This document shows positions 1 through 64,000 of a stretch of DNA of 64,000 nucleotides, piece after piece (position 1 is the stretch's first letter; each line of letters opens with the position of its first letter). This stretch comes from SAR86 cluster bacterium AG-422-E19 (GTDB lineage: Bacteria > Pseudomonadota > Gammaproteobacteria > Magnimaribacterales > AG-339-G14): positions 1 to 64,000 of the forward strand of contig QCMR01000001.1 in the NCBI GenBank assembly GCA_003213595.1. Reading direction: 5' to 3'. Under the pieces are notes generated by a model. The model was not told the DNA's origin. It made no database searches and saw nothing but the letters and a program-made list of their open reading frames with translations. A program made the translations under genes and the position numbers.

Positions 1-9
1 AATCACTTT

Positions 10-549
10 GTGACAGGTGCGCTTATGTCCGAGTGCATGTCTCAAGATAGTCCCAGAATACTTTTTGGTATGGGCTGCTTTTGGGGAGCAGAAAAAATGT
101 TTTGGGATTTGGATTGTGTCAAGGTTACCGGTGTTGGCTATGCTGCTGGACACACGCCCAACCCTACTTATGAAGAAGTTTGTTCAGGATTAACTGCACA
201 TTCTGAAATTGTTTTTGTGACTTATGAAGATGCTTCCAATTTAGAAGAATTGTTGCAAGTCTTTTGGGAGGGACACGATCCTACCCAATTCATGCGCCAA
301 GGTGGTGATGTAGGCACGCAATATCGTTCTGGAATTTATTTTTTTGATAAAGCTCAAGAAGAACTGGCCGTCAAAAGCAAAGAAATTTATCAAGCAAAAT
401 TAGACGCCAATGGCTTTGGTGAAATTGTCACAGAAATCTTACCCGTTTCAGAAGAATTCTATGCTGAAGATTACCACCAACAATATTTGGCGAAGAATCC
501 TAATGGCTACTGTGGACATGGCGGTTGTGGAGTAAGGTTTAAAGATTAA
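10..549 (+). CDS. msrA: Peptide-methionine (S)-S-oxide reductase MsrA; true start may be an internal ATG such as 25 or 37
   Basis: ORF translation has GMGCFWGAEKMFW and GYAAGHTPNPTYEEVCSGLTAHSE motifs and C-terminal GYCGHGGCGVRF. Confidence 0.93.
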   Translation: MTGALMSECMSQDSPRILFGMGCFWGAEKMFWDLDCVKVTGVGYAAGHTPNPTYEEVCSGLTAHSEIVFVTYEDASNLEELLQVFWEGHDPTQFMRQGGDVGTQYRSGIYFFDKAQEELAVKSKEIYQAKLDANGFGEIVTEILPVSEEFYAEDYHQQYLAKNPNGYCGHGGCGVRFKD

Positions 550-1400
550 CCTTTCCAGTGAAACTCTTCACCTTTGCTTACAGCTTTATCTTCTTCAATT
601 AATTTGTTCAAGTGAGCCAATAGAGAAGCTCTTGCAATACCATGTAGCCTTTCATCGACATCATCGTAAACCTTTTCAACCAATTGATCTAAGTTGGCTT
701 TTGAAAATTCTGTCAGAGCGTCTACAACTTTCTTCTCTCTAAACATTCTATGACTGACAATCCAATCTACAACGCTTTTAGGATCTTTCATGAGATTTCC
801 ATGCCCTGGTGCAATCATGGAGATATCAAATTGTTTGAGTTTTTCTAGGGACTCAATGTATTGCTTCATATTGCCATCAGGTGGTCCTATGACCACTGTG
901 GAGCCTTCCATAATGTGATCGCCGGTAAAGATCATTTTCTCTTCTTCTAAGAGATAACAAAGGTGATTTGAAGCATGTCCTGGAGTATGAATAGCTTTCA
1001 AGGTGTACTCAATTTCTCTAATTTCATCTCCATCCTCTAAAACTTTATTTGCTTTGAAAGTTTTATCCTGAGTTTGTTTATGAAGGGCATACATACCCAT
1101 AACCGGTGCTGCTGTTCTTTGGTGCAGTAACTTAGCTCCAGGAGAATGATCGGGATGAGTGTGAGTCACTAGTATTTGCTTGATGTCATCGCCACAAGCT
1201 TTAGCAATATTTTCAATGTGCTCTGGCATTGCAGGACCTGGATCAATAACCGTGATTTCTTCTTTACCCACAAGATAAGTATTCGTTCCAGGACCGGTAA
1301 AGACGCTGGAATTACCTGCTGTAATTCTTCTGACTAATGGCGATAACTCAGTGATCGTCATAACCTTCATCTCCTGGCATAAGCAAGACCATTTTTCCAT
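546..1400 (-). CDS. MBL-fold metallo-hydrolase (LACTB2-like); start probably internal (MKVMTI or MTITEL)
   Basis: THTHPDHSPGAKLL, HTPGHASNHLCYL, FTGDHIMEGS, APGHGN metallo-beta-lactamase motifs; 5' end overlaps upstream NUDIX ORF. Confidence 0.85.
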   Translation of the reverse strand: MEKWSCLCQEMKVMTITELSPLVRRITAGNSSVFTGPGTNTYLVGKEEITVIDPGPAMPEHIENIAKACGDDIKQILVTHTHPDHSPGAKLLHQRTAAPVMGMYALHKQTQDKTFKANKVLEDGDEIREIEYTLKAIHTPGHASNHLCYLLEEEKMIFTGDHIMEGSTVVIGPPDGNMKQYIESLEKLKQFDISMIAPGHGNLMKDPKSVVDWIVSHRMFREKKVVDALTEFSKANLDQLVEKVYDDVDERLHGIARASLLAHLNKLIEEDKAVSKGEEFHWKG

Positions 1401-2217
1401 CCTGCATAAATATTTTTGGCTCCACAGTCACAATGTTATTTTGGTCTTCCACTTTATTCTTTAACAGTGTTTCAGTGTCAGTGAAACCTCTAATGGATTC
1501 TAAATTCTTGATGGTTGGGAAAATTATTGGAAACTCGCCCTTTTCTCCCTGAGCGAGAGCATCCTCGGGTTTGATCCAAATACTTTTTACGCCTTCGCTG
1601 CCATCGTGCTTTGCAATTTGACCTTCCGGAAATAACGCAATGAAAAAATGCGTGCTGTATCTTTTAGCTTCGGATTTTGGTGTAACCCAATGTGAGATGT
1701 AAGCGAGGCGATCAACAGCAAGTTGCAAGTCCAACTTTTGGCACAATTCCAATAAAACCGGCTCCCCTTTATTTAATTTATCTCGATACTCTTTAAGAAT
1801 TTCTTTTTCACTTTCGTCTGAAGAGCCAAAGACTTCACCACTGCTTCTATAAGCAAGCAAGACGCCACATTCCTCAAAACATTCTCTGATGCAAGCTATC
1901 CAATAGTTGAGTCCACCTGATTTAACACCTAATAATTGAGATGCGACTTCGTCAGTCAATCCACGACAGTAATTGTTGATGTCATCTTTTAAATCATATT
2001 CATCGAGCTTCCCGCCAGGAAATACCCACGCACCGCCAAAATTTGTTTTGATTGATCTTTGTATCATGAAAACTTCTACTGCTTCTTCGATAGTTCTAAC
2101 CAGCAACACCGTAGCTGCAGGTTTAGGTTCTGAAGGCGGTAAAGAGGGATCAGCTTCTTGAATGTTGATCTTAGGATTTCTCTCTACTTTGATATCTTTG
2201 GAATCTTTTTCTGACAT
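1348..2217 (-). CDS. NUDIX hydrolase-family protein (NUDT19-like)
   Basis: GGAWVFPGGKLDEYD ... CIRECFEECGVLL Nudix-like box with a long insertion. Confidence 0.8.
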   Translation of the reverse strand: MSEKDSKDIKVERNPKINIQEADPSLPPSEPKPAATVLLVRTIEEAVEVFMIQRSIKTNFGGAWVFPGGKLDEYDLKDDINNYCRGLTDEVASQLLGVKSGGLNYWIACIRECFEECGVLLAYRSSGEVFGSSDESEKEILKEYRDKLNKGEPVLLELCQKLDLQLAVDRLAYISHWVTPKSEAKRYSTHFFIALFPEGQIAKHDGSEGVKSIWIKPEDALAQGEKGEFPIIFPTIKNLESIRGFTDTETLLKNKVEDQNNIVTVEPKIFMQDGKMVLLMPGDEGYDDH

Positions 2218-2237
2218 ATAAATTTTAGATTTCAGGA

Positions 2238-3113
2238 TTGTTTGTACATAATATATTTAATAAATTTTTATACAAATTGAAAATCAAAGAATTTAAATCT
2301 AAAAATATCGAAAAAAAGCTCGTCAGAAACCCTAATTCCAACAAAGGAGACTACGGTCATGTCTTAGTCATTGCAGGAAATCTTGGTTTTGGTGGTGCTG
2401 CCCTTCTTTCCTCAAAGGCAGTTCTTGCAAGTGGTGCAGGTTTGGCGACCTTGGCAACGAGAAAAGACCATCTGTCAGCTGCTTTGGCATATTGTCCAGA
2501 AGTTATGTCAAAAACCGTAGAAAGCATATCTGACTTAGAAAATCACTTACCTAATAAAACAGTCATTTGTATCGGTCCAGGATTGGGTAGAAATTACTGG
2601 GCTGATCAAATGCTTTATAAAACAACAAACTTTGCAGCGAAAGAAAATCTACCCATTTTGATTGATGCAGATGGATTAAATATCCTCTCTGAAAATAGAC
2701 TAAAAATTAAGTTACCAAAAAAATTAATCCTCACACCTCATCCAGGAGAAGCAGCACGATTGCTCAAGACAAAGGTCTCGACCATTCAAAAAAATAGGCC
2801 ACAAGCATTGGCTATGCTTTGCGAAAAATATAATGCAACGGTCATTCTTAAAGGTCATGAAACATTGGTTGGTAACAAAAGAACTTCATTTATGTGTAAA
2901 AAAGGCAATGCTGGCATGGCTGTAGGTGGCATGGGCGATGTACTCTCTGGACTAGTTTCTGGATTAATAGCTCAAGGTTTATCGTCTATAGATGCCGCTT
3001 GCTTAGGAGTTGATATGCATGCAAGCGCAGCAGATAGCTTTGTTGAAAAACATGATATGAAATCGTTGATGCCTTCTGATTTATTTAACTTTATCAAAAT
3101 GAAGAATGAATAA
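2238..3113 (+). CDS. nnrD: ADP-dependent NAD(P)H-hydrate dehydratase (standalone NnrD domain)
   Basis: NKGDYGHVLVIAGNLGFGGAALLSSKAVLASGAGL, GPGLG, LTPHPGEAARLL, GNAGMAVGGMGDVLSG motifs. Confidence 0.9.
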   Translation: MFVHNIFNKFLYKLKIKEFKSKNIEKKLVRNPNSNKGDYGHVLVIAGNLGFGGAALLSSKAVLASGAGLATLATRKDHLSAALAYCPEVMSKTVESISDLENHLPNKTVICIGPGLGRNYWADQMLYKTTNFAAKENLPILIDADGLNILSENRLKIKLPKKLILTPHPGEAARLLKTKVSTIQKNRPQALAMLCEKYNATVILKGHETLVGNKRTSFMCKKGNAGMAVGGMGDVLSGLVSGLIAQGLSSIDAACLGVDMHASAADSFVEKHDMKSLMPSDLFNFIKMKNE

Positions 3114-3558
3114 AGAACTTGTCTTATCGAGTCTAGATGAAACAAAACAGCTTGCCGAAAAAATCGCCTCTTTTCTAACTGAAGAAAATAATTATCCGAT
3201 TTCTATTCATCTTTCTGGAGACTTAGGCACAGGAAAGACCACTTTGGTAAAAGAAGTTTTAAATTGTCTGGGTATAGAAAATTTCATCAATAGTCCAACC
3301 TTTACTTTGATTGAACCTTATGAAATCAATGATTTGAAAATCTTCCACATCGATTTATACCGTGTAGAAAAAATAACCGAGCTTAGCGCAATAGGTTTAG
3401 AAGAATATCTGCAAGAAGCGAATTCCATTAGCTTTATTGAATGGCCGGAAAAAGGATCTGGTTTTTTAAAAGAGCCTGACATTGCCATTTCATTAGATCA
3501 CCATGGTGAAACTACAAGAAAATGTGAAGTTCAAACTTCTTTAGGCTTAAACCTCTAA
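3106..3558 (+). CDS. tsaE: tRNA threonylcarbamoyladenosine biosynthesis ATPase TsaE
   Basis: LSGDLGTGKTTLVKEVL Walker A, SPTFTLIEPYE, HIDLYR, FIEWPEKG motifs. Confidence 0.92.
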   Translation: MNKELVLSSLDETKQLAEKIASFLTEENNYPISIHLSGDLGTGKTTLVKEVLNCLGIENFINSPTFTLIEPYEINDLKIFHIDLYRVEKITELSAIGLEEYLQEANSISFIEWPEKGSGFLKEPDIAISLDHHGETTRKCEVQTSLGLNL

Positions 3559-3559
3559 G

Positions 3560-5725
3560 CTAGTTGAGTGGATCCACATCAATTCCAACTCTGACATTTT
3601 TTGAATAATCGCTTTGATCGATCATCTTGATAACTTGATTTGCAAGGGCATGTATTTTTTTTCGATTTTCAGATTTTAGAGTTAAGACCCATCGAAAGTA
3701 ATTTTTTCGCTTTTCGATAAGTTCTGGTTTAGGCCCTATAAATTCATCATCATTTAAGTTTAATGAACGAGAAATTTCCATCAAAACCTTCTCAGGTAGG
3801 GGTCGTTTTAGGGACTCCGCATGAATGTTGATTTGATAAACAAAAGGCGGAAGCTTGCTGGTTTGTCTTTCTTCTAAAATTTCGTTGGCAATCCTATCGT
3901 AATCAAAAGAAGAAATTTTTTCTAAAAAAGGATGTTCCGGAACAAACGATTGCAAAATGACTCTGCCTTCTTTATCTTCCCTGCCAGCTCTTCCTGAAAC
4001 CTGAATCAATAACTGAGCCAACCTTTCAGAAGCTTTGTGATCAACTGAAAAAAGACCGCTGTCAGCGTCTACTACTACCACTAAAGTCAAATTGGGCATG
4101 TGATGACCTTTGGCTAAAATCTGTGTTCCCACCAAGATCAGAGGCTCTTTGGAATCCGGTAATACCGAGTTGGATCTTAATTGCTCTTTACCCAGAGCTT
4201 CTCGATCAACTCTAATAACAGAAGTATTTTTAAAATACTCTTTTAAAAATTCTTCGAGTTTCTCGGTTCCTGTATGAAAAAATTCCAAACTTTCTTCGTT
4301 ACAGTTCAGACAAGCAACAGGCATAGGATGCTTAGTACCACAATGATGACAAACTAATCTTTTGGGATTGATGTGATAAACCATTGATACGTCACAATTG
4401 CTGCATTCCGGGGTCCAGCCGCATTTGTTACAAAAGACCATTGGTGCATAGCCCTTTTTGTTGAGGAAGACTAAAACTTGATTGCCTTTACTCAATTCTT
4501 TGGAAATTTCATTAAGACTGTATTCGGTTAAACCTGACTTTAATTCAGATGATCTTAAATCAGAGATTTCAAACTTAGGCTGTCTGGCATCTTTTACCCT
4601 TCGAGTTAGCTTGTGCAAGCAGTATTTTTTATCCTGACAATTTTTAAGACTTTCCAAGCTTGGCGTTGCTGAGCACATGATGACAGGAATTTTTTCAAGA
4701 TTTGCTCGATAGACTGCAACGTCTCTTGCTGAATATCTAAAACCATCAATTTGTTTGTATGAAGAATCATGCTCTTCATCTACCACTATCAAGCCTAAAT
4801 CCTTGAACGGCGTAAAAATTGCTGATCTTGTTCCAATCAAAATAGATTTAAAGCCTTTGTTCATATCGTTCCAGGCATGAGCTCTATCTTTTTCTGACAT
4901 TTCCGAGTGCAAAAGAGCGACATTGTCTTCGCCAAATCTCCTTTCGATTTCGGCTTTTAGATTTGGAGTCAGACCAATTTCTGGAACCAGGATCATAACT
5001 TGTTTACCTTTTTCTATGAAGTCTCTAATGAGATGAAAATATATTTCGGTTTTACCACTTCCCGTAATACCAAAAATTAGATGCGTAAGACTGGCTGATG
5101 AATTTTTAATGGACTTATAAATTTTATTTTGCTCATCATTCAATTCAAAAAAAGCTTCTGAGTTAAGTTCCTTGTTAGTTTTCAATTCATTTCGATTGCG
5201 GCTTTTTTTCTCAAGATAACCTTTTGAAATTAAAGCATCCAAGATGGCTTTAGAGATTTTGTTTGCTTTTAAACCTGGACGGGATAACTCTAATTTGTGC
5301 TGAAAAACTTCTAGGGCTTCAAATTGCTTTTTTGCACGCCCAAAGGATTCTTTGCTTGCTAATTTACCCAAGTTTGTAATTGTGTACACCTCTATGGAAT
5401 CCTTTATTTCTTTGCCTTTTCTCAAGAAAGGTGGGAAATAGGATTTAAAAATTTCTCCAATAGGTGCCTTGTAGTAATTAGCTATCCAATGAATGAGATC
5501 GTATGAGGGCTTATCGATTAGAGAATTTCTATCTAAAACTTTAGTTATGGGTTTTATAGATTTTACATTTGGGCTGGATTGTTTTCTTAAAACGTATCCG
5601 ACAATTTCTCGGTTTCTAAATGGAACTTGAACTCTGGAGCCATTGGAAATCTTGATGTTTGAACTGTAAGTAAAAGAGTTTCTTAATGGTAAAGGAAGCG
5701 CTACTTCATAATATAAATTTTCCAT
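3560..5725 (-). CDS. priA: Primosomal protein N' (replication restart helicase PriA)
   Basis: GITGSGKTEIYFHLI, DEEHDSSYKQ, zinc-binding CNKCGWTPECSNCDVSM/CHHCG, ILVGTQILAKGHHMPNLTLV. Confidence 0.97.
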   Translation of the reverse strand: MENLYYEVALPLPLRNSFTYSSNIKISNGSRVQVPFRNREIVGYVLRKQSSPNVKSIKPITKVLDRNSLIDKPSYDLIHWIANYYKAPIGEIFKSYFPPFLRKGKEIKDSIEVYTITNLGKLASKESFGRAKKQFEALEVFQHKLELSRPGLKANKISKAILDALISKGYLEKKSRNRNELKTNKELNSEAFFELNDEQNKIYKSIKNSSASLTHLIFGITGSGKTEIYFHLIRDFIEKGKQVMILVPEIGLTPNLKAEIERRFGEDNVALLHSEMSEKDRAHAWNDMNKGFKSILIGTRSAIFTPFKDLGLIVVDEEHDSSYKQIDGFRYSARDVAVYRANLEKIPVIMCSATPSLESLKNCQDKKYCLHKLTRRVKDARQPKFEISDLRSSELKSGLTEYSLNEISKELSKGNQVLVFLNKKGYAPMVFCNKCGWTPECSNCDVSMVYHINPKRLVCHHCGTKHPMPVACLNCNEESLEFFHTGTEKLEEFLKEYFKNTSVIRVDREALGKEQLRSNSVLPDSKEPLILVGTQILAKGHHMPNLTLVVVVDADSGLFSVDHKASERLAQLLIQVSGRAGREDKEGRVILQSFVPEHPFLEKISSFDYDRIANEILEERQTSKLPPFVYQINIHAESLKRPLPEKVLMEISRSLNLNDDEFIGPKPELIEKRKNYFRWVLTLKSENRKKIHALANQVIKMIDQSDYSKNVRVGIDVDPLN

Positions 5726-5795
5726 TTAAGTTTATTTGAGAATAAATAGTCTTCTGGTATAGTGCGGCAGCATATTTTTTTAATCAAGAATAATA

Positions 5796-6278
5796 GTGAA
5801 AAAAGAAATTCATCCAGAATACAGAACGGTTCTATTTCATGATGTGAGTGTAGATAAGTACTATCTCATTCCATCAACATTGGAAACTGACCAAACTAAA
5901 GAATGGGAAGATGGTAATACTTATCCTTACTGTCCTCTTGATGTATCTTCAGCCTCTCATCCTTTCTATACAGGTCAGAATAAAATCATCGATACTGGTG
6001 GAAGAGTTGAAAGGTTCAAAAAACGTTTTTCAAAGAAAGCTGCTGTAAAGGCTGCTCCTGTTGAAGAAAGTCCTAAAGAAGAAACTCCTCCAGCAGAAGA
6101 AAAAGAAAAAGATGTAAAAGCTTCAGCTCCTTCTGAAGAAGTTACAAAAGAGGCTCCTGAAGCCACAGCTGAAGAAACCGCTGAAGCCGTTGAAGTATCT
6201 CCTTCTGATGCTCCTCAAGAAGAAACTTCTGCTGAAGAAGCTAGTGATGAATCTTCTAATTCTTCAGAAGAAAAATAA
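5796..6278 (+). CDS. rpmE2: 50S ribosomal protein L31 type B with long acidic C-terminal extension
   Basis: [28 protein letters not shown]...[25 protein letters not shown] is L31 type B; roughly the last 80 aa are E/A/S/P-rich; GTG start. Confidence 0.92.
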
Positions 6279-6320
6279 ATTTTCATACTTGATTTTTTAG
6301 ACTCCTAATAAGTCACTTAT

Positions 6321-8108
6321 ATGAATCCTGAATTTATTAGAAATATCGCCATCATTGCACACGTCGATCATGGGAAAACCACTTTAGTCGATAAATTACT
6401 AGAACATTCCGGTACCTTAGATAGAAAAAATATTGGCTCGGAGAGAATCTTAGATTCCAACGATCAAGAAAGAGAAAGAGGAATAACGATTCTTTCTAAA
6501 AATACTGCCATTAAGTGGAAAGATCACAAAATAAATATCGTAGATACTCCAGGGCATGCTGATTTTGGTGGAGAAGTTGAAAGAGTTTTGTCTATGGTAG
6601 ATTCGGTTTTATTACTAGTTGATGCCGTCGATGGACCCATGCCACAAACCAGATTTGTGACTCAAAAAGCTTTTGAAAAAGGACTAAATCCCATTCTGGT
6701 TATAAATAAAATTGATCGTCCAAGTGCCAGACCTGATTGGGTACAAGATCAAGTTTTTGATCTCTTCGATAGATTGGGTGGGAACGATCAACAGATGGAT
6801 TTTCCTACAATCTATACCTCTGCATTGAATGGAACCTCTGGTTTGGATTTGGAGAAAATTGAAGAAGATATGTCGCCACTCTTAGACCTTATTTTAAGTA
6901 AAGTGAATGAACCGCCTGTGAGTTTGGAAGAACCCTTTCAAATGCAAATCAGCGCTTTAGATAGTAATAGCTATGTGGGTGTAATTGGCATCGGCAGGAT
7001 ATCTCGTGGAAACGTCAAACCAAACGATCAAGTTGTAGTGATCGATGCTGAAGGAGAACAAAAAGCAGGAAAAATTCTCCAAGTTTTAAGTCATGAAGGT
7101 TTGGAAAGAGTTGAAGTCGACAAAGCTGAAGCAGGTGACATTGTCTGTGTGACTGGTATTGAAAAATTGTATATCTCAGATACTTTATGTGACCCAGAGA
7201 ATACAGAACAACTCCCTCCTCTCTCTGTAGATGAGCCGACTGTGAGTATGACCTTTCAAGTGAATGATTCCCCGTTTGCTGGTAAAGAAGGTAAGTTTGT
7301 AACGTCAAGAAATATTAAAGACCGTCTTGAACAAGAATTACTAAGTAATGTTGCTTTAAGAGTTGAGCAAGGTGAAAGTGCTGATAAATTCAAAGTTTCT
7401 GGCCGTGGTGAATTGCATTTATCGGTTTTGATAGAAAACATGCGTAGAGACGGGTTCGAATTGGGAGTTTCAAAACCTGAGGTCATTCAAAAAGAAGTGA
7501 ATGGCGAAATTCATGAACCTTTTGAACAAATAGTAATTGATATCGAGGAACAACATCAGGGACCTGTAATGGAAGAGATGGGTGCAAGAAAAGCAGAACT
7601 AAAAAGTATGGAACCCAGCGAAACGGAAAGAATAAAATTGGATTTTATCGCTCCTTCCAGAGGCATGATTGGATTTAGGTCACAGTTTCTTACCTTAACC
7701 AGCGGCACCGGAATTCTAACTAGTATCTTCGATCATTACGGTCCTGCAAAAAAAGGTGAGATTACTACACGTCAAAATGGGGTCTTGGTCTCCATGGCTG
7801 AAGGCAAAACCTTAGCCTATTCGTTATTCAACCTACAAAACAGAGGAAAGCTTTTTGTCGGACATGGATTGAACGTTTACAAAGGTCAAATTGTTGGCTT
7901 ACATTCCAGAGATAATGACTTACCGGTCAATCCAACCAAAGCAAAACAGTTAACAAATATCAGAGCCTCAGGTACTGATGAAAATCTTATCTTGGTTCCC
8001 CACATTGAACATTCTTTAGAACAGGCATTGGAATTTATCGAAGAGGACGAATTAGTGGAGGTAACGCCTTCAGCGATTAGATTGAGAAAAAAAGCTTTCA
8101 GATTTTAA
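6321..8108 (+). CDS. typA: Ribosome-associated GTPase TypA/BipA
   Basis: [42 protein letters not shown]; BipA C-terminal domain ([41 protein letters not shown]). Confidence 0.98.
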
Positions 8109-8109
8109 T

Positions 8110-8661
8110 TTATTTGGTACCTGAAGAACCAAAGCCCTTGGAGCCCCTTTCCGAGAAATCGAATTCAGAAACCAACTTGAAATTGGGTGAAGTAACGGCA
8201 AAAAACATCATCTGAGCAATCCTATCTCCAGGAAGAACCTCGAATGATTCTTTGGATCTATTCCACAAAGAGATCATGATTTCTCCTTGATAATCTGAAT
8301 CAATAAGGCCCACGAGGTTTCCTAAAACAATTCCGTATTTATGCCCCAAGCCTGACCTGGGGAGAATTAAGGCTGCATATTTAGAATCCTTAATATGTAT
8401 TGAAAATCCAGTGGTAAAAAGAAAAGTCTCATCGGGCTGAAGAACTTTTTTTTCCTTGATATTGGTTCTCAAATCTAAGGCTGCCGATCCTGCAGTGCTG
8501 AATTTAGGCAGGGGAATTTTGTCACCAAGTTCGTTATCAAGAATTTTAAATTCAACGTTAAGTACGATATTTGAAGTTGCTTGTTGTCCGGGATTAACCG
8601 CTTTTGATATCAAAGAAGGTAGGAAGATTCCTACTAATTTGAGCAAAATCCATCTAATCAT
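8110..8661 (-). CDS. dut: dUTP diphosphatase with N-terminal extension
   Basis: [61 protein letters not shown] dUTPase motifs. Confidence 0.93.
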
Positions 8662-9856
8662 TAAGGATGTTTTTTGAAATAAATTGAACTATTTTTCTTG
8701 CAACCTTTTCTTTAGAGGTTTTAGGTATTTTTAATTCTTCTTTTTCAGTAATTAATGTCACCTCATTATTGTTTGAATCAAAACCAATAGAACTATCTGA
8801 TACATCGTTGGCGACAATAAGATTCAAATTCTTTGAAGATAATTTTTTTCTAGCGTTATCAATCATATTTTCCGTTTCTGCTGCAAAACCGACTATTTTT
8901 AAATCAGGATTGTTATCTGAAACGTGTTTCAAAATGTCTTCATTTTTTTCTAAATTCAGACTCATGTTTTTGGATTGATCTTTTTTAATTTTTTGAGATT
9001 CAGCATTTTTCATTTTGAAATCTGCAACTGCAGCCGTTGATATAAACAAATCAATATCTGCCAAATTTGCAGTGACGTGCTCTTTCATTTCCTTGGCAGA
9101 TTCGATATCTATTCTTTTGACTCTCTCAGGTGTGTCTAAAGTTACCGGGCCAGAAATCAAAGTCACTATTGCGGATTCATCAACAGCAGCTTTAGCAAGC
9201 GAAAAGCCCATCTTTCCAGAACTTTTGTTGGAGATGTATCTAACAGGATCAATTTTCTCTCTTGTGGGTCCAGCAGTGATGAGCACTTTTTTACCAGCTA
9301 ACAATCCAGAAGAAAATTCTTTTGCTACCTCTTCAATAATTTCCTTAGGTTCTGACATTCTTCCAGGACCCACATCACCACAGGCTTGATCGCCCTCGTT
9401 AGGCCCGATTTGGTGAAAAACAGGTTTTTTCAGCAATGAAAGATTCTTCTTTGTACGTTTGTCCTTCCACATGCCTTGATTCATTGCTGGGGCAAAAAAT
9501 ATTTTAGAGTCTGCAGCAAGACATACCGCAGACATTAAATCATCGCCTCTTCCAGCAGCAAGTTTTGCAAGGCTATCTGCCGAACAAGGAGAAATGACAA
9601 TAGCATCAGCCCATCTTGCTAATTCTATATGCCCCATAGCTGATTCGGCGTTGGTATCTAAAAGATCTGAGTGAACTTCATTGCCAGACAAAGCCTGCAT
9701 GGTAAGCGGCGTAATGAATTCTTTTGCTGCTTCAGTCATAAGCACACGAACTTCGGAGCCTGAGCTCTTAAATAGCCTTATTAACTCAGCCGCTTTATAT
9801 GCCGCAATACCTCCTGTGACGCAAAGCAAAATTTGTCTATTAGCTAATTGTTCCAT
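8654..9856 (-). CDS. coaBC: Bifunctional phosphopantothenoylcysteine decarboxylase / phosphopantothenate-cysteine ligase
   Basis: [54 protein letters not shown] motifs. Confidence 0.96.
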
Positions 9857-9930
9857 ACAAAAATTATAACTCAGATAGGTTTCTTTGAACTTAGGATTCT
9901 GGTATAAAGCTCTACTTGCAAAGGAATATT

Positions 9931-10167
9931 ATGAGCAAAGAGTGTCAAGTAACAGGTAAAACGCCAATGGCAGGGAACAACGTTTCTAAGGCAGTTAACA
10001 AAACTAAAAGAAAGTTCATGCCTAATTTGCATCGTCATAAGTTTTGGGTAGAGTCTGAAAACAAATATGTGACTCTAACTCTTTCTGCTAAAGGCATGAG
10101 AATCATTGATAAAAAAGGGATTGATGTTGTTTTAAAAGAAATAAGAGATAGAGGTGAAAAGATATGA
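9931..10167 (+). CDS. rpmB: 50S ribosomal protein L28
   Basis: [46 protein letters not shown] at 9931 preferred over ORF start 9916. Confidence 0.97.
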
Positions 10168-10319
10168 GAGAAAAAATTAAACTAGTCTCCTCTGCTGGAA
10201 CGGGTCACTTCTATACTACAGATAAAAATAAGACTAAAACTCCAGACAAAATAGAATTTAAAAAATATGACCCTAGAGTCAAAAAACACGTCATCTATAA
10301 AGAAGAAAAAATCAAATAA
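10164..10319 (+). CDS. rpmG: 50S ribosomal protein L33 (51 aa, cysteine-free type); missing from supplied ORF track
   Basis: Translated by hand: [55 protein letters not shown] overlap with rpmB stop. Confidence 0.95.
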
Positions 10320-10932
10320 TTTCGATATTTATCTTGCTTCTAGTTCGCCTAGAAGAGCCGAAATCCTTAAAAATCTTAAAGTTAATTTTGAAATCCTTAA
10401 ATGCGATTACGATGAGTCCAACTTTACTGATGAAAGTCCTGAGGATTTCGTTATCAAAAATACCCAGCAAAAATGTCTCGCTGCTCATGCAATCAGACAA
10501 CAAAAGAAGTTACCCAATAAGCCAATCTTAACAGCTGATACCATTGTTGCCTTGGATGGCAAAATATTTGGAAAACCTGAAAACAAAGATCATGCCATTG
10601 CCATGCTCCTTGAGTTCTCCGGAAGAAGACACTCGGTCATGACCTGTGTCTGTTTTGGTGAAACCGACCCGCAATCTGATGCTGAAGTAAGCATGATGTT
10701 TGATCTAGTCAGAACTGAAATTCAATTTGCAAACTTAACTGCTAATCAATGTGCAAAATATTGGGAAACCAATGAGCCAAAAGACAAAGCCGGTGCTTAT
10801 GGAATTCAAGGTTATGGAGGTTTATTTGTTGAATCTTTGGAAGGTAGCTACAGCAACGTTGTAGGGTTGCCGGTCGTTGAGACTTGTAAGATTTTTAAAG
10901 AAAAGAATATTGGTTATTGGTTGAATCAATAA
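10267..10932 (+). CDS. maf: Maf family nucleotide pyrophosphatase; start uncertain because the ORF overlaps rpmG
   Basis: [68 protein letters not shown]. Confidence 0.93.
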
Positions 10933-10957
10933 CTTTTTAATTCAGATAAAATAAAGT

Positions 10958-12484
10958 GTGAATTTTTCTAAATTTTTCGCTGGGTTTTTTTTAGGTTCTT
11001 TAATTGTCTTAGCTTTTCAGCCCTTTAATTATTGGTTTGTAACTTTTCTCATTCCGGGACTTTTATATCAACTGATTAAAACTGAAGGCGTAAAAAATAC
11101 TTTTTTTATCTCCTATTTTTTTGGTTTCGGCCTTTGGGCATTTGGAATATTCTGGATAGAAAATAGCATAACTGTTTATGGAGGAGCCTCACCAATATTG
11201 GGAAGTTTTCTAACATTATTGCTAGCAGCTTTTTTAAGCTTGTTTCAGGCTATCAGTTTTACCGCATTTAAACTTGTTAGCAGCCAAAGAAAAACTTATG
11301 AAATATTTCTTTTTTTTCCAGCTGCTTGGGTATTGAGCGAATGGTTGAGAGAGTTTCTTTTTACTGGTTTTCCATGGTTGTATATAGGTTATACCGCTGT
11401 AGATAACAGCCTGTTACAGGGCTACATTCCTATCCTTGGAATTTTTGGCATAGGTTTTCTCATTGTTTTGATCTCTCAAATGTTTCTTGCTTTGCTAGAC
11501 GGCTTAAGAGACTTTACTCAAAGCAAATCTTTATATTTATCTTGCCTAGTCTTAATAATAGTTTTTATCGGCAATCAACCTCTAAAAAATTTCAATTGGA
11601 CTGAGTCAACTGGCAAAATCTCGGCAACAGTTGTTCAGCCTAATATTGATATCAAAGAAAAATGGACGCAAAAAGGATTTCAAAAAATACAAAGTGCGAT
11701 AGAAAAGAAATTAAATCAAAATCCACCGCAAAATCTTACTCAATCCTCTGTCATATTTTGGCCCGAGGTAACTCTCACCTCATTGATTCAAAAGGACAGA
11801 ATAAATGAATTCAGAAATAATATTCTCAACGAAAATAATATGCTCGGAATGGTCATAGGTGCATTATCCGTAAATAAATCAGAAGAAATAAATAATTCAT
11901 TAATTGGAATTGGCAATATCTCAGGCATTTACGACAAAAAGTTTTTAGTCCCCTTTGGCGAATACGTTCCTCTCTCAGGACTTTTCAGTGTATTTTTTGA
12001 TTTTTTTAATTTCAATAGGCCGCAAATATTTTCAGGTAGCAAGAGCGAACTTATTGGGAATGATTTGATAAAAATATCTTCAGCAATATGTTATGAGATT
12101 GCCTATCAAAATATATTTTTATCCAATAGCAAAAAAACCAATATCTTGTTTAATGCCAGCAACGACAATTGGTTTGGAACTGGCTTAGGTCCTCATCAAC
12201 ATTTGCAAATTGCAAGATTTAGAGCGGCTGAACACCAGAAATATTTGGTAAGATCGACATCAACTGGTATCAGCGCCTTAATTAACCATCATGGACAGAT
12301 CATAAAAAAAATTGAAGCTTCTACTGAAAAAAATGAATTAGAAAGTTTTCAAGAAGATGTGATTCTTAAGTCAGGTCAAACTCCATATGCATATTTTGGA
12401 AAAAACCCTTTTTTATTCATATTGGTTATTATCTTTTTTATATCGGCGATATTAAAATTTAAAAAGGATGAAAACTTTATTTAA
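10958..12484 (+). CDS. lnt: Apolipoprotein N-acyltransferase
   Basis: Multi-TM N-terminus then nitrilase domain (VVQPNIDIKEKW, FWPEVTL, LVPFGEYVPL, ICYEIAY, NASNDNWFG); GTG start. Confidence 0.96.
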   Translation: MNFSKFFAGFFLGSLIVLAFQPFNYWFVTFLIPGLLYQLIKTEGVKNTFFISYFFGFGLWAFGIFWIENSITVYGGASPILGSFLTLLLAAFLSLFQAISFTAFKLVSSQRKTYEIFLFFPAAWVLSEWLREFLFTGFPWLYIGYTAVDNSLLQGYIPILGIFGIGFLIVLISQMFLALLDGLRDFTQSKSLYLSCLVLIIVFIGNQPLKNFNWTESTGKISATVVQPNIDIKEKWTQKGFQKIQSAIEKKLNQNPPQNLTQSSVIFWPEVTLTSLIQKDRINEFRNNILNENNMLGMVIGALSVNKSEEINNSLIGIGNISGIYDKKFLVPFGEYVPLSGLFSVFFDFFNFNRPQIFSGSKSELIGNDLIKISSAICYEIAYQNIFLSNSKKTNILFNASNDNWFGTGLGPHQHLQIARFRAAEHQKYLVRSTSTGISALINHHGQIIKKIEASTEKNELESFQEDVILKSGQTPYAYFGKNPFLFILVIIFFISAILKFKKDENFI

Positions 12485-13076
12485 GTATTTAATTTTTGTG
12501 ATTTTTAGTTCTGCCTTTTTTTATGGTTGTAGTTCAGTTCCTTTGGATTATTCATCTTATGAAAATATCAATTTTCAAGAATTTGGTGAAATGAATAAAA
12601 AGCGAACTCACGTTTTGATAAATTTAACTAAACAGGAACTTACTATAAAAACTCCATATTCAAGTAAGACTTATCCGATTTCGTCTTCTGCTTATGGAAT
12701 CGGTAGCGTTCGAGATAGTTTAAAAACTCCTCTTGGTGCGCATGTAATTTCTGAAAAAATCGGTAAGGGAGCAAAAATAGGTTCAGTTTTCAAGGCTAGA
12801 AAATTTACCGGGGAAATAGTGGTACCAATTACAGAAAAAATTGATATCAAAGAAGATGTCATCACAACTAGGATTCTATGGTTGGATGGATTGGAAATTG
12901 GAAAAAACAAAGGAGGAAATGTAGATTCAAAAAGTCGATATATTTACATTCATGGCACTGCCGAAGAGGGTCTTATTGGTGAGCCTGCCAGCTTGGGTTG
13001 CATCAGAATGAAGAATACAGACGTTATAAAGTTATTCAATAGAGTGAGAAAAGGTACACAGGTATTGATTTACTGA
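12468..13076 (+). CDS. L,D-transpeptidase (YkuD-domain lipoprotein)
   Basis: YIYIHGTAEEGLIGEPASLGCIRMKNTDV YkuD signature; lipobox-like FFYGC. Confidence 0.88.
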   Translation: MKTLFKYLIFVIFSSAFFYGCSSVPLDYSSYENINFQEFGEMNKKRTHVLINLTKQELTIKTPYSSKTYPISSSAYGIGSVRDSLKTPLGAHVISEKIGKGAKIGSVFKARKFTGEIVVPITEKIDIKEDVITTRILWLDGLEIGKNKGGNVDSKSRYIYIHGTAEEGLIGEPASLGCIRMKNTDVIKLFNRVRKGTQVLIY

Positions 13077-13099
13077 ACTTTATTATTTAATTTAACAAT

Positions 13100-13696
13100 A
13101 TGAGACTTGCTTTAATTTTATTTTCCTTCTTTGTCGTTAGTTGCTCTCAAGGAAACGCCGAAATAGAAAATTTTAATGCAATGAACTTTCAACCCGATCT
13201 AAACAAAATTCCTGTAGAAGGCTGTCCTGCGATTCTAAATCACAACATCCGGGTGCTTGATTCAAAAGAAATCATCAATTTGTGCGAACACAAAGACAAA
13301 GTGGTGCTTGCAGTAAATGTTGCCAGTCGATGCGGTTTCACCTATCAGTACGAAGCTTTGCAAACATTATTTGAAAACTACCAAGGAAAAGATTTTGTGA
13401 TACTAGGCTTCCCTTCTAGAGACTTTATGTTTCAGGAATATAGTGATGAAGGCCAAGTAAAAGAGTTTTGTAATTCTAAGTATGGCGTGACCTTTCCCAT
13501 GTTCGCTACATCAAGTGTCAAAGGAAAAAAGGCCAACAGCTTCTTTCAAAACCTTGCAATGATTACTGGAAAATCTCCTGATTGGAATTTCACCAAGTAT
13601 TTGATCTCTAAAGATGGTGAAGTCTTAAAACCTTTCTCCAAGAATATAGAGCCCGATAGCGAAGAAATAATTTCTGCTATCGAATCACTGCTCTAA
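13100..13696 (+). CDS. Glutathione peroxidase-like lipoprotein
   Basis: NVASRCGFTYQYEALQTLFENYQGKDFVILGFPS; N-terminal lipobox-like VVSC. Confidence 0.85.
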   Translation: MRLALILFSFFVVSCSQGNAEIENFNAMNFQPDLNKIPVEGCPAILNHNIRVLDSKEIINLCEHKDKVVLAVNVASRCGFTYQYEALQTLFENYQGKDFVILGFPSRDFMFQEYSDEGQVKEFCNSKYGVTFPMFATSSVKGKKANSFFQNLAMITGKSPDWNFTKYLISKDGEVLKPFSKNIEPDSEEIISAIESLL

Positions 13697-14362
13697 AACT
13701 TCCGGAACTCCATTTTTATCTACAACTAAACAATCCGCCTTTCTTGCAGCAAATATACCGTTGGCTACAACTCCGGGAATATTATTGATTTCGTTTTCAA
13801 AGTCATACGGCACATTAAGTTTTAAGTTACGGACGTCTATTATTTGATGACCGTTATCAGACACAAATCCTACTCTGTATTCTGGGGTTCCACCCTTTAC
13901 CACCATCTGTCGTGCGACATAACTTCTTGCCATTGGAATGACTTCAATAGCAACTGGAAATTTTCCAAGCAGTTTTACTTTTTTAGAAGAATCGCAAATG
14001 CAAATAAATTTTTTAGATGCTGAGGCAATTATTTTTTCTCGAGTTAATGCTCCACCACCGCCTTTGATCATTTCAAAACGATCATTGATTTCATCAGCAC
14101 CATCGATATAAAAATCCGGGGAGCCAACATCATTTAACTCGGACACTTCCAAACCTGCCTCTTCCAATAATTGCGTGCTTGCAACTGAACTAGATACGAT
14201 GGCTTTGATTTCAGGTTTTTGATTTATCAATTCTTGGATAAAAAAATTAGTAGTACTTCCTGTACCAATACCCAAAATACAATCTTTGTGAAGCTTTGTA
14301 GCCAGATACTCATAGGCTTTGCGTGCAACGGCTTGTTTGATTTCTGAGTTAGAATTTTCCAT
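13685..14362 (-). CDS. rpiA: Ribose-5-phosphate isomerase A
   Basis: LGIGTGSTTNFFIQEL, DFYIDGADEINDRFEMIKGGGGALTREKIIA motifs. Confidence 0.96.
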   Translation of the reverse strand: MENSNSEIKQAVARKAYEYLATKLHKDCILGIGTGSTTNFFIQELINQKPEIKAIVSSSVASTQLLEEAGLEVSELNDVGSPDFYIDGADEINDRFEMIKGGGGALTREKIIASASKKFICICDSSKKVKLLGKFPVAIEVIPMARSYVARQMVVKGGTPEYRVGFVSDNGHQIIDVRNLKLNVPYDFENEINNIPGVVANGIFAARKADCLVVDKNGVPEVLEQ

Positions 14363-14416
14363 GTCTATGGCTTATAAGAGAACTCTACGTATAATACCTC
14401 GCTTTCCAGAATTTTT

Positions 14417-15949
14417 ATGAAAAAAGTAATCAAAAACTACGTAGATAAAATAGAGAACTCTAAAGTTTATGAGGTAGCTAATATTTCGCCTCTAACAAAG
14501 GCTGATAATTTATCAAAAGAACTGACAAATAGTATTTTCTTAAAAAGAGAAGATTTGCAGCCTACCCACTCTTTTAAAATTAGGGGTGCTTACAACAAGA
14601 TTGCTCACCTTTATCAATCCAAAAAGATTACTGAAGTGGCAACAGCATCCGCGGGAAATCATGCCCAAGGAGTAGCTTATTCGGCAAAAGAGCTAGGCAT
14701 CAAGGCCACTATCTTCATGCCAAAGACCACGCCTTTGATCAAAGTTAACGCAGTGAGAGATTTGAAAGCTAAGGTAGTTTTGATTGGTAACAACTTTGAT
14801 GATGCGCTTAAAGAATCGAAAACATTCTGTAAAAAAAATAAAGTAAATTTCATCCATCCATTTGATGATCCATTAGTAATTGCAGGACAAGGTACGGTTG
14901 GCATGGAAATCTCAGAACAATTTCCTGAAAATCTTTATGCTGTATTCGTTGCCGTTGGTGGTGGTGGTTTGATTGCTGGAATTGGAGCTTACTTAAATAA
15001 GGTTCATCCCAATGTAAAAATAATAGGTGTTGAAGCAGCGGATTCAGCAGGATTAAATGCCTCTGTTAAGGCAGGTAAAAGAGTGAAACTCAAAGAAGTT
15101 GGATTGTTCGCTGATGGAGCTGCGGCAAAACAAATAGGAAAAAATAACTACGAACTTATAAAAAATTTCTTAGATGATTCAATAACCGTTGATACCGATG
15201 AAATTTGTGCTGCTGTGAAGGACACTTTCTTGGAAACTAGGACCGTTCCTGAACCTACCGGAGCATTAGCACTTGCAGGATTAAAAAAATACATAAGCCA
15301 AAAAAGAATTAAGAATAAAAATCTTATCGCAACTTATTGCGGCTCAAATCTCAATTTTGAGTCTTTGGGACATATTGTTGAAAGATCCAAAATTGGAGAA
15401 AAAAAGGAAATTATTTTAAGTATAGCTATAGACGAAAAAAAGGGTTCGTTTAGAAAACTTTGCAGAGACATCGGCCAAAAAAATATCACCGAATTTAGTT
15501 ATAGAAAAGATGGCAGTTTTAAAGCAAAAATTCTTTTGGGAATGGAACTTCAAGATTCAAAAAAAAGCAAAGATATTTTTTTAAAAGCCTTAAGAAATAA
15601 AAAGTACTCTTTTACAGATTTAAGCAACGATGAAATCTCTAAAAAACATCTTAAATTTATGCATGGTGGTAGAGGACCCCAACTAGAAGGTGAATTCGTA
15701 GAAGAAGTTTACAGTGTAGACTTCCCTGAAAAACCAGGTGCCCTTCTAAATTTTTTAACTTTGCTTAAAGACAAATGGGATATCTCACTTTTTCATTATA
15801 AAAATCAAGGTGCAATCTATGGTGGCGCATTAGTAGGTTTTGCAATAAGACAGAAGCAAGTAAAAAGTCTGGAAAGAGATCTCCTAAGGATTTCCTATCC
15901 TTTTACCAGAGAGACTGAAAACCTAGGTTACCAAGCTTTTTTAAAGTAA
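14417..15949 (+). CDS. ilvA: Biosynthetic threonine ammonia-lyase
   Basis: LKREDLQPTHSFKIRGAYNK (PLP lysine), ASAGNHAQGVA, VGGGGLIAGI; C-terminal ACT-like regulatory region. Confidence 0.96.
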   Translation: MKKVIKNYVDKIENSKVYEVANISPLTKADNLSKELTNSIFLKREDLQPTHSFKIRGAYNKIAHLYQSKKITEVATASAGNHAQGVAYSAKELGIKATIFMPKTTPLIKVNAVRDLKAKVVLIGNNFDDALKESKTFCKKNKVNFIHPFDDPLVIAGQGTVGMEISEQFPENLYAVFVAVGGGGLIAGIGAYLNKVHPNVKIIGVEAADSAGLNASVKAGKRVKLKEVGLFADGAAAKQIGKNNYELIKNFLDDSITVDTDEICAAVKDTFLETRTVPEPTGALALAGLKKYISQKRIKNKNLIATYCGSNLNFESLGHIVERSKIGEKKEIILSIAIDEKKGSFRKLCRDIGQKNITEFSYRKDGSFKAKILLGMELQDSKKSKDIFLKALRNKKYSFTDLSNDEISKKHLKFMHGGRGPQLEGEFVEEVYSVDFPEKPGALLNFLTLLKDKWDISLFHYKNQGAIYGGALVGFAIRQKQVKSLERDLLRISYPFTRETENLGYQAFLK

Positions 15950-16492
15950 TTGCTTATCTGTAAAAACTACATCTAGCTTCAAGTCAAAGTCTTCAAGTAT
16001 TAATTTTTTTATGAATTGAAACTCATAAGCCAAGCCAATAAATTCTGGTCCGGTGACTCCTGAAAAAGTTTTATCATAGAAACCTCCTCCGAATCCCAAT
16101 CTTTTAAAGTTCTCATTGAAAGCGCGTAAAGGAACAATAACCGCATTTAATTTCTCGAGCTCAATGGTTTCCTCACTCATGGGTTCAAGGATATTTAAAG
16201 AATTTTTTCTAAATTTAGTTTTTTTGTTACAAAGTACAAATTCCAATTTATTGCTCTTGGAATTGATTTTTGGTAGGTATAAATGATTTTTGGAATCTTT
16301 TAGAAATTTATTTATTTTCTCAGTTGAAACTTCATGAGGCAAAGACATATAACTTGCAACGTGTAAAAATTTTTTTTTCTCCAAATGATCTTTTATAAAA
16401 TCTAAGTGGACTTTTTCTTGGTAACTTTTAGAGGAGGCAGTTAAGCTTTTGAAGCCTTTTGAAATTAACTCTCTTGCTTCAGCTTTATTCAT
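15941..16492 (-). CDS. fau: 5-formyltetrahydrofolate cyclo-ligase
   Basis: VIVPLRAFNENFKRLGFGGGFYDKTF; position next to 6S RNA as in Enterobacteria. Confidence 0.9.
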   Translation of the reverse strand: MNKAEARELISKGFKSLTASSKSYQEKVHLDFIKDHLEKKKFLHVASYMSLPHEVSTEKINKFLKDSKNHLYLPKINSKSNKLEFVLCNKKTKFRKNSLNILEPMSEETIELEKLNAVIVPLRAFNENFKRLGFGGGFYDKTFSGVTGPEFIGLAYEFQFIKKLILEDFDLKLDVVFTDKQLL

Positions 16493-16499
16493 ATTTAAG

Positions 16500-16675
16500 A
16501 GAGCTTCCCAAGTTATCGCCGTTAAATAAAACCCGAACCGTATAGTTCAGGTCGGGAAGAATCACCATCTATCAGGCTGCCCTAAGGGCGCTCAACAAGA
16601 GAAGTATCAAATTCCCTATTTATTTTGCATCGGCTCGAAGTGTTATATAACTAGCAAATAAGCCAGGAAGCTTTG
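16500..16675 (-). ncRNA. ssrS: 6S RNA (SsrS); ends approximate
   Basis: Intergenic gap between zapA and fau, all on minus strand (conserved synteny); closing stem AGCTTCC/GGGAAGCT at about 16666-16672 and 16502-16509; internal CGAGCCGATGC, GCGCCCTTAGGGC and CCCGACCTGAACTATACGGTTCGGG elements. Confidence 0.8.
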
Positions 16676-16691
16676 AAATTATAGCAATATT

Positions 16692-17060
16692 TTAAAGCTT
16701 AGATAATTCAGAAATCTCGTCTACTAACTTAAGACTTAAATTTTCTTCTTCAGATGAATCGACTTTTTCTTCTGAAACATTTGCGGCTGATTTTTCATCT
16801 GTAGCTGCCGATGATTCATCATTTGCCTCGATTGATGAAGCTCCTTCGTTTGAGAGGAATTCATTCACTACGTCAAGGCCTGCTAATACGGCAACTTTTT
16901 CAATTGGAAGATTTCTTGTTTTGCGTTTGATGGATTTGATTCGCTTATCCAAGATTTCACCGGCTTCGATCAAGGTGGATTGTTCCTCGGGAGGACAATA
17001 TAACTGATACTCGATGCCTGCTATTTTAAGGGTTACTATGTCTTGATCGTCTTCACTCAT
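16692..17060 (-). CDS. zapA: Cell division protein ZapA with acidic Ser/Glu-rich segment
   Basis: VTLKIAGIEYQLYCPPEEQSTLIEAGEILDKRIKSIKRK ... EKVAVLAGLDVVNEFL. Confidence 0.85.
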   Translation of the reverse strand: MSEDDQDIVTLKIAGIEYQLYCPPEEQSTLIEAGEILDKRIKSIKRKTRNLPIEKVAVLAGLDVVNEFLSNEGASSIEANDESSAATDEKSAANVSEEKVDSSEEENLSLKLVDEISELSKL

Positions 17061-17245
17061 AAAGCTTCTAATTTTGAAATCAATATTTCTAACTTATTTC
17101 TTGATAATTCTATATTATCTTTTAGACGATTATTCTCTTTTTTAAGTCTTAAATTTTTGTTTCTTAAATCTTTATTTGCCTCTCTAAGTTTCTTAGAAAG
17201 TTCTAAAAGTTCCTTTAGATTTTTCTCTAATTCTTTCTGCGACAC
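17057..17245 (-). CDS. Small coiled-coil protein, TIGR02449/ZapB-like
   Basis: 62-aa heptad-rich coiled coil directly upstream of zapA, ATGA overlap. Confidence 0.75.
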   Translation of the reverse strand: MSQKELEKNLKELLELSKKLREANKDLRNKNLRLKKENNRLKDNIELSRNKLEILISKLEAL

Positions 17246-17312
17246 AGATATTATTTTATTCTTATATCAATAACGTTTCTATAAAGACTTTATATTGAAG
17301 TAAAATCAACAT

Positions 17313-18593
17313 ATGGACATTTTTCTAGAAAGAAGAAAAAAATTAGCTGATTTGTTGCCTGATGGATCGGTAGCAGTCATTCATTCAGCCAATCAAAAAA
17401 TTAGAAATGGTGATACTGACTATTCTTTCAGACAAGATAGCGATTTTTTGTACTTAACTAACTTTAATGAAGCCGATGCTGCATTAGTTATTGAAAAAAA
17501 AGGGAGTACGATTTTTCATCTCCTCTGTGCGGAAAAAGATGAAGTAAGAGAAAAATGGGAGGGACCTCGATTGGGTCCTGAAAATGTGACCCAACTGGGT
17601 TTTGAAAGCGGTTTTAAAATAGACGATCTTGTTTTAAAAACCACTGAATTTCTCGGAGGTGCAGATCATTTATTTTGTCAAAACAAAAGTCAAAAAAAAT
17701 TATTCTTTGCATTAACTAAGGGGCTAAAAGGTAAAAAGATCAACTTTGATTTAAATCCAAAAAACATTAAGAGTGTTGATTCTTTAATACACGAACTAAG
17801 ACTTTTAAAATCTAAAGAAGAAATCAGTATTATTCAAAAAGCATGTGATATCTCGTCTTCGGCTCATGAAAGAGCAATGAAAGCTGTAAAACCAGATATG
17901 TACGAATATCAACTTGAAGCAGAATATCTGCATGAATTTATGGTCAATGGAGCAAAGGAGTGTGCCTATCCTTCTATCGTGGGAGGGGGAGAAAATGCAT
18001 GCATTCTTCATTACAGCAAGAATACAGATTTGCTAAAAGACGGTGATTTGGTTCTGGTTGATGCAGGCTGCGAATACAAGGGCTACGCGAGCGATATCAC
18101 TAGAACTTTTCCTGTTAATGGAAAATTTTCGTCAGAACAGAAACTTATCTACGAGATCGTTTTGGAATCTCAAAAGCAATCTATTGAAAGCATTTCAGAA
18201 AAATCTAGTCCTCTTGAGACGCATAAAAAATCTTTAGAAGTCATTGTTGAAGGACTATTAAGCTTGGGTTTGTTAAAAGGCTCTAAAGAAGAAGTCATTG
18301 AAACTCAATCTTATTCAAAGTTTTATATGCACCGCGTCGGTCATTGGTTAGGTCTTGATGTGCACGATGTCGGTGGCTATGAAAAAGATGGCAAAGTAAG
18401 GTCTTATGAAAATGGGATGATTACCACTATCGAACCAGGAATCTACATCAGTAATGAAGAAAACGTACCTGAAAAATTTAAAGGAATTGGAATTCGAATC
18501 GAAGATGATGTGTTAGTTGAAAACAATCAGCCAAAAGTTCTTAGTTCAGCCATTAAAGAGCTTGATGATATTCAACAACTGATGGCGAGTTAA
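17313..18593 (+). CDS. pepP: Xaa-Pro aminopeptidase
   Basis: FRQDSDFLYLTNF, DGDLVLVDAGCEYKGYASDITRTFPVNGKFS, HRVGHWLGLDVHDVG, TIEPGIYI. Confidence 0.95.
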   Translation: MDIFLERRKKLADLLPDGSVAVIHSANQKIRNGDTDYSFRQDSDFLYLTNFNEADAALVIEKKGSTIFHLLCAEKDEVREKWEGPRLGPENVTQLGFESGFKIDDLVLKTTEFLGGADHLFCQNKSQKKLFFALTKGLKGKKINFDLNPKNIKSVDSLIHELRLLKSKEEISIIQKACDISSSAHERAMKAVKPDMYEYQLEAEYLHEFMVNGAKECAYPSIVGGGENACILHYSKNTDLLKDGDLVLVDAGCEYKGYASDITRTFPVNGKFSSEQKLIYEIVLESQKQSIESISEKSSPLETHKKSLEVIVEGLLSLGLLKGSKEEVIETQSYSKFYMHRVGHWLGLDVHDVGGYEKDGKVRSYENGMITTIEPGIYISNEENVPEKFKGIGIRIEDDVLVENNQPKVLSSAIKELDDIQQLMAS

Positions 18594-19726
18594 TGAAATA
18601 TGATGTCCTCATTGTTGGTGCTGGCGTAACTGGTGCCCTGCTTTTTCTTTCATTGAAGAAAAAAAATATAAATGTCGGTCTAATAGACGGTCGAGATAAA
18701 GCCCCAAATAGTTACCGCCATCTATCATTGAATAACAAAAGTATGACATTTCTAAAAGAGCTAGATGCATGGAATGTCATAAGTAAAAATGCTTTTGAAT
18801 ACAACCAGATAAAGGTTTGGGATCAAGAAGGCACTGGATTCATAGATTTCAATGTAAATGAATTGGAAAAAAATATTCCGAATATTGGCTTCATAGTCAA
18901 AGAAGGAGACATTCAAAATTCTCTGTTATCTCTCGTTTCCGATTCAAAAAATCTTTTGTGGAGTTGTAATTTAGAAAAAATAGAGAAAATTAATGGAGAT
19001 ATTCATTGCGAAACATCAAAGGGAAAATTGGAGACAAAAATTTTAATAGGTGCAGATGGCATTCAATCAAGTGTAAGAAACCTTTCTTCGATTTCATCAA
19101 GAACTTGGAGTTACAATCAGACAGCAATAGTTGCCAACTTTTCTGTACCCCAAACAGACCCATGCATTAGACAAACTTTCACCTCGGTGGGACCGCTTGC
19201 TTTGCTCCCAATGAATGAGACTGAACTTACTATGATATGGTCTATTGACGATACCAAGGGCTATGATTACTTAGGTATGAATGAAGTTGACTTCATAAAT
19301 GAAATTCATCAATCTTTCGGGGAAAAACTTCCAGAAATAAAATTCTCAGCCAAAAGGCAGTCATTTCCTCTAAAACACCTCTCTGCAAAAACTTTTGCAA
19401 GAGGTAATGTTTTTCTTGTTGGAGATGCTGCGCACCATATTCATCCGTTAGCAGGATTGGGATTAAACGCAGGAATCGGTGATGTGAAATCTCTATCGGA
19501 TTTAATTACTCCTGAAAGTTTGCTTCAAGTTAAACAAATTGAAGATAGATATAACAGACAAAGAATTCCAATCAATTTAGCCCTAGCAGCTGCTATGGAA
19601 GCTTTCAAAAGAGGTTTCGAGCAAAAAAATATCTGGATAAGACTCATTAGAAATCATGCTTTTAGTCTTACCAATAAACTAACTTTTCTAAAAAATAAAT
19701 TTATTGAGCTCGCTACTGAGCTTTAG
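18593..19726 (+). CDS. ubiH: FAD-dependent UbiH/UbiF/VisC-family ubiquinone biosynthesis hydroxylase
   Basis: DVLIVGAGVTGALLFLSL GxGxxG, ILIGADGIQSSVR, GNVFLVGDAAHHIHPLAGLGLNAGIGD. Confidence 0.88.
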   Translation: MKYDVLIVGAGVTGALLFLSLKKKNINVGLIDGRDKAPNSYRHLSLNNKSMTFLKELDAWNVISKNAFEYNQIKVWDQEGTGFIDFNVNELEKNIPNIGFIVKEGDIQNSLLSLVSDSKNLLWSCNLEKIEKINGDIHCETSKGKLETKILIGADGIQSSVRNLSSISSRTWSYNQTAIVANFSVPQTDPCIRQTFTSVGPLALLPMNETELTMIWSIDDTKGYDYLGMNEVDFINEIHQSFGEKLPEIKFSAKRQSFPLKHLSAKTFARGNVFLVGDAAHHIHPLAGLGLNAGIGDVKSLSDLITPESLLQVKQIEDRYNRQRIPINLALAAAMEAFKRGFEQKNIWIRLIRNHAFSLTNKLTFLKNKFIELATEL

Positions 19727-20247
19727 TTCTTAATTAATGATTTGGAAAAATCCTCTACTCTTTTCCAGTCGGTAAATTCAAATCTAGCCTTGGCGTCTGT
19801 AGGGCCTTTGGTGATCCACATGATAAGTCTAATCATAAATCTATCGAAAAAATTATATGTTGGGTAATCAACAACGCCAGCAAAAACATCCATTTTGTTT
19901 GGTTTCCATTTTGTTGCTTTGAGAAATTTTGCAACATACGGATTAGTATCGGGAGTATTTTTCTCTGGCTTTCTAGCAACGACATTTACACTAAAAAAAG
20001 CGTTTTCTTTGCTTGAGAGCTCATCAAGGTTTTTTTCAATAAACTCAAAAAGTTCTTTTCGATAGTTACCATATCTGATGCTGGCCCCAATAATAACTTG
20101 TTGATAATTTTTTAAGCTCAGCGATTGAGCATCAACTAATGAAGTTAAGTCAACGTGTACGTGATGCTTGATATGTTCAGCAATTTTGCTCGAGATTTTT
20201 TTAGTATGACCATCTACAGAAGAATATATTACAAGAGTATTTCTCAT
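19723..20247 (-). CDS. hemG: Menaquinone-dependent protoporphyrinogen oxidase, flavodoxin type
   Basis: VIYSSVDGHTKKISSKIAEHI, IIGASIRYGNYRKELFEFI; in heme gene cluster. Confidence 0.9.
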   Translation of the reverse strand: MRNTLVIYSSVDGHTKKISSKIAEHIKHHVHVDLTSLVDAQSLSLKNYQQVIIGASIRYGNYRKELFEFIEKNLDELSSKENAFFSVNVVARKPEKNTPDTNPYVAKFLKATKWKPNKMDVFAGVVDYPTYNFFDRFMIRLIMWITKGPTDAKARFEFTDWKRVEDFSKSLIKN

Positions 20248-20248
20248 C

Positions 20249-21067
20249 TTATTTCCACTTCGCTGACGGCGGCATGGACATCAGGATGGCTTCCGTAGAT
20301 CCTCCTGTTTTTAAACCAAACAAAGTACCTCTATCCCAAATCAAATTGAATTCTACGTAACGCCCTCTTTTGATAAGTTGTTGTTCTTTTTCTTCTTCAG
20401 TCCAGTCTGAGTCTTTTTTGCTAGATACGGTTTCTTTAATAATATTGAGAGTGGTTGAACCAAGCTCTTTTACAAAATCAAAATCATCTTCCCAGTTTCC
20501 GGTATTCAAATGATCAAAAAAAATGCCGCCAACTCCTCTAGGTTCATCTCGATGAGCAAGATAGAAATATTCATCACAATTTTTTTTAAAATCCGAGTAA
20601 TAGTTATTGTCTGATTTATCACATGCTTCTTTTAACTTAGCGTGGAAAAGTTTGGTTTCTTTATCGTCTGGGATTGATGGAGTCATATCTGTTCCGCCTC
20701 CAAACCAATTTTCGCCAGTAGCTAAAAATCGCGTATTGAAATGAAAAGCCGGCACCTTGGGCGATTGCATGTGAGCAACCAAACTGATCCCAGAAGCCCA
20801 ATACTCAGCAGATTTTTCTGTGCCTTTGATTTGGGATTTAAAATCATCAGAAAATTCACCTGCAACAGTTGAAATATTTACCCCAACCTTTTCAAATACC
20901 TCGCCCTTTAGAATGCTTATTTCGCCGCCGCCAGAACCTTTATGATTCCATTTTTTTCTTTCAAACTTTCCGCCATCTAATTCTTCAAAGGCAGTGCAAA
21001 ATTGGTCTCTCAAAGATCTAAACCATTGAGATGCTGAATCTTTTTTTTCATCTAAACTGCTGGTCAT
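20249..21067 (-). CDS. hemF: Oxygen-dependent coproporphyrinogen III oxidase
   Basis: FHFNTRFLATGENWFGGGTDMTPSIP, HRDEPRGVGGIFFDHLN, GRYVEFNLIWDRGTLFGLKTGGSTEAILMSMPPSAKW. Confidence 0.97.
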   Translation of the reverse strand: MTSSLDEKKDSASQWFRSLRDQFCTAFEELDGGKFERKKWNHKGSGGGEISILKGEVFEKVGVNISTVAGEFSDDFKSQIKGTEKSAEYWASGISLVAHMQSPKVPAFHFNTRFLATGENWFGGGTDMTPSIPDDKETKLFHAKLKEACDKSDNNYYSDFKKNCDEYFYLAHRDEPRGVGGIFFDHLNTGNWEDDFDFVKELGSTTLNIIKETVSSKKDSDWTEEEKEQQLIKRGRYVEFNLIWDRGTLFGLKTGGSTEAILMSMPPSAKWK

Positions 21068-22081
21068 AGTTGGGATATTTTATTTGCAATTAAATTATTA
21101 ATGGCTTCCACATGCTCGTCGTTATCATTTAAGCAAGCTATGTAATGGAAAGCCTCACCACCAGAATCTAGGAATATTTCCTTATTTTCTTCATCGATTT
21201 CTTCTATGGTTTCTAAACAATCCATACTAAACCCAGGCGATAAAATTAAGATTTTCTTTACTCCCTCTTCAGGTAATTTTTCCATCAATTCACTTGTATA
21301 AGGTTTTAACCATTCTCTTCCTGCCGCTGCCAATCTCGATTGAAAACTAGTAATGTACTGATTTTCTTCAAGCCCTAAAGCTTCTGCAACCAGGCGAGAA
21401 GTCTTCTGACAAAAACAATGGTAAGGATCTCCCTCATCAAAATATTTTTTTTGGAATGCCGTGATAAGAAAAAACTACCTTGTCTTGTTTTCCATAAAAT
21501 TCATGAGTTTTAATTGTGTTAGCTAATGAATTTATGTACTCAGAATTATCATGGTAGCCGCTCACAAAATGCAAACTAGGAACCCAGCGCCATCTTGAAA
21601 GAATTGCGCTCACCTTATCGAATATTGTTGCAGCAGTTACTGCAGAATATTGAGGAAACAAAGGTAGAAGTAAAATTTTACGACAATTTTTCTCCTTCAA
21701 ACTCAACAAAGCTTTTTCAATGCTTGGATTTCCATAGCGCATGGCTAATTCAAATTCTATAGATTCAGAATTTTCATTCAGGTTTTTTATCTTGCTTAAA
21801 AATCTCTTTGAATAAACCAGCAACGGCGAGCCTTCTTCAAGCCATACTGACTTATAAAGGGCTGCTGATTTTCTTGGTCTAAAAGGCAGAATAAAGAGAT
21901 TAAGTACCAACCACCAGATTATTTTTGGTACTTCTATGACTCTCGTATCTGATAAAAATTCTCTAAGGTATTTTCTTACATCTTTTGTAGAGTAACTATC
22001 TGGCGAACCGAGATTGCAGATAATTACACCAACTTTTTGTTTATCTTCGTGGGAAAAATTCTCTTCGCCTAAAAAACTCAT
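21064..22081 (-). CDS. hemH: Ferrochelatase, reading frame interrupted by +1 frameshift at A8 run (plus-strand T8 at 21445-21452)
   Basis: ORF 21437-22081 encodes N-terminus ending SYHGIPKKIF*; shifted frame continues YFDEGDPYHCFCQKTSRLVAEALGLEENQYITSFQSRLAAAGREWLKPYT... into ORF 21064-21333. Confidence 0.92.
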
Positions 22082-23151
22082 AAATAAGACCTTACTTTTT
22101 TCACAAAATGTTTAACATTTTCTTGGGGTGTGGTCTTGATAACGCCATGACCTAACCCACATACCCATCCTTTTCTATCCTCTATTGAAAGAGAGGAAAC
22201 TTCTTCTAGAAATAAATTTAAAGCTTTATCAAATTCGTTGAAATCCTGAGTGATGATTTTTTCACTAAAATTGCCTTGGATGAACCCATCATTCCTTTTT
22301 GCAAAAATATCTTGAATGCTGACATTTGAATCTACCCCAATTCCTGCAAAAGGAACTTCGAAACTATCAGATGCATCAAAGATATCATCATAAGAAATTC
22401 CGTCTTTTGCATAGTAGCCAACTTGATTTGGAAAAGACTTTACTAACTCATTTAAAACTTTATTGAGGTAAATAGATAAATCATCTTTAGCAAGCTGGTG
22501 TGCACAAGAATCAAAAATCATTACAAGTTCAGCTCCAGCCTGCAATTGCAAAGAAATGTTTTTATGTAAAAGAGGATAGATATACTCTTCCAAAATTGCC
22601 CATTGGTAACTTTCTATTTTTCCAATCTTGTCTAATTTATTTTTAGCTGAGGCAAAAGATAACAATGTCCATGGTCCGCCAATAAAGCCAATCATAGATT
22701 TATCGTCTGGAAGTAATTCCAAAGTTCTTTCTATTGCCTCCCCTTGGAATTCCAAAGAAGAAATAGGATTTTTATTGACAAGGATTCTAGAAGCATTTTC
22801 TTCTAATAGATGTTCTTTGAATATTGGTCCGGGGTCATAAATCAAATCCATACCCAAAGACTCCAAGGGAAAAAGAATGTCGCTGAATAAAATAGCGACA
22901 TCAAAGTCAAATTCTTCTATTGGACCTAAAGCAGTTTGAGCTGACAAGGCTGGAATTTTACAAAGCTCAACGAAAGAGTGAGATTTCTTGAGATTTTGAT
23001 AATGATTATGATATCTGCCAGCTTGACGCATAAACCATATCGGCGGAATTTCCTGAGGAACCCGATTCAAAGCATTTTGAAACCTGGAGTTACGCATATC
23101 AGAAATTATAGATTTTTTGCTATCTCTTTTGCGGCATAAGTTAAGATGCAA
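22078..23151 (-). CDS. hemE: Uroporphyrinogen decarboxylase; likely start ATG at 23097
   Basis: IWFMRQAGRYHNHYQ, DFDVAILFSDILFP, GPWTLLSFA, GLGHGVIKTTP. Confidence 0.95.
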   Translation of the reverse strand: MHLNLCRKRDSKKSIISDMRNSRFQNALNRVPQEIPPIWFMRQAGRYHNHYQNLKKSHSFVELCKIPALSAQTALGPIEEFDFDVAILFSDILFPLESLGMDLIYDPGPIFKEHLLEENASRILVNKNPISSLEFQGEAIERTLELLPDDKSMIGFIGGPWTLLSFASAKNKLDKIGKIESYQWAILEEYIYPLLHKNISLQLQAGAELVMIFDSCAHQLAKDDLSIYLNKVLNELVKSFPNQVGYYAKDGISYDDIFDASDSFEVPFAGIGVDSNVSIQDIFAKRNDGFIQGNFSEKIITQDFNEFDKALNLFLEEVSSLSIEDRKGWVCGLGHGVIKTTPQENVKHFVKKVRSYL

Positions 23152-24101
23152 TCCGCACCAGCTCGCTTAAATGAAAGAAGCGATTCAAATATTACTTCCT
23201 CACTTAGCCAGTTTTTTTCAATTGCAGCCTTCAACATAGCGTATTCTCCGCTTACTTGATAAACAAAGGTTGGCATTTGAAATTTTTCTTTAACTGCCTT
23301 TACAACATCAAGATAAGGCATACCTGGTTTTACCATAACAATATCAGCGCCTTCATTTATATCTAAGGCAACCTCGTGAAGAGCTTCATCAATGTTTGCA
23401 ACAGCCATTTGATAAGAGTCTTTTGTTTTATTTCCAAAAAATTTTGCAGATTCTACTGCTTCTTTAAAAGGACCATAGAACTTAGAACTGTATTTTGCTG
23501 AGTAAGCAAGAATCATAGTATTTATGAAGCCCTTTTCTTCAAGGGCTTTTCTTATGACTCCAACTCTGCCATCCATCATGTCAGATGGAGCAATGATGTC
23601 TGTACCTGCTAGAGCTAGCTTCAATGCCTGATCTTCTAGAATTTTGAGTGTCTCATCGTTGTCAACATCGCCGTCCAAATTTATTACCCCATCATGGCCA
23701 TGAGTTGTGTAAGGATCTAAAGCTACATCAGCAATAACTAAAATTTCAGGAAAATTTTGTTTTATTGTTTTTATGACGTTATTGAGAAAATTATTTTCAT
23801 TTACTGCCTCGGAACCTTTCTCGTCTTTCTTGTCTTCATCTATCACAGGAAAAATGGCTACCGCCTTGATACCTAAACTAACGAGTTCCGCGATTTCTTT
23901 GAGAATACTTTTATCTGAGTGTCTAAAAATTCCAACTAGAGATTCAATTTCTTCTTTTTCTTTTATGGATTCCTTAACAAAAATAGGCTGAATAAGGTCA
24001 TCAATGGATAATTTATTTTCTGCAACAAGATCTCTAATAGATTTATTCGATCGCAGTCTTCTCAGCCTAGAAAGAGGATATTTTCTTTTAAAATTTGCCA
24101 T
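23106..24101 (-). CDS. hemB: Delta-aminolevulinic acid dehydratase (porphobilinogen synthase), non-cysteine (Mg-type) metal site
   Basis: LIQPIFVKE, DVALDPYTTHGHDGV, APSDMMDGRVGVIR, YSAKYSSKFYGPF, VMVKPGMPYLDVV. Confidence 0.97.
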   Translation of the reverse strand: MANFKRKYPLSRLRRLRSNKSIRDLVAENKLSIDDLIQPIFVKESIKEKEEIESLVGIFRHSDKSILKEIAELVSLGIKAVAIFPVIDEDKKDEKGSEAVNENNFLNNVIKTIKQNFPEILVIADVALDPYTTHGHDGVINLDGDVDNDETLKILEDQALKLALAGTDIIAPSDMMDGRVGVIRKALEEKGFINTMILAYSAKYSSKFYGPFKEAVESAKFFGNKTKDSYQMAVANIDEALHEVALDINEGADIVMVKPGMPYLDVVKAVKEKFQMPTFVYQVSGEYAMLKAAIEKNWLSEEVIFESLLSFKRAGADCILTYAAKEIAKNL

Positions 24102-24123
24102 ATTGGGTAAACAGGTGCGTAGC

Positions 24124-25632
24124 TTACTTTGCTTCGTTTACTTTTTCCAGCCAGTCTTCATAGTTTAAAAAAGGCTTTATTTTATTGGGATATAGTTTGT
24201 TCAACTCATCAAAAGTTTTGCCCAAGCCACATGAATGTTCAGCATTTTCAATGCTTGGAAATCTTTTCAAAGCTTCTTTAAATGAACTGATAGACATCCA
24301 ATAGAAATGAGAATATTTGGATAAATCTTCTATCTCTTTTTCAGGCACTAATTTATAAGTTGCAATAAGTTTTTTATCTTTTGATTCTGAATCAACATGA
24401 GAGACCAAAAACCAATTTACCTCCTCAAGTAACGAGCTGGGTTGCGATTGTTCCTCTCCTAGGCTATCTGAAGTCCCATTCACCCATATTCCTTTCCTTG
24501 CTAATTTAAACCAGTTTTCAATGCCGCTTGTCCAAATGACATTTGACAAATCAATTGCTCTAACTTTTTCTATTGAACTTGCTCTTGAGATATACAAACC
24601 AGAATTTTTAATTGCTTCCATTTCTTTTATCCCTTCGTCAACCTTTGATCGGGAAAATAATTTAAAATCCTTTTTTGATTTCGGGTAGAAATCTTCGATT
24701 GGATTTTTGAATCCGGATAATTCTTTCTTGAAAGGAGAAAAAAACCTTTTATCAATGAGTTCATTTTCTGGCGTTAAGCCTTTCTCAGTGGTGATTTTTC
24801 CAAGAGGATGATTTTCTATGCTTACGCCTATTTTTTGATGACAGCCTCCGCCGTATTTTTTGAGTTTTTTTCTTTCCTCTTCTACATCTTTAAAAACATC
24901 TAAATCATTGATTTCATTGAGTAATTCAATTACTTCTTTATTACCTGATTTTATCTCGACAGCTAATGCTCCTTGGCCAGGCGCACAAGGATTTTGTGAA
25001 CAAGGAATTACCATCCACAAAAATTCATCTAAGTCCTTTTTAAAGGAATCTAATTCAGTTGTTATCTCTTCTATGGGGGATAAAAGTCGATCCAAAGCAG
25101 CCTTGGCTATTACCAAACCATCTGCATTTGAATCTTTAAGTTTTTGAACTCTGGTTAAAATATTTCCCCTGATATCACTAAAGCTGAAAGAGTTTATTTC
25201 AAAAGGAAAAGCTTTCTTTAAAAATTTTGATAGATTTTCTTGTCTTCTTGGAGATGACGTATAGATTTCTAATTTTTTCTTTTTGAAGGAACTTTTCTTG
25301 AAGATCAAAACATCTCTTGGATCAGCTCTTTTTATAGTTGCAGCAATTTCTGTCCCTTCTTCAAGATCAACTGGCAGATCTTTCCAGGAGTGAACGGCAA
25401 TATCTGCTTTTCCAGTTAATAATTCTTCTCGGATGTCTGAGGTAAAAACTCCCATTTCAGGCATTTTGTGCAGGGGTGTAGTTAAGTCTATATCGCCAGA
25501 AGTGTCTTTTGTCTTAAAAATAATTTTAATTTCAGGATATTTTTTTTTAATTACCTCAGAGACTTCTATTGCTTGAAGCTTTGCAAGAGAACTTTTTCTA
25601 GAAATGATAGTTAACTCATTCATTATAACCAA
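24124..25632 (-). CDS. hemC: Hydroxymethylbilane synthase with C-terminal uroporphyrinogen-III synthase-like domain (HemC-HemD-like)
   Basis: N-terminal HemC motifs (AVHSWKDLPVDL, TSSPRRQENL, APGQGALAVEI, YGGGCHQKIGV); about 180-aa extra C-terminus with VIWTSGIENWFKL and FYWMSISSFKEAL...CGLGKTFDEL resembling HemD. Confidence 0.88.
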   Translation of the reverse strand: MVIMNELTIISRKSSLAKLQAIEVSEVIKKKYPEIKIIFKTKDTSGDIDLTTPLHKMPEMGVFTSDIREELLTGKADIAVHSWKDLPVDLEEGTEIAATIKRADPRDVLIFKKSSFKKKKLEIYTSSPRRQENLSKFLKKAFPFEINSFSFSDIRGNILTRVQKLKDSNADGLVIAKAALDRLLSPIEEITTELDSFKKDLDEFLWMVIPCSQNPCAPGQGALAVEIKSGNKEVIELLNEINDLDVFKDVEEERKKLKKYGGGCHQKIGVSIENHPLGKITTEKGLTPENELIDKRFFSPFKKELSGFKNPIEDFYPKSKKDFKLFSRSKVDEGIKEMEAIKNSGLYISRASSIEKVRAIDLSNVIWTSGIENWFKLARKGIWVNGTSDSLGEEQSQPSSLLEEVNWFLVSHVDSESKDKKLIATYKLVPEKEIEDLSKYSHFYWMSISSFKEALKRFPSIENAEHSCGLGKTFDELNKLYPNKIKPFLNYEDWLEKVNEAK

Positions 25633-25733
25633 TCCTTATAAACAACTATATTATTATAATTCCCTAAAATCTAAATATTTAGTTTGAACTCTTTTACGTC
25701 TATAGTAATGTTCAAATTCCTTTTGGAGATGAA

Positions 25734-26984
25734 ATGAACTACAAAAAATATTTTTCCGATGAGTTGACCTCTTTAAAGTCGCAAGGTCTTTACAGAAAAT
25801 TCAGAGAAATAAATCGAGATAAAAAACATTTCCCAAAAGCCACTGAAAGATTCGAAGGCTCCGAAAGACCTGTTGAAGTCTGGTGCAGTAACGACTACTT
25901 AAATTTGAGCCAACACCCAGAAGTTATAAAAAGATCCATTGAAGTTATTGAAGAATTGGGGACCGGTTCTGGCGGCACAAGAAATATTTCTGGAACTTCG
26001 TCATATCATGCCGACTTGGAAAAAGAGCTTGCCGAACTTCATAATAAAGAATCCAGTCTGATCTTCCCTTCTGCATATACAGCTAACCAGTCCACTCTTT
26101 GGACGCTATGTAAAAAACTTGAAGGTATCGAGGTATTCTCCGATGAACTAAATCACGCTTCTATGATTCAAGGTATCAAAAACGCTAACGTTCCTTGTCA
26201 TATTTTTCGTCACAATGATGTCGATCATCTAAAAGAATTGTTAAATACCTCCAATGCCAGTGTGCCTAAACTCATAGTTTTAGAATCTCTTTATTCTATG
26301 GAAGGTTTGCGATCACCTCTCAAACAAATCGTTTCCTTGGCAAAAGAATTCAACGCTTTAACTTATCTCGATGAAGTTCACTCTGTTGGTCTTTATGGGT
26401 CAGAAGGCAGAGGAATTGCAGAAGAGCAAAACGTTAGCGACGAAATAGACATCATAAACGGTACTTTATCTAAAGCTTTTGGCCAAATGGGTGGCTATGT
26501 TGCTGCCAGTTCCGACATTATTGATTTCATAAGAAGTTTTGCTCCTGGTTTTATCTTTACTTCTTCTGCAAACCCAAGTATTGCAGCTGCTTCTATTAAG
26601 GCCATTGAAGTAGCAAAAAAGTCTGAAAATCTTAGAGAAGACATTAGACAAAATTCTGATTTAATAAGAACTGGGTTAAGAGATTTGGAAATTCCTCATC
26701 TCGACAATGACAGTCACATCATTCCCATTCATCTTGAAGATCCGAGACTGTGTAAAAATGCTGCTAATCTTCTTATCGAAGATCATGGAATTTACATTCA
26801 GCCAGTATTTTACCCAACGGTTCCAAAAGGCGATGAAAGATTTAGAGTTACTATTACACCCAAACACCAATCAGAAGATATCGAGAGGTTCTTATCTTCA
26901 TTAAATCAGGTTTGGGATAAATTAAGTTTAAGAAGAGAAAGCTACGCATCCGGCCAAAAACCTCAAGTTACAAAAATTTACTAA
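25734..26984 (+). CDS. hemA: 5-aminolevulinate synthase (Shemin/C4 pathway)
   Basis: VEVWCSNDYLNLSQHPEV, GTGSGGTRNISGTSSYHADLEKELA, FSDELNHASMIQGIK, YLDEVHSVGLYGSEGRG, INGTLSKAFGQMGGYVA; alpha-oxoamine synthase fold, adjacent to heme genes. Confidence 0.93.
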   Translation: MNYKKYFSDELTSLKSQGLYRKFREINRDKKHFPKATERFEGSERPVEVWCSNDYLNLSQHPEVIKRSIEVIEELGTGSGGTRNISGTSSYHADLEKELAELHNKESSLIFPSAYTANQSTLWTLCKKLEGIEVFSDELNHASMIQGIKNANVPCHIFRHNDVDHLKELLNTSNASVPKLIVLESLYSMEGLRSPLKQIVSLAKEFNALTYLDEVHSVGLYGSEGRGIAEEQNVSDEIDIINGTLSKAFGQMGGYVAASSDIIDFIRSFAPGFIFTSSANPSIAAASIKAIEVAKKSENLREDIRQNSDLIRTGLRDLEIPHLDNDSHIIPIHLEDPRLCKNAANLLIEDHGIYIQPVFYPTVPKGDERFRVTITPKHQSEDIERFLSSLNQVWDKLSLRRESYASGQKPQVTKIY

Positions 26985-26995
26985 TTTAAAAGTCG

Positions 26996-27018
26996 AAATC
27001 CCGCCAATGGCGGGATTT
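26996..27018. terminator. Hairpin downstream of hemA
   Basis: Perfect inverted repeat AAATCCCGCC-AAT-GGCGGGATTT 12 bp after hemA stop; weak U-tract. Confidence 0.7.
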
Positions 27019-27140
27019 CTTCTCTCCAAAAAACTATATTGAAATATCAGGGGGAGATCTTTATGAGATCTGCCATGAGATGAAATGAAAAGGCGTCTCT
27101 AAAAATCCACATATCTCAATTTTCGTTTTTTTTCTGGAAG

Positions 27141-27208
27141 GAAAGCAACTCTTAAAAATATTTGAAATATCTTCCTGGATTATTTCAAAATATATAAAGT
27201 TGCTTTTC
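27141..27208. repeat. Long imperfect hairpin immediately downstream of TonB receptor gene
   Basis: Arms GAAAGCAACTCTTAAAAATATTTGAAATATC and GATTATTTCAAAATATATAAAGTTGCTTTTC, loop TTCCTG. Confidence 0.7.
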
Positions 27209-27226
27209 TTCGTTCTCTCCTAATGA

Positions 27227-29371
27227 TTAAAATCTTTTGCTGTAAGAAACTCTTACGTTTTGAGACTCACCTACTGAAACTTGATGGTCAGAGTGAGAAT
27301 GAGGATAATAAGTTTCATCACCTAGGTTTTCAATATTAATCCTTACAACATCGTTTTCACCTGGAGTAATTGTCATTGCCATATCTAACCTAGTGTAATC
27401 AGGTAATAATGGTCCAGATTCCGCATTAATATAGGATTCATCTTGGTATGTTGCTCCAAAGCTAATTGCAAACATGTCGTTAGCTTGGTGTGTATACCAC
27501 AACGAATAAGTGAGCTCAGGTATTTCCTTTGCTGCTCCCGATCCTTTCGATTTAGTAGCATCTACAGAAGCTAAGCCAAATCTAATAGCATTGTTATCAT
27601 TAACTTGGCCGTTAAGAGTTATTTCAAAACCATCGATTTCCAAACCTATTTCTCGTGTTTCTTCGCCAGTTCCATTATCAAAAGCAGTTGCTTTAGTCTG
27701 TTCACCTGTGAAATAAGCTAATGCAAGCGAGAGACCTGAATCAGTGTCATATTTAAAACCTAATTCAGTATTTTCAAAAACATCTGGATCAAACTTGCCA
27801 GAATCTCCTTTAAAAGTCTTATATTGTTCGCCCGAACGAGGTTGAAATGCCTCACTGTAGCTAAAGTATAGCGACATGTTTTCTTGAGGTTTAAAAATTA
27901 ATCCTAAGCGAGGTGAGAAAAGAGAATCTTTTTTCGTTAAGCTTGGATTAGTTCCATTTAAAGCTCCTTTGCCTGTTCCATCAACAGTTATGCCGTACTG
28001 TTTAATTGTAGTTTCAACTTCGTCATAACGACCACCTAGGATCATGTTCCACTGGTCTGCTAAGTCTATGTTCCCTTGAAGATAGAGTGAAGTAACTTCG
28101 ATGTCAGTATCAGATTGGTTGTTCAAATCAGATATATAATCGACATAAGTCACTTGGTCTTGAGTTACGTCTGCATCTGTCAATCCACCTGTTTCAAGCG
28201 TTCGTCTGTTCGTAAGATTTCCATTTGCTACATTAAAATTCATATTTCTGACTGGCATAAAGATTTCATTATCGTCTCTAGTAGAAGAGAAGTAAGTGTT
28301 GTAACGGTGGTTGTTGTTTTCAGTATCAACCATTTCAAAACCTACAGTTAATGTTCCTCGATCAAATTCATTTATGCTGCTTAAAGCAATGATTAAGCTT
28401 TCACGCATAGTTACATCACGATATCCATCCATCTTAGCTCCCATGGAAGCTGTGTAATCAGACACGTACAAGTTTTGATACATTTTTCTGAAATCGTTTG
28501 CAGTAACACTAAAATTAAGTTTTCCAGTATCAGAATAATTGTGATTCAGTGAGCCTTTTAAAATATTTGCTTCAAGCGTTGTTGTATTAAGGTCTTTAGT
28601 ACCAAAAACAATGTCTTTCATAGCATCAATTGGGCTTTTAGTTGCATCATCAGTTGGAATACCTCTATCAACGAATCTTTCGTGATCAGCGTATTCATAA
28701 GACAAATCTATAGTTGTCTCTGAGTCAACTTGAATTTTCATAGTCGGGTTAACACCTACTCTATCTCCACTAAACATGTCTCTGTGATTAGCAAGCGAAT
28801 CAACATGAACGTTTAAACGAAAAGCAACGTTATCGTTGACTATCATATTTCCGTCCATAGCAACGTCTCCGCCACCAAAAGAATCAATACCAGTGTCAAG
28901 AGAGCTAAAGGTTTCGCCAATTTGAGCAGTCTTAGAAACTCTGTTGATTAGACCACCAGTTCCGCCACGACCAAATAAAAGTGCATCACCACCTTTAAGT
29001 ATCTCAACTTGCTCAACGTTGTAAAGAGATCTGTAGTATTGAACGTCGTCTCTTACGCCATCTTGATAGAAGTCTGCAGTTGATCTAACACCTCTGAAGA
29101 CAACAGCATCTCTGTGACCCTCACCCTGAGAAGTATTTACTCCTGGGGTGTATCTAATTAAATCGCCTATTTGCCTGAATCCTTGGTTTCTAATGTCATC
29201 ATCAGTGATAACAGATACTGATTGAGGAACATCCAAAATCGGTACTGGGGGTTTAAGAGAGTTAACTTGATCTTTGTAAAGGACTTTGCCTTTAACCTCA
29301 AGTGTCTCATCTTGCGCATAAACCGCTGAAGTTGTAAAAACTAAAGCGAAAAGAAAAACAATTTTTTTCAT
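27227..29371 (-). CDS. TonB-dependent catecholate-siderophore-type receptor (Fiu/FhuA-like)
   Basis: Signal peptide, PVPILDVPQSVSVITDDDIRNQGFRQIGDLIRYTPGV plug, GRGGTGGLINRVSK, C-terminal VRVSYSKRF; Fur boxes upstream. Confidence 0.93.
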   Translation of the reverse strand: MKKIVFLFALVFTTSAVYAQDETLEVKGKVLYKDQVNSLKPPVPILDVPQSVSVITDDDIRNQGFRQIGDLIRYTPGVNTSQGEGHRDAVVFRGVRSTADFYQDGVRDDVQYYRSLYNVEQVEILKGGDALLFGRGGTGGLINRVSKTAQIGETFSSLDTGIDSFGGGDVAMDGNMIVNDNVAFRLNVHVDSLANHRDMFSGDRVGVNPTMKIQVDSETTIDLSYEYADHERFVDRGIPTDDATKSPIDAMKDIVFGTKDLNTTTLEANILKGSLNHNYSDTGKLNFSVTANDFRKMYQNLYVSDYTASMGAKMDGYRDVTMRESLIIALSSINEFDRGTLTVGFEMVDTENNNHRYNTYFSSTRDDNEIFMPVRNMNFNVANGNLTNRRTLETGGLTDADVTQDQVTYVDYISDLNNQSDTDIEVTSLYLQGNIDLADQWNMILGGRYDEVETTIKQYGITVDGTGKGALNGTNPSLTKKDSLFSPRLGLIFKPQENMSLYFSYSEAFQPRSGEQYKTFKGDSGKFDPDVFENTELGFKYDTDSGLSLALAYFTGEQTKATAFDNGTGEETREIGLEIDGFEITLNGQVNDNNAIRFGLASVDATKSKGSGAAKEIPELTYSLWYTHQANDMFAISFGATYQDESYINAESGPLLPDYTRLDMAMTITPGENDVVRINIENLGDETYYPHSHSDHQVSVGESQNVRVSYSKRF

Positions 29372-29404
29372 AATAAATTCATCTCCTAAATAAGATTGAT
29401 TATC

Positions 29405-29425
29405 AAATGATAATGATTATCATTT
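29405..29425. promoter_or_regulatory. Fur box
   Basis: Perfect palindrome AAATGATAAT-G-ATTATCATTT upstream of TonB receptor. Confidence 0.85.
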
Positions 29426-29439
29426 ATATTGTAAATGAA

Positions 29440-29458
29440 AATGAGAAACATTCTCATT
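29440..29458. promoter_or_regulatory. Second Fur-like box
   Basis: Inverted repeat AATGAGAA-ACA-TTCTCATT, 14 bp from first Fur box. Confidence 0.7.
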
Positions 29459-29487
29459 AAGATATATATTTATAACTTTTTTATTTT

Positions 29488-30378
29488 TTAAGCGTAAAAA
29501 CGTCGCCAGAAAGTAAGTCCAAGCAAAAGAGAAGCCAACCATGCAAAAAGTTCCACATAGTTTGGATTACTGTTGTAACCAAAAAATCCTTTTAAGAATG
29601 CGCCAACGCTTCCACTATCATGCATGATGTGTATGTATTTGCCCTGCCCTTTGATGTTGTAACTATAGAAAAAAGATTGATCATTTTCTCCAAGTTCTTC
29701 TTTGGGCTTTAAAATATCCCAAGGTCTGGATATTTCCTCTTTGCTTTCAAGACCAACCATTTGCAAATTATCGGATTTGACCAAATAACTTTCAATTTCA
29801 TGAGTGCCATAAGCAACCATGCCTGAAGCTAAAAATACCAACAACAATGTTGTCGCTTGGAAGAAAGATCTAATATTGAATCTTTTTCCTTGAATAACAA
29901 AGATATAAACCAAGATCAAAGCGGCGATGATTCCAGTAAAAAACCCTAAATAAGAAAAGCTTTGAGTCATCGAAAAACTAGCTAAAAGGAATACAACCGT
30001 TTCAAAACCCTCTCGAATCACTGAGAAAAAAACCAAAAAGAAAATTCCCCAGGACGAACTCATGGCAATAACTGACTGCTCTTCAAGTTGTTTACGATCA
30101 CTAACATGTTTTGAAAGCCAAAAAATTACATACCAAATAAAGCCTGCAGTTATGAACATAAAAATTCCTTCAAAGAGAGCTTTAAGAGAGTTGTTTCCCA
30201 GAGCCTGTTGCGCTGAAACAATAAAATAAGCGACCAAAATACTGGCAACAATTGATGTTAGAACAGCAAGCCATAGCTTTTGAGTTGAAGCGCCATTACT
30301 GGTTAGGAATAAATAAATTATTCCGACAATTAAGGCAGCTTCCAAAGTTTCTCTAAATAGGATAATAAATTCGTTCAT
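29488..30378 (-). CDS. FTR1/EfeU-family iron permease
   Basis: FRETLEAALIVGIIYLF and VIREGFETVVFLLASF (RExxE-type motifs), multiple TM segments. Confidence 0.9.
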   Translation of the reverse strand: MNEFIILFRETLEAALIVGIIYLFLTSNGASTQKLWLAVLTSIVASILVAYFIVSAQQALGNNSLKALFEGIFMFITAGFIWYVIFWLSKHVSDRKQLEEQSVIAMSSSWGIFFLVFFSVIREGFETVVFLLASFSMTQSFSYLGFFTGIIAALILVYIFVIQGKRFNIRSFFQATTLLLVFLASGMVAYGTHEIESYLVKSDNLQMVGLESKEEISRPWDILKPKEELGENDQSFFYSYNIKGQGKYIHIMHDSGSVGAFLKGFFGYNSNPNYVELFAWLASLLLGLTFWRRFYA

Positions 30379-30406
30379 AAAAATTTAGTGTGTTCTTGAA
30401 AATGTA

Positions 30407-30425
30407 AATGATAACTATTCTCATT
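30407..30425. promoter_or_regulatory. Fur-like box in divergent FTR1 / TonB receptor intergenic region
   Basis: AATGATAACTATTCTCATT, close to palindromic Fur consensus. Confidence 0.7.
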
Positions 30426-30543
30426 AATATAACAAGTTTTTTTATTTTTTTTCTTGGTATTTTTTTTAGCTTATGACTCGACTTTATAAGGAAAATAAAG
30501 GTATCATTGCCTCATAAATTAAGATTATCCAGGGGGGATAACA

Positions 30544-33500
30544 ATGTATAAAAAACTTTTACTTACGGGAGTCCTTCTCTCGTTCTTTTCGGGCTTGAGT
30601 TTTACTCAAGATGAACAAGTTACTGTAATAGGTTCCTTGATTAAAGGTACCCCAATCGATACAGGTTCACCAGTATCAACATTTAATGCTGAAGAAGTTG
30701 CTTCTCAAAATAACTTAAATATTGTTGAGCTTATTAAAATGGTTCCTGGTAGTTCAGGAATGGATGGTGAAGCCAACCAGTTCGGTTCAAATGCTTCTGA
30801 GGGTATTGCTAACGTAAACTTGCGTGGTCTTGGGACCAATAGAACTTTGGTTCTTGTTAACGGCAAAAGACAAGTAACAGTCCCAATCGCGACTGGTGCT
30901 GGAAGGTCCGTTAACTTAAACGATCTACCTATGTCTGCTTTAAGTAGAATAGAAATCCTTAAAGAAGGTGCTGCCGCGACTTATGGTTCTGATGCCATAG
31001 CTGGGGTAGTAAACTTCATCACTGATTCAACTTTTGAAGGATTGAGAGTTAATTTCGGTGCTAAAGGCATATCAGGTGCCGAACAAGATGGTAATGAATT
31101 CTCTATAACCTATGGAACAGCCCTTAATGATGGAACTAACTTTCTTTTATCACTTGGTGCTCAGAAAAAAGGAGAACTTCGTGCAGAAAATACTGAATAC
31201 GTCAGAAGAAGTTTCAAAGAAAATGGCGTTGGTGGTTGGTCGTCTTTCGGTAACCCAGGTACTTTTGTTTTTAAACTAGATGATGGTAATGCTAATACCG
31301 ATGCACCGACTGGCTATGTTGGAGACCCTGGTTGTAATGCTTCTGGTGGTTATGCGCAATTGCTCTCAGCAGATTCAAAAGTAGCCCATAAAAATGCTGC
31401 TGGAGATACTATAAGTGAAACTGACATGGGTGGTTATCACACTTTATGTCGTTACCAGTACGCATACTTTGATAACGTTCAGGAAGAACAAACCAATTCT
31501 CAACTTTGGATGGAATTTAACGGAGACGTAAACGGGGAACATGATTTTCATGTGGAATTTTCTTACGGAAAAACAAACGTTCCTAACTATGCTACATCTC
31601 CTTCTTATCCCCCAAACAATCCTACTGCAACAGTTGTTCCTAACTATCACCCTGGATTGCAAGCTTTGTATACACAACACCCAGCTTTTGCAACTCTATT
31701 AAAAGGATCTGCGTTTGGAGGAGATGGAACTACTCAAAGAGCTGCACATGCAATGTTTGCTAGGCCTTTTGCTACAGCGGGAAATCCAAACGGTGCTTCC
31801 AATGGAGCGGAAAATGAATTTAGAAAGTATGACGTTTACAGATTTGCTTTTGATTTTGAAGGTTCTTTAACTGATGGAATCGAATACAGCACGGGATTGA
31901 ACTATTCACAAAGTGAAGGTAACTATACTTTCTCAGATACACAACAAAATAAATATAATTCTTCGCTATGGGGTTATGGTGGGCCTAACTGTCCATATGA
32001 AATGACTGCGCTTAGCGCGACAGGTGTTCCAACCATGACACACAAAGTTACAGGAGTTAACGCTACTCTTAGCGCAACACCTCCTACTGGTTGTGGTTAC
32101 TTGAACATCTTCTCGAATGCCTTTGAGCAAGGGAACCAAGCATTTTATGATAATAAAAACCCTTTTACTGGAGACAATCAAGTGGGGACTTCTATTAAAG
32201 ATAAAGTTGGTAAAAACCCTCATTATTTAGCAGCTCAAGCTAACGATCCAGATTTTCTTAGATGGTTAGTTGACAGAGGTGAAGTTGAAGCTAAATCTAC
32301 TTTAATGACTGCAGATTTCACCATACAAGGCTCTATGGGCGCCCTATCTGGTGGAGATGCTGCATGGGCTTTTGGTTATGAAAGAAGAGAGTACAATCTT
32401 GAACAATCGCTGCCTTCGAGAGCTGGAACAAAACTTTCACCAACTCACGATATCTTTGACGGAGACAAACATCCTTGTCTATTACCTAAAGACAACAGAG
32501 ATGCTTCTGAAAGAGCTAGCTGTTTAGCTACAAACCCTGCGGGTCTGTTTATGTTCTTAGCTCCTGCTTACGGAAGAGACCAAAGCCAAGAAGTTGATTC
32601 TCTATTTGCTGAATTCGCACTTCCAATTTTGGATAATTTCGACATGCAATTGGCTTTAAGATATGAAGATTATGGCAATGTTGACTCTGTAGATCCTAAA
32701 GTCGTAATGCGTTGGACACCAATTGATGCACTTACTTTAAGGTTTACTGGACAAACTACGTTTAGAGCTCCAAACCCAGATGAAATTTGGGACAAGAGAT
32801 CTACATCACTTGCCTACGTAGCTCAAACCGGTGCGTTTAAAGCAATTGATGCTACTGGTAATCCTAATCTTGAGCCAGAAGAAGCGACTACTTACAACTT
32901 CGGTATCATTACTGACTTTGGTACAGACAATTGGACAGCAACAGTTGACTACTACAACTTTGATTTTGATAACCCAATCATTACCGAAGCATATGCGCAA
33001 ATTGCTGCTGCTTATGCTGCGGGTAAAGCTGCTGGTGCAACAGCTGCCCAAACTGCTGCTTTTAACGCTGTTAAAGGCCAAGTACGAGGTGGACCTAATT
33101 ACCGAACCGATGGTTCTTTTGCAGCTTCTCAAATTGCAAGAATAGAAACTCTCTATGTTAACGGTCCACAAACGGAAACAGATGGGCTTGATATCTATGT
33201 CAAATGGGAAGACGACTATGCTAATGGTGTTTTATCTGCAGGTATGGAAGCAGCTTACGTAATTGATTACAGTGTTGCTGCATACTCTAAAGGTGGTGCT
33301 CAAATAGCTGGTGCTTATGAATGTGCTGGTTACTTCAACATCAATAACACTTGTAGATCTATGCCTGACCTTAAGTCAAAAGCATTTGTGAACTATGTAA
33401 CTGATCAACACAATTTTTATGGTGCCATCAATTATATATCTTCATATGAAGACAGACGTTCAAATGTTGAGATTGCTCCTCATACTACTGTAGATGCTAC

Positions 33501-33660
33501 TTACACTTACAGTTGGGATGACTTCAGCATGTCTTTCTCAGCATATAATCTTACTGATGAACAACCTCCATTTGCTTTATGGGAAATGAGCTATGATCCA
33601 AATACTCACAGTCCATTAGGTAGATACTTTAAAGTAGGTTTTACATACAATATGGAGTAA
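30544..33660 (+). CDS. Large TonB-dependent receptor (1038 aa)
   Basis: Signal peptide, VTVIGSLIKGTPIDTGSPVSTFNAEEV plug, NVNLRGLGTNRTLVLVNGKR, EILKEGAAATYGSDAIAGVVNFIT, C-terminal LGRYFKVGFTYNME. Confidence 0.93.
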   Translation: MYKKLLLTGVLLSFFSGLSFTQDEQVTVIGSLIKGTPIDTGSPVSTFNAEEVASQNNLNIVELIKMVPGSSGMDGEANQFGSNASEGIANVNLRGLGTNRTLVLVNGKRQVTVPIATGAGRSVNLNDLPMSALSRIEILKEGAAATYGSDAIAGVVNFITDSTFEGLRVNFGAKGISGAEQDGNEFSITYGTALNDGTNFLLSLGAQKKGELRAENTEYVRRSFKENGVGGWSSFGNPGTFVFKLDDGNANTDAPTGYVGDPGCNASGGYAQLLSADSKVAHKNAAGDTISETDMGGYHTLCRYQYAYFDNVQEEQTNSQLWMEFNGDVNGEHDFHVEFSYGKTNVPNYATSPSYPPNNPTATVVPNYHPGLQALYTQHPAFATLLKGSAFGGDGTTQRAAHAMFARPFATAGNPNGASNGAENEFRKYDVYRFAFDFEGSLTDGIEYSTGLNYSQSEGNYTFSDTQQNKYNSSLWGYGGPNCPYEMTALSATGVPTMTHKVTGVNATLSATPPTGCGYLNIFSNAFEQGNQAFYDNKNPFTGDNQVGTSIKDKVGKNPHYLAAQANDPDFLRWLVDRGEVEAKSTLMTADFTIQGSMGALSGGDAAWAFGYERREYNLEQSLPSRAGTKLSPTHDIFDGDKHPCLLPKDNRDASERASCLATNPAGLFMFLAPAYGRDQSQEVDSLFAEFALPILDNFDMQLALRYEDYGNVDSVDPKVVMRWTPIDALTLRFTGQTTFRAPNPDEIWDKRSTSLAYVAQTGAFKAIDATGNPNLEPEEATTYNFGIITDFGTDNWTATVDYYNFDFDNPIITEAYAQIAAAYAAGKAAGATAAQTAAFNAVKGQVRGGPNYRTDGSFAASQIARIETLYVNGPQTETDGLDIYVKWEDDYANGVLSAGMEAAYVIDYSVAAYSKGGAQIAGAYECAGYFNINNTCRSMPDLKSKAFVNYVTDQHNFYGAINYISSYEDRRSNVEIAPHTTVDATYTYSWDDFSMSFSAYNLTDEQPPFALWEMSYDPNTHSPLGRYFKVGFTYNME

Positions 33661-33672
33661 GTCTTACTTAAT

Positions 33673-33705
33673 AAAAAAAGCCTCTGCTTGCAGAGGCTTT
33701 TTTTT
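33673..33705. terminator. Bidirectional rho-independent terminator
   Basis: AAAAAAAGCCTCTG-CTTG-CAGAGGCTTTTTTTT between convergent genes. Confidence 0.93.
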
Positions 33706-34330
33706 ATTTAAAGATATTCAATAATTCTTTTTTAACTTGCTCGGCAATAATTTTCTGAGCTTTTTGATTGGGATGAATTCCATCTAATTGCATTAAGTCC
33801 TTATCAAGGGCAACGTTTTCTAACAAAAAGGACATCTTAGGAATGCTTTTTTCTTGAGCTATTTCTGAATAAATACTTTCAAACGCCGCTATATAATTTT
33901 TTCCATAATTTGGCGGTATTCTTATTTGCATAATAATTGGATAAGCCCCGGCTTCTAAAGAAACATCTATTATTTTAATTAAGTTATGTTTGATTTTATC
34001 AATTGGATAGCCTCTCAGTGCATCGTTACCGCCCAGTTCAACCAAAACATAATTTGGCCTGTATTGTTTTAAATCATTCTCAATTCTGGATAAGCCGCCA
34101 ATGGTTGTATCTCCCGAAATACTAGAGTTGATAATCTGTAATTCCTTTCCAGATGTCTTCAATGAAACCTCCAATAACTGAACCCAATTTTCCGATTCTT
34201 TCAATCCATAACCAGCTGAAATACTGTCTCCTAAAATCAAAAGCTTCTTTGATTCTGCAGTGATAGAATAAGAAAAAGTTAAAAATAAAATTAATATTAT
34301 TTTTAATCCATATTTTTCTAAAAAATTCAT
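33704..34330 (-). CDS. tesA: GDSL/SGNH arylesterase, TesA-like
   Basis: ILGDSISAGYGL, INSSISGDTTIGGLSR, VLVELGGNDALRG, LDGIHPNQKAQ. Confidence 0.92.
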   Translation of the reverse strand: MNFLEKYGLKIILILFLTFSYSITAESKKLLILGDSISAGYGLKESENWVQLLEVSLKTSGKELQIINSSISGDTTIGGLSRIENDLKQYRPNYVLVELGGNDALRGYPIDKIKHNLIKIIDVSLEAGAYPIIMQIRIPPNYGKNYIAAFESIYSEIAQEKSIPKMSFLLENVALDKDLMQLDGIHPNQKAQKIIAEQVKKELLNIFK

Positions 34331-34993
34331 TTGATGATTATAGAAGCAAGAAATTTGTCAAAAAAGATTATTTTTAATAATCAGGAAATAGTCATTCTAG
34401 ACGATATCAATCTTGAAGTAAGTGCTTCTTCTTCCTTAGCGGTAATTGGACCTTCTGGCTCAGGAAAATCTACTCTTTTGGGTATTTTAGCTGGCCTCGA
34501 TTCCCCAAGTTCTGGTGAGATATTTATCAATCAAACACCTCTACATAATTTATCTGAAGATGCTCGAGCAAAAATCAGAAAAGACTCAGTTGCATTTGTT
34601 TTTCAGAACTTTGAACTCTTGGCAGGCCTTAATGCTTTGGAAAATGTGATGCTTCCTATAGAGCTAAAAGGCAAGAAAAAAGCAAGAGCCATTGCCGAAA
34701 CTTACCTTGAAAAAGTAGGTATGCAAAATCGCTTAACGCATTACCCTCAGCAACTTTCTGGAGGGGAACAGCAAAGAGTTGCTATAGCTAGAGCTTTTGC
34801 CTGTGAAGCCGATGTATTGTTTTGCGATGAACCAACTGGAAATTTAGATTCCAGTAACAGCGAGCTAATTGCTAATCTTATCTTTGATACTTTTATGGAA
34901 TCCTCAAGTGCATTGGTTATTGTGACTCATGATATTTCCTTAGCAAATAGATGCGATCAAAAAATAGAGTTAGTTGATGGCAAAGTCTTATGA
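34331..34993 (+). CDS. ABC transporter ATP-binding protein, YbbA/LolD-like; ATG at 34334
   Basis: GPSGSGKSTLLGILAGL, LSGGEQQRVAIARAFA, DEPTGNLDS. Confidence 0.93.
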   Translation: MMIIEARNLSKKIIFNNQEIVILDDINLEVSASSSLAVIGPSGSGKSTLLGILAGLDSPSSGEIFINQTPLHNLSEDARAKIRKDSVAFVFQNFELLAGLNALENVMLPIELKGKKKARAIAETYLEKVGMQNRLTHYPQQLSGGEQQRVAIARAFACEADVLFCDEPTGNLDSSNSELIANLIFDTFMESSSALVIVTHDISLANRCDQKIELVDGKVL

Positions 34994-37428
34994 CAATTTT
35001 TTCATTAGCAACAAAGATTTTTCTTAGAGAATTCAGATCAGGACAACTTCTCCTGATGTTTCTCTCTTTGTCCTTGGCAGTAGGTATTGTCGCTTCCATT
35101 ACCTTCTTTACTGATCGTTTGGATGGCTCTTTAATGATGGAATCAAAGCAATTTTTAGGAGGTGATTTAAAATATGAGTCCGATACACCTCTTGATGAGT
35201 CTTCATTCCCCATTGGAGATTACTCTTATGCAAGTATTTATGAATTTGGCTCAGTGCTGGGCTCGTCCAAGAAATTTCAACTTGCTTCAATAAAATCGGT
35301 CTCCCCACCTTATCCTTTGATTGGCGAGTTTGAAATTCTAAAAAAATATGATCAAAGAATCTTGGAAACAAATCCGCCAAAACCAGGAAACGTTTGGCTA
35401 GATACTCGTTTGGCCAACCTCTTAGAAGTTACGATTGATGACACGATTAATATCGGTGAAAAAGATTTTTCCATAAGCGGAATCATTCTTGCCGAATCAG
35501 ACAGGGGCGCTGGATCTTTTGCCTTTGCTCCAAAAGCCATTATGAACTCGTCTGATCTTGAGAAAGCAAACGTAATTCAACCAGGCTCAAGGGTAAGATA
35601 TTCATATGTCTTTGGTGGATCACAAGAGACTATAAAATTATTAGAAAATTTCTTTCAATCTAAAAAAAAACCAGGAGATGAGATTACTACTCCAGGAAAC
35701 GAAACAAGCCCACTCGGCAGGGCAATCAAAAGAGCCTCAAATTTTTTTCTATTGGGTGCTTTACTAGCAATCATTTTATCCTCGCTAGCCATAGCTATAT
35801 GCTCCTTGCAGTTCACTAGAAGACACGTGGACTATGTAGCTATTTTTAAAGCTTTAGGATTATCTCCTATTGAAATAAGAAACGCATACTTACTTATCTT
35901 CAGTTTGATTGCTCTATTTTCTTTTTTAACAGGCATTTTCTTAGGCTGGGTGGTTCAGCTATCGTTTACGAATCTTTTGAAAGATTATTTCCCTACAAAT
36001 TTGCCTTTGCCTGGGCTAGATCCTTATCTTATTTCATTGTTAACAGCTTTCTTATGTTTGATGGGCTTTGCTTATCCGATATTAAGAAATCTCTTTAATC
36101 TCTCGCCTAATGTCATTTTGAGAAAATCTGAGAAAAATATTAATGCTTTTAATTCTTCATTTTATATCGTTGGAGGTTTATCAGCCTTTTACGTGCTTTT
36201 GATCTTTTTTATTAAGGATTTTTATTTAACGAATATCATATTCTTTTCAATTCTTATGTTTAGTGGAATTATTTTTGCCTTCATTTATGGCATCTTTCAT
36301 TTTATAAAGCCTTTGGGACTTAATCCTCTTAAGCCAATGAAAATGCTTGCTTTTGAGCTCAGCAGGAGAAAACTTTTTAATTCCATGCAAATCGTAGCAA
36401 TAACTGTTGCTGTTGCTCTCAGTTTAGTAGCCTACTCTGCCTCAACAAATTTGGTTGGGTCATGGAAAAGTTCTCTCCCAGATAATGCTCCTAACAATCT
36501 TTTATTCAATATATATGAGGGAGAAAAAGAAGATCTTGTTGAGTTTTTAAAGTCAAATGAGATATCAATTCAGCCATTATTTCCGGTAACGAGTGCAAGA
36601 TTTCAAAGATTGGATTCAAAAAAAGAAATTGATCGTACTTTCAACTTCACTTGGATGGATAAACTGCCAGAAGGCAATGAAGTCATTGCTGGAGAATGGT
36701 TTAAAAATGAAAATAATGGTGTTTCAATTTCATCAGAAATATCAGAAAGATATGAACTACAGGTTAACGATCGGATTGTTATAGATGTTGCGGGTAAAAA
36801 AATTAATAGTTACATTCAAAGTATTAGAGAAGTAAATTGGGAAAATTTTAGCCCTAATTTTTTTGCCATTGGCTTTCCAGATGACTTTAAAGAAATCTCT
36901 TCAACATTTATAACATCCTTTCATATTCCTCAGGAAAAGAAACCTTTATCATCGGAATTAATGAAGACCTTTCCAACGATATCGTACATCTCATTGGATG
37001 CAATAATTTCGGAAGTTCAATCCATCATCTTAAAAGTTTCACAGGCGTTAAAATTAATTTTGGGTTTAACTCTAATTGCAGGATTGTTTTTAATGTTGGC
37101 AACTATCCAAGAAAGTTTTAAGCAAAGGGAAAAACAAAACGCAATTCTTAAAACTTTAGGTCTAAATAGAAAAGTCATGCAAAAAAACACTTTTATGGAA
37201 TACCTATCGATTGGATTATTTTCGGGACTGTTAGGTAGTATGCTTGCTGTGATAACAACATTTTTTATTGAAGAAATAGTTTTTGAAATAAACTCCCAAA
37301 TATACTGGGAAGTAACATTCATCGGAGCATTTGGTTCAATTTTAGTAGTTGGAATAATTGCTGCCCTATTTACGTTCTACCTTTCTTCTAAGACTCCAAA
37401 AGACGTTCTAAGAGGTGCAGATGGCTAA
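34990..37428 (+). CDS. ABC transporter permease, FtsX-like, YbbP family
   Basis: N-terminal TM, FtsX domains, pairing with ybbA-like ATPase and tesA. Confidence 0.88.
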   Translation: MTIFSLATKIFLREFRSGQLLLMFLSLSLAVGIVASITFFTDRLDGSLMMESKQFLGGDLKYESDTPLDESSFPIGDYSYASIYEFGSVLGSSKKFQLASIKSVSPPYPLIGEFEILKKYDQRILETNPPKPGNVWLDTRLANLLEVTIDDTINIGEKDFSISGIILAESDRGAGSFAFAPKAIMNSSDLEKANVIQPGSRVRYSYVFGGSQETIKLLENFFQSKKKPGDEITTPGNETSPLGRAIKRASNFFLLGALLAIILSSLAIAICSLQFTRRHVDYVAIFKALGLSPIEIRNAYLLIFSLIALFSFLTGIFLGWVVQLSFTNLLKDYFPTNLPLPGLDPYLISLLTAFLCLMGFAYPILRNLFNLSPNVILRKSEKNINAFNSSFYIVGGLSAFYVLLIFFIKDFYLTNIIFFSILMFSGIIFAFIYGIFHFIKPLGLNPLKPMKMLAFELSRRKLFNSMQIVAITVAVALSLVAYSASTNLVGSWKSSLPDNAPNNLLFNIYEGEKEDLVEFLKSNEISIQPLFPVTSARFQRLDSKKEIDRTFNFTWMDKLPEGNEVIAGEWFKNENNGVSISSEISERYELQVNDRIVIDVAGKKINSYIQSIREVNWENFSPNFFAIGFPDDFKEISSTFITSFHIPQEKKPLSSELMKTFPTISYISLDAIISEVQSIILKVSQALKLILGLTLIAGLFLMLATIQESFKQREKQNAILKTLGLNRKVMQKNTFMEYLSIGLFSGLLGSMLAVITTFFIEEIVFEINSQIYWEVTFIGAFGSILVVGIIAALFTFYLSSKTPKDVLRGADG

Positions 37429-38122
37429 ATCAAGAAACATAATTGCGATAGGTGGAGGAGGTTTTGGGGCAAATCCAGGACAAGGAATTATTGAAGAGTA
37501 CATTTTAAAGCAAACCAAAAAAAAGAACCCCAAAATTTGCTTTATTCCCACAGCAACAGGAGATAACGAGGCTTACAAAGTAAATTTTTATTCTACCTTC
37601 ACAAACTTAAATTGCTGCCCTTCTCATCTAGACTTTTTTAAAAGAACTCCGGACTTAAATGATTTAATTCTTAATCAGGATGTAATCTTTGTTGGAGGAG
37701 GAAATACCAAAAGTATGTTGGCTGTTTGGAAGGAATGGGGGTTAGATAAAATTCTAAAAAAAGCCTATAAAGATGGAATTGTAATGAGCGGAGTTAGTGC
37801 GGGAGCAATTTGCTGGTTTCAAAATGGAATTACAGACTCCTGGGCTTCGAGCCTAAAAATAATGCCCTGTTTAAACTTTATAAAGGGTAGTTGCTGTCCT
37901 CATTATGATGAAGAACCAGAACGCAGGCCAGCTGTAAAAAAACTATTACTAACCAATAAAATAAAGGATGTTTTTGCAGTGGACGGAGGCGCAGCTCTGC
38001 ATATCAAAGATGAAAAAATTTTCAAATCTGTAGTTTTTAGAAACAAAAAAAGTAGCTACTTTGTCTCGTATGATGGTAAGAAAATAAATGAAAAAAGTTT
38101 CAAAGAAATTAAACTTATTTAG
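37415..38122 (+). CDS. Peptidase E (S51)-like protein
   Basis: FVGGGNTKSMLAVWKEWG, MSGVSAGAICWF nucleophile motif, AVDGGAALHI. Confidence 0.85.
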   Translation: MQMAKSRNIIAIGGGGFGANPGQGIIEEYILKQTKKKNPKICFIPTATGDNEAYKVNFYSTFTNLNCCPSHLDFFKRTPDLNDLILNQDVIFVGGGNTKSMLAVWKEWGLDKILKKAYKDGIVMSGVSAGAICWFQNGITDSWASSLKIMPCLNFIKGSCCPHYDEEPERRPAVKKLLLTNKIKDVFAVDGGAALHIKDEKIFKSVVFRNKKSSYFVSYDGKKINEKSFKEIKLI

Positions 38123-38161
38123 TAAGATTCACTTAATAATAAAATACAAATTGGAGAAAAA

Positions 38162-38572
38162 ATGCTTAAAAATTTAACGCTTCTAACAACTCTTTTTCTT
38201 TCTTTTTTTGCTTTTTCAATGGGTCATCTTGATCATGAAAAAGGTCTTCATCCAGTCGCTAAGTCAGGTCAAGTGATTGTCACTTACCAAGGTGATTGTT
38301 CTAAAGGAAATACAAAGAAAGCTATGCAGCTAATAGATAAAATCATTGCCTATGAAAAGAAAAACAGTCCTATAAAATATTCTTCTGCGCCTGGAACTTG
38401 GTCTGATAATTCCATTGGAGCAGTTGATTTGCATGACTCTGAAGATGCTATGAATAAAGCTTTTGATTGGCAATCTGGTGATAAAAAATGGTCAAATATG
38501 TTTGATGGAATTGCAAAAGCTTGCGGGATAACAACTGACGATTTCGTTATCAAAATAATGAAAGCTAAATAG
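38162..38572 (+). CDS. Conserved hypothetical secreted protein
   Basis: N-terminal signal-like hydrophobic segment; coherent ORF between co-directional genes; no family recognised. Confidence 0.65.
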   Translation: MLKNLTLLTTLFLSFFAFSMGHLDHEKGLHPVAKSGQVIVTYQGDCSKGNTKKAMQLIDKIIAYEKKNSPIKYSSAPGTWSDNSIGAVDLHDSEDAMNKAFDWQSGDKKWSNMFDGIAKACGITTDDFVIKIMKAK

Positions 38573-38585
38573 AGCTATTTTTATT

Positions 38586-38888
38586 ATGAAAAAAAGTAAC
38601 GATAAAAAGGGATATTGGGTTGCTAAAGCAAATGTGAATTCTCCAGAAAAACAACAAAATTATGGAAAATTAGCAGAAGCAGTGCTTGAAAAGTTTAAAG
38701 GCAAATTCCTCATAAGGGGCGGTCGTCAAGTTACTAAGGAAGGTGAAGAATACATGAGAAATGTTGTAGTTGAATTCCCTTCTTATAAAGACGCTGTAGA
38801 TGCTTACGAGAGCAAAGAATACCAAGATGCATTAAAAGTTTTAAATGGTGGCGCTGAAAGGCTTTATGCTGTGGTTGAAGGCTACTGA
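38586..38888 (+). CDS. DUF1330 domain protein
   Basis: GYWVAKANVNSPEK...FKGKFLIRGGRQ...VVVEFPSYKDAVDAYESKEYQDALKV. Confidence 0.85.
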   Translation: MKKSNDKKGYWVAKANVNSPEKQQNYGKLAEAVLEKFKGKFLIRGGRQVTKEGEEYMRNVVVEFPSYKDAVDAYESKEYQDALKVLNGGAERLYAVVEGY

Positions 38889-38907
38889 ATAAAATCAAAA
38901 ACCGGAA

Positions 38908-39066
38908 ATGTTCTACTTTCTTCTTCTTGCATGGCTAATGGCATCCTATATGGCTTTGTTTTCTTCAAGAATGAAAGATAGTCCTTTGAAGCCTTATGGA
39001 TGGTCAATATGGTTTGTTGTTACAGTGATAGTTTTAGGAAGTTTAATAAGTGAGTGGGTAAGGTAA
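38908..39066 (+). CDS. Small membrane protein (52 aa), not in ORF track
   Basis: Hand translation MFYFLLLAWLMASYMALFSSRMKDSPLKPYGWSIWFVVTVIVLGSLISEWVR*; two hydrophobic segments, fills otherwise empty gap. Confidence 0.55.
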   Translation: MFYFLLLAWLMASYMALFSSRMKDSPLKPYGWSIWFVVTVIVLGSLISEWVR

Positions 39067-39070
39067 AAAA

Positions 39071-39487
39071 ATGCAGAATGACGAAAAATTAAAAAAATTT
39101 ACAAAAGAATTCTTCGGTAAATCCATGGAATTTCTAAGTCTTGAATATATTGAATCTACTGACGATGAAATGATTTTTTCTTGTAAATTTAAAGATGAAT
39201 GCTCTAATCCCATGGGATCTGTCCAAGGAGGCATGATAACCGCTGCATTAGACGATGCTACATCTGCTGCAATGATTTCAGGTTATGACGAAAAGAAAGC
39301 CCCCATGACTACGGATTTACATGTCCTGTTTCATAGGCCTCTGGCGGTAGGTCCTGCAAAAATGAAAGTCAAAATTATAAAATTAGGAAGAAGCAGCGCT
39401 ACTTCTGAAGGTAGAATTTATAACCAAGAAGATAAATTGGTCGCAACCCTTCTTCACACTGCTCAACCAGTAGACAGGCCAAATTAA
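39071..39487 (+). CDS. PaaI-family hotdog thioesterase
   Basis: NPMGSVQGGMITAALDDATSAAM hotdog motif, TTDLHVLFHRPL. Confidence 0.85.
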   Translation: MQNDEKLKKFTKEFFGKSMEFLSLEYIESTDDEMIFSCKFKDECSNPMGSVQGGMITAALDDATSAAMISGYDEKKAPMTTDLHVLFHRPLAVGPAKMKVKIIKLGRSSATSEGRIYNQEDKLVATLLHTAQPVDRPN

Positions 39488-40293
39488 TTATTTTTCAGCT
39501 TGAATATTGCGAGTAGATTTATACTCATACAGCAGTGTAATGATTTATCTTCAAAAAGATTCACATTCACATCGATAAATTCATGACCTTTTTTCTCATA
39601 AAAATCTTGAACTGACATTTCTGCTATTAAAGTAGTATCAATTGGAACGGGTCTGTAATTTTGGGATTTTGTTTGCAAATGAACCCAAGGATTCATGAAA
39701 GCATTGCCTGCTAAAATCCAGTTAGAACATCCGAGTAAAAAACACAAGTTTGCATATCCAACCTCTTTTGGTTGTAAAAGCTTAGGCAATTTCTTTTCAT
39801 CAGTGAGGTATATTAGTGGTTTATCGCCTCCCCAATGAAATTTGAAAGCTTTACAACCTTCTTTTTTCAGCTTCTCCCAAACTTCAAAAGAAGCCAATGG
39901 AGCTTCAAAATTATCTTGAACAAAAGGATCGCCTAGATAGTCAGGTTCAGTAATAGAGCTGTTTGAAATCTTAGATTCTGCATTAGCTATGATCTTTCCA
40001 TCTCGATTTTTTAAAAAAGTGTTTATTTGACCTTCCTTAAAATCTTCTGACAAAACCTCAAAAGTTTCACCATCGTAAAGCGGGGAAGTTATTTTACAAT
40101 TGGCATATCCCCTCTCTAACCATGGCTTTCCAATGGATTCTATAACTGGATGGAGTAAATATGCTGAAACAGTAACACCCGGGACTAATCCACCTTTGAA
40201 GCCATACTCTTTTGCTAGTTCATCACTATGAATTTGATTTTCTGAGTCTGGTGCGGTGTTTAAAGCAGTTGCTTGCCAGGAATTCATAACCAA
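39484..40293 (-). CDS. Hotdog-fold MaoC-like protein
   Basis: HSDELAKEYGFKGGLVPGVTVSAYLLHP dehydratase-like motif. Confidence 0.6.
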   Translation of the reverse strand: MVMNSWQATALNTAPDSENQIHSDELAKEYGFKGGLVPGVTVSAYLLHPVIESIGKPWLERGYANCKITSPLYDGETFEVLSEDFKEGQINTFLKNRDGKIIANAESKISNSSITEPDYLGDPFVQDNFEAPLASFEVWEKLKKEGCKAFKFHWGGDKPLIYLTDEKKLPKLLQPKEVGYANLCFLLGCSNWILAGNAFMNPWVHLQTKSQNYRPVPIDTTLIAEMSVQDFYEKKGHEFIDVNVNLFEDKSLHCCMSINLLAIFKLKNN

Positions 40294-40295
40294 AT

Positions 40296-41132
40296 CTAAT
40301 CTAGCGTTTTCTTTTGTTTAAAATAAAGCACAAGTCCTAGTGCAATAGGCCAGCTTCCCAATATAAATTCACCAACGAATATCTGATTAAAGCCTGTGCC
40401 ATGTGCGTAAATTGCAATCAGATTAAATATGCCTGCCCCAATGTATATTAATCCAGCTGAGAAAAACCAAACAGGATTTAAAGTAATAACTCCAAAAATA
40501 GAAAATAAGAATGTAGCTACAAAAAAAGAAGTAAAGTCTCTCAAAAGAGCATTTTGTGCTTCGGAAGTTAATTCGCTAAAAACGAACCCAAAATCTGAGG
40601 CAGCAATTATTGGGGTGAATACCCAATTAAGTACCAAGCCTAAAAGGAAGTAAGCATAAAATATTCCTAAAAACCTAATGATGAAAGTGTAGTTCTTTTC
40701 CTCTGAAATCAATTTGAAATAAAAGTAACCGCCTAGAAAACCTGCACCCCAATGTAAAACTTTTCCTATCAAGGTTCTGTTGCCCCCTAACAATTGAGTT
40801 TGAAATAATAATTCCACCATTAAGATAAGAGCCATTCCAATTGCTACAGAACCAGCTACAGCATAAAGGTATTTACCTCCCAAACTGCTGTATTTTGAAA
40901 TCAATCCAGCGATAGTGAAAGCAACAGTAAAACCAATGATTATTACTCCAAACAAGGCAATTCCTAATCTTTGAAAATCAAATAAGATAACTTCCAAAGA
41001 CGAAATTAATCCTACAGGCATATCAACAGAGGCAAGCCAAATTAAATTAGACAATGAAGAAATTGGTGTCATCAACATTACAGTAAATAAGGCTGCAGAA
41101 AGAACTGCGAATGGATATTTTGCTATTCTCAT
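40296..41132 (-). CDS. Integral membrane protein, unknown function
   Basis: Several long hydrophobic segments across the 278-aa protein. Confidence 0.6.
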   Translation of the reverse strand: MRIAKYPFAVLSAALFTVMLMTPISSLSNLIWLASVDMPVGLISSLEVILFDFQRLGIALFGVIIIGFTVAFTIAGLISKYSSLGGKYLYAVAGSVAIGMALILMVELLFQTQLLGGNRTLIGKVLHWGAGFLGGYFYFKLISEEKNYTFIIRFLGIFYAYFLLGLVLNWVFTPIIAASDFGFVFSELTSEAQNALLRDFTSFFVATFLFSIFGVITLNPVWFFSAGLIYIGAGIFNLIAIYAHGTGFNQIFVGEFILGSWPIALGLVLYFKQKKTLD

Positions 41133-41134
41133 AA

Positions 41135-42217
41135 TTATTCCGATAAAACTTTTATTAACTTTCCTCTTGGCCCATCTGTTAAGAGATAAATAAAGCCGTT
41201 TGGTGAAGCTTGAATATTTCTAAGTCTAGAATTCAACTCTGAAAAAAGACTTTCTTGATTATCTTTTCCGGTCTGAGAAAAAGTAACTTTTTTTACATCT
41301 TTGGAAACCAACGCCGTCACTAAAAAACTGTTTTTCAATTCTGGATATTTATCACCCTCATAAAAAATCATATCAGAAGGAGCAATTGATGGTGTCCAGT
41401 GAAATAAGGGCTGTTCCATACCTTCTTTTTCAGTAAAAGGACTTATAACTGCTCCAGAATAATCTATTCCGTAAGTAATTGCCGGCCAGCCGTAGTTAAG
41501 AGACGGTTCAATAAGATTCATTTCGTCACCTCCCCTTGGTCCATGTTCATGCTCATATATTTCGCCAGTTTTTGTAACAATCAGCCCTTGTTGGTTTCTG
41601 TGCCCATATGAATAAATGTCTGGTAGAGCATTCTCCACGTTTACAAATGGATTATCAGAAGGAATTGTTCCATCTTTGTTTATTCTAATTATTTTTCCAA
41701 AATGATTATCCAAAGTTTGAGCCTTTTCACGATGGTCAAAGCCATCCCCACTAGCAAGTAAAATCGTTCCATCATTTAAAAATGCAATTTTGGCGCCTAG
41801 GTGAACGGGAATTCTTCTCGGTGCTTTCGCTTCAAAAATTACTTTTTTATTTTCAAGAGAATCTTTATTCAATACAGCCGACATTAAATACAGCGTAGAT
41901 TTTCCATCTGAATTTCGGGCTGAATAACTGAGGTAAATTATATTGTTCGAGGCAAAGTCTGGGTCAAGTACAACTTCGGAGAGACCTCCTTGACTGCTGT
42001 ATTGAACCTTTGGGGTGTTTTTAATCTGTGTGATTGAACCATCTATCAAATTAGCAATTTTTAATTTGCCTGGCATTTCGGTATAAATGATCTCGTCTTC
42101 GCTTAAAAACTCTAAGCTCCAAGCATCATCTAAGCCACTCAGAACTGTTTCAAACTGATAATCTGAAAAAAGACTTGTTGAAAAACATAAAACGAATAAA
42201 AGATATTTTGCTCTCAT
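41135..42217 (-). CDS. PQQ-dependent aldose sugar dehydrogenase-like protein
   Basis: LDDAWSLEFLSEDEIIYTEMPGKL, YSYGHRNQQGLIVTKTGEIYEHEHGPRGGDEMNLIEPSLNYGWP. Confidence 0.9.
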   Translation of the reverse strand: MRAKYLLFVLCFSTSLFSDYQFETVLSGLDDAWSLEFLSEDEIIYTEMPGKLKIANLIDGSITQIKNTPKVQYSSQGGLSEVVLDPDFASNNIIYLSYSARNSDGKSTLYLMSAVLNKDSLENKKVIFEAKAPRRIPVHLGAKIAFLNDGTILLASGDGFDHREKAQTLDNHFGKIIRINKDGTIPSDNPFVNVENALPDIYSYGHRNQQGLIVTKTGEIYEHEHGPRGGDEMNLIEPSLNYGWPAITYGIDYSGAVISPFTEKEGMEQPLFHWTPSIAPSDMIFYEGDKYPELKNSFLVTALVSKDVKKVTFSQTGKDNQESLFSELNSRLRNIQASPNGFIYLLTDGPRGKLIKVLSE

Positions 42218-42225
42218 AACTCCCC

Positions 42226-43521
42226 TTGATTGAAAGATTAATTATAAAAGATAAACCCTTAGGTAATAAAATAAATAACAGTTTAAGATTATTGGTTTAT
42301 CATAAATTTATGAATTTTGAACATACTCCAAAGGTAAAAGAATTGATAAGTGAGGTCTCTAACTTCATGAATGAAAATATATATCCTGCCGAAGAGATAT
42401 ATGCGAATGAAATGAAAGCTTTTCGAGACAGCGGTAATCCTTGGCAAGTTCCTAATGTTATAGAAGAGTTAAAGCTAAAAGCAAAAAAACAAGGTTTATG
42501 GAATTTTTTCTTACCTGAAAGCGAAAATGGTTTTGGCTTAACCAATTTGGAATATGCTCCTTTAGCAGAGATCATGGGCAAAGTGAGCTTTGCATCAGAA
42601 ATCTTTAATTGTTCTGCGCCAGATACTGGGAATATGGAGGTTTTAGATAAGTTTGGGTCTGACTTTCAAAAAGAAAAATGGTTAAAACCTCTTTTAGATG
42701 GCGAAATCAGATCGGCCTTTGCCATGACGGAACCAAAAGTAGCTTCGTCCGATGCTACCAATATAGAAAGTAAGATCGAAGAGGATGGGGACGAATATGT
42801 AATCAATGGAGAAAAATGGTGGACTTCTGGATTTGGCAGGCCTGATTGCAAAGTCATGATTTTTATGGGGGTCACCAATCCAGATAATCCTAAACACCAA
42901 AGACAGTCTCAAATACTTATTCCTACTGATGTTGAAGGAATTGAAAACCTAAGAATGCTTACCGTTTATGGAGCTGATCATGCGCCCAATGGACATTCTC
43001 ATCTAAGATTTAATGATGTGAGAGTCCCTAAAGAAAACTTAATTTTAGGTGAAGGTAGAGGTTTTGAAATAGCCCAGGGAAGACTTGGGCCTGGGAGAAT
43101 TCATCACTGCATGAGAATCATAGGAGTTGCAGAAAGAGCATTAGATTTGCTCTGCAAACGCTCTCTAAGCAGAAAAGCCTTTGGTAAACCTTTGGCAGAG
43201 CTGGGTGGTAATTATGACGTGATAGCCGACTGCAGAATTGAGATAGAAATGTGTAGATTGATGACTCTTAAAGCAGCTCATATGATGGATACAGCTGGGA
43301 ACAAAATTGCAAAAAGTGAAATTGCTCAGATTAAAGTTGCCATTCCTTTAATGGCAACCAGAGTTATTGATAAAGCTATCCAAATTCATGGTGGCGCAGG
43401 TGTCTCTCAAGATACTCCCTTAGCAAGCCTATACGCTTCTGTAAGATATCTAAGAATTGGCGATGGTCCAGATGAAGTCCACAGAAGAACTGTGGCTCGC
43501 TATGAGCTTGGAAAACATTAA
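42226..43521 (+). CDS. Acyl-CoA dehydrogenase; likely start ATG at 42310
   Basis: [76 protein letters not shown]. Confidence 0.95.
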
Positions 43522-43544
43522 AGTTCTTTAATATAATTATTTTC

Positions 43545-44075
43545 ATGCTTTATTACCAAGAAGAATCTTGTGAACTGACTTTGAAAGAAGGTATTGAAGA
43601 ATATCGTGAATATTTGATAGCAAATAATCGCCATGTCTTGGGTGAAAATTGCTCAGAAGACGAAAAATTCAATATCTTATGTCACGATGCAACTCATGTG
43701 ATTTTTGGTTTGGATACTTCTTTGGAGGAAGAAGCGATGCTTGATTGCTGGATATTTTTTGGTGGAGATTACTTTAAAGTTACGATGGAATATTTAAAAG
43801 GCTCCTTAGATATAAAAGAAACAAATGAAAAAGTTTTTGCGCTTGTTAATGAAGTAGGATATTTAAAATACACATATCTGTACTTAAGAGTGATGTTCCA
43901 AAAATGGCCAAAGATTTTTTTCAGAACGAGAAAGATGAAAAAATGGTCTTATTTTTTTCCTGCAGATTTTCTTGAAAAGAAAATCTCAGACCTCAGAAAA
44001 GAATTCAATATAAAAATACTTTCTCCTGAAGAAAGAAAAATAACGAAGATCTCTTGGCAAAGAGCTATTTCTTAA
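43545..44075 (+). CDS. Coq4-like protein
   Basis: CHDATHVIFGLDTSLEEEAM matches HDxxH-x11-E signature of Coq4 family. Confidence 0.65.
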   Translation: MLYYQEESCELTLKEGIEEYREYLIANNRHVLGENCSEDEKFNILCHDATHVIFGLDTSLEEEAMLDCWIFFGGDYFKVTMEYLKGSLDIKETNEKVFALVNEVGYLKYTYLYLRVMFQKWPKIFFRTRKMKKWSYFFPADFLEKKISDLRKEFNIKILSPEERKITKISWQRAIS

Positions 44076-44152
44076 TAAATTCACTTTCTTAAAAATATTC
44101 AAGCTTGACAAGTATGCTAATTTGTTAGGTGAAGATTAAATTGAGGTGAAAA

Positions 44153-45364
44153 ATGCAAAATGCTTTGTCTAGAAAGCTTCCTGTAACCGTGCTTTCAGGT
44201 TTTTTAGGAGCTGGGAAAACAACTGTTTTAAGTCATATCTTAAATAATAGAGAAAATAAAAAAGTTGCTGTCATTGTTAATGACATGAGTGAAATTAATA
44301 TTGATGCTGAAACTATAAAAAATGAAATTTCTCTTAATAGGAGCGAAGAAAAGCTCGTTGAAATGAGTAATGGCTGTATTTGTTGTACTCTCAGAGAAGA
44401 TTTACTTAAAGAAGTAACAAATCTTGCTAATCAGGGTCGTTTTGATTATTTAGTTATCGAGTCTACTGGTATTTCAGAACCTTTACCGGTTGCAGAAACA
44501 TTCACATTTGCTGATGAAAATGGAATTTCTTTATCTGATGTTGCTGATTTAGACACTATGGTAACAGTTGTAGATGCAGTAAATTTTTTAAAAGATTACG
44601 AAGAAGCAAAATATCTTAAAGATAAGGGAGAGTCTCTAGGAGAAGACGACGAAAGGAGTGTAGCGGACTTATTGGTTGATCAAGTAGAATTTGCAGACTT
44701 AATTCTGATAAGTAAAACAGATCTTATTGATGACCAGGCCTTAAAAAGGCTTATCGCCATAATCAAAACTTTAAACACTAAAGCTAAAATTATTCCCATT
44801 ATCAAGGGTGAAGTAGAATTAGATAAGGTGTTAAACACTGGTTTGTTTGACTTTGAGGAGGCTCAAAAAGCTCCTGGTTGGCTTAAGGAAATGCGGGGAG
44901 AACACATTCCTGAAACCGAGGAATATGGTATTGCTAGTTTTAGCTACGAAGCAAGAAGACCTTTCCATCCAGAAAAATTTCTAAACTTTTTACATTCAAC
45001 TCAAAAATTTGGAAAACTTATCAGGTCTAAGGGTTTTTTCTGGCTAGCTACCCGACCTGAATTTGCTGGCCAATGGAGTCAAGCTGGGGGAATTGCTCAT
45101 TATGGCTTTGCCGGTATGTTTTGGAAAGCTGTACCTGAAAAAGATTGGCCTCAAGATGAAGAATATCTTTCCTCTATAAAAGAACAATGGGTTGAGCCAT
45201 TTGGGGACATGCGACAAGAATTAGTTTTTATTGGACAACATCTTGATAAAGAAAAAATGATTAATACTCTTGATCAATGTCTTTTAACGGAAGATGAAGT
45301 TCTCAAAGGTAGAGAATACTGGGAATCACTTAATGATCCATTTCCTGCATGGAATGAAAGTTAA
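44153..45364 (+). CDS. COG0523/CobW-family GTP-binding metallochaperone
   Basis: [34 protein letters not shown] (CxCC), [20 protein letters not shown]. Confidence 0.93.
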
Positions 45365-45376
45365 AAAAAGAGATTA

Positions 45377-45997
45377 GTGAAAGCGGTTTTTGGTAATAGC
45401 TTCTGTGACTTTGAGAATCTAATCTCAAAGCAAGTTGAAGTTGTGGGAGTCTTACCTGAAAAATTTGAAGAAGTAATTTCATTTGCAGAAAAGGTTGCCA
45501 AGAACAAAAAAAACTTAGAATTAGAATTTTCTTATCCTTTAAATCAGGATAAGGCATTAGAAAGTTTTTTTTTAAAATCTTTAGATATGAATGATGTCGC
45601 TTTAATTACAAATCCTATAGTTGAGGTAAGTAAAATTTTAAGAAAACTTACAAAATGCAAAAAAGTTAACATCAAATTAACATCCTTAAGATCTCCGATG
45701 TGTCCTATCTTTCATGTTGATAATATTCCATGTAGGTTTTTGGTAACTCTTTATGGATCAGGGACAGAGTGGATTCCCCATGATGAAGTTGATTGGAAAA
45801 TTTTTGACGAAAAGGATTCCAACAAAAGTCCTTTAAAAGACAGATATAAAATTAAAAATTTTAAAACAGGCGAATGGTCTTTACTCAAAGGTGGTTCCTG
45901 GCAAGAAAATTTTAATGGAGTAGTACATAGATCTCCTCATAATAATGAAGAGAGACTGCTTCTCTCAATTGACCCCTTATTTTTAGAGACTGATTGA
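45377..45997 (+). CDS. DUF1826 family protein
   Basis: CPIFHVDNIPCRFLVTLYGSGTEWIPHDEVDW...GGSWQENFNGVVHRSP; follows COG0523 gene. Confidence 0.75.
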   Translation: MKAVFGNSFCDFENLISKQVEVVGVLPEKFEEVISFAEKVAKNKKNLELEFSYPLNQDKALESFFLKSLDMNDVALITNPIVEVSKILRKLTKCKKVNIKLTSLRSPMCPIFHVDNIPCRFLVTLYGSGTEWIPHDEVDWKIFDEKDSNKSPLKDRYKIKNFKTGEWSLLKGGSWQENFNGVVHRSPHNNEERLLLSIDPLFLETD

Positions 45998-46004
45998 TAA
46001 ATCT

Positions 46005-46081
<77 letters not shown>

Positions 46082-46108
46082 GAATAATATCTAGCATTCT
46101 GAATGAAT

Positions 46109-47899
46109 TTATTCGTCTAGGAAAGTTTTAAGATGTCCTGATCTTGATGGGTGTCTGAGTTTTCTCAGAGCTTTAGCTTCAATCTGTCTGATTCTCTCTC
46201 TAGTCACGTCAAATTGTTTACCAACCTCTTCTAAAGTATGATCGGTATTCATGCCAATCCCAAATCTCATTCTCAATACTTTTGCTTCTCTGGCCGTTAG
46301 GCTAGATAAAACACCATCTGTTGCATCATGAAGATTATTTTCTGTAGCTGCATCAATTGGAGAATCTTGTAAGGGGTCTTCAATGAAATCACCTAAGGTG
46401 GTGTCGTCTTCATCTCCTATTGGAGTTTCAGTAGAAATAGGTTCTTTAGCGATTTTTAAAACTTTTCTTATTTTTTCCTCTGGCATGTCCATCTTTTCTG
46501 AAAGTTCTTCTGGTGTTGGTTCCTTGCCATGTTCTTGTAACATTTGACGAGAAATTCTGTTCAATTTATTGATAGTCTCAATCATATGAACAGGAATACG
46601 TATCGTTCTCGCTTGGTCTGCAATCGATCTAGTAATAGCTTGTCTAATCCACCAGGTTGCATAGGTTGAAAATTTATATCCCCTTCTGTATTCAAATTTA
46701 TCAACTGCTTTCATTAAACCAATATTTCCTTCTTGAATAAGATCTAAAAATTGCAGGCCTCTATTTGTATATTTTTTTGCAATAGAAATAACAAGTCTTA
46801 AGTTTGCTTCAATCATGTCTTTTTTAGCTCTTCGGATTTTAGTTTCGCCTTTAGTCATTTTTGAGGTAATGTCTTTGAGCTCGCCGACGGTCATTCCAAC
46901 GTTGTCTGTAAGAGACGTTATTCTTTTTTGAATCTTGTTAATATCTGGTTTTGCTTCTTTAAGAAGTTGAGCGTAGTTCTTCTTGGAACGAATGGTACTA
47001 TCAAGAAATTTGGGATTTGTTTGGTTATCTCTAAAAATTTCCAAGAAGTCCTTTCTTGGCATGTTGCAATCTTGCGTGCAAATGTCATAGATTTGTCTTT
47101 CAGAATCCCTAATTGCTTTTGCCAAAGCCCTAGCTGTGAGAGATATTGTTTCAAATCTTTTTGGTGAGAGCTTAAGAAACTTAAATATCTCACCTAATTT
47201 ATCAAGCTCTTTTTGAGCTTTATCATTATCTCTGCCGGAGGCAGCAATGGTTTTTTGTGACTTGTTGTATTGTCTTTTAACAGAAGAAAGTCTTTTAGCA
47301 AGTTCTTCCATATTAATACCCACATCTTCTTCTTCTTCATCATCATCATCTGCTGCAGCTGCAATTTCCTGAGCTGAAGGTGGAAGATCTTCTTCTTCAT
47401 CCATGAAACCTACAACTAAATCTGTGATTCTTTTATCTTCTTTTTTGATTAATTCATATTCCAATAAAACATCTTCAATGATTCCTGGATAGAAGGCACA
47501 GGCATGAAGAAGATCTCTTGCACCTTCTTCAATACGCTTTGCAATTGCGATTTCACCTTCTCTTGTTAACAAGTCAACAGAGCCCATTTCTCTCATGTAG
47601 AGCCTTACAGGATCGGTAGTTCTCCCAACTTCGGACTCAATGGTACCCATTTCGTTTTCGGTTGGTGGTTCAGGAGTATCTTGGTTTGCAGGAGAAAAAT
47701 TAGAACCTTCTTCTGGAGCCTCTTCTAGAACTTGAAGGCCTAAATCGTTTATTATCTGGATAACTTCATCCAGTTGATCTGGATCAGAAACTTCATCGGG
47801 TAAGTAGTCGTTTATGTCAGCAAAGGTGATGTAGCCCTGTTCTCTGCCTTTTTCAATGAGCTCTCTCAGCCCACTATTCTCTAAATCGTCGTCAATCAT
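46109..47899 (-). CDS. rpoD: RNA polymerase sigma-70 (RpoD)
   Basis: [96 protein letters not shown]. Confidence 0.99.
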
Positions 47900-47957
47900 A
47901 TTTTGGGAATTTGATTATATATAAGTTTGAAAGTCTTAACTATTAAATTTTTAGCAA

Positions 47958-49706
47958 TTAGAGCTTTTTAAATAAGGATAGTTCGTCCTCTGTAAGTTGT
48001 TCAAATTTAGAAGTAAGAAGTTTTTTTAGCTCTATTTTTTCTTTGGAATCCAACTCATTTTTTTCATACTTTATCTTTAATTTTTCCAAAAGATTATCCC
48101 CTTGATTTCTTTCAATGTAATCAACTGCCTGTTTGATGAACTCCAAACCCTCATCAGGACCGATGAGGTTTTGATCGTTTGAAAGATCAATCAAAATGTT
48201 TTTTTGCTCAGGAAACTCTTGGATAATCATAGGAAAAGATAAATCTGATTTAGCTCTTAAAAAAGAAATTAAGGAACTAATTAAGAATTCATTGTTATCT
48301 ATAAAATAATCTAGGTATTCAGATTTAGCTAAATCTGGATTATGAATAATGCATTTTAGTAAGCTCTTAGTTACCTTACTAAGATCCATTTCCATGTCCT
48401 TTGTTTGAGAATGTTTTTTAGCTTCTGGTTTTGTTGGTGAAACCTCAATGAGATCAATATCCATTTTTTTTGAAAACTCTTTGATCAGAATAGTTTTAAA
48501 GTTGCCTTCTTGCATGGGCTTTACTAAAGAAACAAACTCTTTGGATGCTGCAGCCTTACCTTCTAAAGAGCTGTCATGTTTTTCTAGAATGCTTTCAAAT
48601 AAATAGTCGGAAAGATTTGTTGCGTCGTTAATTAGCTTAGGTAATTCGTCTTTTCCTTTTTCTAACAGCAGACTTGCTGGATCATGATCATCTGGTAAGA
48701 ATAAAAACTTAACTCTTTTGCCATCTTTCACAACCGGAATAGCTATTTCGAGTGCTAATTTTGAGGCATTTCTGCCTGCCTTATCTCCATCAAAACAAAA
48801 TATAACTTCATCTGTCTTTTGAAAAAGTGTTTCTAAATGAAATTTATTAGTCGCTATTCCCAATGTTGCAACGGCAATGGGTAAATCAAAACTAAAACAA
48901 GCCAAAACATCCATATAACCTTCCACTACTAGGATCTGACTTGGTCTTGAGCTTCTTGCTAAAACATTTGGAAGTCCATATAGTTCTCTGCTTTTTTTGA
49001 AAACTTCTGATTCTGGAGTATTGAGGTATTTGGGTTGATCTTGATCATCTAAGACTCTGCCTCCAAATCCAACAATTTTGTTTCTTCTTGAGACAATAGG
49101 AAAAATCAATCTGTTTCTGAAAACATCATACTTTCTTTCATTTTTTGCAACTTTAAAAAGTTTAGAAGATTCCTTGGCTTCAATCTTTTTGGATTCAAAA
49201 TGTTTTACAAGATTATCCCAACCTTCCAAACTTAAACCCAATTCAAATTCCTTTGAGATTTTTTCTGAAATTCCTCTTTCCTTCAAATAAGATCTTATGT
49301 GTTCTCCTTCCTTTGGCTTAAGAAGATTATTCTTATAAAAGTTTTTAGCCTCATCATTAAAACGAAATAATTCATCAAATTTTTCCCTATCGTAGTTTGA
49401 TTTTGTCCTTGGAATTTCCAAACCAAGGTTTTTTGCTAAAATTTCCACAGCTCCAACAAAATCTTTTGACTGATAATTCATCAAAAAACCAATAGCATTT
49501 CCTGAAGCTCTACATTTAAAACAATAATAAAACTGCTTTTGATCACTCACGCTAAATGATGGGTTGCTTCCATCATCACAAAAAGGACACTGTGCCCAAT
49601 GATCTTTGCCTTTTCTTTTTAAAGGAACATAAGAATCAACTAAAGAGACAATATCTGAATCCTCTAGAACTTTTTGAATAAAATCTTCAGGAATAAAATC
49701 AGACAT
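47958..49706 (-). CDS. dnaG: DNA primase
   Basis: CPFCDDGSNPSFSVSDQKQFYYCFKC zinc finger, VVEGYMDVLA, FCFDGDKAGRNAS. Confidence 0.97.
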   Translation of the reverse strand: MSDFIPEDFIQKVLEDSDIVSLVDSYVPLKRKGKDHWAQCPFCDDGSNPSFSVSDQKQFYYCFKCRASGNAIGFLMNYQSKDFVGAVEILAKNLGLEIPRTKSNYDREKFDELFRFNDEAKNFYKNNLLKPKEGEHIRSYLKERGISEKISKEFELGLSLEGWDNLVKHFESKKIEAKESSKLFKVAKNERKYDVFRNRLIFPIVSRRNKIVGFGGRVLDDQDQPKYLNTPESEVFKKSRELYGLPNVLARSSRPSQILVVEGYMDVLACFSFDLPIAVATLGIATNKFHLETLFQKTDEVIFCFDGDKAGRNASKLALEIAIPVVKDGKRVKFLFLPDDHDPASLLLEKGKDELPKLINDATNLSDYLFESILEKHDSSLEGKAAASKEFVSLVKPMQEGNFKTILIKEFSKKMDIDLIEVSPTKPEAKKHSQTKDMEMDLSKVTKSLLKCIIHNPDLAKSEYLDYFIDNNEFLISSLISFLRAKSDLSFPMIIQEFPEQKNILIDLSNDQNLIGPDEGLEFIKQAVDYIERNQGDNLLEKLKIKYEKNELDSKEKIELKKLLTSKFEQLTEDELSLFKKL

Positions 49707-50121
49707 TTTTACTTTTTTCTCTTAACCAAGATTCCAAAATTACCTGAGCAGCTAAAGCATCAATTCCAGGATTAGGTTGTATCTTATTTTTTTTAATTAT
49801 TTCCTTTTGCTCCTTTGCCTCAAAAGAAGACAATCTCTCATCATGAAGTTTACATTCTATGTTTAAAGATTTTTCAATTTTTTCCTTAAAACCTCTAACC
49901 TCTTTAGACATTTTACTTTCTGTATCGTCCATATTTATTGGGAGGCCTAAAATAATTAATTTTACTTCCCACTCGTTTACTAAATCTTGTATTTCTTGAA
50001 AGAGTTTTTTTTGTTTTTTATAAATAATTGTTCCTTGGGTTGAGGAAGTAAGTGTAATGTCATTACCGATGGCATAACCGATATATTTTTGCCCATAATC
50101 TATACCTAAGATGTTTGCCAT
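49699..50121 (-). CDS. ruvX: Holliday junction resolvase-like protein YqgF/RuvX
   Basis: LGIDYGQKYIGYAIGN, ILGLPINMDDTES, HDERLSSFEA, IDALAAQVILESWL. Confidence 0.95.
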   Translation of the reverse strand: MANILGIDYGQKYIGYAIGNDITLTSSTQGTIIYKKQKKLFQEIQDLVNEWEVKLIILGLPINMDDTESKMSKEVRGFKEKIEKSLNIECKLHDERLSSFEAKEQKEIIKKNKIQPNPGIDALAAQVILESWLREKSKNV

Positions 50122-51056
50122 TAAAAAGCTTTTTCTATCTGCTCAATTAAGTCCTTGGCGAGGTTTATGCCTTGTTGATCATACAATTCTCTAAAACAAG
50201 TAGGACTCGTAATGTTTATTTCTGTCAGAAAAGATCCCAATATGTCTATGCCTGCAACCAAAATGCCTTTTTCGATTAATTTAGGTTTTATGGCATTTAC
50301 AATCTCAAGATCTCTATCGTTCAATTCTCTAACTTCTGCCTTTCCTCCAGCAGCAAGATTTCCACGAAAATCATCTCCTTGAGGAATCCTGGTCACAGAA
50401 AAACCACAATCTTTGCCTGAAATTAGAATGACTCTTTTATCTCCTTCAAATACTTCAGGAATGAATTTTTGTATCATCATTTTTTCTTTTTTTTGATCAA
50501 TCAAGTCAAGGGTTTCAAGAAGATCTGAGTCTTCATGATGAAGTCTTTTAATGCCTTCCCCGCCCATCAAACCTAAAGGTTTAATAACTACTTCTGAATT
50601 TTTATGAATAAAATCTTTAATAATCTCTTTTGAAGAAGAAACTATGGTATGAGTAATTAAAGAGGGATAATCAAGAATTGCCAATTTTTCATTGTTATCT
50701 CTAAGTGCTTTTGGATGATTAAATACTTTGACTCCCAATTTTGTGGCAGCTTCCAAAATATAAGTATTATTTATGAAGTCCATATCGAAAGGAGGATCTT
50801 GTCTCATCAATATTGCATCAAAGAAATCTAAAGACGAGATGGTATTTTCCCCTTTTTCATACCAGCTAGATTCTTCATATTTAACTGAAATAGGAGAAAA
50901 TTCTGCACAAGGTTTGTCAGCATTAAAAAAAAGACAATCTGGCTCTATGTAAAAAATTTCATGCCCTTTTTCTTGAGCCTCAACCATCATAGCTAAAGTA
51001 GAGTCTTTTTTATAAGAAATCTGAGAGATGGGATCCATTACAAAAGCTAGTTTCAT
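50121..51056 (-). CDS. gshB: Glutathione synthetase
   Basis: FVMDPISQISYKKDSTLAMM, RQDPPFDMDFINNTYIL, VIKPLGLMGGEGI, GDKRVILI, EINITSPTCFREL. Confidence 0.97.
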   Translation of the reverse strand: MKLAFVMDPISQISYKKDSTLAMMVEAQEKGHEIFYIEPDCLFFNADKPCAEFSPISVKYEESSWYEKGENTISSLDFFDAILMRQDPPFDMDFINNTYILEAATKLGVKVFNHPKALRDNNEKLAILDYPSLITHTIVSSSKEIIKDFIHKNSEVVIKPLGLMGGEGIKRLHHEDSDLLETLDLIDQKKEKMMIQKFIPEVFEGDKRVILISGKDCGFSVTRIPQGDDFRGNLAAGGKAEVRELNDRDLEIVNAIKPKLIEKGILVAGIDILGSFLTEINITSPTCFRELYDQQGINLAKDLIEQIEKAF

Positions 51057-51057
51057 T

Positions 51058-51759
51058 CTATTTATTTAAAATTTTTAACATTGACAATAATACAGTAGGT
51101 ACTGTTTCTGTTTTGATGACTAACTCTCCAAGAGAGATGCCTTCTAAACCATTGGATTTCATTTTATCAATTTCCTTAGGAGAAAAGCCTCCTTCTGGGC
51201 CTATAGAAAAGTAAATTTCATCCAATTTCGACAAGGATTCAATTTTTTTATTCTCTCCTAGATTTAGATAAAACTTATTCTCCGATGGTATTTCCATTTG
51301 CCATTCATCTAAGGTCTTATATCCAATTTGTGGCATCCAATTGTTTCCAGATTGTTCACAGGCTCCCGTTACAACTTTTTTCCATCTTTCTATTTTTTTT
51401 TCTGAGGGTTTTTTTAAAAACTTTGATCTTTCAGATGATAAGCAATCAACTCGATGAACTCCCAATTGAGTCACTTCATTTAAAATTTTTTCAAAATTTT
51501 TTATTTCAGAAATGCCTAAAGAGATTTTTGGGATGATTTTTTCTTGAATCTTTGTCTCACTGGTTGAGAAAATTTCACAGGTTTTTTTGTTAATGAGGGA
51601 AATAGCTGCTTCAAGGAATTGTCCTTTAGAATTAAATACTTCTATCTTGTCTCCTTCTCTTTTTTTTATAACTAGAAGGTGGTGAAAACTGTCTTTATCT
51701 AGTATGTAAGTTTTGTTTTTTGTAAGTTCCTGATCGAGAAAAATTCGTGGTATTCTCAT
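51058..51759 (-). CDS. rsmE: 16S rRNA (uracil-1498-N3)-methyltransferase
   Basis: FSIGPEGGFSPKEID, LGELVIKTETVPTVLLS, CEQSGNNWMP. Confidence 0.94.
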   Translation of the reverse strand: MRIPRIFLDQELTKNKTYILDKDSFHHLLVIKKREGDKIEVFNSKGQFLEAAISLINKKTCEIFSTSETKIQEKIIPKISLGISEIKNFEKILNEVTQLGVHRVDCLSSERSKFLKKPSEKKIERWKKVVTGACEQSGNNWMPQIGYKTLDEWQMEIPSENKFYLNLGENKKIESLSKLDEIYFSIGPEGGFSPKEIDKMKSNGLEGISLGELVIKTETVPTVLLSMLKILNK

Positions 51760-51800
51760 ACTTTTATCTTACTGCATATATTTAGCTTGTTTTTATTTAA

Positions 51801-52355
51801 ATGAAAATTTTTCTGATTAGACATGGTGAAGCTTCCCAATCTTGGGACCAATCAGCGGATCCAGGATTAAGCGAACTTGGCAAAGAACAAGCTCTGGAGT
51901 GTTTTAATACTCTCTATGAAAATGAAGATCTCAATCAATTTAATTTAATCTCCAGTCCACTTAAAAGAGCTCAAGAAACTAGTTTGCATTTCAAAAAAAA
52001 CTTAGATAAGCAACTGTCCTTGAATGAGGCCTTCAGAGAAATTCCATCTCCAGGTATATCTTTATTAGAGCGTAAAAATTGGTTACAAGAAGTTTTCAAA
52101 AAAAATATTAACGAATTGGAAAAGCCTCAACAAATTTGGCAATCAAAAATTCTTTCTACTTTAAAAAGTTTTACCGAACCAACAATCATATTCTCTCACT
52201 TCATGGTTATAAATATTGTTGTAAGTACTTTAAAAAATGATCCCAGAGTGGTTTCTTTTTATCCTGACAACTGCTCGATTACTGAAATAGAGAATAAAGA
52301 AGGCAAACTAAATTTAATATCTATAGGAAATGAATTACAAACCCACGTAAATTAA
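51801..52355 (+). CDS. Histidine phosphatase family protein (SixA/PGAM-like)
   Basis: FLIRHGEASQSWD, SSPLKRAQET; acceptable second His in IIFSHFMVI. Confidence 0.85.
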   Translation: MKIFLIRHGEASQSWDQSADPGLSELGKEQALECFNTLYENEDLNQFNLISSPLKRAQETSLHFKKNLDKQLSLNEAFREIPSPGISLLERKNWLQEVFKKNINELEKPQQIWQSKILSTLKSFTEPTIIFSHFMVINIVVSTLKNDPRVVSFYPDNCSITEIENKEGKLNLISIGNELQTHVN

Positions 52356-52618
52356 TGAGAAGTAAAGATCAAAATAAAGAAGATAGAAAGTCGTTAAAAT
52401 ATCAAGTTGGATTATCCTTGAGAAGATACTTCAAAGAATTGGATGGAAATAAAGCCACTAATGTTTTTGAAATGGTCATAAAAGAGGTGGAAAAACCAAT
52501 GCTTGAAGAAGTGATGAAATTTTGTAACGGCAATAAATCCCAAGCCAGCAAAATATTAGGTATAAATAGAGTCACACTTAGAACAAAACTAAAACAATAC
52601 AATATAAAAAATGGCTAA
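52355..52618 (+). CDS. fis: DNA-binding protein Fis
   Basis: C-terminal GNKSQASKILGINRVTLRTKLKQYNI HTH; upstream of purH as in other gammaproteobacteria. Confidence 0.93.
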   Translation: MRSKDQNKEDRKSLKYQVGLSLRRYFKELDGNKATNVFEMVIKEVEKPMLEEVMKFCNGNKSQASKILGINRVTLRTKLKQYNIKNG

Positions 52619-54173
52619 AAATCGCAAAATCAAAATCAAACGAGCTCTTGTCAGTGTTTCTAACAAAACCGGCATTGTAGATTTTGCAAAAAAACTCCAT
52701 AACTTGAATATAGAAATCATATCGACAGGAGGAACAGAAAAATTATTGAGAAAAAATAAAATTCCAGTAGTTCCTGCTGAAAAATTTTCAGGTTCTCCTG
52801 AAATGATGGGTGGCAGAGTAAAAACATTGGTCCCACAAATTCATGGCGGGATTCTTTCTCGCCGAAAAGAAGATAGAGACGAAACAAAAAAACACGGTAT
52901 CAAAGAAATTGATCTAGTTGTGGTGAATCTCTACCCGTTCGAAGAAACAATAAAAAAACCTAACATTGAATTGGATGAAGCAATTGAAAATATTGATATT
53001 GGAGGTCCAACAATGTTGAGATCAGCCGCTAAAAATTTTTTCCATGTCGCTGTAATTTCGTCTCCAAATCTTTATGATTCATTTATCGCTGACTTAAAGA
53101 GTGAAAGTGGCAAGTGTTCATATGAAACTCGAAGAAAATTGTCTTTGAAAGCTTTTGAACATGTAGCAAATTATGACATTGCAATAGCAAACTTTTTATC
53201 AACTTATGATGATGAGGCTCCAGAAAACTTTTTCAGCAGTCATAAGCTTAAACAAGTATTACGGTATGGAGAAAATCCTCATCAGGAAGCAAATTTTTAT
53301 ATAAATTCTGGGTCTGTAGGAGCAGGCATCACTTCAGCAGAGCAAGTTCAAGGAAAAGAACTTTCTTACAATAATATTGCAGATACCGATGCAGCCATTG
53401 AATGCGTTTCAAATTTTAAAAAACCCTCTTGTGTCATTGTCAAGCATGCAAATCCTTGTGGTGTGGCTTCAGGGAAGACATTGTTAGAAGCCTATGAGAA
53501 AGCTTTTTCTTGTGATGAAACCTCTGCATTTGGCGGCATTATTGCTCTCAATAAAGCACTTGATAAATTTACTGCGAAAAAAATTATCGATAATCAATTT
53601 GTTGAAGTTATAGCTGCACCAGCCATTAATCCTGCTGCAAAAAAAATAATAGCTAGAAAGAAAAATGTACGTCTTTTATTAGTTAAAGATTTATTTCAAA
53701 AACCAATCGGATTTAAAACCCTAACTATGAACCAAGGTATTCTGGTCCAAAATGTTGATGACGGTGCGGTATCAAAAAAAGATCTCAAAGTAGTAACTAA
53801 GAAAAAACCAACTTCCAAACAAGTCAATGATGCTTTATTTGCTTGGCGTGTAGGAAAATATGTCAAATCCAATGCAATTGTTTATGCGAAAAATAATATG
53901 ACTCTTGGTATAGGAGCGGGTCAAATGAGTAGAATCGATAGTGCTGAAATTGCCGTCAGTAAAGCCAAAAAAGCAGGTTTTAATCTTAAAGGAGCAACTA
54001 TGGCTTCGGATGCATTTTTTCCATTTAGAGATAGCATTGATGAAGCTGCAAAGAATGGAATCCAATGTGTGATTCAACCTGGTGGATCGATAAGAGATAA
54101 AGAAGTTATTGCTGCAGCTAATGAAGCTAATATGATCATGTTTTTCACCAGCATGCGTCACTTCAGACATTGA
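52611..54173 (+). CDS. purH: Bifunctional AICAR formyltransferase/IMP cyclohydrolase
   Basis: ALVSVSNKTGIVDFAKKL, MMGGRVKTLVPQIHGGIL, RYGENPHQEA, KHANPCGVA, MASDAFFPFRDSIDEAAKNGI. Confidence 0.98.
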   Translation: MAKNRKIKIKRALVSVSNKTGIVDFAKKLHNLNIEIISTGGTEKLLRKNKIPVVPAEKFSGSPEMMGGRVKTLVPQIHGGILSRRKEDRDETKKHGIKEIDLVVVNLYPFEETIKKPNIELDEAIENIDIGGPTMLRSAAKNFFHVAVISSPNLYDSFIADLKSESGKCSYETRRKLSLKAFEHVANYDIAIANFLSTYDDEAPENFFSSHKLKQVLRYGENPHQEANFYINSGSVGAGITSAEQVQGKELSYNNIADTDAAIECVSNFKKPSCVIVKHANPCGVASGKTLLEAYEKAFSCDETSAFGGIIALNKALDKFTAKKIIDNQFVEVIAAPAINPAAKKIIARKKNVRLLLVKDLFQKPIGFKTLTMNQGILVQNVDDGAVSKKDLKVVTKKKPTSKQVNDALFAWRVGKYVKSNAIVYAKNNMTLGIGAGQMSRIDSAEIAVSKAKKAGFNLKGATMASDAFFPFRDSIDEAAKNGIQCVIQPGGSIRDKEVIAAANEANMIMFFTSMRHFRH

Positions 54174-54174
54174 T

Positions 54175-55440
54175 ATGAAAGTTTTGGTAATAGGTTCTGG
54201 CGGAAGAGAACACGCGCTTGTTTGGAAACTTGCTCAAAGCAATTTGTGTGAAAAAGTTTTTGTTGCTCCTGGTAATGCCGGTACTGCTGATGAGCCAAAA
54301 ACAGAAAACGTTGACTTAAGTACCGAAGATTTAGACGGACTATTAGATTTTGCAAAAAACAAAGAAATTGATCTAACTATTGTCGGTCCTGAGGCTCCTT
54401 TAGTCTCTGGTCTGATTGATTTATTTGAAAAAAATAATTTGCTTTGTTTAGGTCCCAATAAACTTGCTGCGCAAATGGAAGGCTCAAAGATTTTCATGAA
54501 AGATGTTTTAAGGAAAGGAAATATTCCTACTGCAACTTATGAAGTATTTTCAGATCCTGAACCTGCTAGAGATTATTTAGAAACATGCGATATCCCAATT
54601 GTCCTTAAAGCAGACGGCCTTGCAGGCGGGAAAGGTGTAATCGTTGCTTTTACTAGAGAAGAAGCCTTAGAAGCTTTGAACTCTCTAATGGTAGATCAAA
54701 AACTTGGTTCAGCAGGAGATAATCTTGTTATTGAAGAATTCCTTAAAGGCGAAGAAGCTAGCTTCATAGTTTTGTGTGATGGTGAAAATGTAATTCCTTT
54801 GGCAAGTTCTCAAGATCATAAACAAAGAGATGATGGTGACAAAGGTCCTAATACAGGTGGGATGGGAGCATATTCCCCTACTCCCTTAATTACTAAAGAA
54901 CTGAATGAAGAAATTATGCAAGAAATAATTTATCCAACCTTGGCTGAATTAAAACGAAGAAACATAGAATATAAGGGTTTTTTGTATGCTGGTTTGATGA
55001 TAGATGATCAAGAAATTAAAGTCTTAGAATACAACTGTAGGTTTGGGGATCCAGAAACTCAACCGATATTAATGAGAATGAAGAGCGATTTTCTCAGCTT
55101 ATGTTTAAAGGCTGCAAAACAAGAATTAAGGGGAGAACAAATCGAGTGGGATGAAAGATTTGCATTAGGTGTTGTAATGGCTTCAAAAGGCTATCCTGAA
55201 AAATATGAAACTGGTTTTCAAATCTTGGGTATAAGAGAAGAGAATGAAACTACAAAAGTATTTCATTGTGGAACAAAGAAAGAAGGAGAAGAGATTCTTT
55301 CGAATGGCGGTCGGGTTCTTTGTGTTACTGGATTAGGAAATGATTTAGATACTGCTTTTGAAAAAGCTTATGAAGCTACTTCTGAAATTAGTTGGAGTGG
55401 CGCTTTTTACAGAAAAGATATTGGAAAAAGAAATCAGTAA
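54175..55440 (+). CDS. purD: Phosphoribosylamine-glycine ligase
   Basis: MKVLVIGSGGREHALVWKL, VAPGNAGTA, LKADGLAGGKGVIV, GGMGAYSPTP. Confidence 0.98.
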   Translation: MKVLVIGSGGREHALVWKLAQSNLCEKVFVAPGNAGTADEPKTENVDLSTEDLDGLLDFAKNKEIDLTIVGPEAPLVSGLIDLFEKNNLLCLGPNKLAAQMEGSKIFMKDVLRKGNIPTATYEVFSDPEPARDYLETCDIPIVLKADGLAGGKGVIVAFTREEALEALNSLMVDQKLGSAGDNLVIEEFLKGEEASFIVLCDGENVIPLASSQDHKQRDDGDKGPNTGGMGAYSPTPLITKELNEEIMQEIIYPTLAELKRRNIEYKGFLYAGLMIDDQEIKVLEYNCRFGDPETQPILMRMKSDFLSLCLKAAKQELRGEQIEWDERFALGVVMASKGYPEKYETGFQILGIREENETTKVFHCGTKKEGEEILSNGGRVLCVTGLGNDLDTAFEKAYEATSEISWSGAFYRKDIGKRNQ

Positions 55441-55443
55441 ATT

Positions 55444-56226
55444 TTAGACAAGTATTTCTCGAAGTGCTTTGCCTGGACTTGGCTCTCGCATGAAACTTTC
55501 GCCAATGAGGAAGGAATGAATGCCTTGCTCTTTAGAAGATAAGATATCTTCTCTTGAACTAATACCGCTTTCAGAAACCACAATCACATCTTTAGATATT
55601 TGCTTAGCTAGTTCTGTCGCTAAATTTTTATCGACCTCAAAGGTAGTGAGATCTCTATTATTAATACCTAATAATCTTGGACCGACAGACAAAGCTATAT
55701 TCAATTCATCTTCTGAGTGAACTTCGATCAAAACATCCAGATTTAACTCTTCTGCTAACTGAGAAAAGTCCTTCAATTGAACTAAATCAAGAGCAGCAAC
55801 TATCAAAAGTATACAGTCTCCTCCTGAAGCCTTTGTCTCATATATTTGATAAGGATCAATCATGAAATCTTTTCTTAAAATTGGTAATGCACAGGTATTC
55901 CTTACTATGTCGAGGTACTCCAATTTTCCTTGAAAAAATGGTTCGTCTGTGAGGATACTTAAAGAAGTTGCGCCATTTGTTTCATAATCTTCTGCAATTT
56001 CTTTCGGCTCAAAGTCTTGCCTTATAAGGCCTTTGCTGGGCGATGCCTTTTTGATTTCAGCAATAATAGCGGTTTCTTCCTTAGAAACCTTCGTCGAAAT
56101 TGATTCAATAAAGCCTCTTTTCTCATATTTTTCAAAGTCTTCCTCTAAAGAAGAAATCGGCCTATAAGAACTAGACTTTTTAACTGTTTCTTTAGTAGTT
56201 TCTATTATTTTATTAAGCTGATTCAT
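55444..56226 (-). CDS. trpC: Indole-3-glycerol phosphate synthase
   Basis: IAEIKKASPSKGLIRQDF, LSILTDEPFFQG, LRKDFMIDPYQIYE, LGINNRDLTTFEVD, VSESGISS. Confidence 0.97.
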   Translation of the reverse strand: MNQLNKIIETTKETVKKSSSYRPISSLEEDFEKYEKRGFIESISTKVSKEETAIIAEIKKASPSKGLIRQDFEPKEIAEDYETNGATSLSILTDEPFFQGKLEYLDIVRNTCALPILRKDFMIDPYQIYETKASGGDCILLIVAALDLVQLKDFSQLAEELNLDVLIEVHSEDELNIALSVGPRLLGINNRDLTTFEVDKNLATELAKQISKDVIVVSESGISSREDILSSKEQGIHSFLIGESFMREPSPGKALREILV

Positions 56227-57244
56227 TAAAATTATTAGAAAAAGTAGCTAATTCCTTAAGCTTATCAAAGCCTGATCCAGACTTTATTATGTCAATTGCA
56301 ATCTCAAATGCTTTTTCAAAGCTAGTTACTAAGTCAGAAACATAAATTACAGCAGCGGAGTTTAAACTTGTTATATCTTCGCCCGATTTAAAGCCTTTAT
56401 TTTGGAGAGTTGTTTTTATGAGATCTAGACTTTGTGATGGAGAGTCTATTTGAAGATCATTTAAATCATCATGATGAATATCAAAATCTTTTGGATCAAT
56501 TTCATACTCTTTAATTTTATTATTTTCCAATTCCGCCACAAATGTTTTATCTACTGAACTAATTTCATCAAGACCATCTTTTGAATGAAAAACCATCGCT
56601 TTAATTGTTCCAAGATTTTTTAGAGTTTCTGCAACAGGCAAAACCCATTTAGGATCATAAACCCCAATACATTGTCTTTTTGCACCTGCAGGATTGGTAA
56701 GTGGTCCAAGCAAATTAAAAATAGTCTTATCAGCAATTTGTTTTCTTACTGGCATGACAAATTTCATTCCTGGATGAAAATTTTGAGCGAACATAAATCC
56801 AATTCCAATTTCCTCAATACATTTAGCAACTTGATTTGGACTAAGACTCAAATTTACATCAGCTGCTTCTAAAACGTCAGCACTGCCACTTTTACCAGTT
56901 GCTGTCCTGTTACCGTGTTTTGCAATTTTTATTTTTGCTGCTGCTGATACCAAAGCTGCAGTTGTAGATACGTTCATCATACTTTTTCCAAGTCCTCCTG
57001 TTCCACAACAGTCAACAAGATTATCTTTCTCTTTCAAATCAACTTTTAAAGACGCAGCTCTCATTGCTAGGACAGCTCCAGTTAATTCATCTGATGTTTC
57101 TCCTTTTCTAGAAAGACTAAGAAGAAAGTTTTCAATATCTTGTTCTGAAATCTTTCCAACAAAAATTTCTTGCATGACATATGCAGTTTCTTCCTGAGAA
57201 AGATTTTTTGAGGAAACTTTAGATATGATTTCAGTTGAATTCAT
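56213..57244 (-). CDS. trpD: Anthranilate phosphoribosyltransferase
   Basis: DCCGTGGLGKSMMNVSTTAALVSAAA, KHGNRTATGKSGSADVLEA, FNLLGPLTNPAGAKRQCIGVY. Confidence 0.97.
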   Translation of the reverse strand: MNSTEIISKVSSKNLSQEETAYVMQEIFVGKISEQDIENFLLSLSRKGETSDELTGAVLAMRAASLKVDLKEKDNLVDCCGTGGLGKSMMNVSTTAALVSAAAKIKIAKHGNRTATGKSGSADVLEAADVNLSLSPNQVAKCIEEIGIGFMFAQNFHPGMKFVMPVRKQIADKTIFNLLGPLTNPAGAKRQCIGVYDPKWVLPVAETLKNLGTIKAMVFHSKDGLDEISSVDKTFVAELENNKIKEYEIDPKDFDIHHDDLNDLQIDSPSQSLDLIKTTLQNKGFKSGEDITSLNSAAVIYVSDLVTSFEKAFEIAIDIIKSGSGFDKLKELATFSNNFNESA

Positions 57245-57807
57245 ATTGTATTTAAAAAATTAGAAAGAAGTTTTTTCCCATCTTCGGTCATGATTGATTC
57301 TGGATGAAACTGAACTCCACTCACATTCAATTTGCAATGTTGAATTCCCATGATAGAACCATCAACAGTTCTCGCGTTAATAATAAAATCTTCTGAAAGG
57401 GTTTTTTCCTCAATGACCAAAGAGTGATATCTGGTTGCAGTGAAATTATCAGGTATGCCTTCAAATAAGAAATTGCCATCGTGCTGTATTTCAGAGGTTT
57501 TGCCATGCATAAGTTCTTTAGCTTTTATGATATTTGCACCAAAGACTGCGCCAATGGCTTGATGTCCCAAACATACGCCTAAAATAGGCTTATTTTCCTT
57601 AAAAGAATCAATAACTTCCATCGATATCCCAGACTCTTTTGGGGTACAAGGTCCTGGAGAAATTACAATATATTTAGGATCCAATTTCTTTATTTCTTCT
57701 ATCGTTATTTGGTCGTTTCTGAAAGTTTTAACCTCCTGCCCTAACTCTCCAAAGTACTGAACAAGGTTATAAGTAAAAGAGTCGTAATTGTCGATCATCA
57801 ATAACAT
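57241..57807 (-). CDS. trpG: Anthranilate synthase glutamine amidotransferase component
   Basis: MLLMIDNYDSFTYNLVQYF, SPGPCTPKESGIS, LGVCLGHQAIG, GVQFHPESIMTEDG. Confidence 0.98.
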   Translation of the reverse strand: MLLMIDNYDSFTYNLVQYFGELGQEVKTFRNDQITIEEIKKLDPKYIVISPGPCTPKESGISMEVIDSFKENKPILGVCLGHQAIGAVFGANIIKAKELMHGKTSEIQHDGNFLFEGIPDNFTATRYHSLVIEEKTLSEDFIINARTVDGSIMGIQHCKLNVSGVQFHPESIMTEDGKKLLSNFLNTI

Positions 57808-59259
57808 TCAAGAACCTATATTGTTAATTGCTTTGACTATTGCCATTGATTTATTATTTACTTCTTCCCATTCCTGCTCTGCAACAGAATCGGCAACTAT
57901 GCCTCCACCTGCTCCAACATATATTTTTTTATCTTTGATGACAGCACTTCTGATGACAATAGCAGTATCCATATTACCTGACCAAGATATGTACCCTACT
58001 GCACCGCCATATATTCTTCTTCTTGAAACTTCTAGTTCATCAATAATTTCCATAGCCCTGACTTTGGGGGCACCTGTTAGAGTTCCTGCCGGGAAAGTTG
58101 CTCTTAGTGCGTCTATCGGAGAAATATTGTCTCTAACCTTTCCGACTACATTGGAGACCAGATGCATTACATGAGAGTATCTTTCAATAATCATTTTTTC
58201 ATTAGTATTTACTGACCCAATTTCTGCAACTCTTCCGATATCGTTGCGACCTAAATCTATTAGCATTAAATGTTCCGCCAATTCTTTAGGATCATTTTTG
58301 AGTTCGTCCTCAAGTTGTTGGTCTTCTTTTTCATTTTTTCCTCTAGGTTTAGTTCCAGCAATTGGTCTGACGGTAATATCGCCATGCTCAAGTCTTACTA
58401 ATATTTCTGGAGATGATCCAACTAGTTGGTAATCTCCAAAATCCAAGAAAAACATGTAAGGAGAAGGATTTAATTTTCTTAGAGATTTGTAGAGTTCAAA
58501 AGGAGGAAGATCAAAATCTGCCGATCTTTCTTGAGCAAAGACGACCTGCATTACGTCTCCCTCAATTATATAGTCCTTTATTTTTTCAATACACTTTGTG
58601 TATTGTTCGAAATTCATATTTGATTTGAAAGTTATTTCATTTTTGGATGTAACTTCTTCAGTTTTTCTATCATCTTGAGATTCTAGTCTTTCAATCAACT
58701 TATCAATCTCGCTAAATGTTTCTGAGTATGAATTTTCAATATTTGGATTTGAATAAAAAACAACTTCTAAAGTTTTTTTTAGGTTATCAAAAATCATCAC
58801 TTTGTCAGATATAAGTAAATTTATATCTTCTATTTCATGAGCTTCATTTTTTGAAGTATTCTGAAGTTTAGTTTCTATTAGCCTAATCGATTCGTAACCA
58901 AAAAAACCAACTAATCCTCCTGAAAAAATTGGTAAATTTCCTGTATCTGGGTAAAAATTTTCTTCTAAATAATTTTCAATAAATTTTAAAGGTTCAGATG
59001 ACGAAATTTTTTCTTCATCACCATTTAGATTTAGAAAAATTTCAGAATTCTTAACTTTAATTGAAGATTCAGAGGGTAATCCAATAATCGAATATCTACC
59101 CCATTTCATGTCAACTTCTGCAGATTCTAGAAAATAAGAGCCTTTTGACTTAAATTTATCAAAAATATCAATGGGTATAAGCTTTTCAGCCTTAATTTTC
59201 TTTGATAAAGGTACACGATTATATGTACCTTTTTGACTGTAGAATTCCTTTTCTTTCAT
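57808..59259 (-). CDS. trpE: Anthranilate synthase component I
   Basis: LVGFFGYESIRLIE, SPEILVRLEHGDITVRPIAGTKPRG, DLGRNDIGRVAEIGSV, FPAGTLTGAPKVRAMEII. Confidence 0.98.
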   Translation of the reverse strand: MKEKEFYSQKGTYNRVPLSKKIKAEKLIPIDIFDKFKSKGSYFLESAEVDMKWGRYSIIGLPSESSIKVKNSEIFLNLNGDEEKISSSEPLKFIENYLEENFYPDTGNLPIFSGGLVGFFGYESIRLIETKLQNTSKNEAHEIEDINLLISDKVMIFDNLKKTLEVVFYSNPNIENSYSETFSEIDKLIERLESQDDRKTEEVTSKNEITFKSNMNFEQYTKCIEKIKDYIIEGDVMQVVFAQERSADFDLPPFELYKSLRKLNPSPYMFFLDFGDYQLVGSSPEILVRLEHGDITVRPIAGTKPRGKNEKEDQQLEDELKNDPKELAEHLMLIDLGRNDIGRVAEIGSVNTNEKMIIERYSHVMHLVSNVVGKVRDNISPIDALRATFPAGTLTGAPKVRAMEIIDELEVSRRRIYGGAVGYISWSGNMDTAIVIRSAVIKDKKIYVGAGGGIVADSVAEQEWEEVNNKSMAIVKAINNIGS

Positions 59260-59667
59260 TTAATTTAGGATTAGTTTTGAATTATCCTTAACATTGTGTG
59301 AAGAAAACCAGCCTCTGGATAGTTCTAAAGCATATTTAGCAGGTTCAGATGAACAAACAGAATTAAGCGATCTTGGAGATAATTCCTTTACTTCAATCAA
59401 AGTCATATCTTCTCTAAAGAAACCAAGGTCTAAAGGAATATAAGTATTTTTCATCCACATGCATCTCTTACCTGCATTTTTCCAAACGAACAACATTCCA
59501 TCTGAATTTGATAAATCTTTTCTATACATGAGACCTTTTGATTTTTCTCTCTGAGAAATAGCCAATTCTACGCATAAATTTAATTTCTCAATAGAAACTG
59601 AACTACATTGTTTATCAGAACTAGCTAAAACTGGAGCCAGTAAAAGGAGAAAAAGTAATTTAATCAA
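59260..59667 (-). CDS. DUF192 family secreted protein
   Basis: [44 protein letters not shown]; signal peptide. Confidence 0.9.
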
Positions 59668-60328
59668 TTAGAGATTTTAAATTTGAGATTGTGTCTTGGT
59701 AATCTTTTGTTTTAAAAATAGCAGAACCTGCAACAAAAGTATCGGCACCTGCCTTGGAAACTTCTGAAATATTTTCTTTTGAAATTCCTCCATCTACTTC
59801 TAACCTAATTTCTTTATCTAGTGAATCTATTTTCTTTCTTAGCTTTTTAATTTTAGGTATTGTTGAATCAATGAACTTTTGTCCTCCAAAACCAGGGTTA
59901 ACACTCATTAGTAAAACCAAATCTAATTCAGGCAGAATTGAATTAATTGTGCTTAACGGTGTAGCTGGATTAAGAACCATACCAGCTTTTAAATCATAAT
60001 TTTTTATCGTTTGAACACATTTGTGAATATGTTCAGTTGCTTCTGGATGAAAACTTATAACAGATGCGCCTGCTTCAGCAAAATCATCAATCAGTCTTTC
60101 TACTGGCTTTACCATCAAATGAACATCTATTGGGGCTTTTATTCCATAATCAATTAAGGACTTACACACCATAGGACCAATTGTAAGGTTGGGTACATAG
60201 TGATTATCCATTACATCAAAGTGAACCCAATCAGCACCAGCCGATAATACATCATCAACTTCTTTACCTAGCTGCGAAAAGTCTGCAGATAAAATTGATG
60301 GAGCAATTACATTCTTTTGTTTAGCCAT
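59660..60328 (-). CDS. rpe: Ribulose-phosphate 3-epimerase
   Basis: [59 protein letters not shown]. Confidence 0.98.
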
Positions 60329-60341
60329 AAACAGAAGTTTA

Positions 60342-61001
60342 CTATTCGACTACTAACCCGTCTAACAAGTTCAACTCTTTTTTTGAGTTTAAATTTATTA
60401 AATCACCTGAATAAATCTCTCCTGTAACTTCATTTTGTTTTACATATTTTTGAAGTAAATCAGTCCACAAATCATAATAATCCTCTTTTAAACCTTTAAA
60501 AATTTTTGGATTTACTACAGCAATGCCTGCATAAGTTAAATTATTTTTTGTTTTTGAATTTTTTACGATGCCAGCTTCAAGATATGCATCTTTTGATTTT
60601 TTTTCTCTAACGAAAATTAAATGAGCCGCTTTTTTCAATTTAAAGTCTAAAAATTTTTCAATAGGATAATCACTCCAAAGATCTCCGCTAATTAACAAAA
60701 AAGGTTCTTTTTGAATAATCTTTTTAGCTGTTACTAAAGCCCCGCCAGTACCTTTTATTTCTTCCTCATGAGAATAAGTGATTTTTAAACCATATTTTTT
60801 CCCTGAACCCACCGATCTAACAATTTTATTTGATAGATAGTGAGTATTTATGACTATATTTTTGAAACCTGCCTTTCTGATCTTTAAAAGGTTCCAATGA
60901 ATAAGAGGCTTTTTTTTAATTTTTATTAATGGCTTAGGTAATTTTTTTGTAAAAGGTCTTAGCCTTTTTCCAAAACCAGCTGCCAAAATAAAAATTTTCA
61001 T
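60342..61001 (-). CDS. murU: Nucleotidyltransferase, N-acetylmuramate-1-phosphate uridylyltransferase MurU-like
   Basis: [30 protein letters not shown]; overlaps amgK-like gene downstream of lptD. Confidence 0.88.
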
Positions 61002-62017
61002 AGTGTTTTTAACCTTTGCTCCAAAATAGGTATTAAATTTTTAAAGAAATCACTATATCGTTTTGTCTCATCGTATTCTAAAGAAGTAGTCATTAAATAT
61101 TTAAGAATGATCTTAAAATCTTTCAATCTAGCTGACCTTTTTAATTCTAAAAATACTTGAGATAATTTACCTAAAATCCTTGTCTGTCTTTGAAGACTAG
61201 CAATATCAACCATTCTTTTTACTTCTGCAGTTTTAAGTGAGGCAGTTTTAACAATTTGAGAATTTTCAACATAAAAATCAAGCCATTCTGATATTTCTTC
61301 TTTTGTCCACTTCTGGTAGAGATCTTTGAAGATGGAAGCTAAATCTATGCCCAAAGGTCCTATCAATGCATCTTGAAAATCAATTACACCAATTTTTTTT
61401 TCTGACAATGAAATTAGATTTCTTGATTCAAAGTCATAATGATTTATGACCTTTGGATTATCTTTAAGCTCAGAGATGATTATCGAATAAAATTCATCAA
61501 TTTCTTCTTTTAAGTTTTCTAGCTCAGTTACTTCTAAAAACTCTTCTAAAAAGAATCTTTTAAATAGGTATAAATTATTTTCTGTAATTTTTTCAAAATC
61601 AGAAAATATCCTTTCGTCTGGCTTTATTACTTCAATTTTATGAATTTGTTCTATAGCTAATTTGATTAATTTGTTTGAATTTTTCTCATTCAAGTAAAAT
61701 TGCAAAACGTCATCGCCAAAATCTTCAACGATCAAATTTCCAAGCGAGTCATTTTTAAAATAAATGACTGGCACATTAACATTTGCCTTTTTAAAAATTT
61801 CTGCTTTTGTGTAAAAAGACTCAATACTTTCATCTATTCCCTCAGGAACCACCATTAATATCGAGCTTTTATCTTTGAAAGGAATTCGAAAAAATGTCCT
61901 TTGACTGGACTCTATTCGAAGTTTTTGGCCTTTAGAGAGAATCTCTTCATTTGACACACCAATACTCTCTGATATCCAATTCAGGGATTCAGCAGAAATA
62001 TCGCCTGACTGAATCAA
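60998..62017 (-). CDS. amgK: Aminoglycoside-phosphotransferase-fold sugar kinase, AmgK-like
   Basis: VINHYDFESRNLISLSEKKIGVIDFQDALIGPLGIDLASI; paired with murU. Confidence 0.88.
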   Translation of the reverse strand: MIQSGDISAESLNWISESIGVSNEEILSKGQKLRIESSQRTFFRIPFKDKSSILMVVPEGIDESIESFYTKAEIFKKANVNVPVIYFKNDSLGNLIVEDFGDDVLQFYLNEKNSNKLIKLAIEQIHKIEVIKPDERIFSDFEKITENNLYLFKRFFLEEFLEVTELENLKEEIDEFYSIIISELKDNPKVINHYDFESRNLISLSEKKIGVIDFQDALIGPLGIDLASIFKDLYQKWTKEEISEWLDFYVENSQIVKTASLKTAEVKRMVDIASLQRQTRILGKLSQVFLELKRSARLKDFKIILKYLMTTSLEYDETKRYSDFFKNLIPILEQRLKTL

Positions 62018-62021
62018 AGCT

Positions 62022-62882
62022 TCAGGAGTCTATCGCTGCCTGAGGGGGAGGAATGTCATCTGGCACAAAAAAATCTGGCGCTAACTGAGCAAAAGGTACT
62101 TCCGCATATTTTGAAAAGTCTTTCACTCCATTATCGGCTAACAAATTATCATCTATACAAAAGTTACCCGTGAACTCTTTAGAGTCTTTTGTGAGGATTA
62201 CATAGGCAGCATCTGCCATAATTTCTGGAGTTCGAGAGACTTTAACAGTTTCGTCTCCGCCAAGTATGTTTTTTACTGCTGCGGTTGCAATAGCGGTTCT
62301 GGGCCACAAAGCATTTACTGCAACACCTTGTTCTTTAAATTCTTCTGCCATTCCCAATACACAAAGACTCATCCCAAATTTAGCAATCGAGTAAGCCACA
62401 CTATTTGCAAACCACTTGGGATTCATATCCAAAGGTGGAGATAAATTTAAAATATGTGGATTTTCAGCTTTTAGCAAAAAAGGTAGACACTTCTTTGAAG
62501 TTAAAAAAGTTCCCCTTGTATTTATTTGGTTCATTAAATCATATCTTTTCATGTCGGTTTGGAGGGTATTAGTCAATTGAATAGCACTAGCATTATTCAC
62601 ACATATATCAATCCCTCCAAAATGATCAGCTCCCTTGTTCACAGCTTCCTCCAATTGATCTTCAAACCTGACATCACATAGAACAGGAAAAGCCTTTCCT
62701 CCAGCTTCTTCAATTTCTTCAGCGGCTGTATAAATTGTTCCTGGAAGTTTTGGGTGCGGTTCAGCTGTTTTAGCAGCTAAAATCACGTTTGCTCCATCTT
62801 CAGCAGCTTTTTTAGCAATTGCTAGTCCAATTCCTCTAGAGGCTCCTGAAACGAATAAAGTTTTGTTTGTTAATTTGCTCAT
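62022..62882 (-). CDS. Short-chain dehydrogenase/reductase (HSDL2-like)
   Basis: KTLFVSGASRGIGLAIAKKAAEDGANV, CVNNASAIQL, NSVAYSIAKFGMSL. Confidence 0.92.
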   Translation of the reverse strand: MSKLTNKTLFVSGASRGIGLAIAKKAAEDGANVILAAKTAEPHPKLPGTIYTAAEEIEEAGGKAFPVLCDVRFEDQLEEAVNKGADHFGGIDICVNNASAIQLTNTLQTDMKRYDLMNQINTRGTFLTSKKCLPFLLKAENPHILNLSPPLDMNPKWFANSVAYSIAKFGMSLCVLGMAEEFKEQGVAVNALWPRTAIATAAVKNILGGDETVKVSRTPEIMADAAYVILTKDSKEFTGNFCIDDNLLADNGVKDFSKYAEVPFAQLAPDFFVPDDIPPPQAAIDS

Positions 62883-62972
62883 AAAAGTTCCTTTTTAAAA
62901 GAATTATTTTAAACAGAATTAAAATTCTGTATATCTCTAATATTAAATACTTTTAAAGGTAAAATAGCATTC

Positions 62973-64000
62973 TTGAATAAGATATTTAATTTTCTTTTTT
63001 TCACTGCTTTTTATTTTGGAAGCATATTTGCTTCTAATATTGAATTTGAGGCTGACAAGACTTCTTTTAACACTGAAAATGAACTTCTGTTACTTGAAGG
63101 TAATGTATCTCTAAAAATAGAAAATCTTTTATTTAAAGCCGATCAAGTAAGTTTAGATAATAAAAATAAAGTATTTTCCAGCGAAAAAATTAGTTTTTCT
63201 TCCTTAGATGACTTTCTTTATGGACAAACTAATTTTGTAAGCATTTCTGAAAATGAAACAATAATGAGGGATGTTGAATTTTCAACCTGTCCTTGTGAAG
63301 ATAAAATTTGGTGGGTTGAATCCGAAGAATTGAAATTCCTAAACAGTATCAATACCCTTGCAGCAAAAAAAAGTAAGCTCAAAGTGCAAGGTAGGACTCT
63401 AGCGTATTTGAATAATGCAAATTTTCCTATAAGCGCAAAAAGAAAAAGTGGCATTCTTCTTCCAGAAATCTCCATAAATGAAAGATCGGGTCTTGATGTA
63501 AAAATTCCGGTTTATCTCAACCTTAAAGAAAATCTTGACCTTACTGTTGAGCCGAGATTGATGACTCAAAGAGGATATGGATTAACAAACCAACTTAGAT
63601 ACTTAGGTCAAGGCTATGAGGGATATTTCAATTCTTCTTTTTTAAAAGATGATGAATCTTCATTCAACATTCTTGAAAGAGATGATTTTAGGTGGTCGTA
63701 TAACTTTTTTCATGAGCAAAAATTTAAAGACTCTATATTTTTAAATTTTGATATTTCTTCTTCAGGAGATCCGTTTTATCTATCAGACTTGGGAAGTTTT
63801 CTCAGCGGCTTATCGAGAACTTACATATTACCTCAAAAAATTGATTTAAATTTTTTTAGTAAGAATTTGAAAATAAAAACGGATTTCAACTCTTTCAAAC
63901 TAACTAATCCACTTGCAAAAAACCAATTTCAAAGACTTCCTGGGTTAGAGCTGAATTATTTTTTAAATAGAGACAAATTAAATTTCAACCTCAATATGGA
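62973..64000 (+). CDS. lptD: LPS-assembly protein LptD, 5' part, truncated by window end (TTG start)
   Basis: Hand translation LNKIFNFLFFTAFYFGSIFASNIEFEADKTSFNTENELLLLEGNVSLKIENLLFKADQV...FSTCPCEDKIWWVESEEL...; open to window end; adjacent to amgK/murU. Confidence 0.88.
   Translation, partial: MNKIFNFLFFTAFYFGSIFASNIEFEADKTSFNTENELLLLEGNVSLKIENLLFKADQVSLDNKNKVFSSEKISFSSLDDFLYGQTNFVSISENETIMRDVEFSTCPCEDKIWWVESEELKFLNSINTLAAKKSKLKVQGRTLAYLNNANFPISAKRKSGILLPEISINERSGLDVKIPVYLNLKENLDLTVEPRLMTQRGYGLTNQLRYLGQGYEGYFNSSFLKDDESSFNILERDDFRWSYNFFHEQKFKDSIFLNFDISSSGDPFYLSDLGSFLSGLSRTYILPQKIDLNFFSKNLKIKTDFNSFKLTNPLAKNQFQRLPGLELNYFLNRDKLNFNLNM

Follow-up and report, generated by a model that had tools for sequence, protein, structure and literature searches.

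A fused HemC–HemD protein of the Leptospira type probably takes the place of a separate hemD in SAR86 bacteria

Introduction

In Leptospira, HemC and HemD are one enzyme (PMC11426443). Dual HmbS/UroS activity is attributed to the L. interrogans fusion in the passage of PMC8698207 that cites Guegan et al. (2003). Hydroxymethylbilane on which HemD does not act closes spontaneously to isomer I (PMC8698207). A tblastn search of plasmid records led to the L. interrogans protein WP_000086813.1, annotated as 'bifunctional porphobilinogen deaminase/uroporphyrinogen synthase'.

The DNA analysed here (the window) is a stretch of 64,000 nucleotides from SAR86 cluster bacterium AG-422-E19, and it encodes a protein that aligns with WP_000086813.1 from end to end, with 40% identity (209/521, E 2e-114) and with both domains covered. 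Judged by sequence, the SAR86 protein is of the kind already known from Leptospira; the initial annotation had missed both this known type and its spread across phyla. What is new here is the single cross-phylum lineage of the fused enzyme, together with a conserved marine module that alternates between SAR86 families. Among the open-access papers searched, none linked SAR86 to heme biosynthesis or to hemD, and the presence of the enzyme in SAR86 and its cross-phylum distribution seem to be unreported there.

The open reading frame and its HemC part

The gene hemCD (24124..25632, minus strand) encodes 502 aa, read as a fused hydroxymethylbilane synthase/divergent uroporphyrinogen-III synthase. 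The frame opens on TTG, and the in-frame ATG at codon 4 (25621-25623), where the alignment of most relatives begins, is the likelier start. The unusual length that the initial annotation had remarked on is real, the HemC of SAR86 families f3 and f4 having only ~300 aa. Read-through behind hemC, or an assembly artefact, was considered and rejected because the long form is kept at 495-517 aa among the fused relatives, with the frame open in almost all of them.

The HemC part comprises residues 4-~303 (24724..25623, minus strand), as delimited by PF01379, TIGR00212, alignment and fold. PF01379 matches residues 7-235 (3.7e-51, Pfam), and TIGR00212 covers residues 7-274 with 196 bits against a curated cut-off of 164 (NCBIfam). 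PF03900, the C-terminal domain of HemC, gave no Pfam match in the 502-aa protein and stayed sub-threshold in its relatives. The catalytic-type Asp85 in HSWKDLP (codon 25378..25380, minus strand) and the cofactor-type Cys264 in GGGC (24841..24843, minus strand) align with HemC and are both invariant in a 39-sequence alignment; we take them to be the counterparts of the HemC catalytic Asp (E. coli Asp84) and dipyrromethane-cofactor Cys (E. coli Cys242), respectively. The predicted fold aligns with whole PBGD structures across ~300 columns, with TMt up to 0.80. With TIGR00212 above its cut-off and both the Asp and the Cys present, the N-terminal part is classified, by sequence, as HemC. An insert ahead of the GQGA stretch, of about 11 residues relative to Vibrio HemC (~11-20), is common to all aligned fused relatives. 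WMVIPCSQNPC, previously described as an insertion, itself aligns with the conserved HemC stretch preceding (V/P)GQGA; the extra residues do exist, and lie just ahead of it.

The C-terminal domain

Residues ~313-502 (24124..24696, minus strand), about 190 aa, form the HemD-like part, recognised from AlphaFold, Foldseek and profile comparison, with Pfam blank. Residues ~275-502 have no match in Pfam or NCBIfam. PF02602 (HEM4) matched none of 40 fused-family members at E up to 1, so the curated model does not place the fused domain in PF02602; the HemD part of the Leptospira fused protein likewise has no PF02602 match. A sequence search of the PDB with the C-terminal profile gave nothing useful, the only match being a T-cell molecule (E 0.13).

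Comparison of the profile with 42 canonical HemDs nevertheless gave a collinear alignment (P 2.6e-5) that scored 39.3; 100 column shuffles averaged 11.7 and reached at most 21.5, and the profile scored 8.8 when reversed. Against the nine HemDs of SAR86 relatives alone the comparison was weak, with a probability of 6%. Landmarks of the alignment are a VTS-like strand, a G..TA turn (WTSGIENW), Tyr426 and an FTS turn. Invariant Tyr426, in TYKL (codon 24355..24357, minus strand), falls on the Tyr of the 'vYR' strand in canonical HemD, and WMSISS (residues 445-450, 24283..24300, minus strand) is the counterpart of the 'FTS' strand-turn. CGLGKT (residues 468-473, 24214..24231, minus strand), in which both glycines are invariant, is taken for the final 'IGxxT' turn of HemD; this equivalence is weaker, since the profile alignment ends near residue 467 and CGLGKT was placed by eye and by the succession of secondary-structure elements in the AlphaFold model. 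The HemD-like pieces named in the initial annotation are all present, WTSGIENWFKLA starting at residue 367, WMSISSFKEAL at 445 and CGLGKTFDEL at 468. The stretch WVNGTSDSLG (residues 383-392, 24457..24486, minus strand), mostly invariant or nearly so in 40 sequences, is a signature of the fused family. Over these 40 sequences, from at least four phyla, 14 positions of the domain are invariant and a further 7 are nearly so.

HemD consists of two lobes connected by a flexible hinge. The AlphaFold model of the C-terminus, built from 40 sequences, has a pLDDT of 89.2 and a pTM of 0.81. In a Foldseek search of the PDB, the best 11 of 11 matches were uroporphyrinogen-III synthases (prob. 0.99-1.00), among them the Thermus, Pseudomonas and Helicobacter enzymes, with moderate E-values of 3e-4 to 5e-3 and TM-scores of 0.36-0.59; the next match was an unrelated protein (prob. 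0.41). The predicted structure thus has the two-lobed HemD fold. The HemD-like character first proposed from sequence pieces is borne out by this search, and a lack of structural similarity to uroporphyrinogen-III synthase, which would have spoken against it, was not what the search returned. The confident full-length model (pLDDT 91.2, pTM 0.90) suggests that the HemC and HemD parts pack in a defined manner.

Distribution of the fused gene and of separate hemD

A PF02602 search of the whole 1.11-Mb source genome (91% complete) gave no match; applied to 14 control genomes, the same search was positive in 12. The suspected lack of a standalone hemD agrees with this result. A gap in one 91%-complete genome is weak evidence by itself, and it is the recurrence of the absence across many genomes that carries the argument. 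Each HemC found in SAR86 families f1 and f2 is of the long form, and PF02602 is absent from all f1/f2 genomes searched; the single-contig relatives G016 (97% complete) and G040 (95%) have no PF02602 either. HemC of f3 and f4 has ~300 residues, and a PF02602 gene adjoins hemC in most f3/f4 genomes. Two f4 genomes (G042 and G054) yielded neither HemC nor HemD, and six incomplete f1 genomes and two f2 genomes yielded no HemC. PF02602 was present in 58 of the 60 Pseudomonadota genomes sampled. A fused HemC–HemD protein would explain the apparent absence of the usual hemD.

The closest named records are SAR86 cluster bacteria. A contig scan with the C-terminal alignment found 75 loci, spanning SAR86, the PS1/OCS116 clade and other marine Alphaproteobacteria, Marinimicrobia, and Bdellovibrionota (Halobacteriovorax among the last). 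Wherever the upstream sequence of a locus was readable, HemC and the domain form one fused protein; L096 ends at a contig edge, and of two loci that failed the motif filter, L105 was fused on inspection and L108 stands outside the count. No PF02602 was found in 19 of 20 fusion-bearing genomes from Alphaproteobacteria, Marinimicrobia, Bdellovibrionota and SAR86. The exception, a Gammaproteobacteria metagenome bin (G061), carries the fused gene plus separate HemC and HemD. Over 4.8 kb, its fused-gene contig (L079, 8098 bases) shares 81-84% identity with PS1 genomes. The bin was rejected as a true genome with both forms and is most likely contaminated, because this contig is PS1-like and the bin has its own HemC and HemD.

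In a tree of the HemC part, one branch (98/96; recovered in 98% of bootstrap trees) separates the 29 fused rows from the HemCs of f3/f4 SAR86 and those of Pseudomonadota, Bacillota, Fusobacteriota and Actinomycetota. This tree has no root and includes some long rows, and two long branches join within its unfused portion. By this branch (98/96), the fused enzyme is one lineage comprising SAR86, marine Alphaproteobacteria, Marinimicrobia, Bdellovibrionota and Leptospira.

The heme gene cluster and alternation of routes

The rest of the pathway from 5-aminolevulinate (ALA) to heme is encoded in the same cluster. The divergent neighbour of hemCD is 5-aminolevulinate synthase (ALAS; 25734..26984, plus strand; TIGR01821, 548 bits), whose position is conserved. 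On the minus strand follow hemB for porphobilinogen synthase (23106..24101; NF006762, 473 bits); hemE for uroporphyrinogen decarboxylase (22078..23151; TIGR01464, E 5e-59, below the model cut-off), whose product matches the annotated Leptospira uroporphyrinogen decarboxylase; hemH for ferrochelatase, in two frames (21064..22081); hemF for oxygen-dependent coproporphyrinogen oxidase (20249..21067; NF003727, 367 bits); and hemG for menaquinone-dependent protoporphyrinogen IX dehydrogenase (19723..20247; NF008316, 218 bits). The hemH frame breaks at a run of eight A near 21441-21449. It is intact in nearly all relatives, and L047 has the same eight-A run; the frameshift could be a homopolymer sequencing or assembly error, or a real slippage site. 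In a genome of the same genus (G003, C2:274389-275601), ALA synthase appears as two overlapping matches, probably because of another frameshift. Beside the heme cluster, two TonB-dependent-receptor-like proteins (27227-29371, minus strand; 30544-33660, plus strand) and an FTR1-like iron permease-like protein (29488-30378, minus strand) were noticed by eye.

The two pairs of SAR86 families differ in their routes. ALAS is carried by f1/f2, nearly always at an identity of at least 75%, with no glutamyl-tRNA reductase; nearly all f3/f4 genomes have glutamyl-tRNA reductase and lack a close ALAS. One gene order, with ALAS (divergent), hemCD, hemE, often hemH, and hemF, recurs in SAR86, marine Alphaproteobacteria and Marinimicrobia, hemB being variable in position or absent from this stretch. 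No ALAS lies near the fused gene in Bdellovibrionota or Leptospira. This gene-order pattern suggests that an ALAS–hemCD module moved between phyla. A broader reading, which we offer tentatively and at somewhat less than an even chance, is that two SAR86 families swapped their native route (glutamyl-tRNA reductase, separate HemC and HemD) for a portable ALAS–HemCD–HemB–HemE–HemH–HemF module exchanged across phyla of open-ocean plankton, the minimal, separately conserved HemD of which takes hydroxymethylbilane directly from the attached HemC.

Proposed function and alternatives

The gene product is very probably a bifunctional, Leptospira-type HemCD that replaces a separate HemD, catalysis by the C-terminus being deduced from gene context and the Leptospira homologue. 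ALAS and hemB would supply ALA and porphobilinogen, and the N-terminal ~300 residues would condense four porphobilinogens to hydroxymethylbilane. The C-terminal ~190 residues, a shortened and strongly diverged uroporphyrinogen-III synthase, would then convert hydroxymethylbilane, an unstable and linear tetrapyrrole, to uroporphyrinogen III with ring D inverted. This product would be the substrate of HemE, encoded two genes downstream, and hemF, hemG and hemH would act after hemE. A single chain with both activities would keep the second enzyme near the first. Direct transfer of hydroxymethylbilane between the domains, and any benefit from it, is a guess.

Canonical HemD has few conserved residues, and a motif therefore cannot verify a HemD active site. 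The shortness of the domain and the missing canonical HEM4 sequence signals would fit a C-terminus that has the HemD fold but does not close the ring, a structural or regulatory appendage beside an unrecognised enzyme that makes uroporphyrinogen III. Such an appendage is very improbable, given the strong conservation of the domain over at least four phyla at its invariant and nearly invariant positions (14 and 7), the repeated absence of any other HemD (from its own genome, from f1/f2 and from 19 of 20 fusion genomes) and the homology to a Leptospira protein for which dual activity is reported in the passage cited from PMC8698207. An unrelated domain or junk read-through, with hemD hidden in the missing 9% of the genome, could be entertained from the blank Pfam result and the incomplete assembly; it is scarcely credible, because the extension is open and conserved among the fused relatives, G016 and G040 also are without PF02602, and the fold matches HemD only.

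As hemC adjoins hemD in f3/f4 SAR86, a simple deletion could fuse the two native neighbours, and the SAR86 gene might have arisen locally and independently of the Leptospira one. This origin is very unlikely: the 29 fused HemC rows and the f3/f4 HemCs fall on opposite sides of the well-supported branch (98/96), and identity to the Leptospira protein extends over both domains.

SAR86 is a common ocean bacterium, and the carriers of the fused enzyme are abundant marine bacteria. Annotation based on HEM4 would call them hemD-deficient, since the model misses the fused HemD; once the fused family is recognised, a false 'missing step' disappears from SAR86, PS1, Marinimicrobia and Bdellovibrionota genomes, and the family alignment is a basis for a new family model. 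The compact two-enzyme chain offers a test case for the hand-over of unstable hydroxymethylbilane, and two whole heme routes that alternate among SAR86 families make a clear example in which to study pathway replacement.

Comparison with known systems

Compared with canonical HemC (PF01379 plus PF03900, TIGR00212), the fused protein shares the key Asp and Cys, the SSPRR and RGN motifs and the fold, and differs in its ~11-20 residue insert, a third domain unrecognised by PF03900 and the attached HemD part. Its C-terminal domain shares with canonical HemD (PF02602; PDB 3d8t, 1jr2, 4es6, 3re1, 3p9z) the fold and a collinear profile with the VTS/G-TA/Y/FTS pattern. However, it is about 190 aa long instead of ~215-260 aa, is unseen by the HEM4 model and carries WVNGTSDSLG, peculiar to the fused family. 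Relative to the canonical fold, its middle lobe is reduced in the model, with several helices gone. HemD is also joined to a pathway neighbour in CobA–HemD fusions (uroporphyrinogen-III methyltransferase/synthase; annotated for Tsukamurella), although the partner enzyme differs. The HemD within those fusions is of the canonical kind.

The closest system is the Leptospira HemC/HemD, with which the SAR86 protein shares homology over the full length of both domains and the lack of a separate hemD, the one exception (G061) being explained by its PS1-like contig. Domain order and signature stretches are alike, hemB is adjacent and hemE is nearby in both. Leptospira, however, synthesizes ALA from glutamate, and its locus has glutamate-1-semialdehyde aminomutase and a sensor-kinase/response-regulator pair, unlike that of SAR86, in which hemCD is paired with ALA synthase and hemF/hemG/hemH; the linker between HemC and HemD is also longer in Leptospira than in SAR86.
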